Below the pieces are notes generated by a model. It saw nothing but the letters and a program-made list of their open reading frames with translations, ran no database searches and was not told the origin of the DNA. A program made the translations under genes and the position numbers. A stretch of 46,192 bases of DNA from Candidatus Poribacteria bacterium (lineage in GTDB: Bacteria; Poribacteria; WGA-4E; PCPOR2b): positions 1-46,192 of the forward strand of contig JAGWBT010000024.1 in NCBI GenBank assembly GCA_021295755.1, written 5' to 3'. Positions within the stretch are counted from its first letter, which is position 1, and each line of letters opens with the position of its first letter. This document shows positions 1-46,192 of this stretch, piece after piece.

Positions 1-78
1 TACTCTCAATCAAGCACGGCAGAAATTCAAACGATTTTATTATTACACAAAAGCATAATTTATCTGACACAGTACTAG
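1..78. repeat. MITE-like element, copy 1 (left end cut by window edge)
   Basis: The reverse complement of the right end reads CTAGTACTGTGTCAGATAA. It matches the left end of the element at 12002 (CTAGTACTCTGTCAGATAA) at 18 of 19 positions. Inside the end, ACACAA and GCATAATTT also recur at 12066-12080. The first six bases of the window (TACTCT) fit the left terminal repeat of the same element. I infer a second copy of a non-coding element of about 80-100 bp with terminal inverted repeats. No transposase is present nearby. Confidence 0.5.
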
Positions 79-364
79 ACCGATGGTCATTTTGAAGTAA
101 TAGAATTTAGAACTTACGCAGTTGAATACTCAGATACCTGTAGTTCGGCGATTTATCGCCACAAGCACCCGATGAAGTCAATCCCATCAGAATTTAAAGA
201 TTCAAATGGGACCGATAAGCGTGGTTGAACACAGATTGCTATCCTTTTTTCTCTTTTTATCTGCGACAATCAGCGAAATCTGCGTTCCTATCTGCTCTTA
301 GAACTGAAGTGTGTATGTCCTAAGAATTTTCAAATGATAAAAAAAATAATTTTATAATGAGGAG
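79..364. other. Non-coding region upstream of the exchanger gene
   Basis: No convincing gene is visible here. A perfect palindrome GGCGATTTATCGCC lies at 147-160, and a stretch rich in ATCTGCG/ATCAGCG words lies around 255-295. Both look like dispersed intergenic repeats rather than coding sequence. An A/T-rich tract runs from about 335 into the ribosome-binding region of the next gene. Confidence 0.5.
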
Positions 365-1498
365 ATGATGAAACGTAAATTACTCTTTTGTTTAATCTGT
401 GTAGTCATTGTTTTTAGTTTTGCTGCTTTTGGCGACTCTGGGGATGCAGACACCCCTCACGGTTTAGAAGGCTGGCTCGAATCCAAGCTTGGAAATCTAC
501 ATACAATTTGGCTTTTTGTCATCATTGCGATCACTCTTTATCTGCTTGGAAAAGGAGCGGATATACTGGTCGATGAAGCGGTTACTCTTTCAACGAGGTG
601 GGGCATTCCACAGACGCTTATCGGAGCGACAATTGTGAGCCTTGGGACAACGACACCCGAAGCCGCTGTTTCCGTTCTCGCTGCCGTCCAAGGGGATCCG
701 GATATCGCCCTTGGGAATGCGGTAGGGTCGATTATTTGTGACACTGGGCTTATTCTCGGTACTGCTGCGCTTATCGCTCCTCTACCACTCAATCGGAAAA
801 TTGTCAATCGCCAAGGCTGGTTGCAACTGGGAGCGGGATTTCTGTTAGTGATTGCCTGCCTGCCCTTCGGTTCGTTGGGAGCAACCTTTGCAGAGGGCGG
901 TCGTCTCCCGCAGGTGATGGGCTTTGTTTTTCTCATTTTACTTGCCGCTTATATGTGGCAGTCGATTCGTTGGTCGCGCGATGCCGACAGCGACAGCACG
1001 ATGGAAATGGATCAGAGCCACGAAGATTCCGCTAATACGGTGCTGGTCGTCGCCAAGTTGGTTCTTGGCATCATATTGGTGGTTGCCTCCTCAGTGGTAT
1101 TGATTCCGGCGGTTAAAATTGTCGCCGAAAGAGTGAGAGTTCCCGAAAGCATCATTGCCGCTACATTGGTGGCATTCGGAACCTCTCTGCCAGAGTTTGT
1201 AACCGCGGTGACTGCTGCAAGGAGGGGACATGGCGCACTTGCGGTAGGAAACGTTATCGGTGCCGATATTCTCAACGTGCTTTTTGTCGCTGGTGCGTCT
1301 GCTGCCGTAACGGGTGCTGGCTTAGAAGCACCAACACACTTTTTCCGTCTGCTTTTCCCACTGATGCTATTTATCTTGGTTGTTTTTCGCGTTGGCATAT
1401 TTGTTTCGGGCGACAGCTTGAAACGTCCTTTTGGTGTTATACTTATCGCTGCATACCTGTTTGTGACAATTCTGAGTTACAAAATTACGGGAGGCTAA
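365..1498 (+). CDS. Na+/Ca2+ exchanger family membrane protein (CaxA/YrbG-like)
   Basis: Predicted inner-membrane cation/Ca2+ antiporter of 377 aa. It starts with a signal-like hydrophobic segment (residues 5-23), followed by about ten transmembrane segments. The two alpha-repeats that form the ion path in this family are clear: SLGTTTPEAAVSV in the first half and AFGTSLPEFVTAV in the second. Each is followed by a GNxxGxxxxD stretch (GNAVGSIICD, GNVIGADILN). A hydrophilic loop rich in Asp, Ser and Glu (about residues 205-223) separates the halves. AGGAG at 360-364 abuts ATG 365, with a second ATG at 368, so the exact start is unsure by one codon. The gene stands alone; the next gene begins 42 bases downstream and is unrelated. 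The ion specificity cannot be read from the sequence. Confidence 0.9.
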   Translation: MMKRKLLFCLICVVIVFSFAAFGDSGDADTPHGLEGWLESKLGNLHTIWLFVIIAITLYLLGKGADILVDEAVTLSTRWGIPQTLIGATIVSLGTTTPEAAVSVLAAVQGDPDIALGNAVGSIICDTGLILGTAALIAPLPLNRKIVNRQGWLQLGAGFLLVIACLPFGSLGATFAEGGRLPQVMGFVFLILLAAYMWQSIRWSRDADSDSTMEMDQSHEDSANTVLVVAKLVLGIILVVASSVVLIPAVKIVAERVRVPESIIAATLVAFGTSLPEFVTAVTAARRGHGALAVGNVIGADILNVLFVAGASAAVTGAGLEAPTHFFRLLFPLMLFILVVFRVGIFVSGDSLKRPFGVILIAAYLFVTILSYKITGG

Positions 1499-1540
1499 AA
1501 CTATTTAAGGTTTCAGAAATAGCCTAACAAGGGGGCAAAA

Positions 1541-2695
1541 ATGAAGACATACCGTGTCAATATTTTAGGATGTCGAGGACGTGGAACAGCGGCAGCCAGA
1601 GCGTATCATGCACATCCACGGACAGAAATTGTCGCGCTTTGTGACCTTGTCGAAGAGAGATTGAACACGCTCGGAGACGAGGTTGATGTGTCTGCGCGTT
1701 TCACCGATCTGGACGAGATGATTCGTCAAACGGAGCCGGACATTGTGGCTATCCCGACAGGAACGGAATTTCATTATGACCTGTGTATGCGCGTTCTAGA
1801 ACACGGCGTCAACATTGAGGTCGAAAAGCCGATGTGCGTCGATCTAATCCAAGCCGATGCTGTCATTGCGCGAGCACAGGAGAAAGGTGTGCGCACCGCT
1901 GTGCATCATCAAGGACGGGTTGGTGCATCAATGCAAGCGATTGGGCGTGCGTACAAAGAGGGAAAAATCGGCGAGCTGCGATACATCTATGGCAGCGGCA
2001 AAGGATACTACGGCGGCTATGGCTTGATGAACATCGGTACGCACATGATTAACAATATGCTTAGGTTCGGTGGTCGTCCCCGTAGTGTGGTCACTCAAGC
2101 GACGACAGACGGGCATCCGATCACCCCGGACGATATTGTGCCATCACCGAGCGGGATGGGGACCATTGCCTGTGAGCATATAACAGCATCGCTACAATTT
2201 GATAACAACGTGACCGGGACACTTCTTCAGCATCGCTTTGATAAGATGGATTCTTCCGCTTATGCGATGGAGTTGTACGGCAGTGAAGGACGCTTGATGT
2301 GGAGAGGGGACCAAGCATGGTGGCTGCCCCAGCCCCATTTTATCCCTGATGGAGAGCATGACCAATGGGAAGCTCTTGAGTCAATCTATCCTGAAAGCTA
2401 TCAGCCGGACAGCAGCGCAGCAGAGGCAGACTACTGGTTTGTCGAGGAGTATGTCCGCGCCTTGGACGAAGGGCGGGAGCATGAATGCAGCGGATTAGAA
2501 GGGCGGTGTGTGTTGGAGGTCTTGATGGGCGTATTTGAATCTGCCGCTTACGGTACGCGCGTAGATCTCCCGCAAGAGAACCGCGAGCATCCATTACACC
2601 ATTGGCGCAGAGAAGCAGCGTTAAATCCACCCTCTGAGATGCCCCGTCCCTATTGGGATTGGCTCTCAACGGAGTTTGAACGTTTGGGCAGGTAA
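1541..2695 (+). CDS. Gfo/Idh/MocA family NAD(P)-dependent oxidoreductase
   Basis: Cytoplasmic dehydrogenase-like protein of 384 aa. The N-terminal Rossmann fold has the nucleotide loop GCRGRG (residues 10-15), and the family motif EKP lies at 95-97, within VEKPMCVDL. The C-terminal half has the usual alpha/beta substrate domain, with a GTHMINNMLRFGG stretch where the family carries its active-site His region. A GGGGG run sits about 5 bases before ATG. Members oxidise or rearrange sugars, inositols and related polyols, and the substrate cannot be told here. It is convergent with the enolase-superfamily gene downstream; together with the second Gfo/Idh/MocA gene and the SDR this suggests a sugar or sugar-acid breakdown locus. 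Confidence 0.9.
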   Translation: MKTYRVNILGCRGRGTAAARAYHAHPRTEIVALCDLVEERLNTLGDEVDVSARFTDLDEMIRQTEPDIVAIPTGTEFHYDLCMRVLEHGVNIEVEKPMCVDLIQADAVIARAQEKGVRTAVHHQGRVGASMQAIGRAYKEGKIGELRYIYGSGKGYYGGYGLMNIGTHMINNMLRFGGRPRSVVTQATTDGHPITPDDIVPSPSGMGTIACEHITASLQFDNNVTGTLLQHRFDKMDSSAYAMELYGSEGRLMWRGDQAWWLPQPHFIPDGEHDQWEALESIYPESYQPDSSAAEADYWFVEEYVRALDEGREHECSGLEGRCVLEVLMGVFESAAYGTRVDLPQENREHPLHHWRREAALNPPSEMPRPYWDWLSTEFERLGR

Positions 2696-2738
2696 TTTAC
2701 CGCTGCCCCACCAATTCTTGATTGTGTGTTGGGAGGTT

Positions 2739-3935
2739 TCAAATCGGTTGCAGCCATCCCTCTGGCACCTGAAGCCCAAAACCGGGTCCCGATGGCAGAC
2801 CGAGCTTGCCATCAACCGGCATCAGGGTTCCCGGCGGGGTACGATAACAGTGCCGTCCTGACTCCGAGGGTGCCCCTAGGTAACATTCCTCCAATGGAAT
2901 ACCCGGTGCCGAAGCCTGAAAAAGTTCAATCAACGGTGTGTTAGGCATGGCGGCGGTCCAGTGCTGTCCATAAGGGTTGTTGGCACCGGTGTGCAGACAC
3001 ATTGGAATGCCGGCTGCATCTGCAAAATGAGCCAGTTTCATCGCTTCCGTAAAACCACCGATCCAGTGGAGGTCTGCCTGCACGAGGTCTATTAGGCTTT
3101 CCTCCACTGCTTTCATACCGGGCCAACGCGTTGTCCAATGCTCTCCGGTGGCGAGGGTCTGCCATGGAACGCGCTGACGTACGGCTTTTAACCCTTTCCA
3201 ATCGTGTGGAACTAACATCTCCTCCATCCACCGCATCCGGTAGGGACGCAATGCTTCACACATCTGCACGGCGTAATCGGCGTCATAAGCCATCCAGCAG
3301 TCGAGCATCAGATCCGCTTCAGGACCAATCTGTTCACGGGTCTTTGCGATTAGCTCCACTGTGCCATCAATCCCTGCTTGACCGTCGTAGACTCCATAGG
3401 GTCGCGCCAGCTTAAACTTTTTGAACCCAAGTTCTATACTCCAATCCACATCGTTACCGGTCACATACACATCCATAGAACGGCGCGCGGGACCTCCAGC
3501 GAGTCGATAGACTGGTTGATCCAAGATTTTGCCCCACAAATCCCAGAGCGCGAGATCCACGCCAGCCACGGCGTGTGCTGTCAAGCCTTCATTGCCGAAG
3601 GCGAGTGTTCCGCGCCACATCAAATCGTTGCAAAGATCAATCGCACCCACTTCTTGCCCGATAACTAGCGGCGCAAGACACTCCTTGATAAGTATCGTCG
3701 CGACGTGACCCGTGTCAGCAAGCCCCAAGCCCCAAGTTCCATCATCAGCGATGGCCTTAACCCATACCAAGCCACCCGGACTTCGTCGATGAACCGGTTG
3801 ATCAAATCTGTCTAGAGGGGTCGCCTGCACAAATGTATGCCCCCAAGACGGGCGACGGGCTGGCGTTCCTTCTTCGCTCGGCGGTGGCGGTTGCAATTCG
3901 CACACCTGTATATCAACTATCTTATTCGCAGCCAT
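2739..3935 (-). CDS. Mandelate racemase/muconate lactonizing enzyme family protein, L-rhamnonate-dehydratase-like
   Basis: Enolase-superfamily enzyme of 398 aa, likely a sugar-acid dehydratase. Visible elements of the barrel are KFKLARPYG (about 174-182), candidate Mg2+ ligands Asp212 (LMLDCW), Glu238 or 239 (WMEEML) and Glu265 (ATGEHW), and a candidate catalytic pair Asp288 (QADLHWIGG) and His315 (MCLHTGANN). This set, with His at the end of the seventh strand, resembles L-rhamnonate dehydratase more than mandelate racemase. The start is supported by GAGGA eight bases before ATG 3935. A 43-base gap separates it from the convergent upstream oxidoreductase. The family is firm; the substrate assignment is inference. 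Confidence 0.88.
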   Translation of the reverse strand: MAANKIVDIQVCELQPPPPSEEGTPARRPSWGHTFVQATPLDRFDQPVHRRSPGGLVWVKAIADDGTWGLGLADTGHVATILIKECLAPLVIGQEVGAIDLCNDLMWRGTLAFGNEGLTAHAVAGVDLALWDLWGKILDQPVYRLAGGPARRSMDVYVTGNDVDWSIELGFKKFKLARPYGVYDGQAGIDGTVELIAKTREQIGPEADLMLDCWMAYDADYAVQMCEALRPYRMRWMEEMLVPHDWKGLKAVRQRVPWQTLATGEHWTTRWPGMKAVEESLIDLVQADLHWIGGFTEAMKLAHFADAAGIPMCLHTGANNPYGQHWTAAMPNTPLIELFQASAPGIPLEECYLGAPSESGRHCYRTPPGTLMPVDGKLGLPSGPGFGLQVPEGWLQPI

Positions 3936-3960
3936 TCAAATAGTCCTCGCGTAAGCATTA

Positions 3961-3997
3961 GAAACCGAGTTTTTGTCAAAAACTCGGTTTCTTTTAG
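3961..3997. terminator. Palindromic repeat / possible terminator hairpin
   Basis: A near-perfect stem, GAAACCGAGTTTTT paired with AAAAACTCGGTTTC, is followed on the plus strand by TTTTA. It lies just past the stop of the S1/P1-like gene, which is transcribed leftward, but the T-run is on the other strand. The right arm recurs at 6970-6990, so it may be a dispersed repeat that has been used as a terminator. Confidence 0.45.
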
Positions 3998-4012
3998 TAC
4001 GAGCTCCTCTAA

Positions 4013-4915
4013 TTATTGTGTTGTTTCCCCGTCGTCTTGTGCGCGGTCCAGCCAACCCTCCAGTTTAATCTTACTCGACAATTCCCAAGCTGTCAGATAG
4101 AGCGCAGCTGTAAAACGTGTGGCTTCACGCGCGCGCTCAGTCGCAAAGTCAATGACTGCCGGGACACGCTCCCAATCTTTGTCTCGGAAAGAGGGTAGGC
4201 TATCTCCTAGCTCATACACCGGTTTGAGCAGAGCAAATCCCGCATGGAACTCCTCCACAATACCAGCCATCAGGTCATCGAGCGGTTGAATTTCCTGATC
4301 TTTTGCCAGGGTCGACGGATCAAGCTCTAGATACTCGATAAGCGCGTCCGTTTTCTCATGAATTCCTTTATGTAGGACAGAACCATCTGGCTGTTTCCAG
4401 CCATTGAAATGAATTGTCAGATGCAAGGGTTGACACATATCTTGTGCATAGTGAGCAACAAATCCGGCATAGACTAGGCACTTGCTCTGAATAAAGGAAT
4501 TGTTGGGCCATTTTCGGTGTTCAGCAAATGCCACGGCAAGACGCTCTGTCCATTCAGCGAGAGCGTAAGGCACGAATCCCACCTTGTCGGGCTTAATTCC
4601 CAATTCGGTGCACAACTGGGTAAACTCATACCGGCTTTTCGGGAGAGGTTTGCCCTGCAAAAGTTCTAGATCGAGATAGTGTTCTGGATGTTCTGCACTA
4701 TTAACGTGGGGTGCCCCACGGTTCTTTGAGATATCCGGATCATAGGAACAGTGAGCAATCATTCCTTCCCCAGCGCGAAAAAAATCCGGCACGCTATCGG
4801 GCAACGCTTGAACTGCTGCTCTCGTCAGGATGCCATGTCCTCCTGACCACCAGCCCCATGCTGTGCCTCCGACAGCGAATGAAATCATACATATAACAAG
4901 CAATAGACGTCTCAT
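4013..4915 (-). CDS. Secreted S1/P1 nuclease or zinc-dependent phospholipase C-like protein
   Basis: Exported protein of 300 aa with a signal peptide (about residues 1-20, cleaved near GTAWG). The mature chain starts with Trp residues, as in the zinc-dependent phospholipase C / S1-P1 nuclease fold, where the N-terminal Trp is a metal ligand. Other expected zinc-site elements are GHGILT near the N-terminus, HYAQDMCQPLHLT around residues 155-170 (the HxxxDxxxPxH pattern), and a following GIHEKTDA. Phosphodiester hydrolysis of nucleic acid or phospholipid is the likely chemistry; the sequence does not decide between them. AAGGAG lies 12 bases before the ATG. The neighbours do not suggest a shared pathway. 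Confidence 0.75.
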   Translation of the reverse strand: MRRLLLVICMISFAVGGTAWGWWSGGHGILTRAAVQALPDSVPDFFRAGEGMIAHCSYDPDISKNRGAPHVNSAEHPEHYLDLELLQGKPLPKSRYEFTQLCTELGIKPDKVGFVPYALAEWTERLAVAFAEHRKWPNNSFIQSKCLVYAGFVAHYAQDMCQPLHLTIHFNGWKQPDGSVLHKGIHEKTDALIEYLELDPSTLAKDQEIQPLDDLMAGIVEEFHAGFALLKPVYELGDSLPSFRDKDWERVPAVIDFATERAREATRFTAALYLTAWELSSKIKLEGWLDRAQDDGETTQ

Positions 4916-5072
4916 TTTTGCACTTGACTCCTTATTGGATATGGAATATGCTACATAAAATCCGACCTTAAAGATGTTAAAAACCTCCGCAAGGTTTAAT
5001 CGGCATTATAGCACTGATTGGGAATTTGGACAACAACAATTCTATTGAAAATGGACTCTGAACGGGGGAATT

Positions 5073-6080
5073 ATGATGGGTGAAGCGAAACAAAATGTGC
5101 GTTGGGGGATTTTGAGCACAGCTAGGATCGCAACGAAGGTTGCACGCGCTATCAACTTGGCAGATGGTGCCGAGTTGACCACGATCGCGAGTCGAACGGA
5201 AGAACGTGCCAAAAGCTGGGCGTCTGAGCATGGTGTTGAAATAGCCTACGGAAACTATGAGGTACTCCTCGCAGATCCAAAAATTGATGCCATCTACAAC
5301 CCGCTACCGCCTTCAATGCACGCCGAATGGACTATCAAAGCGGCGGAACAGGGCAAGCATGTGCTGTGCGAAAAACCGTTGGAAGCAAACATGGAGAAAA
5401 CAATAGAAATGGCAGATGCCTGTCAGCAGCACAATGTGCAACTGATGGATGGCGTCATGTGGGTGCATCACGTGCGCACCCCTGTAATGAAGCGGGTCAT
5501 TGATGATGGGAATTTAGGACAGCTGCGCCGGGTGACGGCAGCATTTACCACCGGTTGGGACACAATTCCAGAAGACAACATCCGCGTCAAAAAAGAACTT
5601 GCTGGCGGTTGCCTCGGCGATCTCGGTTACTATTGCGTTCGCTGCATTCTCTGGGCATTCGACGATTTACCGACGCAGGTCTTTGCTACTGCACGCTATT
5701 ATCGTGATGTAGAACTCAACCTGTCGGGCACACTCTGGTTTGAAGACGAGCGGGTAGCCTCATTCGATTGTGGTTATGATACGGCGAGCCGCAGGTGGTT
5801 TGAGGTTGCTGGCACCCAAGCCTCTATTGTATGCGACGATTTCGTAATACCCCGGGCAGAGGATTCGACCCGTTTCTGGGTGCACGGTGCACAGGAACGG
5901 AACGAGGAACATAAGGGTGGAGGCTGTATCCAAGAGGTGCGTATGATCGAACGGTTTTCAAACATTGTTCGGACTGGGCAGCTTGAGCCGCGCTGGCCAA
6001 CTGAAGCAATCAATACAATGCGTGTCTGCGACGCATTAAATGAATCTGCGCGACGCGCACAGGTTGTCCAAATTGGGTAG
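5073..6080 (+). CDS. Gfo/Idh/MocA family oxidoreductase (sugar/dihydrodiol dehydrogenase-like)
   Basis: 335-aa NAD(P)-dependent oxidoreductase. The Rossmann start is WGILSTARIATKVARAI (residues 11-27) and the family EKP motif is at 100-102. It continues with QLMDGVMWVHH and a GGCLGDLGYYCVR stretch, typical of the xylose dehydrogenase / dimeric dihydrodiol dehydrogenase branch. GGGGG lies 9-13 bases before the start, and two adjacent ATG codons make the first residue uncertain. It is convergent with the SDR gene, with a gap of only 13 bases. It is clearly different in sequence from the Gfo/Idh/MocA protein at 1541, so the two are not a recent duplication. Confidence 0.9.
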   Translation: MMGEAKQNVRWGILSTARIATKVARAINLADGAELTTIASRTEERAKSWASEHGVEIAYGNYEVLLADPKIDAIYNPLPPSMHAEWTIKAAEQGKHVLCEKPLEANMEKTIEMADACQQHNVQLMDGVMWVHHVRTPVMKRVIDDGNLGQLRRVTAAFTTGWDTIPEDNIRVKKELAGGCLGDLGYYCVRCILWAFDDLPTQVFATARYYRDVELNLSGTLWFEDERVASFDCGYDTASRRWFEVAGTQASIVCDDFVIPRAEDSTRFWVHGAQERNEEHKGGGCIQEVRMIERFSNIVRTGQLEPRWPTEAINTMRVCDALNESARRAQVVQIG

Positions 6081-6093
6081 AGAGTGAGATTCT

Positions 6094-6894
6094 CTATCCC
6101 ATGGCCACGCCGCCATCGACATGGATGGTTTGTCCGGTGATGTTTCGAGCCTCCTCCGACGACAGGAAGACGACTAGGTTGCCGATATCCTCCGGTGTCT
6201 GCTCCCGTTGGAGTGGTGTGTTCTGTTTGACCCACTGCTCGAACAGGGCACGCGGTTCAAGATCTGCGTAAGTCGGGTCGTTCTCGGCGATTAACGGCGC
6301 GAGCCTGTGCCAGAACCCGGTCCAGAGCATCCCCGGACAGATCGCATTAACGTTGATGTTATGGGGTCCAAAGTCTTTAGCCACCAACCGTGTCAGGTTC
6401 AACAGAGCATTCTTCGCGGCGGCGTAAGCCGGTGCAATCTGCGGATCTCGCTTTGCTGCAATTGACGAAATATTAATAATCTTCCCAAATTTCCGCTCGA
6501 TCATGTGCGAAGCAACGGCTTTACAGAGGAAGAAGGGACCCTTGACGTGGACGGCTAAGTTATCATCCCAATCTGCCTCCGTTTGGTTGGTGAACGGCAG
6601 CCCAAGATTCTCACCAAAATGTCCTGCGTTGTTGACAAGGATATCCACCTGTCCGAACGTTTTGAGGGTTTCCTCCACTAGGGCAGTGCAATCTGTTTCC
6701 TTGGTCACATCTGATTGGACTGCCAATCCGCGTTGACCTGTCTCTTCGATCTTTTCCACACATCCCTGTGCAGCCTCAAGATTTACGTCCGACACGACGA
6801 TGTTCGCACCTTCCCTAGCGAGACATAGGCTGATACCGGTCCCCATCCCGCCACCGCCGCCGGTGACAATAGCAACTCGATCTTTCAAACGCAT
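6094..6894 (-). CDS. Short-chain dehydrogenase/reductase (SDR)
   Basis: Classical SDR of 266 aa, a cytoplasmic NAD(P)-dependent alcohol/ketone oxidoreductase. It has the cofactor motif TGGGGGMG (11-18), NNAG (88-91), a catalytic Ser at 143 or 144 (NISSIAAK), and Tyr157 and Lys161 in YAAAK. The C-terminal GQTIHVDGGVAMG ending is typical. Asp36 after the second strand (SDVN) suggests NAD rather than NADP preference. AAGGAG sits 9 bases before ATG. Its position beside two Gfo/Idh/MocA enzymes and a sugar-acid dehydratase fits polyol or sugar-acid metabolism, but the substrate is unknown. Confidence 0.93.
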   Translation of the reverse strand: MRLKDRVAIVTGGGGGMGTGISLCLAREGANIVVSDVNLEAAQGCVEKIEETGQRGLAVQSDVTKETDCTALVEETLKTFGQVDILVNNAGHFGENLGLPFTNQTEADWDDNLAVHVKGPFFLCKAVASHMIERKFGKIINISSIAAKRDPQIAPAYAAAKNALLNLTRLVAKDFGPHNINVNAICPGMLWTGFWHRLAPLIAENDPTYADLEPRALFEQWVKQNTPLQREQTPEDIGNLVVFLSSEEARNITGQTIHVDGGVAMG

Positions 6895-7092
6895 AGAAAT
6901 CTCCTTTGACTCATGTTAAGAAATCGTGCAGCAGAAACCGTAGGGAACAACAATCCTTGTTCCTTACTACCAAAAACTCGGTTTCTTTTAGCGTTTTGCA
7001 CTTTTTTATGGGCCCCATAGGTTGGGCTTTCTAGCCCGACTGGACCAATGAACAGATTATTTTTACGTTTCACGCATCACGTTTCACGTTCC
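6895..7092. repeat. Repeat-rich spacer
   Basis: This spacer holds several small repeats: a hairpin GGAACAA...TTGTTCC (6943-6963), a second copy of AAAAACTCGGTTTCTTTTA (near 6971-6989, also at 3978), a hairpin GTTGGGCT-TTCT-AGCCCGAC (about 7020-7040), and a short direct repeat of ACGTTTCACG/CACGTTTCACG (7062-7088). No gene is visible. Confidence 0.5.
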
Positions 7093-7881
7093 TCACTCAT
7101 CTTTCACCCGCTGCCATTTCAACACCTTTTGTGCGTGGGGAGGTAGGCTTTCCCAGAGATCTCTTGGAAAATGCTTTTCGGTGTACTCATGCAGCCATTG
7201 GCTGAACAGCCACGGGACGCTGAATGCCATACACAGTTCATCACGCGGGTGGTCTGATCTATTCGGTGTACCGCGATGGAAATTGCGTGGGTCTTGCACC
7301 CAGAGAGACCCTTTCTTCAGATTGAGGCGGATTGGGTGGTAGTTGCCGCGGCGATTGAGTCCCTCGCCAAAAACGTCGTTCAGGTTAGTGGGTAAGCCCT
7401 CCTCACCCACATACTGCGTTCCCGGAATTACTTCAAAGCTCCCATTCTCCTCGTTTGTGTCAACAAGTGGAAACTTGACGCCCACAGAGAATGCTGGCGT
7501 CTTAATTCCCGGAAACAGGGAGGCTTTGCCGTCCCGGTGCCACCGCTGATAATCTGTTCCCGGCAGCGGTATATTTGAGTCGAAGTGCGTCCAGACATAA
7601 TCGGGACCCAGCACACGCTCCAAAAACGCAACGAGGGCAGGATGCTCAAAGATCTCCGGGGCTACAAAAGGTCGCTCGAAAGGTACGCGCACGTTATAGC
7701 GATGATAGCCGCGGGGCGGATACTTCCCCTGCCGCTCGATGTCGCGGTCTCGAATTGGTATCCACGCCTCAAGGATACGATCTATTGTTTCTGTCGGTAT
7801 CAGATCCTCGAAAACGATGAAGCCATTAATCCGCCACTCCTCCATCATCTGATCGATGTCATATTTCGTATCCAAGCCCAT
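7093..7881 (-). CDS. Phytanoyl-CoA dioxygenase (PhyH) family protein
   Basis: Fe(II)/2-oxoglutarate-dependent oxygenase of 262 aa, cytoplasmic. The iron-binding facial triad can be placed at His115 and Asp117 (WHRDGK) and His202 (NFHRGTPNRS), with a downstream Arg near HPRDE as the likely 2-oxoglutarate anchor. The jelly-roll length is normal. AGGAGG stands 9 bases before ATG 7881. Such genes are multiplied in Poribacteria-like genomes, and a second, unrelated-looking member lies at 19521. The substrate is unknown. Confidence 0.88.
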   Translation of the reverse strand: MGLDTKYDIDQMMEEWRINGFIVFEDLIPTETIDRILEAWIPIRDRDIERQGKYPPRGYHRYNVRVPFERPFVAPEIFEHPALVAFLERVLGPDYVWTHFDSNIPLPGTDYQRWHRDGKASLFPGIKTPAFSVGVKFPLVDTNEENGSFEVIPGTQYVGEEGLPTNLNDVFGEGLNRRGNYHPIRLNLKKGSLWVQDPRNFHRGTPNRSDHPRDELCMAFSVPWLFSQWLHEYTEKHFPRDLWESLPPHAQKVLKWQRVKDE

Positions 7882-7965
7882 GATGTTTCTCCCTCCTTGT
7901 TGGTTGGACTGAAAGTTGCCTAGTCGGTAGATTCTGTTTCACATACTTCAAAGATTTAGGTTTAT

Positions 7966-8583
7966 TTAGCCGGCTTCCCCTTCTTCCAACCCCAACTCAA
8001 ACGCCTGTTTGAGCACGGAATAAGGCTGTGCACCGACAACCATATATTTTCCAATGATGAATGTTGGGACACCGGTGATACCATATCCTCTTGCTTCCTG
8101 TATCTGTAAATCGACACAGGCTTTCATCGTGCGCTCGGAGAGACATTCAGCTGCTGCCTCTCTCGCAAGTCCAACTTCTTCAACAATGTCTAAAAGCACC
8201 GATTCATCTCCCATATCCTGTATCTGCTCGAAGTATGAGTCAAATAGTGCTGCTCGGAACGGTTCACCTTTCCCGGATTGCTCGGCAAATTCACCCAACT
8301 CTAGTGCAAGTCGGGAATTAGAATAAATGACGTGATCGGGGAGTTGCAGATTGGCAGCCGCCGCCAACTGCTGTGCGTTTTCAGAAATCCGTTTGAGATT
8401 CGGATTGTTCTGATAAAACATTGATGATGGGATGCCGCCCGCCGGTGCTTCCGGGTGAAGCTCAAAACTCTTCCAAACAATCGGCGGATCGTACTCCTGT
8501 TGCAGTTGGTGTACTCGCGCTGCACCGATGTAGCAGTATGGACAAACATAGTCAGAGTAAACTGTTACGTTGATTGTTTTCAT
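7966..8583 (-). CDS. DsbA family oxidoreductase (FrnE-like thioredoxin-fold protein)
   Basis: 205-aa thioredoxin-fold protein with the active-site CPYC in YSDYVCPYCYIG, directly after the first strand, and the cis-Pro loop GVTGVP-like segment GITGVPTFIIG near residues 165-175. FrnE-type DsbA proteins share this layout and lack a signal peptide, as here, so a cytoplasmic disulfide or isomerase-type role is likely. The start at 8583 was chosen because the domain begins at once (MKTINVTVYSDY); an upstream in-frame extension to 8811 is not conserved-looking. An extended -10 (TGATATAAT, ending at 8591) lies so close that the transcript could be nearly leaderless. Substrate unknown. Confidence 0.85.
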   Translation of the reverse strand: MKTINVTVYSDYVCPYCYIGAARVHQLQQEYDPPIVWKSFELHPEAPAGGIPSSMFYQNNPNLKRISENAQQLAAAANLQLPDHVIYSNSRLALELGEFAEQSGKGEPFRAALFDSYFEQIQDMGDESVLLDIVEEVGLAREAAAECLSERTMKACVDLQIQEARGYGITGVPTFIIGKYMVVGAQPYSVLKQAFELGLEEGEAG

Positions 8584-8677
8584 GGAAGGTATTATATCAC
8601 CAACCACAAAAAATTTCGATGAATATATAGCGACTAGAAGATTGAAAGCCATCCAAACGCTTCGCAAATTTCTGTCA

Positions 8678-8706
8678 TTGACGTGGTTGTTTGAGAAGAA
8701 TATAAT
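8678..8706 (+). promoter_or_regulatory. Predicted sigma-70-type promoter of the DNA methyltransferase gene
   Basis: TTGACG at 8678-8683 and TATAAT at 8701-8706 are separated by 17 bases. Transcription would start near 8713, giving a leader of about 120 bases before the chosen ATG at 8834. This argues against the longer reading frame that opens at 8570. Confidence 0.55.
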
Positions 8707-8833
8707 AAACCGCAAGCCAAATTTTCCCGTTGATTCAGAGGTTATATGTGATAACGCTATGTGGTCCCTATCACTCAGTGAATCCAATAATTCTTTATCG
8801 GATAGTTTCACGCCACATTACGCGAGTCTGTCT

Positions 8834-9931
8834 ATGAAAACTAGCCATAAAATCCTTTTTCAAGATGCGAGAAATTTGAAGGAAATCCCTTCAGAGAGCG
8901 TTGATCTGGTAGTTACCTCTCCGCCGTATCCTATGATCGACATGTGGGATGATATGTTTAGCACCCAGAACCCAGAAATTCGGAAGGCATTAGCAAATGG
9001 CGATGGTAGACAGGCTTATGAGTTGATACACAAGATTCTCGATTCTGTATGGGATGAACTGTTCAGAGTTCTAAGGGAGGGGCGATTTGCGTGTATCAAT
9101 ATCGGCGATGCGACGCGAAAAATAAAAGACGATTTCTGTTTGTATCCAAATCATGCACGAATCCTGAATTACCTCTTAGATATCGGGTTTTCGGCACTTC
9201 CTGATATCCTCTGGCGAAAACAGACCAACGCTCCCAATAAATTTATGGGTTCAGGTATGCTGCCCGCCGGTGCTTATGTGACTCTGGAGCACGAGTACAT
9301 TTTGATAGTGAGGAAAGGTTCCAAAAGAGAATTTAAGACAGAGGACGAAAAAAAGAACAGACGCGAAAGTGCGCTATTTTGGGAAGAGAGAAATATCTGG
9401 TATTCGGATATTTGGACAGATATTAAGGGAACAGAGCAGAAACTTTCTAATACGACCGCCCGATCGAGAAGTGCTGCATTTCCGTTTGATTTAGCGTATC
9501 GACTGATCAATATGTACTCTGTGAAAGGCGATGTGATACTCGACCCGTTTTTAGGCACAGGAACCACGATTGCAGCTGCGCTGACATCGGGACGCAATAG
9601 TATCGGTGTTGAAATCGACAAAAGTTTTCAGCAGGCAATTTGCCCTATTGTATGCGATATTGTCAATTTTTCAAACGACTATTTGCACGACAGATTGATA
9701 ACACATTTTGAGTTTGTCAAAAGCCGGATCGAAAATTCGGGACCTTTGAAATATACAAACAAACATTATGACTGTCCGGTGGTGACGAGCCAAGAACAGC
9801 ATATTCTGTTGAATGACTTAAAAGAGATCCAAGCATGCGGCGATAATATTTTTGAAGTCATGTATTCAGCAAAATCTCAAGGTACACGTCCAAAAGTCGT
9901 CGGACAATTGCCCCAAAAGAAAATTTCGTAA
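8834..9931 (+). CDS. Site-specific DNA methyltransferase (beta-class order, SPPY type)
   Basis: 365-aa adenine-N6 or cytosine-N4 DNA methyltransferase. The catalytic motif IV TSPPYP is near residues 25-30. The SAM-binding motif I, DPFLGTGTT, lies near the C-terminal third, followed by GVEID. Motif IV before motif I gives the beta-class order, and SPPY favours cytosine-N4 methylation. ATG 8834 was chosen because conserved sequence starts with MKTSHKILFQDARNL and the predicted promoter lies between 8678 and 8706; an upstream TTG frame at 8570 is unlikely. No restriction endonuclease is adjacent. The last 20 or so codons before the terminal tail (9815-9880) have a diverged second copy at 12105-12170. 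Confidence 0.87.
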   Translation: MKTSHKILFQDARNLKEIPSESVDLVVTSPPYPMIDMWDDMFSTQNPEIRKALANGDGRQAYELIHKILDSVWDELFRVLREGRFACINIGDATRKIKDDFCLYPNHARILNYLLDIGFSALPDILWRKQTNAPNKFMGSGMLPAGAYVTLEHEYILIVRKGSKREFKTEDEKKNRRESALFWEERNIWYSDIWTDIKGTEQKLSNTTARSRSAAFPFDLAYRLINMYSVKGDVILDPFLGTGTTIAAALTSGRNSIGVEIDKSFQQAICPIVCDIVNFSNDYLHDRLITHFEFVKSRIENSGPLKYTNKHYDCPVVTSQEQHILLNDLKEIQACGDNIFEVMYSAKSQGTRPKVVGQLPQKKIS

Positions 9932-10008
9932 ATATTTCGTAACCTTTTTCTGAGAAATTGGGACTTATCATCAGAAGGCCTTCTAAAAATCTTGATTTGG
10001 AATCCATT

Positions 10009-11403
10009 ATGGAAGTGTTGGCATCATTAGTAAGACAAGCGCAAGCTGGAAATCTGGACGCATACGGGGCGGTTGTCCATCGTTTTCAAGACATGGCAGT
10101 GGGTTACGCTTATTCGATACTTGGTGATTTTCATCTGGCTGAAGACGCTTCACAAGAGGCATTTATCGAAGCCTATCGAACCTTGGCTCAACTCCGTGAC
10201 CCCGCTGCTTTCCCGGGCTGGTTTCGCCTGATTGTCAGAAAGCACTGTAATCGACTCACACGTGGAGCGCGGCTTGAAATCATACCGCTGGAAACGGCCG
10301 TTGAGATGCCTTCCGCCGAGAAAAGTCCGGTTGAAATCGCTTTGGAACGGGAGCTGCAAGCGGACGTGTTAGCTGCAATAAAGGCGCTTCCAGAAAACCA
10401 GCGCTCAGTGACGACACTCTTCTATATGAATAACTATTCACAGAAAGAAATTTCCGAGTTTTTGGAGGTGCCTGTGACAACAGTTAAGAAGCGACTCCAT
10501 GACGCTCGGAAGCGGTTAAAGGAAGGATTGATTGATATGATGCGAGATGATCTGAGAGAGAGAGGTAAAGTCCGAGATCTCTATGACCTCGGCGAGCAAT
10601 TATTAATTATCTCAACGGACCGAATTTCGGCGTTTGATGTTGTGCTGCCAAATGGGATTCCGTACAAAGGACAAATCCTGACCGGACTCTCTGAGTTCTG
10701 GTTTGACTACACAAAATCAATCGTCGATAATCACATTATCACTACTGATGTTTCACAGTATCCTGACGTGCTGCAGACTGATGCGGAAGTGCTCAAAGGG
10801 CGATCCATGCTTGTGCGGAAGGCGAATCGAATTGATATCGAGTGCGTCGTGCGGGGATACATCGCGGGATCTGCGTGGTCGGAGTATAAACAGGACGGAA
10901 CGGTATGTGGGGAAAAGCTGCCGGCAGGGCTAACCGAATCAGAGCGGTTGCCGGAGCCCATCTTTACGCCTGCCACGAAAGCGAAACAGGGGGAACATGA
11001 TGAGAACATCTCAATCGCAGAGATGGAGGAGGCGATTGGAAAGGCTTTGTCGGATAAAATTATCCAGACTAGTTTTGCGCTGTTTGAAGCCGCGAGCGAG
11101 CATGCCGAAAAGGCCGGAATCATCCTCTGCGACACCAAGTTTGAATTTGGGCAAATTGATGGTCAACTGATTCTCATCGATGAGGTCTTCACCCCCGATT
11201 CATCTCGCTTTTGGCTCAAGGATGCGTATCAGCCCGGCAGTTCCCCACCCAGTTTTGACAAACAGTATGTTCGTGACTATCTGAGTGATATTGGCTGGGA
11301 TAAAGAGCCCCCGGCACCGGAACTGCCAGCGGAGGTCATCCGTCAAACCAGCGAAAAATATCTGGAGGCGTATCGCCTGATTGTTGGGCGGGAGTTGTTG
11401 TAA
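10009..11403 (+). CDS. purC: ECF-type sigma factor fused in frame to SAICAR synthetase (PurC)
   Basis: 464-aa fusion. Residues 1 to about 183 are a sigma-70-like factor: region 2 (FQDMAVGYAYSILGDFHLAE, then DASQEAFIEAYRTL) and region 4 (ALPENQRSVTTLFYMNNYSQ, then KEISEFLEVPVTTVKKRLHD). From residue 185 (RGKVRDLYDLG) to the end is a nearly complete SAICAR synthetase of the yeast ADE1 type, with TDRISAFDVVLPNGIPYKG, EPIFTPATKAKQGEHDENIS, DTKFEFG and DEVFTPDSSRFW. Only about 15 residues normally before RGKVRD are missing. The join is at about nt 10555-10561 with no stop or frame change. AGGA upstream of ATG 10537 could allow separate translation of PurC from MMRDDLRERGK. A TTG at 9958 is a possible longer start. 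PurC makes SAICAR from CAIR, aspartate and ATP in purine synthesis. The two halves have no known link; deletion or assembly chimera must be excluded. Confidence 0.85.
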   Translation: MEVLASLVRQAQAGNLDAYGAVVHRFQDMAVGYAYSILGDFHLAEDASQEAFIEAYRTLAQLRDPAAFPGWFRLIVRKHCNRLTRGARLEIIPLETAVEMPSAEKSPVEIALERELQADVLAAIKALPENQRSVTTLFYMNNYSQKEISEFLEVPVTTVKKRLHDARKRLKEGLIDMMRDDLRERGKVRDLYDLGEQLLIISTDRISAFDVVLPNGIPYKGQILTGLSEFWFDYTKSIVDNHIITTDVSQYPDVLQTDAEVLKGRSMLVRKANRIDIECVVRGYIAGSAWSEYKQDGTVCGEKLPAGLTESERLPEPIFTPATKAKQGEHDENISIAEMEEAIGKALSDKIIQTSFALFEAASEHAEKAGIILCDTKFEFGQIDGQLILIDEVFTPDSSRFWLKDAYQPGSSPPSFDKQYVRDYLSDIGWDKEPPAPELPAEVIRQTSEKYLEAYRLIVGRELL

Positions 11404-11470
11404 AGAACAACGCGAGCGACTATTCTTGGTGAATCAAGGCAACGAATGCCGAAGTAAGAAGATAGCACAG

Positions 11471-11490
11471 AGTCCCGATAAATCGGGACT
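11471..11490. repeat. Perfect palindrome with ATAAAT core
   Basis: AGTCCCGATAAATCGGGACT forms a 9-bp stem around AA. It shares the ATTTAT/ATAAAT centre with palindromes at 147-160 and 11513-11534, although the arms differ. Confidence 0.6.
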
Positions 11491-11512
11491 ACTGGTCAGT
11501 CTATCATAAGAA

Positions 11513-11534
11513 TCCCAAGCATTTATGCTTGGGA
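11513..11534. repeat. Perfect palindrome with ATTTAT core
   Basis: The arms TCCCAAGCAT and ATGCTTGGGA pair over 10 bp around TT. It lies 22 bases from the palindrome at 11471 and has the same central ATTTAT. Confidence 0.6.
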
Positions 11535-11590
11535 GCAGTCAAAGAATAAATCCTTCCGAAGGTTATGAACTTTCAAAAGGTTTGTTTTAC

Positions 11591-11630
11591 GGGCGATAGC
11601 AGCCAAGATTGGGTGTTATCGCCCTTTTTG
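11591..11630 (+). terminator. Rho-independent terminator downstream of sigma-purC
   Basis: GGGCGATA pairs with TATCGCCC, and an inner CCAA/TTGG extends the stem. CTTTTTG follows on the plus strand. It is the most likely end of the sigma-purC transcript, about 190 bases after the stop. Confidence 0.75.
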
Positions 11631-11639
11631 TTTGCGGTT

Positions 11640-11900
11640 AGACATCATTCAGACATTTTTTGACGTACTCTAAAAGCTGAAGCGTTTAGATTCTTAGCGA
11701 TTGTTAGGGCAAGCCCATTCAACTGTTTAGAATCCGCTTTCTAATTGTGCTCTCAATAGTGAAGCCGGGCTCTTACCTCCGGTCTTAATTCACCTCTTAC
11801 AAGGGGCAACGCCCTACCCCTATACCGGCGTCTGTATCCTGCTTCCCGGTGCCGGTAACTTTGACGTACTCCCACACCGCCGATAGATCAGGACAAACCG
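11640..11900 (-). mobile_element. Decayed IS200/IS605-type (tnpB) remnants, apparently nested
   Basis: On the minus strand CGGTGTGGGAGTACGTCAAAG (here 11859-11879) is identical to the right end of the tnpB element at 39802-39822. Further along, GGGTAGGGCG...AAGAGGT (about 11775-11825) resembles the 3' end of tnpB near 39683-39707 (NIHRVGRLPS). A second GAGTACGTCAAA end occurs at about 11660. I infer two right ends of related elements, one inserted in or beside the other, with the coding parts lost. Confidence 0.55.
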
Positions 11901-11960
11901 AATCGGAACCTAAAGGCTTAGGCTTTACCCCTAAAGGAAATTTTCGGTAAATTTCTGCTG

Positions 11961-11990
11961 TTGACAATGGCTGCCTAAGAAATATATAAT
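11961..11990 (+). promoter_or_regulatory. Near-consensus sigma-70-type promoter upstream of the HtrA gene
   Basis: TTGACA at 11961-11966 and TATAAT at 11985-11990 are 18 bases apart. It fires toward the MITE and the htrA gene, and no other plus-strand gene lies in between. If used, it gives a leader of about 145 bases that contains the whole MITE. Confidence 0.55.
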
Positions 11991-12001
11991 AATCTAAGTT
12001 G

Positions 12002-12097
12002 CTAGTACTCTGTCAGATAAGCTTTGCAATTATTATATATGTTATCGTTTGCTTTCAATCAATATACACAAGCATAATTTGCATGACAGTGTACTAG
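12002..12097. repeat. MITE-like element, copy 2 (terminal inverted repeats)
   Basis: The ends CTAGTACTCTGTCA (12002-12015) and, reversed, CTAGTACACTGTCA (12097-12084) match at 13 of 14 positions. The 96-bp body is A/T-rich and non-coding. A related copy lies at the left edge of the window. Confidence 0.6.
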
Positions 12098-12104
12098 TTA
12101 ATAC

Positions 12105-12179
12105 GACTTAAAAGCGGTTCAGGCATGCGGAGATAGTATTTTTGAAGTTATGTATTCAACGAAGCCTCAATATCTATAG
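12105..12179 (+). pseudogene. Diverged fragment of a DNA methyltransferase gene tail
   Basis: 12105-12170 aligns without gaps to 9815-9880 of the methyltransferase gene, with 55 of 66 bases identical. Read in the same frame it gives DLKAVQACGDSIFEVMYSTK, then PQYL and a stop at 12177-12179, against DLKEIQACGDNIFEVMYSAK in the full gene. Several differences are silent or conservative, so this is probably the last piece of a once-coding paralogue rather than a fresh copy. Confidence 0.75.
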
Positions 12180-13566
12180 GACTTTTACGTTTCACATTTT
12201 ACTCCTTTGTTTATTGATCGCGGCGCCTCAAATGGGGGAGGCCCAATCAAAGTCAGAGCGGCAAGCAGATGTATCAATTTCCCGACGGAACGCCATCGTC
12301 AATGCCGTTGAGTATGCGAGTCCTGCCGTCGTTAATATCAGCACAACGCGGACGACAACGGTAAATGTCTCTCCATTTTTTGATGACTTCTGGGCTCCGT
12401 TTTTCGATTTCCCCTTCCAAGTCCCACAACGGCGCACCCTACACGGACTTGGATCTGGAGTAATTTTTGACCAAAAAGGCTATGTAATCACCAATCAGCA
12501 CGTTATTGAAAGGGCCGATTCGATAACGGTACTCCTTTCAGATGGACGGGAAGCGAGCGCCGAAGTTGCCGGGGAGGACTTCCTCACAGACCTTGCTGTC
12601 TTAAAAATTGATATGCCCGAACTAAAAGCCATTGAATTAGGCAATGCTGAGGATCTGCTGATCGGAGAATGGGCAATTGCGATTGGACATCCCTTTGCGA
12701 CCATGGTTGAGGATGCAAGCCCTACTGTTACCGTCGGTGTTGTGAGCGCAACGGGGCGTTCCCTGAAGACCGAGGATCGGCTATACCGTAACCTCATCCA
12801 AACGGATGCGTCCATTAATCCGGGTAATAGCGGTGGAGGACTCGTCAACCTATACGGGCAGTTGATTGGTATCAACACGGCGATCTATTCCACAAGCGGT
12901 GGCTCACAAGGTGTCGGTTTTGCCATTCCGGTTAATGTCGTCCAAAAAGTCGTCGATCAATTGGTCACCTATGGGGCGGTCATACCACCGGAAATTGGTA
13001 TTGAACCCCAAGATTTAACGCAGAGGTTGGTGGAAGCACTCGATTTGGAAGAGGGCATCGGCGTGTTGGTTGCGGGGGTAAAGAGGGGAAGCCCGGCGGA
13101 GGCAGCGGGGTTTCGCCGTCGCGATGTCATTGAAGCGATAGATCAAAAACCGATCTCCAATTCAGAGACATTCTGGGCAATCACCCGTCTTCTGCGTGAA
13201 GATCAGGTAAAAACTTTCCGCGTGCTCCGCGATGGGAAGCGCAAAGATCTACGCCTAAGAATTCGAGAACTTCAATGGAGTTACGCTGTACCCGGCTGGG
13301 GTATCACAATTGAACAATTGAATCAACAACAGACAGAAAAATACACGCAGCGTGGCGTCCTCGTTACAAAGATTCAGCCAAGAGGCACGTTGGCGGAGCG
13401 TGGATTGAAACGAGGCGATCTCATTTACCGTATTAACAGTCTCAAGGTTAATTCGCTCGAAGATTTCAAACGTATCATAAACCAGTTACAGCGCCCTCAA
13501 CAGATTAGTCTTTATTTTCAGCGAGACAGCAAGCGGTGGGAGCTGTCCGACTTAATCATTCGCTGA
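12142..13566 (+). CDS. htrA: HtrA/Deg-family periplasmic serine protease with PDZ domains
   Basis: 474-aa envelope protease and quality-control factor. The trypsin-like domain shows the triad His120 (TNQHV), Asp150 (LTDLAVL) and Ser230 (NPGNSGGG). Two PDZ domains follow, about residues 285-375 (GVLVAGVKRGSPAEAAGFRR) and 390-470 (GVLVTKIQPRGTLAERGLKR). A hydrophobic stretch near residues 15-35, ending around GEAQ, looks like a signal peptide. The start is uncertain: the frame has only TTG 12142 or TTG 12214 before ATG 12232, and its first codons lie inside the methyltransferase-tail fragment in another frame. The original start was probably replaced by a rearrangement. A promoter at 11961-11990 could drive it. 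Confidence 0.88.
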   Translation: MKLCIQRSLNIYRTFTFHILLLCLLIAAPQMGEAQSKSERQADVSISRRNAIVNAVEYASPAVVNISTTRTTTVNVSPFFDDFWAPFFDFPFQVPQRRTLHGLGSGVIFDQKGYVITNQHVIERADSITVLLSDGREASAEVAGEDFLTDLAVLKIDMPELKAIELGNAEDLLIGEWAIAIGHPFATMVEDASPTVTVGVVSATGRSLKTEDRLYRNLIQTDASINPGNSGGGLVNLYGQLIGINTAIYSTSGGSQGVGFAIPVNVVQKVVDQLVTYGAVIPPEIGIEPQDLTQRLVEALDLEEGIGVLVAGVKRGSPAEAAGFRRRDVIEAIDQKPISNSETFWAITRLLREDQVKTFRVLRDGKRKDLRLRIRELQWSYAVPGWGITIEQLNQQQTEKYTQRGVLVTKIQPRGTLAERGLKRGDLIYRINSLKVNSLEDFKRIINQLQRPQQISLYFQRDSKRWELSDLIIR

Positions 13567-13692
13567 ACGTAGACGAATCGCAACTTCAGCCGTTGCACGG
13601 TGTTTATAATTACAATGCTGGCAATTCTCATGAACAGTATAACTGATTGGGATGTATCGTTGCTATATTCTAAAGACAAGAGGTGAGGAAAC

Positions 13693-14454
13693 ATGCGTTT
13701 ACAATTACCAACAATTATATTCCTTTGTTTGTCTCTTATTGTAGTTGTTCCACTCATCTTCTATATGCAGACCGGCGATCAGATGGCAACACGGGAAGCC
13801 ATCAATTTGGAGGGACAGGAATTTAAGAGCTTGCGTGAACAGGCTGCGGTCGCTCATAACGCAAAAAGACACACCGCAGCTATCCAGATTTACGCAGAGG
13901 CGCTAAAGATGCGCCCAGACAACGCCGAAGTCCATAATGATCTTGGAGCAACCTGCTACGAATATGGGCTTGATTACGCTGGACCGAACTGGCCCTCTTG
14001 GACAACTGACTTGACAAATCAAACACCGGTTGAAGCTGTCCATGAATTGGAGACGGCGATAATGGAGGTCGGTTCCGGTTATATTGTAATGAACTCGGAT
14101 AAACCAGACGTCACTGCAGCCATTGATGAAAGAGCCCAAACGGCTGATGCCTATATCTATACCCAACAATTCAACGAAGATGTAACGATGAATATAGTCA
14201 TCGGCAAAACTAAGGAATTATTCATGAAAGCGCGGGACCACTACCTTCGAGCGATTGACATTAAACCGACTTATCCTCGCCCTTACTATAACCTCGGTGC
14301 CCTGTACATGAAGATCGGTCAACATGATACCGCAGTCGATTATCTGGAAAAAGCGTATCAATTGGATCCGCGTGATAAAGATCTTGAGGCGTATCTCAAT
14401 GAGTTGAGGTCGGATAACCGTGGATACATATCAGTTCCAATCGATGGGCGTTAG
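13693..14454 (+). CDS. Membrane-anchored TPR-repeat protein
   Basis: 253 aa. An N-terminal hydrophobic helix (about residues 5-25) anchors the protein, with the rest likely periplasmic. TPR motifs are visible at about 47-80 (AAIQIYAEALKMRPDNAEVH) and at 175-235 (AIDIKPTYPRPYYNLGALYM, then AVDYLEKAYQLDPRDKDLEA). A long non-TPR insert lies between them. TPRs mediate protein-protein contacts; the partner is unknown. GAGG precedes ATG by a good spacing. The 3' end overlaps the start of the next gene by 35 bases, so the two are probably cotranscribed, possibly with htrA 126 bases upstream. Confidence 0.8.
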   Translation: MRLQLPTIIFLCLSLIVVVPLIFYMQTGDQMATREAINLEGQEFKSLREQAAVAHNAKRHTAAIQIYAEALKMRPDNAEVHNDLGATCYEYGLDYAGPNWPSWTTDLTNQTPVEAVHELETAIMEVGSGYIVMNSDKPDVTAAIDERAQTADAYIYTQQFNEDVTMNIVIGKTKELFMKARDHYLRAIDIKPTYPRPYYNLGALYMKIGQHDTAVDYLEKAYQLDPRDKDLEAYLNELRSDNRGYISVPIDGR

Positions 14455-15202
14455 GCAGATTTTCCTCGGCGCGCTACGCCACTATCGAGTGAATTTTCTG
14501 AAGTTAGTTGGAATTGCTGCACCCGGCACTCTGATTGGCGGACTAGCTTTTCAAGCTATTTGGATCTACGGATATGCTGAGATTGGGGGACCGCAAGTGT
14601 TGGCGGCAGCGTTGCCATACACGGCAATCACCGTCTTCCAATCTTTGGTTGTGACGGCGGCTGGAACATTTGTGGTTTCGCAGGATTTGCTGGGCAGATC
14701 GATAAACGTCGGGGAAGCGTACTCACGGGTCTTGGGTTCGCTCTTTCCGCTGCTTGGGGTGCTCATTATTTTTATGCTCGGGTCGCTTGCTCTTTCCACG
14801 ATTGCTGCGGGCATCGGTCTGATGGTTTTCATACCGGGAATCGTCGTTTACATTTGGTTCTGCTTGGCTGCGCCGGTTGTTATAATTGAGAGAGAAGGTG
14901 GATTCGGGGCACTCAAGCGCAGTCGCGTACTCGTCAAAGGTTTTTTTGATAAAGCATTCTTTCTTGTTGTGTGGCTAACACTCGTGGAAGCATTTGTGGT
15001 CATCCTTGTACTCTCCCTTCCGCTTCTCATTGGCAGCTTCCCCGGTTTTCCCTCCCTTCTCTCTTTCCTTTCAATTTGTCTTTCACTACCTATCAATACG
15101 TTTAGGATTATATCAACGACAATGCTTTACTACGATCTTCGCGTTCGCAAGGAAGGTTATGACCTTCAGATATTGGCGCAGGAGCTTGCTACCCCGCTGT
15201 AA
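14420..15202 (+). CDS. Multi-pass membrane protein (GlpQ-membrane-domain/YciC-like)
   Basis: 260-aa integral membrane protein with about six hydrophobic segments. The opening (QFQSMGVRQIFLGALRHYRV, then NFLKLVGIAAP) and the late PVVIIEREGGFGALKRS segment match the general pattern of glycerophosphodiester-phosphodiesterase membrane-domain or YciC-like proteins, which lack a known catalytic site. GTG 14420 was chosen because GAGG lies 11 bases upstream; ATG 14444 is the alternative. The gene overlaps the TPR gene, which suggests translational coupling. Function unknown. Confidence 0.7.
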   Translation: MDTYQFQSMGVRQIFLGALRHYRVNFLKLVGIAAPGTLIGGLAFQAIWIYGYAEIGGPQVLAAALPYTAITVFQSLVVTAAGTFVVSQDLLGRSINVGEAYSRVLGSLFPLLGVLIIFMLGSLALSTIAAGIGLMVFIPGIVVYIWFCLAAPVVIIEREGGFGALKRSRVLVKGFFDKAFFLVVWLTLVEAFVVILVLSLPLLIGSFPGFPSLLSFLSICLSLPINTFRIISTTMLYYDLRVRKEGYDLQILAQELATPL

Positions 15203-15278
15203 AATGTCAAAACCAATCGCGAACTGTGTGTTACGGGTGCTGAGAAGATCAACGATCAACCATATAATGGAGGTTTAG

Positions 15279-16142
15279 ATGAGACTCGGAATTGTCGGCA
15301 TGTTGCCGGGGAATTTTCGCACGTTTACAAAGGAACAGATGGAAGCGATTCGGAGGCTGGAATTCACGGGATTCGGATTCCATTTTAGTAGCGACGATGT
15401 CTTCGATGTAACAACGGAGGACTGTGAAAAGTACAATCAATTCATGGCGGGGGAAAGGTTGGATCTGGTTCAATTCGCTCTCACTTACAGCGAGTGCCTC
15501 TTTGATCCGAATCCAACGGTTAGGGAGTCAGTCATCAGAAGGATTAATCGGGGCGTAGAAATTGCGCGGCAAATCAACGCACATAGCTGCCTCATCCGTC
15601 CCGGCAGCCTGAATCCCGACGGGGCGTGGACATCGCACCGGAATAATCACCTGCCTGAAAGTATGGATCGTCTGATTGAGACACTAACACCAATCGCTCA
15701 GAAGGCAGATGCAGAGGGAGTAACCATTATTGTCGAGACGCATGCTGTTTCGATAATGGACTCGCCGGAAACGTGCAAGGCGGTTGTTGATACTATTGGC
15801 TTGGATAGCCTGCGCATCGTTATGGATTTTGTCAACCATTTTCAGACGCTTCAGCAGGTTTATAATAGCACCGATCGGTTGAACCATATCTTTGATGTGA
15901 TGGGACCAATCGCTCCTGTGGCACATGTTAAAGATATCAAGGTTGAAAATGGCTTAGTTCTCCATATTAATGAGGAAATGCCCGGCGAGGGCGAGTTAGA
16001 TCTTGCGCAGGCACTCAGAAGATTTGATGGGTTATATCCGGATGGGTACGGTCTGATTGAACATCTGCCGATAGAGAAAATTCCCCTTGCTAATGCGAAT
16101 GTTCGGCGAATCGCTGCAGAAAATGAAATTGATATCCACTGA
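15279..16142 (+). CDS. Sugar phosphate isomerase/epimerase-like TIM-barrel protein
   Basis: 287-aa protein of the xylose-isomerase-like TIM-barrel group (IolE/Hyi/UxuA-like). Likely metal-site elements are IIVETHAVSI (Glu around 152), IVMDFVNHF (Asp and His around 180-186), VAHVKDIK (His around 210) and a late GLIEHLP (Glu around 262), the usual Glu-Asp-His-Glu set. The activity is probably isomerisation or dehydration of a sugar, sugar acid or inositol derivative. GGAGG is 6 bases before ATG. It is convergent with the propeller gene and has no operon partner. Confidence 0.82.
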   Translation: MRLGIVGMLPGNFRTFTKEQMEAIRRLEFTGFGFHFSSDDVFDVTTEDCEKYNQFMAGERLDLVQFALTYSECLFDPNPTVRESVIRRINRGVEIARQINAHSCLIRPGSLNPDGAWTSHRNNHLPESMDRLIETLTPIAQKADAEGVTIIVETHAVSIMDSPETCKAVVDTIGLDSLRIVMDFVNHFQTLQQVYNSTDRLNHIFDVMGPIAPVAHVKDIKVENGLVLHINEEMPGEGELDLAQALRRFDGLYPDGYGLIEHLPIEKIPLANANVRRIAAENEIDIH

Positions 16143-16153
16143 TATAGCCAACC

Positions 16154-17851
16154 CTATTTATCATGACCTTTCTCTACCTTTACGCCTTCCGCTAGATTGA
16201 GTGTGACACGTTGGTACTGCGTCAAGTTCGCAAAGGCGGGGCGGAATTGCTCGCCGGTAAAGGTGACCGTGGGCCAATCCTCTTTGTCGAGGTCTGGAAA
16301 TTCAATGAGGAATACTGCCTCAAACTCACCGTTGTCGGTGGTTTCACCCATATAGTATCCTGTAATATTGAGTGGAAATTCCGATGCCTGTTTGGGCTCA
16401 CTTTTCTTCTGCTTTGATACCTGTGATTTGTTTATAGTCTCCGGTTGTGGATCCATTTCGTAACCCTGAGCAAAGCAATATAGATGTGTCAGAGAACGGA
16501 CGATTATGGTATTGCCAGCGGTTGCTGGAGATGCGATAAAGCCCTCGTCAAACTCGTTTTCGGCAAGTATCTCAAATTCTCGTCCCGCTGAGATCACCGA
16601 TACATTTCCTTCTCGGCTAAAGAAGTAAATCTTTCCGTCTGCATACAGAGGCGAAGCCCAGTAATCACCATCGAGCCGCCCTTTCCAAACCTCATCCCCA
16701 CTCTTCGCTTCTAGACAAGATACAACACCACCTTCAGTGACCATGAACATCAGATCGTCCACAATCAGGGGTGATGGTATTTCAGGTGTCCTCCTGCGAA
16801 CGCTCCAGGCAACGTGTGTATCCGTTACATCACCTGTTCCTGAGGGGCGGATTGCTAGCAATTGCCTTGCTACGCCGGTTGTGAAATAAACAAGGTTGTG
16901 TTCAAAGATTGGGCGACACGCCACGTTAAAGCCCATACCCCGATGACGAACGCGCCAAAGTTCATCGCCGGTCATCGGGTCATAGGAAATTGTAGCGCCC
17001 GCGGCTGGGCTAATGAGCTGCTGTTTCCCTTGATACTCGATGATTGTCGACGTTGCGTAAGATTTTTTGTTGTCGTTCGGTTTTTCCTTTTGGGTCGTCT
17101 CAATATCCGCGTCGGAGAAGCCTTCCGCCTTAAGCATGGTAGCCATATCTAAATCTACCTCCCGATTCCGTATCCAGAGGGTGTCGCCGGTGTGCTTGTT
17201 GAGCGCTGCAACATACTGAGTATCAACCCCGTCAAAAGTCAGAAAGAGCGAATCGCCATCAATAATGGGTGAGGACGCGGGACGTACTCGGTGATCAGTA
17301 TTGAGATCTCGACGCTCCCAGAGTTTCTCGCCACTGTTCGTGTCTAGACAGGCAGTGCCATAGGTTCCAAAGTGAACATAGACACGATCCTTTTCTACAA
17401 TAGGGGTGGGCGTGGCGTGGCTGTTCAGGTCATTATATTTCAACTGTGGCTGCGCTACATCGAATACCTTGATGTCGTGCATGATTTTACCACTATTTTT
17501 GTCCACACAAATAGCAAACAGTTCTGCTCCGTCTTCACGCCCTGTTGTCAACCAAATCTGGTCACCCCAAACGACTGGCGACGACCATCCCTTGTCGTGA
17601 ATTGGGATTCTCCAACGTATATTCCGTGTTTCGCTAAACTCAAGTGGAAGATCCGTTGCAGCACTTTTACCGTCTCCGTTTGGACCACGAAACTGATTCC
17701 AATACACCTCTTCCACCTCGTTTTCGGCGAGTGTTGTATAAGATGGAATCAGTGCCGCAATGAAAGCGAGTGCTAGGATTGTCAATGATATGTGTTTTAT
17801 GATTTTATTGATTTCTTCTTTGCTATTATGATGGTTGAGACGATTTTTCAT
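16154..17851 (-). CDS. PQQ-like beta-propeller repeat protein, exported
   Basis: 565-aa exported protein. After a hydrophobic N-terminal segment (about residues 23-42) the chain opens with WNQFRGPNGDGKS, typical of planctomycete/Poribacteria PQQ-like propeller proteins. Blades repeat the pattern Trp-x-Ser-Pro-x-Val and 'G-x-x-x-W': SSPVVWGDQIWLTTG, TPTPIVEKDRVYVHFGTYG, GDELWRVRHRG, ASPLYADGKIYFFSREG. No catalytic residues of PQQ dehydrogenases can be pinned down, so a structural or binding role is as likely as enzymatic. A C-terminal extension after about residue 460 is Lys/Pro-rich and then forms a small extra domain. Its ATG overlaps the stop of the CotH gene by 4 bases, so the two are translationally coupled. 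Confidence 0.82.
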   Translation of the reverse strand: MKNRLNHHNSKEEINKIIKHISLTILALAFIAALIPSYTTLAENEVEEVYWNQFRGPNGDGKSAATDLPLEFSETRNIRWRIPIHDKGWSSPVVWGDQIWLTTGREDGAELFAICVDKNSGKIMHDIKVFDVAQPQLKYNDLNSHATPTPIVEKDRVYVHFGTYGTACLDTNSGEKLWERRDLNTDHRVRPASSPIIDGDSLFLTFDGVDTQYVAALNKHTGDTLWIRNREVDLDMATMLKAEGFSDADIETTQKEKPNDNKKSYATSTIIEYQGKQQLISPAAGATISYDPMTGDELWRVRHRGMGFNVACRPIFEHNLVYFTTGVARQLLAIRPSGTGDVTDTHVAWSVRRRTPEIPSPLIVDDLMFMVTEGGVVSCLEAKSGDEVWKGRLDGDYWASPLYADGKIYFFSREGNVSVISAGREFEILAENEFDEGFIASPATAGNTIIVRSLTHLYCFAQGYEMDPQPETINKSQVSKQKKSEPKQASEFPLNITGYYMGETTDNGEFEAVFLIEFPDLDKEDWPTVTFTGEQFRPAFANLTQYQRVTLNLAEGVKVEKGHDK

Positions 17852-19320
17852 TTCACACGTTCATTCGTACAAGGGAGTGATTTTTCCATGCCTACAGGAA
17901 GTCCAACATGGAGCATCTCTCGGACCTGATCGGGATGACTTCTTACCCAAGTGCGTAGGGCTTCGACTTTGATATCATAGTCATCATCCTGCTGCGCACT
18001 CTTTACTTGTGCGCTATAGCGATCAATGCTCTCTAGGAGGGCGGCCTCGTCCCACACCTCGTCGAGCAATCTTTTGAGTTCATGTTCCATGCGAATGGCA
18101 ATGGTTGGTATGCGTGAGAGACGCCGTGGTAGATCGGCTGTCAGATATCGATCTAGACCAAAATCACTAAGAAACGTCTTGTCAGCTCCCCAGGGTATGA
18201 AAACGGCGCGGTCAGCATCATTCGGATCAAAATAGACGTAGAAATTATTGCGGTCGGCACCGTAGCCATCAAGGTGGTTCACAAGTGCCTCAAGCGCCCA
18301 AAAAGTAATATAACGATCGATGTTCAGCACGGAGGACAGCGCATCGACAAGCTCGTCGTCGGGCTTCCGTAGGGCTTGGGCAACACCTGCTAGCGGCGCA
18401 TAACTGGTGTCAGTATCGTCGGTCTTGCATTCCCAGCGCGGCAGCCATGCTTCGACAAAGTCGGTGTGCGTACCCTCATAGAGGGAGCCGGTGTTGTCAC
18501 CGAAACTACGACGGAGGAAACGCTTCTTGATGGCTTCAATGTGCACGTAGGGCCCTTTTGGCTGATCGTTGACCATCACATTTGCCATGTTGCACCGGGG
18601 CGCAGGGTAGCCAGCCGCAGCGAAGACTTCGTAGGTCAAACAGGCCGCCATGCGGGGTATAACTCCACCATTGTTATTGAGCGTGATTCGCTCGGTGTCG
18701 CCAAGGAATTGATCTTTCACGTATTTGTCAGTCTTGATTTTCAAAGCTGGCACCGGCGAGTACTGGGAACCAACAAAACCCTTCTTACGAATTCCAACCT
18801 CTGATAGGCTCACACCGTCGATCTCGATGTCTGCCCGATACCAGTTATACGTTGAGGGCCAGGGTTGCGAACAATCTGGCCATATTTGCTCGAAGTCGTT
18901 TCCAGCACCGTCAAAGCGGGTTTCGCTAGCTAACCGATCGAAATCGTGTGGATCCATTGTCACTTTAATGCACACGATATGGTTGGGATCGAACGAGACG
19001 CCCTCGGTTGGATCTACGCCATCTGATACGTCTGGTGAACAGGGTAGACCGTTTATTGCTGGTGCTTTCCAGTTTTTTTCGTCTTTGCCTTTGTCCTTCC
19101 CGGCTTTTGCGCCTTTCATCTTTCCAGCGGCTTTTTCGTACTCAGCAAGCGCTTCTTCTTCGGTCATTTCACCGCTGGCAATAGTCTCTTTCAACTTGAT
19201 GTCCAATGCTTCTAGGTCAGTCTCTGTGGCTTTATCTTGTGCATGAGTCGCATAGGGCGAGGTCAACAGTGCAACCAAAACTATAATGAAAAGACTCGAT
19301 ATAACACGATAATTTCCCAT
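17848..19320 (-). CDS. CotH-family protein (secreted kinase-like fold)
   Basis: 490 aa with a signal peptide (about 1-27, ending ATHA). A Glu/Lys-rich linker with GKMKGAKAGKDKGKDE follows (about 45-85), then the CotH domain: RKKGFVGSQYSPVPALKIK (about 175-195), ITLNNNGG, and the C-terminal lobe with NHLDGYGADRNNFYVYFDP and FIPWGADKTFLSDFG, which resemble the catalytic and metal-binding segments of the CotH kinase-like fold. Bacillus CotH phosphorylates spore coat proteins; here there is no sporulation context, so the target is unknown. It is first in a two-gene unit with the PQQ-like propeller, which overlaps its stop. A weak AGAGA precedes ATG. Confidence 0.85.
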   Translation of the reverse strand: MGNYRVISSLFIIVLVALLTSPYATHAQDKATETDLEALDIKLKETIASGEMTEEEALAEYEKAAGKMKGAKAGKDKGKDEKNWKAPAINGLPCSPDVSDGVDPTEGVSFDPNHIVCIKVTMDPHDFDRLASETRFDGAGNDFEQIWPDCSQPWPSTYNWYRADIEIDGVSLSEVGIRKKGFVGSQYSPVPALKIKTDKYVKDQFLGDTERITLNNNGGVIPRMAACLTYEVFAAAGYPAPRCNMANVMVNDQPKGPYVHIEAIKKRFLRRSFGDNTGSLYEGTHTDFVEAWLPRWECKTDDTDTSYAPLAGVAQALRKPDDELVDALSSVLNIDRYITFWALEALVNHLDGYGADRNNFYVYFDPNDADRAVFIPWGADKTFLSDFGLDRYLTADLPRRLSRIPTIAIRMEHELKRLLDEVWDEAALLESIDRYSAQVKSAQQDDDYDIKVEALRTWVRSHPDQVREMLHVGLPVGMEKSLPCTNERVK

Positions 19321-19520
19321 CTTTATTATTTCTCTTGCTCAATCGATGGCATATCATAGTAGATAATACTACCGGCATGGCAGAAGTAGAATTAACCAAT
19401 CCTGATTAAATAGCGGGGGCGCTCTTTATTTCGGCATCAACTCTCAACAAATACTTCCGGGATATTCATAATAGCAGCGTGCACTAATCTGCCTGTGTAA
19501 GCTTACCAGCCACCATCTTG

Positions 19521-20498
19521 TCACACCGTCATAGCGTTTCGATACGGATTCAGATCAATGCCGGGGTAGGCGTTAGCGAGGCGTTGGAGCGCTTCTTCGG
19601 TGTAATAGGAATCGCCCGGATTGGGCCAACCGAGTAGGTGACGAGCGCGGGGTGTGGTATCGGCTACGAAACTTACAAATTCAGATGTGGTCCAACCGGG
19701 GACAGGGCGCGTGGTATGACACCAATCGGCGTTGTCCGCACGGTGAAAGTGGAAGCCCATCCACCCGCGCTGCCGCTGTTTGTTGGCAAACGGTTGGGCG
19801 GCATGAATAAGATAGCTTGAACGGAAGGCGACGCTGCCGGCTTTGGCGGTAACAGGGGTTGGTTCAGCCAATTCGTCACACTTCCGGAGGTCTGACAATC
19901 CCATTCCACCCGCGCGTCCCCCGTGACGATCGTATATCGACGCCAGCTGTTTGTGTGACCCACGACAGACCAGCATAGGTGCACCATCTTCATCAATATC
20001 GTGCAGGATAATGCCAGAAAGCAGATAGTTATACCGTTCCCAATCGGGATGTGGTGGCAGTTGTGAATTGGTGCCGTTGTCGATATGATAACCTTCCCAA
20101 GGGTTCTCACTGTATCGGGTATCGGTCAACCCCTCTCGGAAGAATATTTGCCCATAGCCAAGCCGTATCGCGTCAGTTCCCAACAACTGACATGCACAGT
20201 CAATATAGTCGTCATTTTCTAGCAGCTTATCGACCGCCGGCAAGCCGGTGGGAAAATGAACGGCGCCCCCCATTGGCCCCGCCAATTGTTGCATAGGTGA
20301 TGTTTGTTCATAAAGTTTTTGAATCTCTGTTGGATTTTCTTCCCATTTTGCCCGGTATTCGGCATAAGTTAGTCCCCCATAGGCATTGCGCTCGACCGCC
20401 TCTAATGCTGGAGCAAAACTCTCCGGGGGAAAGACGTTGGGCACAACTATACTGCCATCCCGTTTCCAAGTTGCTAGTTGCTCATCGGTTAATTGCAT
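19521..20498 (-). CDS. Phytanoyl-CoA dioxygenase (PhyH) family protein
   Basis: 325-aa Fe(II)/2-oxoglutarate oxygenase. The proximal iron ligands appear as His and Asp in GYHIDNGTNSQ (near residues 150-155), the distal His in YLIHAAQPFANKQRQRG, followed by Arg candidates for 2-oxoglutarate. ATG 20498 was chosen because GAGGAGG lies 7 bases upstream; an in-frame start at 20537 would lie before that site. It shares only family-level features with the PhyH protein at 7093. No neighbour points to the substrate. Confidence 0.88.
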   Translation of the reverse strand: MQLTDEQLATWKRDGSIVVPNVFPPESFAPALEAVERNAYGGLTYAEYRAKWEENPTEIQKLYEQTSPMQQLAGPMGGAVHFPTGLPAVDKLLENDDYIDCACQLLGTDAIRLGYGQIFFREGLTDTRYSENPWEGYHIDNGTNSQLPPHPDWERYNYLLSGIILHDIDEDGAPMLVCRGSHKQLASIYDRHGGRAGGMGLSDLRKCDELAEPTPVTAKAGSVAFRSSYLIHAAQPFANKQRQRGWMGFHFHRADNADWCHTTRPVPGWTTSEFVSFVADTTPRARHLLGWPNPGDSYYTEEALQRLANAYPGIDLNPYRNAMTV

Positions 20499-20590
20499 AG
20501 TGTCCTCCTCGTATTTTGTACTTTGTGTGGGGATCACCAGTCTCTTACAGCTTTGTGCAGCAACACATCTTCGCTACCTTACATCTGATA

Positions 20591-21670
20591 TCATTGACGG
20601 TAGACAATCTGAAAAATCTTAATATCATTCGCGGCGACATCGCTTACGAAGACGAGGTCATTCTTGAAAATCGCGATGCCGACCGGTTCAACAAGCGATT
20701 CATCGCCAAATGTCATCACAGTGGCCCCTTCCTTTGTGAAGACTTGAATCCGTTGATTTCCCCGGTCTGTCACATAGAGATACCCCCAACGGTCAATGTC
20801 GATATGACGGGGTTCCCGAAATTGCCCTGGAGTTTCTCCCTCAGTGCCCCACGTATGGACGAGGTTACCGCTAAAGTCGTATTTCTTGATCCGATGATTT
20901 CCCGAATCGACGATGTAGATATTCCCGTGTGGGTCTGCGACAAGGTCTGTTGGGTCACGAAACTGTTGCCTTGCACCACCAAAACTTCCCCGCATCAACA
21001 TGCGAATGCCATCCGGATTAAATAGGACAAACCGGTGGTTTCCCGTATCAACGACACAAACCTCCCCGTTCCGCCCGACACTAACCCCGCCGGGCAGATC
21101 AAACTCAATTTCAGCGTCCATATCATGATCCTCATCGTCACGTCCCAATCTACTGCCTGCCATGATGTAAAAGATTCTGTCTACTAGGTTACAGTATTGG
21201 ATTCGGTGGTTATCTGTATCAGCGACATAGAGGAGTTCGGTGCGCTGGAAATTGATAGCAACATCTGTCGGGTTATCAAATTCTCCTGTTCGCCAGCCAC
21301 GCACACCATATTCCGATACGAAGTTGCCTTCGCTATCGACAACTTGGACGCGGTTGTTTCCTGAATCGGCTACATAGAGCATTCCCCGATGGTCAAGATC
21401 GAGTCCGACTGGTTGCAAGAATTGTCCCGCGCCCTGACCGGAGCCGCCTATTGTGCGGAGGTGATTCACACCGAGTATGGGCGGTACGGGCAAATCCTGG
21501 ATGGAGGAGACAATTTGGGGTGGCGTTATTGGCTTGGTCAGATTCAGATTTGCTTTGGTCCCCCCATCCGCCGGCGGTGTGGGGGCAGCACAACTCAAAC
21601 AGAGAGGAAGGAACATCAGAAGAGACAGGAAAGTCCATTTGCTCATTTGTTCGTTTATTATCGTAAACAT
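20591..21670 (-). CDS. NHL-repeat lipoprotein
   Basis: 359-aa lipoprotein. The leader has a hydrophobic stretch ending in LSCA, a lipobox with Cys near residue 28. The mature protein is built of about five NHL blades, each with a form of 'G-x-x-GxFxxPxDIaxDxxGxiYVaDsgNhRIqxf': GQFLQPVGLDLDHRGMLYVA, RDPTDLVADPHGNIYIVD and REPRHIDIDRWGYLYVTD are examples. This gives a propeller likely used for binding. ATG 21670 was chosen because AGGAG lies 9 bases upstream; a longer frame runs through an IS200/IS605 hairpin and is not real. A hairpin insertion at 21695 directly abuts its translation signals. Confidence 0.85.
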   Translation of the reverse strand: MFTIINEQMSKWTFLSLLMFLPLCLSCAAPTPPADGGTKANLNLTKPITPPQIVSSIQDLPVPPILGVNHLRTIGGSGQGAGQFLQPVGLDLDHRGMLYVADSGNNRVQVVDSEGNFVSEYGVRGWRTGEFDNPTDVAINFQRTELLYVADTDNHRIQYCNLVDRIFYIMAGSRLGRDDEDHDMDAEIEFDLPGGVSVGRNGEVCVVDTGNHRFVLFNPDGIRMLMRGSFGGARQQFRDPTDLVADPHGNIYIVDSGNHRIKKYDFSGNLVHTWGTEGETPGQFREPRHIDIDRWGYLYVTDRGNQRIQVFTKEGATVMTFGDESLVEPVGIAIFKNDLVFVSDVAANDIKIFQIVYRQ

Positions 21671-21694
21671 CAGTTCACGCTCCTGAAGGGCACA

Positions 21695-21729
21695 ATACTC
21701 CCCGTCCTTTAGGGCGGGGAGTATGTCAA
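21695..21729. repeat. Solo IS200/IS605-type right-end hairpin
   Basis: ATACTCCCCGTCCT (21695-21708) pairs with AGGGCGGGGAGTAT (21711-21724) over 14 bp, followed by GTCAA. The pattern GGGGAGTATGTCAA matches the GGGAGTACGTCAA right end of the tnpB element near 39807-39819. No tnpB sequence is attached, so this is a solitary end. Confidence 0.6.
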
Positions 21730-21871
21730 TTAGAGCGTATATGAGAAATCGGAGGAAACCGTTGGAAGGCTCTCTTGATGTTTGAGATAGACGGCAAACC
21801 AATAGCTGAATGCTCAAAAGGTGAGGATCTTCTTCCGAAGGTTAGCGTCTTACCGCTTTTGGCACGCGCTC
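21730..21871. other. Spacer beyond the IS end
   Basis: No gene is visible. CTTCCGAAGGTTA (about 21830-21845) also occurs near 11550 next to other IS debris, so this spacer may be part of the same element or a shared insertion target. Confidence 0.35.
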
Positions 21872-22501
21872 TTAGCTTCTTTGGACCTCAAACTTAAACA
21901 CGAACGTGGTTTCTGTGTCGGTAAATTCGCTGTGGACTTTGGGAACAATGATCCGAAAATTTGAGGATTCAACGCTACGCTTATGGAAATACAGGAAGAA
22001 CCGCACCCGACGTCTTGGCATAATGGTCGTTTTCTTTATATCTTCGGTCGGCAATGCCACGAGGTCTCCCATGGAACGGAGTACGCGGTTGTCCCGAAAA
22101 TCTTCTCGGAATTCAGGCGGCATTTTCGGCGTGAAATTGTTTCCGAGATAAAATGTATGCTGAGATCTATGGATGGGCTTGTGGACTTTGCCCGATTGAT
22201 CGAGCATCGAACAATCCTCCTGCCGCAACGAGATCCAATGATCTGTGCTGTTGAAAACTATAATACCAAAAGCGTCGACCTCTTTGACATTGTTCAGAGG
22301 AACAGCTATTGCTGTGATACCGTTTTTGACGTACACAGCGGATCCTGATCTCATGAGGATGGTCGCCTCCGGATCAAAAACGGGTACAATACGCTCGGTC
22401 TGAAACGCGGTTTCGAACGTATTTTGAAGCGTTGAACATCCCAAATTTGCAAGGAATAGCATAAGGAGCAATTGTAGGTTCAGTGGTATCTGTTTTTTCA
22501 T
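21872..22501 (-). CDS. Uncharacterised lipoprotein
   Basis: 209 aa with a classical lipoprotein leader: MKK, a hydrophobic run and LANLGC (lipidated Cys at about residue 22). I do not recognise a named family. The body is mostly predicted beta-strand, with one segment rich in charged residues (PPEFREDFRDNRVLR, about 128-142) and a PRRRVRFFLYFHKR segment near 165. It may lie with the NHL lipoprotein in one transcription unit, since both face left and are about 200 bases apart, but an IS end separates them. Confidence 0.65.
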   Translation of the reverse strand: MKKQIPLNLQLLLMLFLANLGCSTLQNTFETAFQTERIVPVFDPEATILMRSGSAVYVKNGITAIAVPLNNVKEVDAFGIIVFNSTDHWISLRQEDCSMLDQSGKVHKPIHRSQHTFYLGNNFTPKMPPEFREDFRDNRVLRSMGDLVALPTEDIKKTTIMPRRRVRFFLYFHKRSVESSNFRIIVPKVHSEFTDTETTFVFKFEVQRS

Positions 22502-22556
22502 TTTCCTTTTTTTTCAAGCGCAATGTGTGAAATATAATGAGGCAAACGTAATAAGT

Positions 22557-23360
22557 TCATTTAGCAAAAAAAGCGAGTAATTTACCAAGTCTTGCCGGTA
22601 GATCCTGACGCTGAACGTAGTAATCTATGCTCACATCGGCTGGTGTATAGCTAGATAATGAGGACATAGTTTCGGAGGACTCTCCACGCGATGAGTGGGT
22701 TCGTCTGCCGGCTGAACTTCCAGACATACGGTTCTGTTCTGCAAGTACGACATCCCCCAATGGGAATTGTGTTAAGAATCCTGTCTGACGATCCTGATCG
22801 GTGAGAATTGTAATCTGAGGCAAACGGGCTTGGGACAAATTGTCCATTTCAATAGTCAGGTATGTAATTTCAGTGGGCGACAATTCCGGCTGTTCCGGTG
22901 GATCGGATCTCTTCTTAGCAAGCGCATCGCTTGGGTAAACAGTGATAAATGGCAGCTTTTTTTCTAATGCAGTACGAATTGCAACTAGTAACGTTACAAA
23001 GTGGACGCGCTGTGGAACAGCGTAGGGTGCAACAACAGCAAGAACAGTCGGACAGTTTGAGATTGTGCCCTCGCCCGCGGAAGCCAGCCATTGGGATTCA
23101 TCTGGAAATCTATTTTGATCGACGAGATCTGCCATCCCAATGGAATCTAATAGCTGCTTATCGATTGAAGCCGGGTGGAGATTGAATATTGCCTCTGAAT
23201 CAAATAAATAGCGAAGGCGACCGTCAGCGGGCATCGGAGAATAGTAATCACAATTGGGACAAGTATAGGAATTACGTTCTAGTGCTTGCTTAAATACAAG
23301 CTCTCCACAGTTTGTACACTTATTCCACAGCTCACGATGCCTATCTTTGTATAGTGCCAC
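22557..23360 (-). CDS. AccD-like protein with zinc ribbon, degenerate carboxyltransferase domain
   Basis: 267-aa protein. Its first 40 residues match the zinc ribbon of acetyl-CoA carboxylase beta subunit: Cys15, Cys18, Cys34 and Cys37 in CTNC and CPNC, with an R-x-R-Y-L-F-D pattern beyond. The central part keeps the shape of a carboxyltransferase (AVVAPYAVPQRVHFVTLLVA then RTALEKKLPFITVYPSDALA) but lacks the FMGGSMGS-type and SGGARMQEG-type segments that bind CoA and biotin. The C-terminus is Ser/Arg-rich (about 215-235). I infer a diverged paralogue that has lost catalysis and may bind nucleic acid or protein. Start is GTG 23360, with AGGA 12 bases upstream. Its neighbour is an anti-anti-sigma factor. 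Confidence 0.7.
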   Translation of the reverse strand: MALYKDRHRELWNKCTNCGELVFKQALERNSYTCPNCDYYSPMPADGRLRYLFDSEAIFNLHPASIDKQLLDSIGMADLVDQNRFPDESQWLASAGEGTISNCPTVLAVVAPYAVPQRVHFVTLLVAIRTALEKKLPFITVYPSDALAKKRSDPPEQPELSPTEITYLTIEMDNLSQARLPQITILTDQDRQTGFLTQFPLGDVVLAEQNRMSGSSAGRRTHSSRGESSETMSSLSSYTPADVSIDYYVQRQDLPARLGKLLAFFAK

Positions 23361-23536
23361 AGTGATCGCATTCCTATTCTATGAAATGTTGTCAGTCACA
23401 ACAAGGGTTACTTATCTGTAAACTTGATGAACGAGCACACGCACCGTTCGTTGCGAAGGGAACGGTGAATCCCCAGATTAAAAGATATACCGAGATTTGT
23501 CAATCCACGGTCAACGGTATTATTCCACAAAGGAGG

Positions 23537-23893
23537 TTAGTTATTCGACTTGTAGAAGCTGGCGATAGCCTCGTCTTCGTCCTCATATCGATCGAAGATG
23601 GTGACTAACTTTGCCATGACAATCAAGCTCCTAATGTTTCCGCCGGGATGCAATAGTGCAATGCGTCCACCTTTTCTTTGAACGGCTGTATAGGAGGCGA
23701 CGATGATGCCAAGACCGGAGCTATCCACCATACGTACATCCGCAAGATTCAGCAAGATTCTAGCGTCTCCCTCTTCAGCGTCATCAACCTGTTCATCAAT
23801 GATATTCTTGAGGGCTAAACTATCAGACCCTATAATTCTTCCCTCAATATCCAGAATTGTGATACCTTCTTTTTTACGAATATCTACAGTCAT
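23537..23893 (-). CDS. STAS-domain anti-sigma factor antagonist
   Basis: 118-aa single STAS domain. The phosphorylatable Ser lies in VRMVDSSGLGIIVASY (first or second Ser near residues 57-58), the SpoIIAA/RsbV signature. In partner switching the unphosphorylated form binds an anti-sigma kinase and frees its sigma factor or other client. It is separated by 113 bases from the RsbW-like kinase gene upstream. AAGGAG stands 9 bases before ATG. Confidence 0.92.
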   Translation of the reverse strand: MTVDIRKKEGITILDIEGRIIGSDSLALKNIIDEQVDDAEEGDARILLNLADVRMVDSSGLGIIVASYTAVQRKGGRIALLHPGGNIRSLIVMAKLVTIFDRYEDEDEAIASFYKSNN

Positions 23894-24005
23894 TTGATAG
23901 TCTCCTTAAATTTGAAGTGATGACCAACCCATAGGGCTGCTCTGTTTTTTTTCTAGAAACTAACCTAAGTTACGACAATTTTCGTTGCTGTTTTCTATGT
24001 TGAAA

Positions 24006-24440
24006 TTACATTTGTTGCTTATCAGCCGGTTTATGCTTAACCATTTTAACGATTGTACCTGATTGTTCGAAAGTGACGTAATCCATACACGCTTCCATCA
24101 GAAAAATTCCTCTACCACTACTTTTTAGGAGATTTGCTGGATCTAACGGATCCGGAACTTCCTCCCGGTTGAACCCTTTTCCTTCGTCTTGAACGATAAC
24201 CATGAGTTTGTCAGGTTGGACGATGAACTCAAAGTGAGCACTTTTATTCAAATCTTCTTGATTCCCATGCTTGATTGCATTTGTACCGGCTTCGATGACT
24301 GCAAGCGTCACTTGCTCGCACGTTTCCTCATCGAATTCCATCTCTTTGAGGATTTCGAGGATGACTGTATCTAACAGGTAAACATGCTGCATTGAACTTG
24401 GGAGGTCAAGACGAATGACTTGCTCGGTTGTCGGTCCCAC
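24006..24440 (-). CDS. RsbW/SpoIIAB-type serine-protein kinase (anti-sigma factor)
   Basis: 144-aa GHKL ATPase domain. The ATP site shows the N-box AIEAGTNAIKHGNQ, the G1 box VQDEGKGFN and the G2 box SSGRGIFLMEACMD. Family members phosphorylate STAS antagonists and hold a sigma factor. No sigma factor lies directly beside it; the nearest in the window are far away. Start is GTG 24440, with AAGGA 9 bases upstream. It begins 4 bases after the REC-PP2C gene stops, so the two are coupled. Confidence 0.9.
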   Translation of the reverse strand: MGPTTEQVIRLDLPSSMQHVYLLDTVILEILKEMEFDEETCEQVTLAVIEAGTNAIKHGNQEDLNKSAHFEFIVQPDKLMVIVQDEGKGFNREEVPDPLDPANLLKSSGRGIFLMEACMDYVTFEQSGTIVKMVKHKPADKQQM

Positions 24441-24444
24441 GCAG

Positions 24445-25626
24445 TTATTCCTTTCCGTCTGTTGCTCTTATAACGACAATGGTGACATCATCGTCCCGAT
24501 GATCTGTTCCGGTGAAGTCCAAAAGTGCTGTCTCAATGGCCTGGCAAAGTGTTTCAGCGGGTTGGTTGCCGTTTGATTGAAGGAGTGCAGCAAGCCGTTC
24601 TTCACCGTAAAAAGTTTCATCAGACTTCCGTTCCGCTTCGGTGACTCCGTCTGTATAGAGGAGGATTTTATCACCCGGGGCAAAGTGAATCGTTTCTGAT
24701 TCAAAGGTCGCATAATCAAAGGTGCCTAATATCATCCCTCCGACCTCTAGTTGTGCTACTTCTGTTCCTCCATTTTTCAGATGTAACGGATAATTGTGCC
24801 CCGCGCTTGAATAGGTAAAGGTCATCGCTGCTGAATCTAAAATCCCGTAGACCATTGTTGCAAACAGATCCGGATCTGTGTCAATTGCTAGAAGATCATT
24901 GATGCGCTTGAGGACAGCGTCGGGCGAAGTTTCTTCACGGCAGATGAGCCGAAGCGTTGTCCGAATCATTACCATTAATAAGGCTGCGGGGATCCCTTTG
25001 CCACGAACATCGGCGATTGCTATGCCTAAGCGATTACCGTCTAACAGAATGAAATCGTAGAAATCGCCGGACACTGTCATCGAACTTCGCAGGAAGCCAG
25101 CGATATCAAATCCGGGCAGATCCGGTGCTTGTTGGGGTATCAGATTCTGCTGTATCATTGCCGCGGCTTCGAGGTGTGAAGCGAGTTGTTCAATACCTTC
25201 TTCAGTGAACCAGTCTCCCATCGTGCTGATGAGTGGGTTGATATATTTAGTCGGCAGGGTCCGTCCGAGTACAGCTTCAATTCGTGCTGTCAACTCATCA
25301 AGATCAAAAGGTTTAGTGACGTAGTCATCTGCCCCTGCATGTAATCCCTGAACTCTCTCGTGCGTTTGCGCCCGCGCTGTGAGCATGATAACAGGAATGG
25401 TGCGGGTTTGCTCATCTGTTCTCAATTTACCTATGACCTCAAACCCATCCATCACAGGCATCATCAAATCAAGGAGGATGAGATCCGGTGAATAAGCTCT
25501 GGCTTTTTCTAACCCGCTCATTCCATCGTTTGCCGTAATAACGTCGAACCCTTCAGCGGTCAGACTCATTTGGATTAGCTCAAGAATATCAATATCGTCA
25601 TCCACAGCGAGGATTGTCTCAGCCAT
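24445..25626 (-). CDS. Response regulator with C-terminal PP2C-type phosphatase (RsbU-like)
   Basis: 393 aa. The receiver domain (about 1-120) has acidic Asp9 to Asp11 (VDDDID), phosphoacceptor Asp53 (LLDLMMP) and Lys at VTKP. A linker is followed by a SpoIIE-type PP2C phosphatase (about 180-390) with the Mg2+-site motifs SGDFYDFI, IADVRGKGIPAAL and ILLYTDGVTE. It probably dephosphorylates the STAS proteins when phosphorylated by the upstream sensor kinase. Its start overlaps the kinase stop by one base (TAATG). GGGAG is 9 bases upstream. Confidence 0.93.
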   Translation of the reverse strand: MAETILAVDDDIDILELIQMSLTAEGFDVITANDGMSGLEKARAYSPDLILLDLMMPVMDGFEVIGKLRTDEQTRTIPVIMLTARAQTHERVQGLHAGADDYVTKPFDLDELTARIEAVLGRTLPTKYINPLISTMGDWFTEEGIEQLASHLEAAAMIQQNLIPQQAPDLPGFDIAGFLRSSMTVSGDFYDFILLDGNRLGIAIADVRGKGIPAALLMVMIRTTLRLICREETSPDAVLKRINDLLAIDTDPDLFATMVYGILDSAAMTFTYSSAGHNYPLHLKNGGTEVAQLEVGGMILGTFDYATFESETIHFAPGDKILLYTDGVTEAERKSDETFYGEERLAALLQSNGNQPAETLCQAIETALLDFTGTDHRDDDVTIVVIRATDGKE

Positions 25627-27959
25627 TATTTTAACGCTCCCTTACGTTTTGCATTATCATCTTCTCTAACGAGCGGTAACACAAACTGAAAATTGCTCCC
25701 TTTGCCCTGATTCCCATCGTCAATCCACAATTTCCCGCCGTGCGCTTCAATGATACTTTTGCTAATTGATAATCCCAAGCCGGATCCGCCTTGCTGACGT
25801 GTGCTAATGTCACTCAGTTGGTAAAACTTGTCGAATATCTTTTGGCGTTCCTCCGGGGGGATACCGGGTCCTGTATCAATGACTTCAACGTGCAAAAGAT
25901 TCCCATCGGCTTCAACTTTGACGTTTACTTCGCCATTGTTTGGTGTAAACTTGATAGCATTGCCAATCAGGTTTGTAAATACTTGCCCCATCCGCGCTTC
26001 GTCTCCGAGAATGTCGGGAACCGATTCAGGGGCGGTCAGGACTAACCGAATCGATTTTTCATCCGCTTGGGGGCGAATCTCTTCAAGCCGCTGCGTCACA
26101 ATCTCCAAAAGCGAAATCGGTGCCTGATCCATCTGTATCCGACCGGACTCAATTCGGGAAATATCGAGCAGATCGTTGATGAGTGCGGCGAGTCGTTTCG
26201 ATTGCCTTTGGACGCGAGCGAGGCTATTTCGCTGTCTGTCGTTGATTGCACCCGCTTTGCCGTCTAATATGAAGGAAACAAAACCGATGATTGAGGTCAG
26301 TGGTGTACGCAATTCGTGCGAGACAAGCGAGATGAAGTCAGATTTCATCTGATCAATCTCTTTTTCACGGGTAATATCGTCAAACAGGTAGACTGTCCCA
26401 AGGATCAGTCCGTTTTCGTCAAGGAATGGGCTGGCAATAATACGCAGCACCAGCTTCTCATCGTAACGAGCCAACGTAACCTCGGATATAAGGTTTAGCC
26501 CCTCGTTCTTTGAGGGAATTTGATCTGTCGGTTTATGCTGAAGAATTTGGCGTTGGTCCTCTTCAAAGATGTTAATCAGTTCATCGTTCTGGATAATCTC
26601 GGTAATATCCTTATCAATGCTATCTGGATTGAGATTGAGTAGACGTTCAGCGGCGGGATTAATATGGAGCACTCGGTTGCTCGAATCTACAAGGATTAAA
26701 CCTTCGGCGATGCTATTGACGATAGCAGTCATCTTCTTTTCTTCCGCCGTCAATTTTTCGACTGCACTTTTGAGATTCCACCGCATCGAATTAAACTCTT
26801 CTGCTAGAATGCTGACTTCGTTGCTACCGGTGACCGGAATTTCCTGATCGAATTCTCCACGACCGATCGCGCGTGCTGCCCCTGTGACTTGCCGAATCGG
26901 TCTTACAATACGTTGGGAAACAACGAGGGCAATCGCAATGACGACCAAACAGGAGATCAGCGTGAACCGCAGGACACTCTTTGTGAATTCTGTTACTCCT
27001 TTGAAAGCCAATGAGGTGGGTAGCGATACCAGCACCCTCCAATCGGTAAAGTTTTGTCCCCTAGGTTGCAAACTCAGCCGCCTCCGGTTGGTAAAGTTTT
27101 GTCGCTCATCAGCCCTTGGTCCCCATGATTTTGTGCGTGCCCAGCCAGAGATTCTTTGTTCCCCGCGTGCATTGGTTTCCCCCTTCATATCAGATCCATG
27201 GTATTCAGTGCCCGCATTAATTGCGTTCATTGCAGCTTCAGTCATTTCAATACGCGCCGAGAAGTGGTGTCCGCTTTCCGGTGGAGCGCAGATAATCCGT
27301 CCGTGCTTATCAAAGAGGCAGATTTCTAACCCCTCTTTTTTAGAATCAGCTATCTCTGCGAGTTTCGGAAGAGGGATCACAACTCTCAAAATGCCGGCCG
27401 CTTTCGACTCGGAAGGGGGGGCCGGAATTGGCACAGCGATCGGCAAAAAAGGCTGCTGCGTTTCGGTATCATATTGGACATCACCAATCAATTCATAGCC
27501 GAGGCCGTTATTATAAGCCTTGTGCCACCACGGCTCATCTATTTTGTGGAAGAGTAATCGCTTATCAGTGGCGAAGATCACCTGCTGATTCCGGTTGGTC
27601 ATAATGATTTGACCATTTTCGCCGACGCGCCTTTCAAGATATGTAACACTGTTCAACAAGGCTTCGTATGCACTCTGTAGGGAGGATGGATTGTTATCAT
27701 TATTAGTGGAGGCAACTTTCTGGCTGATGTTTCGCAGTGAAAACCGTCGAAGCGAATGCAGCTGCTCATTAATCACACGGTCTGCCTGATCTAGGCTATA
27801 TTGAGCTTGTTCAACGAGGGTTCTTCTAATTGTACTTGTCAACCCACGTATCCCAGCCTGGTGTGTCCAAAGAGCGACGATAAGCAAGGGGATAAGCGAT
27901 ACCAGTAGAAAGAGGAGAACGAGTTGCCAACGCAATCCCATTCTAAGACGTAGGCGCAT
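25626..27959 (-). CDS. Membrane sensor histidine kinase (Cache-HAMP-PAS-HisKA-HATPase)
   Basis: 777 aa. The first transmembrane helix is at about 12-32 and the second at about 338-356; between them is a periplasmic Cache-like sensor. After HAMP (RIVRPIRQVTGAARAIGRGE) comes a PAS domain (about 405-525). HisKA has the phosphoacceptor His548 in SHELRTPLTS, and the ATPase shows NLIGNAIKF, DTGPGIPPEE and GGSGLGLSIS. It likely phosphorylates the REC-PP2C protein encoded next. An in-frame insert with two QNFT motifs (27046-27104) sits at the end of the sensor region. Another STAS gene stops 12 bases before its start. Confidence 0.92.
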   Translation of the reverse strand: MRLRLRMGLRWQLVLLFLLVSLIPLLIVALWTHQAGIRGLTSTIRRTLVEQAQYSLDQADRVINEQLHSLRRFSLRNISQKVASTNNDNNPSSLQSAYEALLNSVTYLERRVGENGQIIMTNRNQQVIFATDKRLLFHKIDEPWWHKAYNNGLGYELIGDVQYDTETQQPFLPIAVPIPAPPSESKAAGILRVVIPLPKLAEIADSKKEGLEICLFDKHGRIICAPPESGHHFSARIEMTEAAMNAINAGTEYHGSDMKGETNARGEQRISGWARTKSWGPRADERQNFTNRRRLSLQPRGQNFTDWRVLVSLPTSLAFKGVTEFTKSVLRFTLISCLVVIAIALVVSQRIVRPIRQVTGAARAIGRGEFDQEIPVTGSNEVSILAEEFNSMRWNLKSAVEKLTAEEKKMTAIVNSIAEGLILVDSSNRVLHINPAAERLLNLNPDSIDKDITEIIQNDELINIFEEDQRQILQHKPTDQIPSKNEGLNLISEVTLARYDEKLVLRIIASPFLDENGLILGTVYLFDDITREKEIDQMKSDFISLVSHELRTPLTSIIGFVSFILDGKAGAINDRQRNSLARVQRQSKRLAALINDLLDISRIESGRIQMDQAPISLLEIVTQRLEEIRPQADEKSIRLVLTAPESVPDILGDEARMGQVFTNLIGNAIKFTPNNGEVNVKVEADGNLLHVEVIDTGPGIPPEERQKIFDKFYQLSDISTRQQGGSGLGLSISKSIIEAHGGKLWIDDGNQGKGSNFQFVLPLVREDDNAKRKGALK
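27046..27104 (-). repeat. Small in-frame repeat insert inside the histidine kinase gene
   Basis: The 14-base word GGTAAAGTTTTGTC occurs twice, at about 27046 and 27090. Translated on the gene strand it gives QNFTNRRR and then QNFTDWRV, 15 codons apart. It resembles short repeat units that insert in frame in coding sequence. Without it the sensor domain would run straight from SWG to DWRVLVSLP. Confidence 0.5.
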
Positions 27960-27971
27960 GATAAGTCTCTG

Positions 27972-28310
27972 CTATGAGCCAAGGGCGCTCGTTGCCGATT
28001 CTTCATCCGAATAAACTTCAAGAATCGTGTTAAGTCGTGTAACCTGCAAGACGTTGATAACAGCGTGTTGTGGATTGAGTAAGACCAGTTTCTCATCCAT
28101 CTTCTTGAGGAACTGCAAGGTCGCGATAATTATCCCTAGTGCAGTACTGTCTAACAGAGGCACATTCGCCATGTCCAAGACCAAACCACCTCTGCTCTGC
28201 TCAATCTGTTTATCCATTTCACGTTTGAGCGCGTTGGCGGCGCCCCCTATGATTTTCCCATCAATTCGGATAACTGGAACATTATTATGACTCATTGATG
28301 TTTCAAACAT
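27972..28310 (-). CDS. STAS-domain anti-sigma factor antagonist
   Basis: 112-aa STAS domain with the phosphosite segment VPLLDSTALGIIIAT (Ser near residue 56). It differs from the STAS protein at 23537, so the module has two non-identical antagonists. ATG 28310 was chosen because AAGGAG lies 8 bases upstream. It begins directly after the rsmG stop, suggesting cotranscription or at least a shared region. It is followed by the sensor kinase after a 12-base gap. Confidence 0.9.
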   Translation of the reverse strand: MFETSMSHNNVPVIRIDGKIIGGAANALKREMDKQIEQSRGGLVLDMANVPLLDSTALGIIIATLQFLKKMDEKLVLLNPQHAVINVLQVTRLNTILEVYSDEESATSALGS

Positions 28311-29009
28311 CTAAAAAACTCCTTGTCGTATGGCAACGTAAGTCCGATTTAGCTTAGGGATATGACTATTGACAATAGATTGATCCCTACTACCTAGTGA
28401 TTGTAATTTGGAGGTTGCCTGCTGAATTTCATGCTGCACATCAGGGGACTTATAAGCAACCCACGTTCCATTCGGCTTCAATAGCGGAAGACAGTAAGCC
28501 GCTGAGTCCTCTATAGAAGCGACATAACGGGTCAAGACCCAATCGTAAGCAGTTATGTGCTGACCGTTTGTGATACATTCTTCGGCCCGTTGGGTGACGA
28601 TACGGGGATTCTCCCACGAGCTAGAAGCATTTGATTGGCAGTTCCGGCTCAGTTGAGAGATAAGGAACCGCAGAAAACTTGCCTTCTTTGATGAGGGTTC
28701 AACTAGCACTAACTTAATGTCAGGGATATAGATTTTAATCGGTAATCCTGGAAAGCCTGCCCCCGTCCCAATATCGACTACTGAATCTCCGGGTTTGATG
28801 TCAAAACATTGTAACACACTTAGAGAATCAAGGAAATGCTTTATAATGATTTCTCGATCCGTCCGAATCGAGGTCAAGTTCATCCGTGAGCTCCAGCGTT
28901 TCAGTTCACGCCAATAAGTGACAAACTGATCAACTTGCGCTGGTTCCAACGGAAAACCGTGTTGAAAAAATACTTGCTCTAGCTCTGATCGAAATTGGCT
29001 AGATATCAT
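28311..29009 (-). CDS. rsmG: 16S rRNA m7G527 methyltransferase RsmG
   Basis: 232-aa SAM-dependent rRNA methyltransferase (GidB). Motif I VVDIGTGAGFPGLPI is about residues 77-91, and NLTSIRTDREIIIKHFLDSL precedes it as in all RsmG proteins. Other family features are LVEPSSKKASFL and a later RYVA segment. It modifies G527 of 16S rRNA. Its start overlaps the end of the HicB-like gene by 11 bases. Together with mnmG it keeps the classical gidA-gidB order. Confidence 0.93.
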   Translation of the reverse strand: MISSQFRSELEQVFFQHGFPLEPAQVDQFVTYWRELKRWSSRMNLTSIRTDREIIIKHFLDSLSVLQCFDIKPGDSVVDIGTGAGFPGLPIKIYIPDIKLVLVEPSSKKASFLRFLISQLSRNCQSNASSSWENPRIVTQRAEECITNGQHITAYDWVLTRYVASIEDSAAYCLPLLKPNGTWVAYKSPDVQHEIQQATSKLQSLGSRDQSIVNSHIPKLNRTYVAIRQGVF

Positions 29010-29187
29010 AAAGTCGCGTATTCACCTCTTTCGGAGAAGCACACTCAAAAAATAACTCCAAGGCTTCGCGCAGATTTTCTCGCGCTTGTTCGATGGTTTC
29101 GCCTTGACTTGCAATATCTAGTTCTGGACACAATGATACATATCCATTTCCTTCACGTTCAATGATTGCTGTTAATTGGCGGGTCAC
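28999..29187 (-). CDS. hicB: HicB-like protein, solitary
   Basis: 62-aa partial RNase-H-fold domain of the HicB antitoxin family: TAIIEREGNGYVSLCPELDI then ASQGETIEQARENLREALEL. There is no DNA-binding domain and no HicA toxin in the 66 bases upstream or downstream. Start is GTG 29187 with AGGAG 6 bases before. It sits between mnmG and rsmG and overlaps the rsmG start by 11 bases, so it is likely cotranscribed. It may be an orphan HicB or a regulator with another role. Confidence 0.8.
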   Translation of the reverse strand: MTRQLTAIIEREGNGYVSLCPELDIASQGETIEQARENLREALELFFECASPKEVNTRLYDI

Positions 29188-29253
29188 TAAAAACTCCTAG
29201 CATTTATCGGGTGCAAAATGAGTAAAGCTGCGCTTCAATGATCGTCTTACGCA

Positions 29254-31143
29254 TCATGCCTGTGGAGGCATCTGTCGCTTATACTGCTCGACCCAGACCA
29301 TAAGTATCGAAATATCCGCAGGCGAAACACCGGGAATACGCGACGCTTGTCCAACAGAGATTGGACGAATCTTTGCGAGTTGTTCACACGCCTCTGTTTT
29401 TAGGCTGCGCACGGAGGCATAATCAAAATCATCCGGAATCCGAAAGTGCTCCATCTTTTTAAACTGTTGAATCTGCGTAGTTTGACGATCAATGTATCCC
29501 TCATACTTGATCTGAATTTCGATCTGTTCCTCCACGACTTCGGGCAACGGTTGGGGCGGCGGTTCAAGCTGCTTGATTTGCTCATAATGGATTTCTGGAC
29601 GTTTGAGCAGTTCTGCCAATGAAGTTGGTTGACCGATTTCGCTAATTCCAACCGATTTCAAGCGAGTTTGTGTGTCAAGTGATGGTTTCAACCGCGTCTG
29701 TTCTAGACGGTTCTTTTCCTCCTCCACCCGTTTCCGCTTTATCTGGAACCGCTCATAGGTGTCAGTCTCAACTAAGTCGATCTGACGTCCCATCTCCGTC
29801 AATCGTAGATCTGCATTATCCTCACGCAGCTCTAGCCGATACTCCGCGCGCGAAGTGAACATCCGATACGGTTCTCGGATATCCTTGGTTACGAGGTCAT
29901 CAATGAGGACGCCGATGTATGCTTGGGAACGGTCAAGAATGAGTGCTCCCTTACTACGCACCTTCAAAGCGGCATTTATCCCAGCTATCAATCCTTGTGC
30001 GGCGGCTTCCTCGTAGCCGGTGGTGCCGTTGAGTTGCCCTGCAAAGTAGAGGTTCTCCACCCGCTTGGTTTCGAGGGTTGGATAGAGCTGTGTCGCCGGG
30101 GCAAAATCGTACTCCACAGCATAGGCGAAGCGCATAATCTCAGCGTTCTCCAGACCCTTGATGCTGTGCACCATATCCACCTGAACATCCTCCGGCAGAC
30201 TTGCGGAAATACCATTAAGGTAGATTTCGTCTGTATCTCTGCCCTCCGGTTCGACGAAGACCTGATGCCGATCCTTGTCAGCAAAGCGAACAACTTTGTC
30301 CTCAATAGATGGGCAGTATCGGGGACCAATGGCGGTTATTCTGCCGCTGTACATGGCGGACCTATGGAGGTTATCACGAATAATCTGATGCGTTTTTTCA
30401 TTTGTGTATGTTAGGTGACACGGCATTTGCGACTGCGTGATTTGTTCCGTTGAGAATGAAAACGGGCGCGGCTGTGCATCGCCGGGTTGAAGTTCCATCG
30501 CATCAAAATTCACGGTATGTGCATTGACGCGAGGCGGCGTGCCGGTTTTCAGACGACCAATTTCAAATCCGAGGTTCAGAAAACTATCCGATAGTTTTTC
30601 AGCTGACGACTCTCCTGCCCGCCCAGCACTGTAGGATACATCGCCGAGATGCACTAAGCCCTTAAGAAATGTGCCCGTTGTCAAGATGACTGTCTTGGCG
30701 AGGTAGGCGGTTTGGGTGTGTCCCAATATACCGATACACTCACCGTTTTCGGTCAGCAGCTCATCAACTAGCAGCTGCTTGATATCGAGACGGGGCTGCC
30801 GCTCTAGGACGCGCTTCATCTCAGACTGGTACGCATACTTGTCCGCCTGCGCACGGCTTGAACGGACTGCCGGCCCTTTCTTTGTGTTCAGTTGACGAAA
30901 TTGGATGCCCGTTTTATCAATGTTCTTTGCCATCTCGCCGCCGAGTGCGTCAATCTCCTTGACGAGATGCCCTTTTGCAAGCCCACCGATTGCTGGGTTG
31001 CAGGACATCTTTGCGATGGTGTCAAGGTTGATTGTGACGATCAACGTCTCGCAGCCCATCCGTGCTGCGGCAAGCGCAGCTTCGCAACCAGCATGGCCCG
31101 CGCCAACAACAAGAACATCGTATTGTTTATGATAGGTATTCAC
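29254..31143 (-). CDS. mnmG: tRNA uridine 5-carboxymethylaminomethyl modification enzyme MnmG
   Basis: 629-aa FAD protein (GidA) that, with MnmE, makes cmnm5U at the wobble position of some tRNAs. The FAD loop [19 protein letters not shown] is at about residues 12-30. Family segments [31 protein letters not shown] and GRAGESSAE follow. The C-terminal helical domain carries [10 protein letters not shown]. Length is normal. Start is GTG 31143 with only a weak upstream signal. The partner mnmE is not in the window. Confidence 0.95.
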
Positions 31144-31248
31144 TGTTAAGTCACTCGATTTCGTTGGTTCTAATCCTGTAAGAAAAACAGAACTTTTGCT
31201 ATTACGAATTATTACTTCTTAATAAGAGGGGACACGCCTCCGATTCCA

Positions 31249-32241
31249 TCAAAGCCCCGAATAGATTATATCTAGCACCAACCGCCCAACAATTTCCAAG
31301 CTTTCTGCGCTACATTTGTCAGGGGTATCTTCCACTGTGTGCCAATGTGGGTAGTCGAAATCAATGATATCGATTGTTGGGACACCTGATTGAATGAGTG
31401 GCAAGTGATCATCCATAATTGCAGGTCCCAATCGGCGTTGAAACGCCGGCAACCCCAATTCTTCAGCCCGTCGCCAAATGGCTTCCGTCAAGTCTCGTGC
31501 TGCATTCCACGAATACCGTTCCATCGGCAAGTCTAGCGTCCGGTCACCAACCATATCTAACAAGATACCAAAATCCGCCTTCCAGCCATCCATGTTCTGG
31601 GCAAAGTGCGTCGAACCGAGGAACATAGTGGAAACCGTTCTGCCGTAATCTTCGCCATCAAACAGGACGATAATCACTGGCGTTGGAGGTGGTTTAGATT
31701 TCAAAACCCGTGCGACCTCCAACAGAACCGCTACGCCCGAAGCACCGTCATTTGCACCGAGAATTGGCGTGTTCCGGTTCGCTGAATCTGGATCCCGATC
31801 TGCGAATGGACGTGTGTCCCAATGCGCTGCGAGGAGCATCTTCCCACTTGAATCTTCCCCGAAGCGCGCCAGGATATTATTCATCTGAATCGTTCTATCT
31901 TGATGCTGAAACTCAAAAGGTTGAAACACGACCTCGTCGGCATATTTTTTGAGTTCTGTAAATAGATATGCCCCTGTTTCTTGGTGAACGGTTGTCCCCG
32001 GCACTCGCGGACCAAACTCACACTGTTTTTCTAAGTAGGCAAAAGCACGTTTGGCATTGAAAGTATCATCGCTAAAGGTTTCCTCTACTAACGCCGGCGA
32101 AGGTGAATTGACATCGGGTTCAGCATGTGTATAAACCAATAACTCATCCGAACCGAAAAACATTATGCCTAGCAAGCTCCACCAGCAGAACCAAAACGTC
32201 AGTTTACGAGGCATGCGATTCATCATCTGTTTTAGGCTCAA
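31249..32241 (-). CDS. M28-family zinc enzyme, glutaminyl-cyclase-like, exported
   Basis: 330 aa with an N-terminal hydrophobic helix (about 13-32). The M28 zinc-site elements are AAHWDTRPFAD (His), GANDGASGVAV (bridging Asp), LFDGEDYG (Glu), LLDMVGD (Asp) and DYPHWHTVEDT (His). The pattern AHWDTRP and PHWHTVEDT is closest to glutaminyl-peptide cyclotransferases, though an aminopeptidase role is possible. Its start overlaps the recR stop by 4 bases; TTG 32241 is used here because AAGGA lies 11 bases upstream, with ATG 32226 and 32214 as alternatives. It is the last gene of the dnaX-ybaB-recR block. Confidence 0.82.
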   Translation of the reverse strand: MSLKQMMNRMPRKLTFWFCWWSLLGIMFFGSDELLVYTHAEPDVNSPSPALVEETFSDDTFNAKRAFAYLEKQCEFGPRVPGTTVHQETGAYLFTELKKYADEVVFQPFEFQHQDRTIQMNNILARFGEDSSGKMLLAAHWDTRPFADRDPDSANRNTPILGANDGASGVAVLLEVARVLKSKPPPTPVIIVLFDGEDYGRTVSTMFLGSTHFAQNMDGWKADFGILLDMVGDRTLDLPMERYSWNAARDLTEAIWRRAEELGLPAFQRRLGPAIMDDHLPLIQSGVPTIDIIDFDYPHWHTVEDTPDKCSAESLEIVGRLVLDIIYSGL

Positions 32242-32837
32242 ATACGCCGGCGTCCTTCCAAAGCTTTAGCGAGCGTCACTGCGTCTATATACTCAAGATC
32301 ACCGCCGACCGGAATACCGTAAGCAATTCGAGTGGTGGTAATCTCAAGGTTTTCGAGTTGTTTTGTCAAATAGAGCGCAGTTGCCTGACCTTCGGTGGTG
32401 TAATTTGTTGCAAGGATGACCTCTTTTATATCCTCGCTGCGGATTCGCTCAAAAAGTTGGTCAATCCTGAGATCTTGTGGCCCTACACCGTCCAACGGCG
32501 ATAGAACACCCATGAGCGTGTGGTATAAACCCTTATACTCCTGCGTACGCTCAATTGCTAAAAGATCGTCTGGCTCTTCGATAACACAAATCGTTTGGCG
32601 ATCACGTCTAGTATCCGTACAGATATAGCATGGCTGCTGATCTGTGATATTTCCACAGACCGAGCAGTAATCCAGATGAGTCTTTACCTCGGAGAGTGCT
32701 TGTGCTAGTTTAGTCGTGTCAGATTCGGGCATTTTTAACATAAAAAATGCTAAACGTTGCGCCGTTTTGGCACCGATTGTAGGTAGCTTTTGCAACTCGT
32801 TGATAAGACGTGCTAGCGGTTCAGGATAATGGAGCAT
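32238..32837 (-). CDS. recR: Recombination protein RecR
   Basis: 199-aa RecFOR-pathway protein. The helix-hairpin-helix region (RLINELQKLPTIGAKTAQRL) is followed by a C4 zinc finger (CSVCGNITDQQPCYIC, about 57-72). The Toprim domain begins at TICVIEEPDDLLAIERT. It acts with RecF and RecO at DNA gaps. The order dnaX-ybaB-recR is widely conserved. No clear ribosome-binding site is seen before ATG 32837. Confidence 0.95.
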   Translation of the reverse strand: MLHYPEPLARLINELQKLPTIGAKTAQRLAFFMLKMPESDTTKLAQALSEVKTHLDYCSVCGNITDQQPCYICTDTRRDRQTICVIEEPDDLLAIERTQEYKGLYHTLMGVLSPLDGVGPQDLRIDQLFERIRSEDIKEVILATNYTTEGQATALYLTKQLENLEITTTRIAYGIPVGGDLEYIDAVTLAKALEGRRRI

Positions 32838-32982
32838 ACTGAGTTTTGGTTCCGGTATGCTGCGCCAGAGAAATCCAGTTCTTATCGTGGAAGATTATGG
32901 ATTTTGGATTGGCGATTGATATAAAAATAGTCATTCACCGATGCGTTCCAACGCACAGGCCAAAATCTATTGCCCGCAGTCT

Positions 32983-33291
32983 TCACATCAGTCCCGGAAT
33001 TTTAACGCCTCCCGTCAATTTGCTCATCTCTTGCGTCATCAATTCTTGCGCTTGATGCCGCGCTTCATTGACTGCGGCAACGATGAGGTCTTCGAGCATT
33101 TCGATATCATCTGGATCAACGACGTCTGGTGAGATTGTGAGCGACATGAGTTCCTGTTGACCATTGACAACGGCTGTTACCATGCCTCCGCCAACGGTCG
33201 CTTCAACAGTGCGGGTGGCAAGCTCTTCTTGAATGTCAAGCATGCGCTTTTGCATCTGTTGCGCTTGTTTCATCAGATTATTCATATTCAT
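32983..33291 (-). CDS. ybaB: YbaB/EbfC-family nucleoid-associated protein
   Basis: 102-aa DNA-binding protein with the family opening MNMNNLMKQAQQMQKRM, a central VEATVGGGMVTAVVNG strand region and the typical IEMLEDLIVAAVNEA helix. It binds duplex DNA as a dimer. Its place between dnaX and recR is a widely conserved synteny. GAGG is 8 bases before ATG. Confidence 0.95.
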   Translation of the reverse strand: MNMNNLMKQAQQMQKRMLDIQEELATRTVEATVGGGMVTAVVNGQQELMSLTISPDVVDPDDIEMLEDLIVAAVNEARHQAQELMTQEMSKLTGGVKIPGLM

Positions 33292-33416
33292 TGGACTGAC
33301 CTCTTGTAGATCGTGTTAAATAGTTATAGTCTGAGATTCTAATTAAGTATCGGACACACTTTGTCCGTTTAGAAGTTCATTTTCGGAGTGATAGTGACCA
33401 TGTCCTCCAACAAACG

Positions 33417-35285
33417 CTATTTGGGTTCGATTTTAAGAATCTTTGCCTCAAACAACTTAAGTGCCGGCGCGACCTCTGGATCCCGTTCGGCTTGGTGCCG
33501 CAGCATCATTGGTGTTATTTCTTGGGACCGCCGAGAAGGCGGCAGCGTTGCGTTGGCATGAGGATTTGCACTTGAAGCCACGAAACTAATTTGAACGGGC
33601 GTGCCAAGCAGATCGGCAAGCATTTCCTTGAGTAACGTTTTTTCGTCGTCATCAATTAAGTCTGTATAGGCTGGGGGGCAAGCAACTTTCAATTCTAACC
33701 CGTTACTTGACGGTGTTGCTGCTCCTTCGTTGCTTGGCTGCGGCATTGCGCTCTTCAAGTATCGGTGTAATAACATTTTGCCTCTGTCCTGCAGCCCTAC
33801 CAACAATTCTTCCCAAATCTTTGCCAACTCATTTGAATCGGACATCAAGTGCTGTACATCCGCAGGAGCAGATCTGATATGGGACCGGTCCACACTGTCT
33901 CTATCCACATAGGTATCGGTAGAAACTGGCTCCGACTCAATCTGAGTTTCCAGAGATGACTGCGCTTTGTATTTTGGAGTTTGATTTTCTGTTATTTCTG
34001 GGTCTGTGCTGGGCTCTAAAGCTGGCGATGGGACAGAACTTCTTGGTGGAGGTTCCTCAGTTGATTCCGGAGCGTTTGGCGGAACGTAGGTTCTGCTTGG
34101 AGCCTCTCCCCGATCAATCTTGTTCTCGATCTCTGATAACCGTTTCAAAATCTTGGTCAGTTGGAGGCCTTCTTGGATTGAGCACGCATCAATTAACGCA
34201 GATTCAAGGTGGATTTGCGCATATCCATGCTGCTTAATTTCACTGCTTGTTCGCATCAGAATTTTGATAATCCGGGAGAGACGTTCTGGAGAAGCGAGAT
34301 GCGCCTTTTCCTTCATTAGCTCTAGTTCCGATTTGGAGGTCTGAATTATGTTTTCTAAGTTCGACCCAATGGCTAGGAGCCTCAAATTTCTGAAGGAGGT
34401 GATCTGCTGATGAAGGCATTGCGTTAAATCAGTCCCATTCTTTACCAGCTTATCGAGCGATTGAAGTGCCGCTGGTAAGTCACTTTGCATAATGGCATCA
34501 ATCAGTTCATTTATTAGATGATTTGAGCCGAACCCCAGTATTTGGTTAATTTGATCTACATTGAGCTCTGTCCCGATCGATGCGGTCAATCGTTCTAGCA
34601 AATTCTCTGCATCCCTCAGACAACCCTCCGATTGCAGGGAGATCAACGATAGCCCTTGCGTATCAATCTGGACATCTTCCGCTTCACAGATTTCTTGCAG
34701 CCGTCCCATGATTTGATCTTGCTCCATGTAACGGAAATCAAAATCTTGGCAGCGGGATACGATTGTTTTCGGGATTCTGTGGTGTTCGGTTGTTGCAAGG
34801 ATAAAGATGACGTGTGGTGGGGGCTCTTCAAGCGTTTTCAAAAGTGCATTAAACGCTTCTTGCGTGAGCATGTGTGCTTCGTCAATGATATAGATTTTAT
34901 AACGGCAGGCAGCAGGAGCTAGCTTAGTATTCTCGCGTAGCTCGCGAATCGGATCAATACCTCGATTGGAAGCAGCATCCATCTCAACGACATCGAACGA
35001 ACGCCCCTGAGAGATTTCCGAGCAGAACTGACAATTGTTGCAAGGTTCGGCCGTGGATTCTTGGCTAAACTCGGTTTCTTGCTGACGATTGGGACAGTTC
35101 ACCGCTTTCGCGAGAATACGGGCAACCGTGGTTTTCCCGGTCCCCCTCGGTCCCCAAAACAGATAGGCGTGGCCAATCCGATCTGATAGGATTTGATTTC
35201 TGAGAGTTGTTATCACATGCGTCTGCCCAACTACATCTTGAAATGATTGGGGACGCCATTTCTGAGCTAAAACCTCGTAAGACAT
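33417..35285 (-). CDS. dnaX: DNA polymerase III subunits gamma/tau (DnaX)
   Basis: 622-aa clamp-loader ATPase. Domain order: N-terminal MSYEVLAQKWRPQSFQDVVG, Walker A GPRGTGKTT (about 42-50), a four-Cys zinc module (CPNRQQ...CNNCQFC), DEAH box, sensor region HHRIPKTIVSRCQDFDFR, then the tau-like C-terminal part with a Pro/Ser/Glu-rich linker (about 395-470). ATG 35285 was chosen because the conserved start is there with GGGGGA nearby; a longer frame to 35444 would run into the SRP RNA gene. No slippery A/T-rich frameshift site for a short gamma form was noticed, though this was only checked by eye. Confidence 0.95.
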   Translation of the reverse strand: MSYEVLAQKWRPQSFQDVVGQTHVITTLRNQILSDRIGHAYLFWGPRGTGKTTVARILAKAVNCPNRQQETEFSQESTAEPCNNCQFCSEISQGRSFDVVEMDAASNRGIDPIRELRENTKLAPAACRYKIYIIDEAHMLTQEAFNALLKTLEEPPPHVIFILATTEHHRIPKTIVSRCQDFDFRYMEQDQIMGRLQEICEAEDVQIDTQGLSLISLQSEGCLRDAENLLERLTASIGTELNVDQINQILGFGSNHLINELIDAIMQSDLPAALQSLDKLVKNGTDLTQCLHQQITSFRNLRLLAIGSNLENIIQTSKSELELMKEKAHLASPERLSRIIKILMRTSSEIKQHGYAQIHLESALIDACSIQEGLQLTKILKRLSEIENKIDRGEAPSRTYVPPNAPESTEEPPPRSSVPSPALEPSTDPEITENQTPKYKAQSSLETQIESEPVSTDTYVDRDSVDRSHIRSAPADVQHLMSDSNELAKIWEELLVGLQDRGKMLLHRYLKSAMPQPSNEGAATPSSNGLELKVACPPAYTDLIDDDEKTLLKEMLADLLGTPVQISFVASSANPHANATLPPSRRSQEITPMMLRHQAERDPEVAPALKLFEAKILKIEPK

Positions 35286-35363
35286 AATTTCCCCCATCGC
35301 GCGAGGTAGGGTTGACCCAAGGCATTCTATCTGACCAAAGGGAGAGGGGAAGGGATAAAAAAT

Positions 35364-35640
35364 CCTGGCCATGCACCTAGAGCTTGACGAGTTCCCCCAA
35401 GCGTTACCCAAGCAGTTAGCTCCGACCAGGCTTCCCTGCGTCACACCCCCAGATTATCTACCGCTGCTTCCTTCCGGACCTGACGGGGTTTGATAATTGT
35501 GAGTTGCTCAGGACCCAATCTTCATCACCACTTACATGGGCCAGTCCTCAAGAGAAGTTCGCCGCACAATAGGAATTCAGCCCTGCTATAGCGGATTGCA
35601 GGTTCAGGGCACCGCTACCTCCCCGCTTAGCATAGCCAAG
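35364..35640 (-). ncRNA. ffs: Signal recognition particle RNA, large type with Alu domain
   Basis: The minus strand has the invariant helix-8 loop GTCAGGTCCGGAAGGAAGCA (near 35463-35487) and the 5' Alu-domain signature GCTAAGCGGGGAGGTAGCGG (about 35613-35632). The 3' half (GAGCTAACTGCTTGGGTAAC) matches Bacillus-type SRP RNA. The ends pair as an 11-bp helix: CTTGGCTATGC with GCATGGCCAGG. A T-run follows at about 35355-35360. The Alu domain marks the long, about 280-nt form known from Firmicutes rather than the short 4.5S form. It lies between tRNA-Ser and dnaX. Confidence 0.93.
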
Positions 35641-35658
35641 TCTCGACAGAGGTGATAA

Positions 35659-35749
35659 TGGCGGAGAGAGTGGGATTCGAACCCACGGTACAGTTGCCTG
35701 CACACATGATTTCCAGTCATGCCAGTTCAACCAACTCCTGCATCTCTCC
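35659..35749 (-). tRNA. trnS-GGA: tRNA-Ser(GGA)
   Basis: Acceptor arms GGAGAGA and TCTCTCC pair; the long variable arm is typical of serine tRNA. The anticodon loop CTGGAAA gives anticodon GGA, reading UCC and UCU. CCA is encoded at 35659-35661. Confidence 0.95.
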
Positions 35750-35852
35750 GAAAATCTTGAGCAGCACAGGGTTTCTCGCCATCGCCATAGCAGAAAACCT
35801 GTCCCGTGCTGTCCAAAAGTTTGTTCCAATCACTGATGATCGGAAAAATCGA

Positions 35853-35925
35853 TGGAGCAGACGGGATTCGAACCCGTGGCCTCATCCGTGCGAGGGATGC
35901 GCTCTCCCAACTGAGCCACTGCCCC
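35853..35925 (-). tRNA. trnA-CGC: tRNA-Ala(CGC)
   Basis: Acceptor arm GGGGCAG/CTGCTCC, discriminator A, and loop CTCGCAC with anticodon CGC. It reads GCG. No CCA is encoded. T-arm GGGTTCGAATCCC is normal. Confidence 0.95.
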
Positions 35926-35931
35926 AAAAGG

Positions 35932-36020
35932 CGGAGAGAGTGGGATTCGAACCCACGGTGACGATAACGCCACAACAGTTTTCGAGACTGTCCTGTTCAA
36001 CCGGGCTCCAGCATCTCTCC
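35932..36020 (-). tRNA. trnS-CGA: tRNA-Ser(CGA)
   Basis: Acceptor GGAGAGA/TCTCTCC with a long variable arm. The anticodon loop CTCGAAA gives CGA, reading UCG. The bases after the discriminator are CC and then T, so CCA is not fully encoded. It begins 6 bases downstream of the tadA stop. Confidence 0.95.
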
Positions 36021-36026
36021 AAAAAT

Positions 36027-36458
36027 TTAGGTTCGCCGATCTCGATGGCTACTCTCTTCTGCTAGAACCCCCTGTGTGACCTCCACTTGGTGGTTGAGCC
36101 GTTCGTCTTGTAATAGGTTGAAGAGTGTCCCCGCAGCCCCAGCCTTTGGATCTGAAGCGGCATAAACGACCCGTGGGATGCGAGCTAAGACGATTGCTCC
36201 ACAACACATCGGACACGGCTCCAAAGTCACATAAAGGGTTGTGTCCGTCAGACGCCAATCACCGACAGATGAAGCAGCCAATCGAATCGCAATCAGTTCT
36301 GCATGAGCGGTTGGATCCTTTGTTCCTTCTCGCCCATTATGAGCGCGAGCGAGGGGAACTCCGTCCTTGATGATAATTGCACCAACTGGAACTTCACCGA
36401 GTGAAGCGCCCTGACGGGCAACCGCGAGGGCTTCACGCATCCAGAGCTGATCCGACAT
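36027..36458 (-). CDS. tadA: tRNA-specific adenosine deaminase TadA
   Basis: 143-aa deaminase converting A34 to inosine in tRNA-Arg(ACG). The zinc motif is HAE in PTAHAELIAI and PCPMCCGAIV in the C-terminal half. The core starts after MSDQLWMREALAVARQG. ATG 36458 was chosen; a GTG at 36497 would add 13 residues without family match. The gene lies inside the tRNA cluster: its substrate tRNA-Arg(ACG) ends 87 bases upstream, and a tRNA-Ser follows after 6 bases, so a single transcript is likely from the promoter at 36833-36861. Confidence 0.95.
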   Translation of the reverse strand: MSDQLWMREALAVARQGASLGEVPVGAIIIKDGVPLARAHNGREGTKDPTAHAELIAIRLAASSVGDWRLTDTTLYVTLEPCPMCCGAIVLARIPRVVYAASDPKAGAAGTLFNLLQDERLNHQVEVTQGVLAEESSHRDRRT

Positions 36459-36544
36459 TGCAAAAGATCGAAACGGGGCAATTGCCCCAAGTTGCACTTC
36501 CAGCCCCGCAGCCGGAGCCGCGGGACCGAAAACGCATATAATTA

Positions 36545-36618
36545 AGCGCCCGAGAGGATTCGAACCCCCGACCTTCTGATCCGTAGTCAGATGCTCTGAT
36601 CCACTGAGCTACAGGCGC
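36545..36618 (-). tRNA. trnR-ACG: tRNA-Arg(ACG)
   Basis: Acceptor GCGCCTG/CGGGCGC, T-loop TTCGAAT and anticodon loop CTACGGA (ACG). This is the substrate of TadA. The discriminator base would be U, and no CCA is encoded; U at this position is unusual for tRNA-Arg. Confidence 0.93.
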
Positions 36619-36626
36619 ATAATAGG

Positions 36627-36716
36627 TGGCGGAGGAGGTGGGATTCGAACCCACGATGGCGGTTAAGCCATAACTGCTTAGCAGGCAGCCCAGTTCAACC
36701 ACTCCTGCACCCCTCC
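36627..36716 (-). tRNA. trnS-GCT: tRNA-Ser(GCT)
   Basis: Acceptor GGAGGGG/CTCCTCC, a long variable arm, anticodon loop CTGCTAA (GCT), reading AGC and AGU. CCA is encoded at 36627-36629. Confidence 0.95.
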
Positions 36717-36730
36717 ATATTTTGTAATAG

Positions 36731-36818
36731 TGGCGGTGGGAGTAGGATTCGAACCCACGGTGACTTGCGCCACAACGGTTTTCAAGACCGCCGCTTTCGA
36801 CCTCTCAGCCATCCCACC
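36731..36818 (-). tRNA. trnS-TGA: tRNA-Ser(TGA)
   Basis: Acceptor GGTGGGA/TCCCACC with a long variable arm and loop CTTGAAA (TGA), reading UCA and others. CCA is encoded at 36731-36733. It is the first gene after the promoter. Confidence 0.95.
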
Positions 36819-36832
36819 GAAAAAGCGCCCTT

Positions 36833-36861
36833 ATTGTAACAAAAAAAACAGGCATTGTCAA
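36833..36861 (-). promoter_or_regulatory. Consensus promoter of the tRNA-tadA cluster
   Basis: Minus-strand TTGACA (36861-36856), a 17-base spacer with a T-tract, and TACAAT (36838-36833) form a near-perfect sigma-70 promoter. Transcription would begin about 8 bases before tRNA-Ser(TGA), the pattern expected for stable-RNA genes. Confidence 0.8.
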
Positions 36862-36951
36862 GAATCATTGAACGCTTAGGAGCGAAAATTAAAGACTTGC
36901 ATATAGCCCGGTTTTGTCAAACTTATATTGATTGTAGAACCTGTGATTTAC

Positions 36952-36980
36952 TTGCATCCCTTTGCCAGTGCGGATATAAT
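36952..36980 (+). promoter_or_regulatory. Predicted promoter of the first binding-protein gene
   Basis: TTGCAT (36952-36957), a 17-base spacer and TATAAT (36975-36980). The leader to ATG 37131 would be about 144 bases. No second gene upstream could be served. Confidence 0.55.
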
Positions 36981-37130
36981 ATCGAATTACGGCAATACTA
37001 CCTCCAAACAAAGGTTGATTCGGTGCGGAAATATCGACGATACCATTGAAGAAAACGAAGGATGTATAGAAGAACTGACATAACTCGTGAGTGCTGATAC
37101 AACGCCTCATCGATGATAAGGAGAGATTGA

Positions 37131-38342
37131 ATGACCTATCAGGGAATGCGCAGGATTTTCAGAGACTGGAACAAGATCCTTTTTTATACTGTTAATTATT
37201 TAGCTCTAGTTATGGGAGTCCTGCTTCTGTTTGCAGGGTGCGAGAATGTCCAACAACTACTTGCACCAATGCCGGCTGAAGATAATGACGGCACGATCAA
37301 AATTGGTTTTATGTATACTAGCGACACCCGAAGCAATAGCCTGAACGGTGCGGAATTAGCGGCACTGCAATTAAACGGAGAGGGTGGAGCGCACGGTAGG
37401 GAGATCGAAATTATAGCGCATGGTAATATAAGCGACACAGAACAAGCCGCAGTAATAGCCGAGGAACTAATTATCCAAGAAAGGGTATCGGTAATCGTCG
37501 GTCCCAACAGATCGAATTATGCTGTAGTCATTGGTCCAGTCGCCCAACGCTACGGGATACCGATGGTGACTACCACTGCAACTAACCCATCAGTTACTGC
37601 TGCAGGGGACTTTGTATTTATGGCGGCGTTCACCGACGACTTTCAGGGGAAGGTTATGGCGACATTTGCCACACAAGATTTAGGAGCAAAGACCGCCGCA
37701 GTCCTCACGTGCAGGGAGTCTCTTTATTCGGAGGGTTTATCGCAAACCTTCATTGACAACTTCACTGCTTTGGGAGGCGAGGTTGTACACGCTCAATTTT
37801 ACATGAGGGGCGATACCGATTTTACCGCACAACTGACCGCAATCGCTGAAGCTGCGCCGGATGTCTTTTTTCTACCCGGTTTTGCAGCCGAAATCCCATT
37901 GGTGGTTCAACAGGCAAAAACGCTCAGTATAACAGGAATCCTCCTCGGCGGCGACAGTTGGGATAACTCCGTCTTAATTTCTGAGAATAGCGAAATTCTT
38001 GAGGGGAGTTTTTTTAGCAGCCTCTTTTCAGCCGACGTTACGCCGGGTGATTTAAGTGAAGATGCGGATCAATTTATCACCGCCTACACCTCAATTTTTC
38101 AGGTCCCGCCCGCTGGGGGTGCTGCGCTAGGCTATGATGGAGTCCGGCTCGTCGTTCAGGCGATGCGTCGCGCAGATGACTTGAAACCAGTCGCAATACG
38201 CGATCAGCTTGCAGCGACCATGGATTATAACGGGGCAACATTTATCTCCGGTTACGATGAAAACCGACACCCGAACAAGAGCGCAGTCATCAATCAGATT
38301 GTTAATGGCGAAGCACAGTTTTATAAATTAATCGAGCCGTAG
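37131..38342 (+). CDS. ABC-transporter substrate-binding lipoprotein, branched-chain amino acid type (paralogue 1)
   Basis: 403-aa lipoprotein with lipobox LFAGC (Cys about residue 36) and a two-lobe periplasmic binding fold (Peripla_BP_6, LivJ-like). Typical segments are IKIGFMYTSDTRSN, SVIVGPNRSNYAVVIGPVAQ and ALGYDGVRLVVQAM. AGGAG is 7 bases before ATG. No permease or ATPase gene is nearby, so its transporter, if any, must be elsewhere. A close paralogue follows at 39833, the two split by a decayed tnpB element. They share long identical stretches (for example NPSVTAAGDFVFMAAFTDDF), which indicates a relatively recent tandem duplication. Confidence 0.88.
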   Translation: MTYQGMRRIFRDWNKILFYTVNYLALVMGVLLLFAGCENVQQLLAPMPAEDNDGTIKIGFMYTSDTRSNSLNGAELAALQLNGEGGAHGREIEIIAHGNISDTEQAAVIAEELIIQERVSVIVGPNRSNYAVVIGPVAQRYGIPMVTTTATNPSVTAAGDFVFMAAFTDDFQGKVMATFATQDLGAKTAAVLTCRESLYSEGLSQTFIDNFTALGGEVVHAQFYMRGDTDFTAQLTAIAEAAPDVFFLPGFAAEIPLVVQQAKTLSITGILLGGDSWDNSVLISENSEILEGSFFSSLFSADVTPGDLSEDADQFITAYTSIFQVPPAGGAALGYDGVRLVVQAMRRADDLKPVAIRDQLAATMDYNGATFISGYDENRHPNKSAVINQIVNGEAQFYKLIEP

Positions 38343-38357
38343 GTTCGTAGCGGGATA

Positions 38358-38405
38358 GGGCATTGTCTCTTACCCCGCACTTTACCAATTTTGCGGGCAA
38401 TGCCC
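38358..38405 (+). terminator. Terminator-like hairpin after paralogue 1
   Basis: GGGCATTG (38358-38365) pairs with CAATGCCC (38398-38405), with an inner CCCGCA/TGCGGG extension. There is no strong T-run, so termination is plausible rather than clear. Confidence 0.45.
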
Positions 38406-38432
38406 CATCCTTTAGGTTGGGGATGTAGCCCA
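38406..38432. repeat. IS200/IS605-type hairpin fragment
   Basis: CCCATCC-TTT-AGGTTGGGGATG resembles the solo end at 21695-21724 (CCCCGTCC-TTT-AGGGCGGGGA). It may be the remnant of another element's right end or a left-flank hairpin of the tnpB element that follows. Confidence 0.4.
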
Positions 38433-39822
38433 CCCAAGCACGTTATTCGTCAAAAAAGTTTGACGTGCAGGTAAAGTATGGTATACTTGTCTTGGCTTTC
38501 GTGGGAGAGGTTCACGCCACCGCACGGTGGTGTCTCCCACACTCCTTGAACCGGATATGAAAACCAGTGCCGTTCCGAGCATTCTCGCCTTGCGGAAAAA
38601 GCTGACCTCATGAAAACCTACAAAATCAAGTTGTATTCCAATCACGGCAACCGTGAGTTGTAAAAAACGATAGATAGCCATGCTCAAGTGTGGAATCACT
38701 TTGTGGCATTGTGCCGTCGGTACTACGGTATCTACAGTAATTATCCGGGCAAGAAATCCCTCATGCGCCACTTAACAAAGTTGAAACGGTTATCCCGCTA
38801 TGCTCACTGGAATCTATTGCCAAGTCAATCGTTGCAAGACGTAATAGACCGACTGGATAAAGCATACACTAAAATGTTGGCTGACTCCAAAAGTGGCAAG
38901 CGTTCAGGGCTTCCACGCTTTAAGAAACGCTTCAGATACAAATCCTATACCCTCAAACAAGCGGGGTGGAAACTGCTACAAGCCAACTATATCCGTATCG
39001 GTAAGCGGATATATCGCTATTTCAAAAGTAGGGAAGTCTTAGCACCCCGAAACGCTGCACGATTAAGCGGGACAGCATTGGAGACGTATGGCTAATCATT
39101 TTGACAGACCATGTTGATACCGAATCATGTCAACCCACGACGGGTAACAGCGCGGGATTTGACTTTGGACTGAAACGGTATCTCACCGGTTCTGACTATA
39201 ATGACTACCAATCACCACAGTTTTTCAAAGGTGGTCTTAATGCGATTAAACGTGCCAATCGCAAACATTCTCCGAAGCGTAAAGTCTCAAAGAACCGGGA
39301 ACATGCGAGACTCAATCTTGCACGGAAACACCGGCGCATTGCCAATCAAAGAGCCGACTTCCATTGGAAGCTAGCACATGATCTCACAGACAGATACGAC
39401 TGGATAGCCCTTGAAGATCTGAACCTCAAAGGCATGAAAAGCCTTTGGGGGCGTAAGGTCAGTGACTTAGGTTTTTCTGACTTTGTGCAAAAACTCAAGT
39501 ACATTGCCAGCAAAAAGGACAGAGAAATCCGGTTCATTGATAAATGGTATCCGTCGAGTAAAACTTGCTTTGTTTGCGGCGCAGTCAATCAAGAGTTGAA
39601 CCTTTGTGATAGAACTTGGCAGTGTCCAAACTGCCACACACAGTTGGATAGAGACTGCAATGCGGCACTTAATATCCATAGGGTAGGGCGTCTACCCTCT
39701 CAGAAGAGGTCGTAAGTCCTGATTCGTCGGGCTAACTTCGTTGATAGAGCAATTCGACTCCTTAAAGGAACGGGGTTTGGGCTGCGAATACCCACCCTTT
39801 ACGGTGTGGGAGTACGTCAAAG
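38433..39822 (+). mobile_element. IS200/IS605-family (tnpB-only) insertion, decayed
   Basis: It spans a tnpB pseudogene (38610-39715) and a right end with hairpin CCCACC...GGTGTGGG and GAGTACGTCAAAG up to 39822. The left boundary is uncertain, between about 38433 and 38600. No tnpA is present. The same right end appears at 11859-11879 in reverse. Confidence 0.75.
38610..39715 (+). pseudogene. tnpB: RNA-guided nuclease TnpB, broken
   Basis: The frame from ATG 38610 (MKTYKIKLYSNHGNREL) meets a stop at 38661-38663, where related proteins continue. It resumes at VWNHFVALCRRYY, then breaks again near 39037-39041, where losing one base would join REV to LSTPKRCTIKRDSIG. The second half keeps the RuvC-like active-site segments GFDFGLK (Asp), ALEDLNLKG (Glu) and LDRDCNAALNI (Asp), and a zinc finger (CFVCG...CPNC). 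TnpB guides cleavage with an omega RNA from the right end; here the protein cannot be made intact. Confidence 0.88.
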
Positions 39823-39832
39823 GAGGATTTTA

Positions 39833-41056
39833 GTGATAGAGCAACGCCCCCAGCTAACTAAACGCGGATTCATTGGTCGGATTTGGATTTCATTATTTTT
39901 ATTGATTCCCCTATTTTGGGGGTGCGATCAGGTCCAGCAACTGCTTGCACCATTACCGGATGGAGGTGATGAGGCTGCGGTTAAAATCGGTTTTCTCTAC
40001 ACCACGCCAAACCGAAATAACAGTCGGTACGGAGCAGAACTGGCGACAATACAACTGAACGAAGCAGGGGGTGTATACGGATTACCGATACAACTAATCG
40101 CTCGCGGTATACCGACCCAACGTTTCGTAAGCGAGAATATAAACGATACGGAATATGTCTCAAAACTCGCGCTGGAATTGATTGTCGAAGAGGAAGTATC
40201 CGCAATCGTTGGTCCCAACCGTTCAACCTACGCCGTGGTTGTCGGAGAAATTGCACAAAACCACGGCATACCGATGATGGCAACTTCCGCTACCAATCCG
40301 TCAGTTACCGCTGCGGGTGACTTTGTGTTTATGGCGGCATTCACCGACGACTTTCAGGGGGTGGCGATGGCAGCATTTGCGTTGCAAGATTTAGAGGCAA
40401 AGACCGCCGCAGTCCTTACACACAAGGATGATGTCTATTCGGAGGGGTTATCGCAAACCTTCATTGATAGCTTTATTGCTCATGGAGGTCAGGTGGTAGC
40501 TGATGAGTTTTACGCAGCAGGGGATACCGATTTCACCGCGCAACTAGCGGCAATCGCCGAAGCAATGCCGGACGTAATCTTTAGCACCGGTTTCAGCCCC
40601 GAAGTCCCTTTATTGGTTCGACAGGCGAGGGAGGAGATTGGGATAGCGGCGACCTTTATTGGCGGGGATAGTTGGGATAACACGGCATTGATTGAGGCAG
40701 CTGGAGCGGTTATTGACGGGAGTTTCTTCAGTAGCGGCTTTTCGGCAGAGGCAGAACCGAGCGATTTAGGTGAAGATGCCTATCAATTTGTGACCGCCTA
40801 CACCGCAATGTTTGGCGTTATTCCCGATGGAGGAGCTGCATTGGGATATGATGCGCTCCGACTCGTGGTTCAGGCGATGCGGCGTGCGGACGATTTAACG
40901 CCGATAGCGATTCGCGATCAGCTTGCGGCAACCATGAATTATAGCGGCGCAACGTCTATCTCTGGCTATGATGAAAACCGACACACGTCTAAAAGCGTGG
41001 TTATTAAACAGATTGTCAATGGCGAAGTACAGTTCCATAAATTAATTGAGCCGTAA
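39833..41056 (+). CDS. ABC-transporter substrate-binding lipoprotein, branched-chain amino acid type (paralogue 2)
   Basis: 407-aa lipoprotein with a hydrophobic leader and LFWGC lipobox. It is the sister of the protein at 37131, with the same VQQLLAP mature start and a matching TAAGDFVFMAAFTDDFQG. GTG 39833 was chosen because AGGAGG lies 6 bases upstream, directly after the tnpB right end (ACGTCAAAGGAGG). Thus the IS landed right before the ribosome-binding site, and the gene's original promoter may have been cut off. It has an extra loop (near IARGIPTQRFVSENINDTEY) not found in paralogue 1. Confidence 0.87.
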   Translation: MIEQRPQLTKRGFIGRIWISLFLLIPLFWGCDQVQQLLAPLPDGGDEAAVKIGFLYTTPNRNNSRYGAELATIQLNEAGGVYGLPIQLIARGIPTQRFVSENINDTEYVSKLALELIVEEEVSAIVGPNRSTYAVVVGEIAQNHGIPMMATSATNPSVTAAGDFVFMAAFTDDFQGVAMAAFALQDLEAKTAAVLTHKDDVYSEGLSQTFIDSFIAHGGQVVADEFYAAGDTDFTAQLAAIAEAMPDVIFSTGFSPEVPLLVRQAREEIGIAATFIGGDSWDNTALIEAAGAVIDGSFFSSGFSAEAEPSDLGEDAYQFVTAYTAMFGVIPDGGAALGYDALRLVVQAMRRADDLTPIAIRDQLAATMNYSGATSISGYDENRHTSKSVVIKQIVNGEVQFHKLIEP

Positions 41057-41166
41057 GCAACAAAGTGTATAAATCTTTGTTGGCTCATATAAAAATAAAA
41101 CTCGATTGCTGTTGCACGATTTCTTAACATGAGTCTTTTTATTATTCAGCAGGAGGATAAACCGAC

Positions 41167-42003
41167 ATGGCCGAATCAAGTAGTGATAGGGCATATACGA
41201 TGGGACGCAGCCAAGAGGAGACAGAGCGGTTGATTCAGCAGTCAGGGCTGTATGAAGATATAACCGGACGTCTTCTCAGGGATGCAGGTCTCTTTACCGG
41301 AATGAAGGTACTTGATATTGGTAGTGGTGCCGGGGATGTGGCGTTTGCCGCTGCGGAATTGGTTGGTAGTAAAGGGGAGGTCCTCGGTGTAGATATGAAC
41401 CCGGAGATCCTTGAAACTGCCCGAACACGGGCGGAGGCAGCAGGTTTGGCAAACGTCCAGTTCGTGGCAGGGGATGCTCAAGCTTTGGACCTGCCGAACG
41501 ACTTTGATGCCCTTATCGGACGCTTGGTCTTGATGTATCTCCCCAATCCCACGGAGACCTTAAAACAGCTCGCAACACACCTGTGTCCGGGGGGTATTGT
41601 CGCTTTTCAGGAGGTTGAGTTCTCGACCTACTCGTCAATTGCTCGTCCAGATACGCCAATGATGAACCAGTTGGCAGAGTGGGGAGTGGAGGTGTTTCGA
41701 CGTTCGGGAGCGAATGTTGGAATGGGGCTTGATCTATACAGCACTTTTGTCGATGCTGGTTTGCCCGAACCGAGTCTACAGTATTCAGCACCGGTAGGCG
41801 GTCCGGAAACGTGGATAGGTTACCAATTCATAACAGCTGCTTTTCAAAGCATACTCCCGCTCTTGGAAAGATTCGAGATTGCGACTGCTGAAGAGGTCGA
41901 TCTGGACACACTTGCCCAACGGCTTCGGGCGGAAGTTGTTGCATCAAAACGTCCACTCATCTTGCCGCCGCATATCACGGCTTGGGCGCAACTCCCAACG
42001 TAA
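41167..42003 (+). CDS. Class I SAM-dependent methyltransferase
   Basis: 278 aa. Motif I is VLDIGSGAGDVAFAAAEL (about residues 44-61), followed by the acidic end of strand two at VLGVDMNPE, motif II near GDAQALDLP, and PGGIVAFQEVEF. This places it in the UbiE/Coq5/Methyltransf_11-type group of small-molecule methyltransferases. The substrate is unknown. AGGAGG precedes ATG by about 9 bases. It lies after the second binding-protein gene in the same direction (110-base gap). Confidence 0.85.
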   Translation: MAESSSDRAYTMGRSQEETERLIQQSGLYEDITGRLLRDAGLFTGMKVLDIGSGAGDVAFAAAELVGSKGEVLGVDMNPEILETARTRAEAAGLANVQFVAGDAQALDLPNDFDALIGRLVLMYLPNPTETLKQLATHLCPGGIVAFQEVEFSTYSSIARPDTPMMNQLAEWGVEVFRRSGANVGMGLDLYSTFVDAGLPEPSLQYSAPVGGPETWIGYQFITAAFQSILPLLERFEIATAEEVDLDTLAQRLRAEVVASKRPLILPPHITAWAQLPT

Positions 42004-42051
42004 AGTTACTTGTTAGTTTTGGTGTTCTAATTGATGGGCGATTGGGCTGCT

Positions 42052-44145
42052 TCATATACGATTTGCGATGAACATTTCCCCGACCGCCAACAGAAACACT
42101 CCGAGCATCAAATACCACCACATACCCTGATTTTTTTCGACCTCGCCGTGATACTTCGTAATCATTTCCGTTGTTACAGCCTGCGTGGCGACAGCTTTTT
42201 CACTGCCAGCCAACATGCTGGTCAATTCCTCTGAATCGCGGGCGGTGAGGTTGGATTCAATCGTGTCCGGATTGACAACGAAGTAACGCGGTTGTTTGCC
42301 GGAGATATGGGCAGAGTAGATTCCCGGATGCTCGGTGGCGTCGTAGATAATGCCGCCGCTCTCAGTAATTTCCGTCCGGGTCTCCTCACCCATTGGGTTA
42401 AAAGTGGCAATTTCCGTCCCCGGGGGTAGTTGATAACCGCCCAACTCCACCGTATCGCCAATGCGATAATCGGGTTTCTCAGCCGTCCGTTTGAGCGCGA
42501 GGTATTTAATCGCTTCGTACAGAAACGGGAGATAAACGCCGTGAATCGGCAGGTCTGTCCACTCCCGATCAATCGTCGAAGTGAAGCAGAGCACGCGCCC
42601 AGTTCCATAAACTTTCTCGAAGAGTGCCGGACTTCCATCGTCAAAACTTGCCAAGACCGCTGCACCCTTTAACGGCACCGCTTGGAGGTACCGGTAGAAT
42701 CGCCCTTTCCCGAAATCGCCGTGATTCGGTTCCTTGAACGGCTGGAAGATGGGGTGATTGTAGTCGAGCATTGCGAGAACACTGAACCGATCGTGATTGA
42801 GTGCGTCGCCAACCGGCTGCACGAAGTTGCACGGCATCAATGGTTCTTCGCCCGCACCGAGTGTACTCCTATATGCCTCCAGGTTCATCCGATCTCCCGC
42901 AGTGATAATCAAACCACCACCAGCCCCGACAAACGTTCTCAAGGACTGTATCTCCAAGCCGGTCAATTTCTCTACGTTTGCCAAGATAATCACGTCATAT
43001 TGTGAAATCTCCGAAGCGTTTGAGAGTTGACGGGATTGTGTCAAGTCGATTGGGACAATCTGAACCCCCGGCTGAAGCGCTGTCTCCAAGAAGAATGTCT
43101 CACTCTCATAATCGCGCCGCCCTGGTTCGCCGTTGACGCAATGCACCTTGATTGACTTCAGGCTTTGTAGACGGAAATACCGCTTATCGTCAATCTCTAG
43201 ATGGTCGTCCGGCAACGCGGCGTAGCCGGTATGAATCTTTTCTGTTCTGAAATGAACTGAGAACAAAACGTCCATTACATCATTGGGTTCGATATCGAGT
43301 GTAGTCGTGCCGACATTGTTATCATCGATAAACAGTTGCACCGGTAAACCTTCAAACGCTTGTTCCCCAAAGTTTTGAACGCGAACAACCACTTGTGCTG
43401 GCTTCTGTTCATTCAGCACTACCTGCGGCACACTCACGCCGGTAATTGCGAGATTGACCGGTTCTTTCGCACTCACATCAATAAAAGCGATCTCAACATC
43501 AGGACTGAGTTTATCGGTATCAACGAAACTCTCCCACCCGATTCGCTGCAAATCGCTGACGAAGTAAATCTGCTTTGCCCCAATATTCGCCTCCCCAAGT
43601 ATCTCATCCGCTGATTGAATTGCGTCGAGGTAATCCGTAGTGTGATTGGTCAACCGTGCGCCCGTTAGCACTGTTTGGATTTGTCGGTGTTCTCCATTGA
43701 GCGGTTTGACTACCTTTGCTTTGTTGTTGGTAAAGATGAGGGCGGAAGTGTCGCTGGGTTGAAGGTCGTCAGCAAGTTCAATTGCCGCCTTTTTCGCCTG
43801 ATCGAAGGTATCGAGATAACCCATGCTATAGGAGGTGTCCAGAATGATGACAATATTTCGCACACCACCTGTCCCCCCGGTAGTAGCGGGCGTATCCGCG
43901 AAAAATGGGCGTGCGAACGCTAGTCCAAGCAACGCCAAGATCAGGATTCGCATCAACAATAAGAGCAGCTGTTTCAACCGGTGCCGCTGCACGTTCGCTT
44001 GGTGGGACATTTTGATGAACCGAATCGTGCTGAACACAAGCCGTCTCGCCCGCTCCCGGTTGAGGAGATGAATAATCAGGGGCAGCGATGCTGCCGCCGC
44101 GCCAACGGCGAGGAATAAAGGGGTTAGAAATTGGAGTCCAAACAT
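42052..44145 (-). CDS. BatA-type membrane protein with VWA domain
   Basis: 697-aa inner-membrane protein. The N-terminal BatA domain has two helices: FLTPLFLAVGAAAASLPLII and LLLLLMRILILALLGLAFAR. A VWA domain follows with the MIDAS motif DTSYSM (about 107-112), and then a large periplasmic-type region containing a glutamine-amidotransferase-like stretch around VGAGGGLIITAGDRMN. The last helix is YLMLGVFLLAVGEMFIANRI. Such proteins in the Bat family are linked to MoxR ATPases, but none is adjacent here. ATG 44145 was chosen because the family start MFGLQFLTPLFLA is there; no good ribosome-binding site is visible. Confidence 0.82.
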   Translation of the reverse strand: MFGLQFLTPLFLAVGAAAASLPLIIHLLNRERARRLVFSTIRFIKMSHQANVQRHRLKQLLLLLMRILILALLGLAFARPFFADTPATTGGTGGVRNIVIILDTSYSMGYLDTFDQAKKAAIELADDLQPSDTSALIFTNNKAKVVKPLNGEHRQIQTVLTGARLTNHTTDYLDAIQSADEILGEANIGAKQIYFVSDLQRIGWESFVDTDKLSPDVEIAFIDVSAKEPVNLAITGVSVPQVVLNEQKPAQVVVRVQNFGEQAFEGLPVQLFIDDNNVGTTTLDIEPNDVMDVLFSVHFRTEKIHTGYAALPDDHLEIDDKRYFRLQSLKSIKVHCVNGEPGRRDYESETFFLETALQPGVQIVPIDLTQSRQLSNASEISQYDVIILANVEKLTGLEIQSLRTFVGAGGGLIITAGDRMNLEAYRSTLGAGEEPLMPCNFVQPVGDALNHDRFSVLAMLDYNHPIFQPFKEPNHGDFGKGRFYRYLQAVPLKGAAVLASFDDGSPALFEKVYGTGRVLCFTSTIDREWTDLPIHGVYLPFLYEAIKYLALKRTAEKPDYRIGDTVELGGYQLPPGTEIATFNPMGEETRTEITESGGIIYDATEHPGIYSAHISGKQPRYFVVNPDTIESNLTARDSEELTSMLAGSEKAVATQAVTTEMITKYHGEVEKNQGMWWYLMLGVFLLAVGEMFIANRI

Positions 44146-44292
44146 GTTTTTTATTATAATACGTGATGGCAACATTTTCAACTATTTATTTCCTATGCGG
44201 CATAACCTTTGAGTAACTTAATGTGTCTAATTATTAAATAGCTTCGGTATCTCGTTGAAGAACTATCGTTGTTTTCGGATCGGGAGATTATT

Positions 44293-45612
44293 ATGCGTTC
44301 GGACGACGAAAAATTGGTATCTCAAACACTAGCGGGCGATCGGGACGCCTTCGGGGTGCTGGTCCACAAGTATCAGGAGATGGTCTACGCCTACGCCTTC
44401 CAGAAGGTTCGGAATGAAGAAGACGCGCAGGATGTCACGCAAGAGATCTTCTGGCGGGCATATCACGGTCTCTATCAACTCCGGCAGCCGCATCGGTTCC
44501 GAAGTTGGCTCTATACGATTATGTCCAACGAGTGTAAACGCCGACTCGCGAGTATTATCAAGACACGTCAACGTGAGACAGCGTTGGACGATGCTACAGG
44601 CGATGCCCTACGGATTGAACCGGCCCACACCGCTCCCACAGCAGGTTGGCAGGTGGATTTAGAGCAGGCACTCTCTGAACTTCCCGATGATAATCGAGTT
44701 GCGGTGCCAATGTTCTATATGGGTGACAATTCGTTAAAGGAGATCTCCGAATTTCTCGGTATCTCCGTCAACACGGTCAAGGGCAAGTTATATCGTGCGC
44801 GTCAGCAGCTTGGGAGCGCATTGTCTGACCGTTACGGTAGGCTTTTGAAAAGCTACAAACTCAAAGGAGGTTTTCTCATGCAATTCATGGAGCAAATTCA
44901 CCATATACCATCGCCAACAATGGTGTCGTCGTGGAGTAGCACAGCGATTGGCAAGATTCTATTTTCGCTAATCATGGCAGTGTGTGTTTTGATCGGAATT
45001 GCTAGGCATGGAACCGATTCGCCAACGAGCCTGCCAATGGATCGTATCGGGATGGAGGAGACAACCGGGGTGATACTGCTGGCACCTATCGCCGATGCAA
45101 CACGTTCATCAATCCCGGTTGTTCCGGCGCAGGAAAAGCTTCCGCGAGCCGGTTCTAGCCGTGCTTCAGAGGATCAGGGACGTCAGTTGGCTGCCCGTAG
45201 AGCAACGCCAGGCAGCGCCGGTGAAGCACAACGCTCTGCTGTTGTAGCGGAGGACGGAACTGAAAAACTGATTTTTTCTGGTCGAGTCGTTGACAACGAT
45301 GGCGTACCGGTAGCGGATGCTGAAGTGCTATACTCCGTAGGGCCCAATTCATCCGAATCTGCCACACGCACGGAGGTAGATGGGAGGTTTCGCTTTGAAT
45401 TTCTGCGTCCTGAACTCAAGAAGTGGGATCGTGTGAGCATTGTCGCCGCGCACCCCGAGCACGCAATTGGGTGGCAGAGTCTTCAACCCCAAAGCGCGGC
45501 TAACTATTACCCACAAGTAGAAGCGGGCAAACTATCAGTGGGCATCGGTATTTGCTTGATAGGCAAAAGTCAATATGATACATTTAATGGCATTGGTAAA
45601 CGACTATACTGA
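44293..45612 (+). CDS. ECF-type sigma factor with C-terminal transmembrane and carboxypeptidase-regulatory-like region, 3' end disrupted
   Basis: 439 aa. Sigma region 2 (residues 15-85: GDRDAFGVLVHKYQEMVYAY, DVTQEIFWRAYHGLYQL) and region 4 (about 130-185: LPDDNRVAVPMFYMGDNSLK, FLGISVNTVKGKLYRARQQL) are complete. A transmembrane helix follows at about 222-240 (GKILFSLIMAVCVLIGIARH). Past it lies a linker and a carboxypeptidase-regulatory-like beta domain (FSGRVVDNDGVPVADAEVLY). After about residue 410 the sequence stops looking like this domain, and an IS4-family transposase begins just downstream, so the tail is probably truncated by insertion. GGGAG precedes ATG 44293. The membrane tail suggests the factor could be held at the membrane until released. 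Confidence 0.8.
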   Translation: MRSDDEKLVSQTLAGDRDAFGVLVHKYQEMVYAYAFQKVRNEEDAQDVTQEIFWRAYHGLYQLRQPHRFRSWLYTIMSNECKRRLASIIKTRQRETALDDATGDALRIEPAHTAPTAGWQVDLEQALSELPDDNRVAVPMFYMGDNSLKEISEFLGISVNTVKGKLYRARQQLGSALSDRYGRLLKSYKLKGGFLMQFMEQIHHIPSPTMVSSWSSTAIGKILFSLIMAVCVLIGIARHGTDSPTSLPMDRIGMEETTGVILLAPIADATRSSIPVVPAQEKLPRAGSSRASEDQGRQLAARRATPGSAGEAQRSAVVAEDGTEKLIFSGRVVDNDGVPVADAEVLYSVGPNSSESATRTEVDGRFRFEFLRPELKKWDRVSIVAAHPEHAIGWQSLQPQSAANYYPQVEAGKLSVGIGICLIGKSQYDTFNGIGKRLY

Positions 45613-46192
45613 TACCCCCCAACTCAATAGGAGTCCCTGATGCCTACTGCCAATAATAAGTTAACTCCCTGTTGGAGTCAACAGGAGTTTGAGATGCTTG
45701 ACTTAGGCGATAAACGTCTCACTCAGCGGCTGATTACTGTCGCTTCGGCCATTATCAGCCTCTCCGCAATCGGCTATTAATGCTGCTTGTGAGGATTGGT
45801 CAGCGACCAAAGCGGCGTATCGTTTATTTGATAATGAGCAGGTGACAGCGGAGAAAATCCTATCTCCTCACTTTCAACGAACAGTTGAACGGCTGAGTGA
45901 CCATGAGCGTGTGTTTGCCGTACAGGATACAACCTATCTCGATTACACACATCACCCATTGACTGAAGGGTTAGGGCCAATTGGCACCGCGTCTCAGCAC
46001 ATCTATGGGTTTGTCAAACACACCACTTTAGTGGTAACAGCATCGGGATTACCGTTGGGATGTCTGCGTTTGGGTTCGGGATGCTCCAAAGCGAAACCGT
46101 CGCAAAGCCAACACGCCGCTGACGGAAAAAGAGAGTTACAAATGGATTGAGGCGTTAACTCAAACCCAAGCGCGCACCCCAGATGGGGTGGA
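45510..46192 (+). mobile_element. IS4-family insertion sequence, runs off the window
   Basis: The left boundary is not seen exactly; it probably lies between 45510, where the sigma tail becomes atypical, and 45640. It carries a frameshifted transposase, and its right end lies beyond the window. Confidence 0.6.
45640..46192 (+). pseudogene. IS4-family (Tn5-like) transposase, frameshifted and partial
   Basis: ATG 45640 with AGGAG upstream begins MPTANNKLTPCWSQQEFEML and goes on to DLGDKRLTQRLITVASA, the Tn5-like N-terminal DNA-binding domain. One extra A at about 45751 shifts the frame; the correct continuation is LSASPQSAINAACEDWSATK and on to HPLTEGLGPIG. A second break lies around 46057-46067, after which the reading is VWVRDAPKRNRRKANTPLTE. 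The catalytic Asp is expected in AVQDTTYLDY. The sequence stops at the window edge, so the catalytic Glu and the right end are not visible. Confidence 0.85.

Follow-up and report, generated by a model that had tools for sequence, protein, structure and literature searches.

An ECF sigma factor continuous with SAICAR synthetase in Poribacteria, and the recurrent capture of housekeeping proteins by ECF heads

We identify an open reading frame in which a sigma factor of the ECF type continues, without stop or frameshift, into the purine-synthesis enzyme SAICAR synthetase (PurC). It occupies positions 10009-11403 of the forward strand of a 46,192-nucleotide stretch of Candidatus Poribacteria DNA (hereafter the window), begins with ATG, with an in-frame TTG upstream at 9958, and encodes 464 aa in 464 codons. 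Pfam places Sigma70_r2 at residues 23-85 (E 8e-10), Sigma70_r4_2 at residues 119-170 (E 9e-14) and SAICAR_synt at residues 184-433 (E 2e-73), each above its curated cut-off. With sigma2 and sigma4 present and no sigma3 match in Pfam, the protein has the domain content of an ECF (sigma-70 group 4) factor, and it bears an extra domain past sigma4 on the same polypeptide; the extension domains described for ECFs (SnoaL, TPR, WD40, CRD, ZAS/TM) are absent, Pfam showing SAICAR_synt alone. AlphaFold modelled the whole chimera poorly (pLDDT 58, pTM 0.39), with a good head and a PurC part of low confidence because few PurC rows were usable. In this weak model the sigma4 helix passes almost directly into the first PurC strand, and its quality is such that no sigma-PurC interface can be claimed.

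The head of the chimera (head A; 10009-10536, forward strand) comprises sigma2 (residues 23-85) and sigma4 (119-172). It is about 50-60% identical to the heads of ankyrin-repeat ECFs from Poribacteria, Scytonema, Acidobacteria and others, and its PDB matches are the ECF sigma factors SigH, SigW and SigE. All 41 of the 41 columns that are at least 85% conserved among relatives are kept in this head, a predicted binder of core RNA polymerase and a promoter. The RPSRDE linker typical of head-A ECFs is replaced by PurC, so inherited regulation should not be assumed.

The PurC module spans 10561-11400 (forward strand), from RGKVRD to the end, on the evidence of Pfam, alignment to ADE1 and DNA homology to native purC, which begins at 10563 and stops at the stop codon. 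An earlier sequence-only reading of this DNA had assigned the module to the ADE1 type with about 15 residues missing, and alignment to the yeast ADE1 structures 1a48, 1obd and 2cnq agrees, running from ARGKVRD through the C-terminus. Relative to native poribacterial PurC the deficit is about 20 residues, the segment before GKVRD being replaced, so that the N-terminus is incomplete. The main motifs seen in the ADE1 alignment are kept (GKVRD, TDRISA-DV, VRGYI-GSAW, TKA-QGEHDENIS, DTKFEFG and DEV-TPDSSRFW), and only one of 125 positions invariant in native PurC is altered (P219L). Across families f1 and f3, fused copies depart from native PurC at 0-2 of these positions. The fused PurC is a predicted catalyst, with near-native dN/dS (given below) as indirect support.

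At the junction lies an internal Shine-Dalgarno sequence, AGGAAGGA (10520-10527), followed by an in-frame ATG (10537-10539), together spanning 10520-10539 of the forward strand. The sequence-only reading had singled out this ATG as a possible source of PurC alone, and its attention was well placed: the anti-SD energy is -7.5 kcal/mol for this codon, the first Met of an MM pair. Defining a strong SD as an anti-SD energy of -6 kcal/mol or below, we find one before the module-start Met in 33/35 PurC, DnaN and FtsZ chimeras and before 25/340 other internal Met codons; for the window this count took the second Met of the pair (-5.5). Fisher's p is about 4e-29, a value overstated by the relatedness of the genes. 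Among other long ECF tails, 36/77 have such a site somewhere near the end of the head, and the internal SD/ATG is accordingly enriched in, and not exclusive to, the PurC, DnaN and FtsZ chimeras. A module that starts at an in-frame ATG behind a strong SD suggests that free PurC is probably made alongside the full fusion.

The chimera sits in an insert. Direct repeats of 66 bp, 83% identical and both on the forward strand, flank the segment at 9815-9880 (the 3' end of a DNA methylase gene) and 12105-12170, which bears out the earlier impression of a rearranged neighbourhood. The segment between them, 9881-12104, is missing from the syntenic site in three relatives (G001, G003 and G004), where the methylase/DsbA side abuts HtrA and the window instead has about 2.2 kb that includes the chimera. 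Both flanks are syntenic with these relatives, so a false join would require two breaks at one site. Within the insert, a 97-bp dispersed repeat (12002-12098) matches, at 95% identity, a copy close to the native purC locus of contig C13. That locus holds the separate purC that the sequence-only reading had proposed to look for (C13:33358-34251, 299 codons, 92% protein identity to the fused copy), and its surroundings are conserved throughout the genus; the fused gene thus comes on top of a normal purC. Elsewhere in the window, 44242-45612 encodes a second extended ECF of 456 aa, which looks truncated or frameshifted when compared with its 1258-aa counterpart in G003 (L127).

The architecture is not confined to this genome. 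Our survey covered 85 Poribacteria genomes, drafts included, with a PurC match in 78/85, and found in-frame ECF-PurC genes in eight: the window genome and seven others, far beyond chance. Phylogenetic non-independence affects several of the counts given here. The carriers span three families of the phylum and five unrelated heads: A in the window genome (G000), B in G003 and G005, C in G038 and G057, D in G045, and E in G079 and G080. The in-frame fusion described in the sequence-only reading is thus borne out, and so are further proteins with sigma and SAICAR_synt domains, for which it had proposed a search. Its two cautions find no support: a chimeric contig, given the recurrence on five unrelated heads and the syntenic flanks, and a single recent deletion as a full account, given that recurrence. 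It had also considered that homologues might always be encoded as two genes; this holds for native purC, which stands separate, and fails for the extra copies, which are repeatedly fused. Almost all additional purC copies in the phylum lie behind an ECF head, and 5/8 carriers also have a native, unfused purC. In G005 and G045 the fused gene cannot be claimed as the sole PurC, as both drafts lack the genes that neighbour native purC.

A DNA tree of PurC intersperses fused with native copies and needs seven changes, at least five of them forced by the starred branches; a single origin appears in 0% of bootstraps. The head tree gives different neighbours to each PurC-bearing head: ankyrin-ECFs for A, TM-sensor ECFs for B, DnaN- and HTH-ECFs for C, and FtsZ-, FtsZ-DnaE- and DnaN-ECFs for D, with E standing alone. 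Together the two trees rule out a single ancestral fusion and indicate that PurC has been joined to ECF heads at least five separate times.

One of these events can be followed at an orthologous site. The head-B locus is empty of any ECF in G001 and G002; in G004 it holds a head, 92% identical in nucleotides to that of G003, that leads into a transmembrane and extracytoplasmic tail; and in G003 and G005 PurC takes the place of that tail between conserved flanks. PurC thus sits where a sensor domain otherwise would. This module swap is the one observation from which we infer that the extension would control sigma activity.

Substitution patterns argue that both halves are maintained. Pairs of fused PurC give dN/dS of 0.055 (G003f-G005f and G038f-G057f) and 0.16 (G079f-G080f); fused against native copies give 0.03-0.08, the same range as native pairs, and the ECF heads of PurC chimeras give 0.17-0.27. 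These values indicate purifying selection on head and module alike, at a near-native level for PurC, and on sequence evidence the window frame is a genuine gene under selection. A pseudogene reading of fused PurC is ruled out by dN/dS and the invariant sites. Synonymous divergence between G003f and G005f is 0.69 for PurC and 0.29 for the head, and dS between the fused and native copies of G038 (G038f-G038n) is only 0.13, from which it follows that PurC modules have been replaced by or converted from native copies.

PurC is one of several proteins found in this position. The ECF tails surveyed are mostly membrane-anchored propellers and related tails, with TPR, thioredoxin, ankyrin and HTH among the others; Sigma region-4 matches number 98 and 44 in two complete genomes (G050 and G048), most of them in long frames with membrane-anchored sensor tails. 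Tails also include intact DnaN (the DNA polymerase III beta clamp) with its three clamp domains, in frame at L119:1550-3361 (G038), L114:1339-3075 (G057), L150:15784-17529 (G050) and L159:1123-2862 (G024). FtsZ-type chimeras lie at L037:2522-4204 (G045), L152:2214-3878 (G048), L150:7975-9210 (G050), L151:3648-6503 (G057) and L286:1467-5567 (G041). They comprise full-length FtsZ, a class that keeps the GTPase half and lacks the C-terminal domain, and FtsZ that runs on into the PHP and polymerase III alpha parts of DnaE (frames of about 1360-1440 aa); the GTP motif is present in the fused FtsZ copies inspected. Chimeras with DnaN and with FtsZ are found widely in genus g8; the two often adjoin each other among ABC exporters, and their fused modules have dN/dS mostly of 0.15-0.3 (closest pair 0.32). 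Heads are shared between modules: the head C lineage bears DnaN and PurC, and head D bears FtsZ, FtsZ-DnaE, DnaN and PurC.

Several related arrangements were seen alongside these. The ECF-FtsZ gene of G045 adjoins its ECF-PurC gene, and G046 carries an in-frame DnaN-FtsZ fusion of 694 aa that has no ECF head (L157:1926-4010). On contig C49 of G038 (L145, L146), ECF-DnaN, ECF-FtsZ and ECF-TPR genes cluster among ABC-2, MacB and ABC exporter genes, together with S9 peptidase, DUF5694 and DUF4252 genes. Of two further ECF chimeras, L136:259-1842 (G057) and L254:639-2069 (G050), one carries a Bmp/PnrA-type binding protein (Pfam) and the other reads, by eye only, like a SAM methyltransferase.

We propose, with a probability of roughly 0.6, that in general terms the PurC module regulates the sigma factor to which it is attached. 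The C-terminal modules of ECF heads in this phylum (membrane-anchored propellers, ankyrin, TPR, thioredoxin, HTH) are exchangeable, and PurC, DnaN, FtsZ and FtsZ-DnaE would belong with them as soluble members of housekeeping origin. PurC would then serve as a cytoplasmic sensor or anti-sigma within the same polypeptide: the state of its ligands (CAIR, ATP, aspartate or SAICAR) or of its partners would gate the binding of sigma2/sigma4 to RNA polymerase. The internal start would probably also yield free PurC from the same mRNA. Excerpts of a published review describe C-terminal extensions of the sensor type as established in ECF41, ECF42, ECF57 and ECF238 (PMC8999054); most likely PurC controls its own sigma factor in the way that the extensions of ECF41, ECF42 and ECF238 do there. 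In this scheme, the control of sigma by PurC, the kind of signal sensed and the use of the internal start for translation are inferred. Two inputs would be compatible with it: the ligand state of PurC, reporting on purines, ATP or aspartate, or a PurC mimic being attacked or bound by a partner. Near-native conservation favours catalytic or ligand competence, and the sharing of heads with DnaN and FtsZ favours a logic that these modules have in common and that is wider than purines. The coupling of purine status to transcription that the sequence-only reading had suggested is possible; given the parallel ECF-DnaN, ECF-FtsZ and ECF-FtsZ-DnaE chimeras, what unites them may be something other than purine metabolism.

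A more specific reading, overlapping with this general one and weighed separately, is that the sigma head holds a copy of a vital protein attacked by phages, toxins or antibiotics, and that engagement of this bait (PurC, DnaN, FtsZ or DnaE) frees the sigma factor and turns on a response. The same few essential proteins have been chosen repeatedly, on the shared heads C and D; a native copy exists in 5/8 PurC carriers; fused PurC stays close to native and has even been refreshed (the low dS in G038); fused DnaN and FtsZ evolve at the dN/dS given above, one FtsZ class keeping its GTPase half only; and the ECF-DnaN/FtsZ genes sit among ABC exporters. DnaN and DnaE1 are, moreover, known antibiotic targets (PMC10817943, PMC8922275). 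Against this, a PADLOC search of ten proteins, the chimera and neighbours among them, matched no defence model or gene beyond ABC-type ATPase similarity, and no conserved effector gene was seen beside the chimeras. We also know of no attacker of PurC, and consider a bait role unlikely.

We regard as more doubtful still the view that linkage has no regulatory role. On this view C-terminal modules are often exchanged at ECF genes, and PurC is an additional copy of the enzyme that lies behind an ECF head and is expressed mostly through the internal start. The strong SD and ATG at the module start fit such a copy, ECFs are numerous (the 44 and 98 region-4 matches above), and intact motifs and near-native dN/dS suit a working enzyme; near-native constraint on PurC would also be expected of a mere second enzyme. 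Mere co-expression, however, would not lead one to expect a frame open through the join in every case and heads under purifying selection, nor that nearly all extra PurC copies in the phylum should lie on ECF heads, five times independently. That the gene is an assembly chimera or a decaying product of a one-off deletion, as a draft genome of 257 contigs and an insert bounded by a direct repeat might suggest, is very improbable given flanks syntenic with three relatives, the same architecture in seven other assemblies (including three same-head pairs) and purifying selection.

Taken beyond PurC, regulation by the attached module raises the tentative possibility, which we put short of even odds, that a class of Poribacteria sigma factors senses through captured essential machinery (PurC, DnaN, FtsZ, DnaE), whether as integrated bait or as a monitor of state. 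If so, damage to that machinery, or its status, would feed directly into a transcription programme, which suggests a new route by which the condition of core cellular machinery would act directly on gene expression. Recurrence makes the idea testable, as one can ask why PurC, DnaN, FtsZ and DnaE were picked repeatedly, and modular heads of this kind could serve as sigma-based sensors.

The sequence-only reading had called the architecture new, and we found no earlier description: the open-access full-text literature contained no sigma factor fused to a SAICAR synthetase or FtsZ domain, and nothing relevant on Poribacteria and ECFs. Like the ECFs with C-terminal extensions in the excerpts of PMC8999054, the chimera has a sigma2-sigma4 head and an extra C-terminal domain, and needs no canonical anti-sigma. 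What sets it apart is an extension that amounts to an entire housekeeping enzyme, its active-site motifs intact, which derives from a copy of the host's own gene, was acquired repeatedly and has a predicted internal translation start; in those excerpts no ECF group extends into a housekeeping enzyme or into a cell-cycle protein. Its closest head relatives, the ankyrin-repeat ECFs, differ in having an ankyrin or other tail and the RPSRDE linker where the chimera has PurC. From SAICAR synthetase itself (PurC/ADE1; 1a48, 1obd, 2cnq, 6yvq) it retains the full catalytic core from RGKVRD, and differs in that the N-terminal 15-20 residues are replaced by the C-terminal helix of sigma4; on other heads the PurC N-terminus is more complete. 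Trigger enzymes are metabolic enzymes that also regulate transcription. The chimera would resemble them in using an enzyme domain to sense a metabolite and control gene expression, and would differ in that the enzyme is fused to an initiation factor and its regulatory role is a predicted one; a metabolite-sensing role, if true, would make it a trigger enzyme acting directly on transcription initiation. Plant NLR immune receptors, for their part, have integrated decoys, in which a signalling protein is fused to a copy of a protein that is likely to be attacked. The ECF chimeras differ in being bacterial, in having transcription initiation as their output and in having no known attacker; a bait role, if true, would make them a bacterial analogue of these plant integrated decoys.
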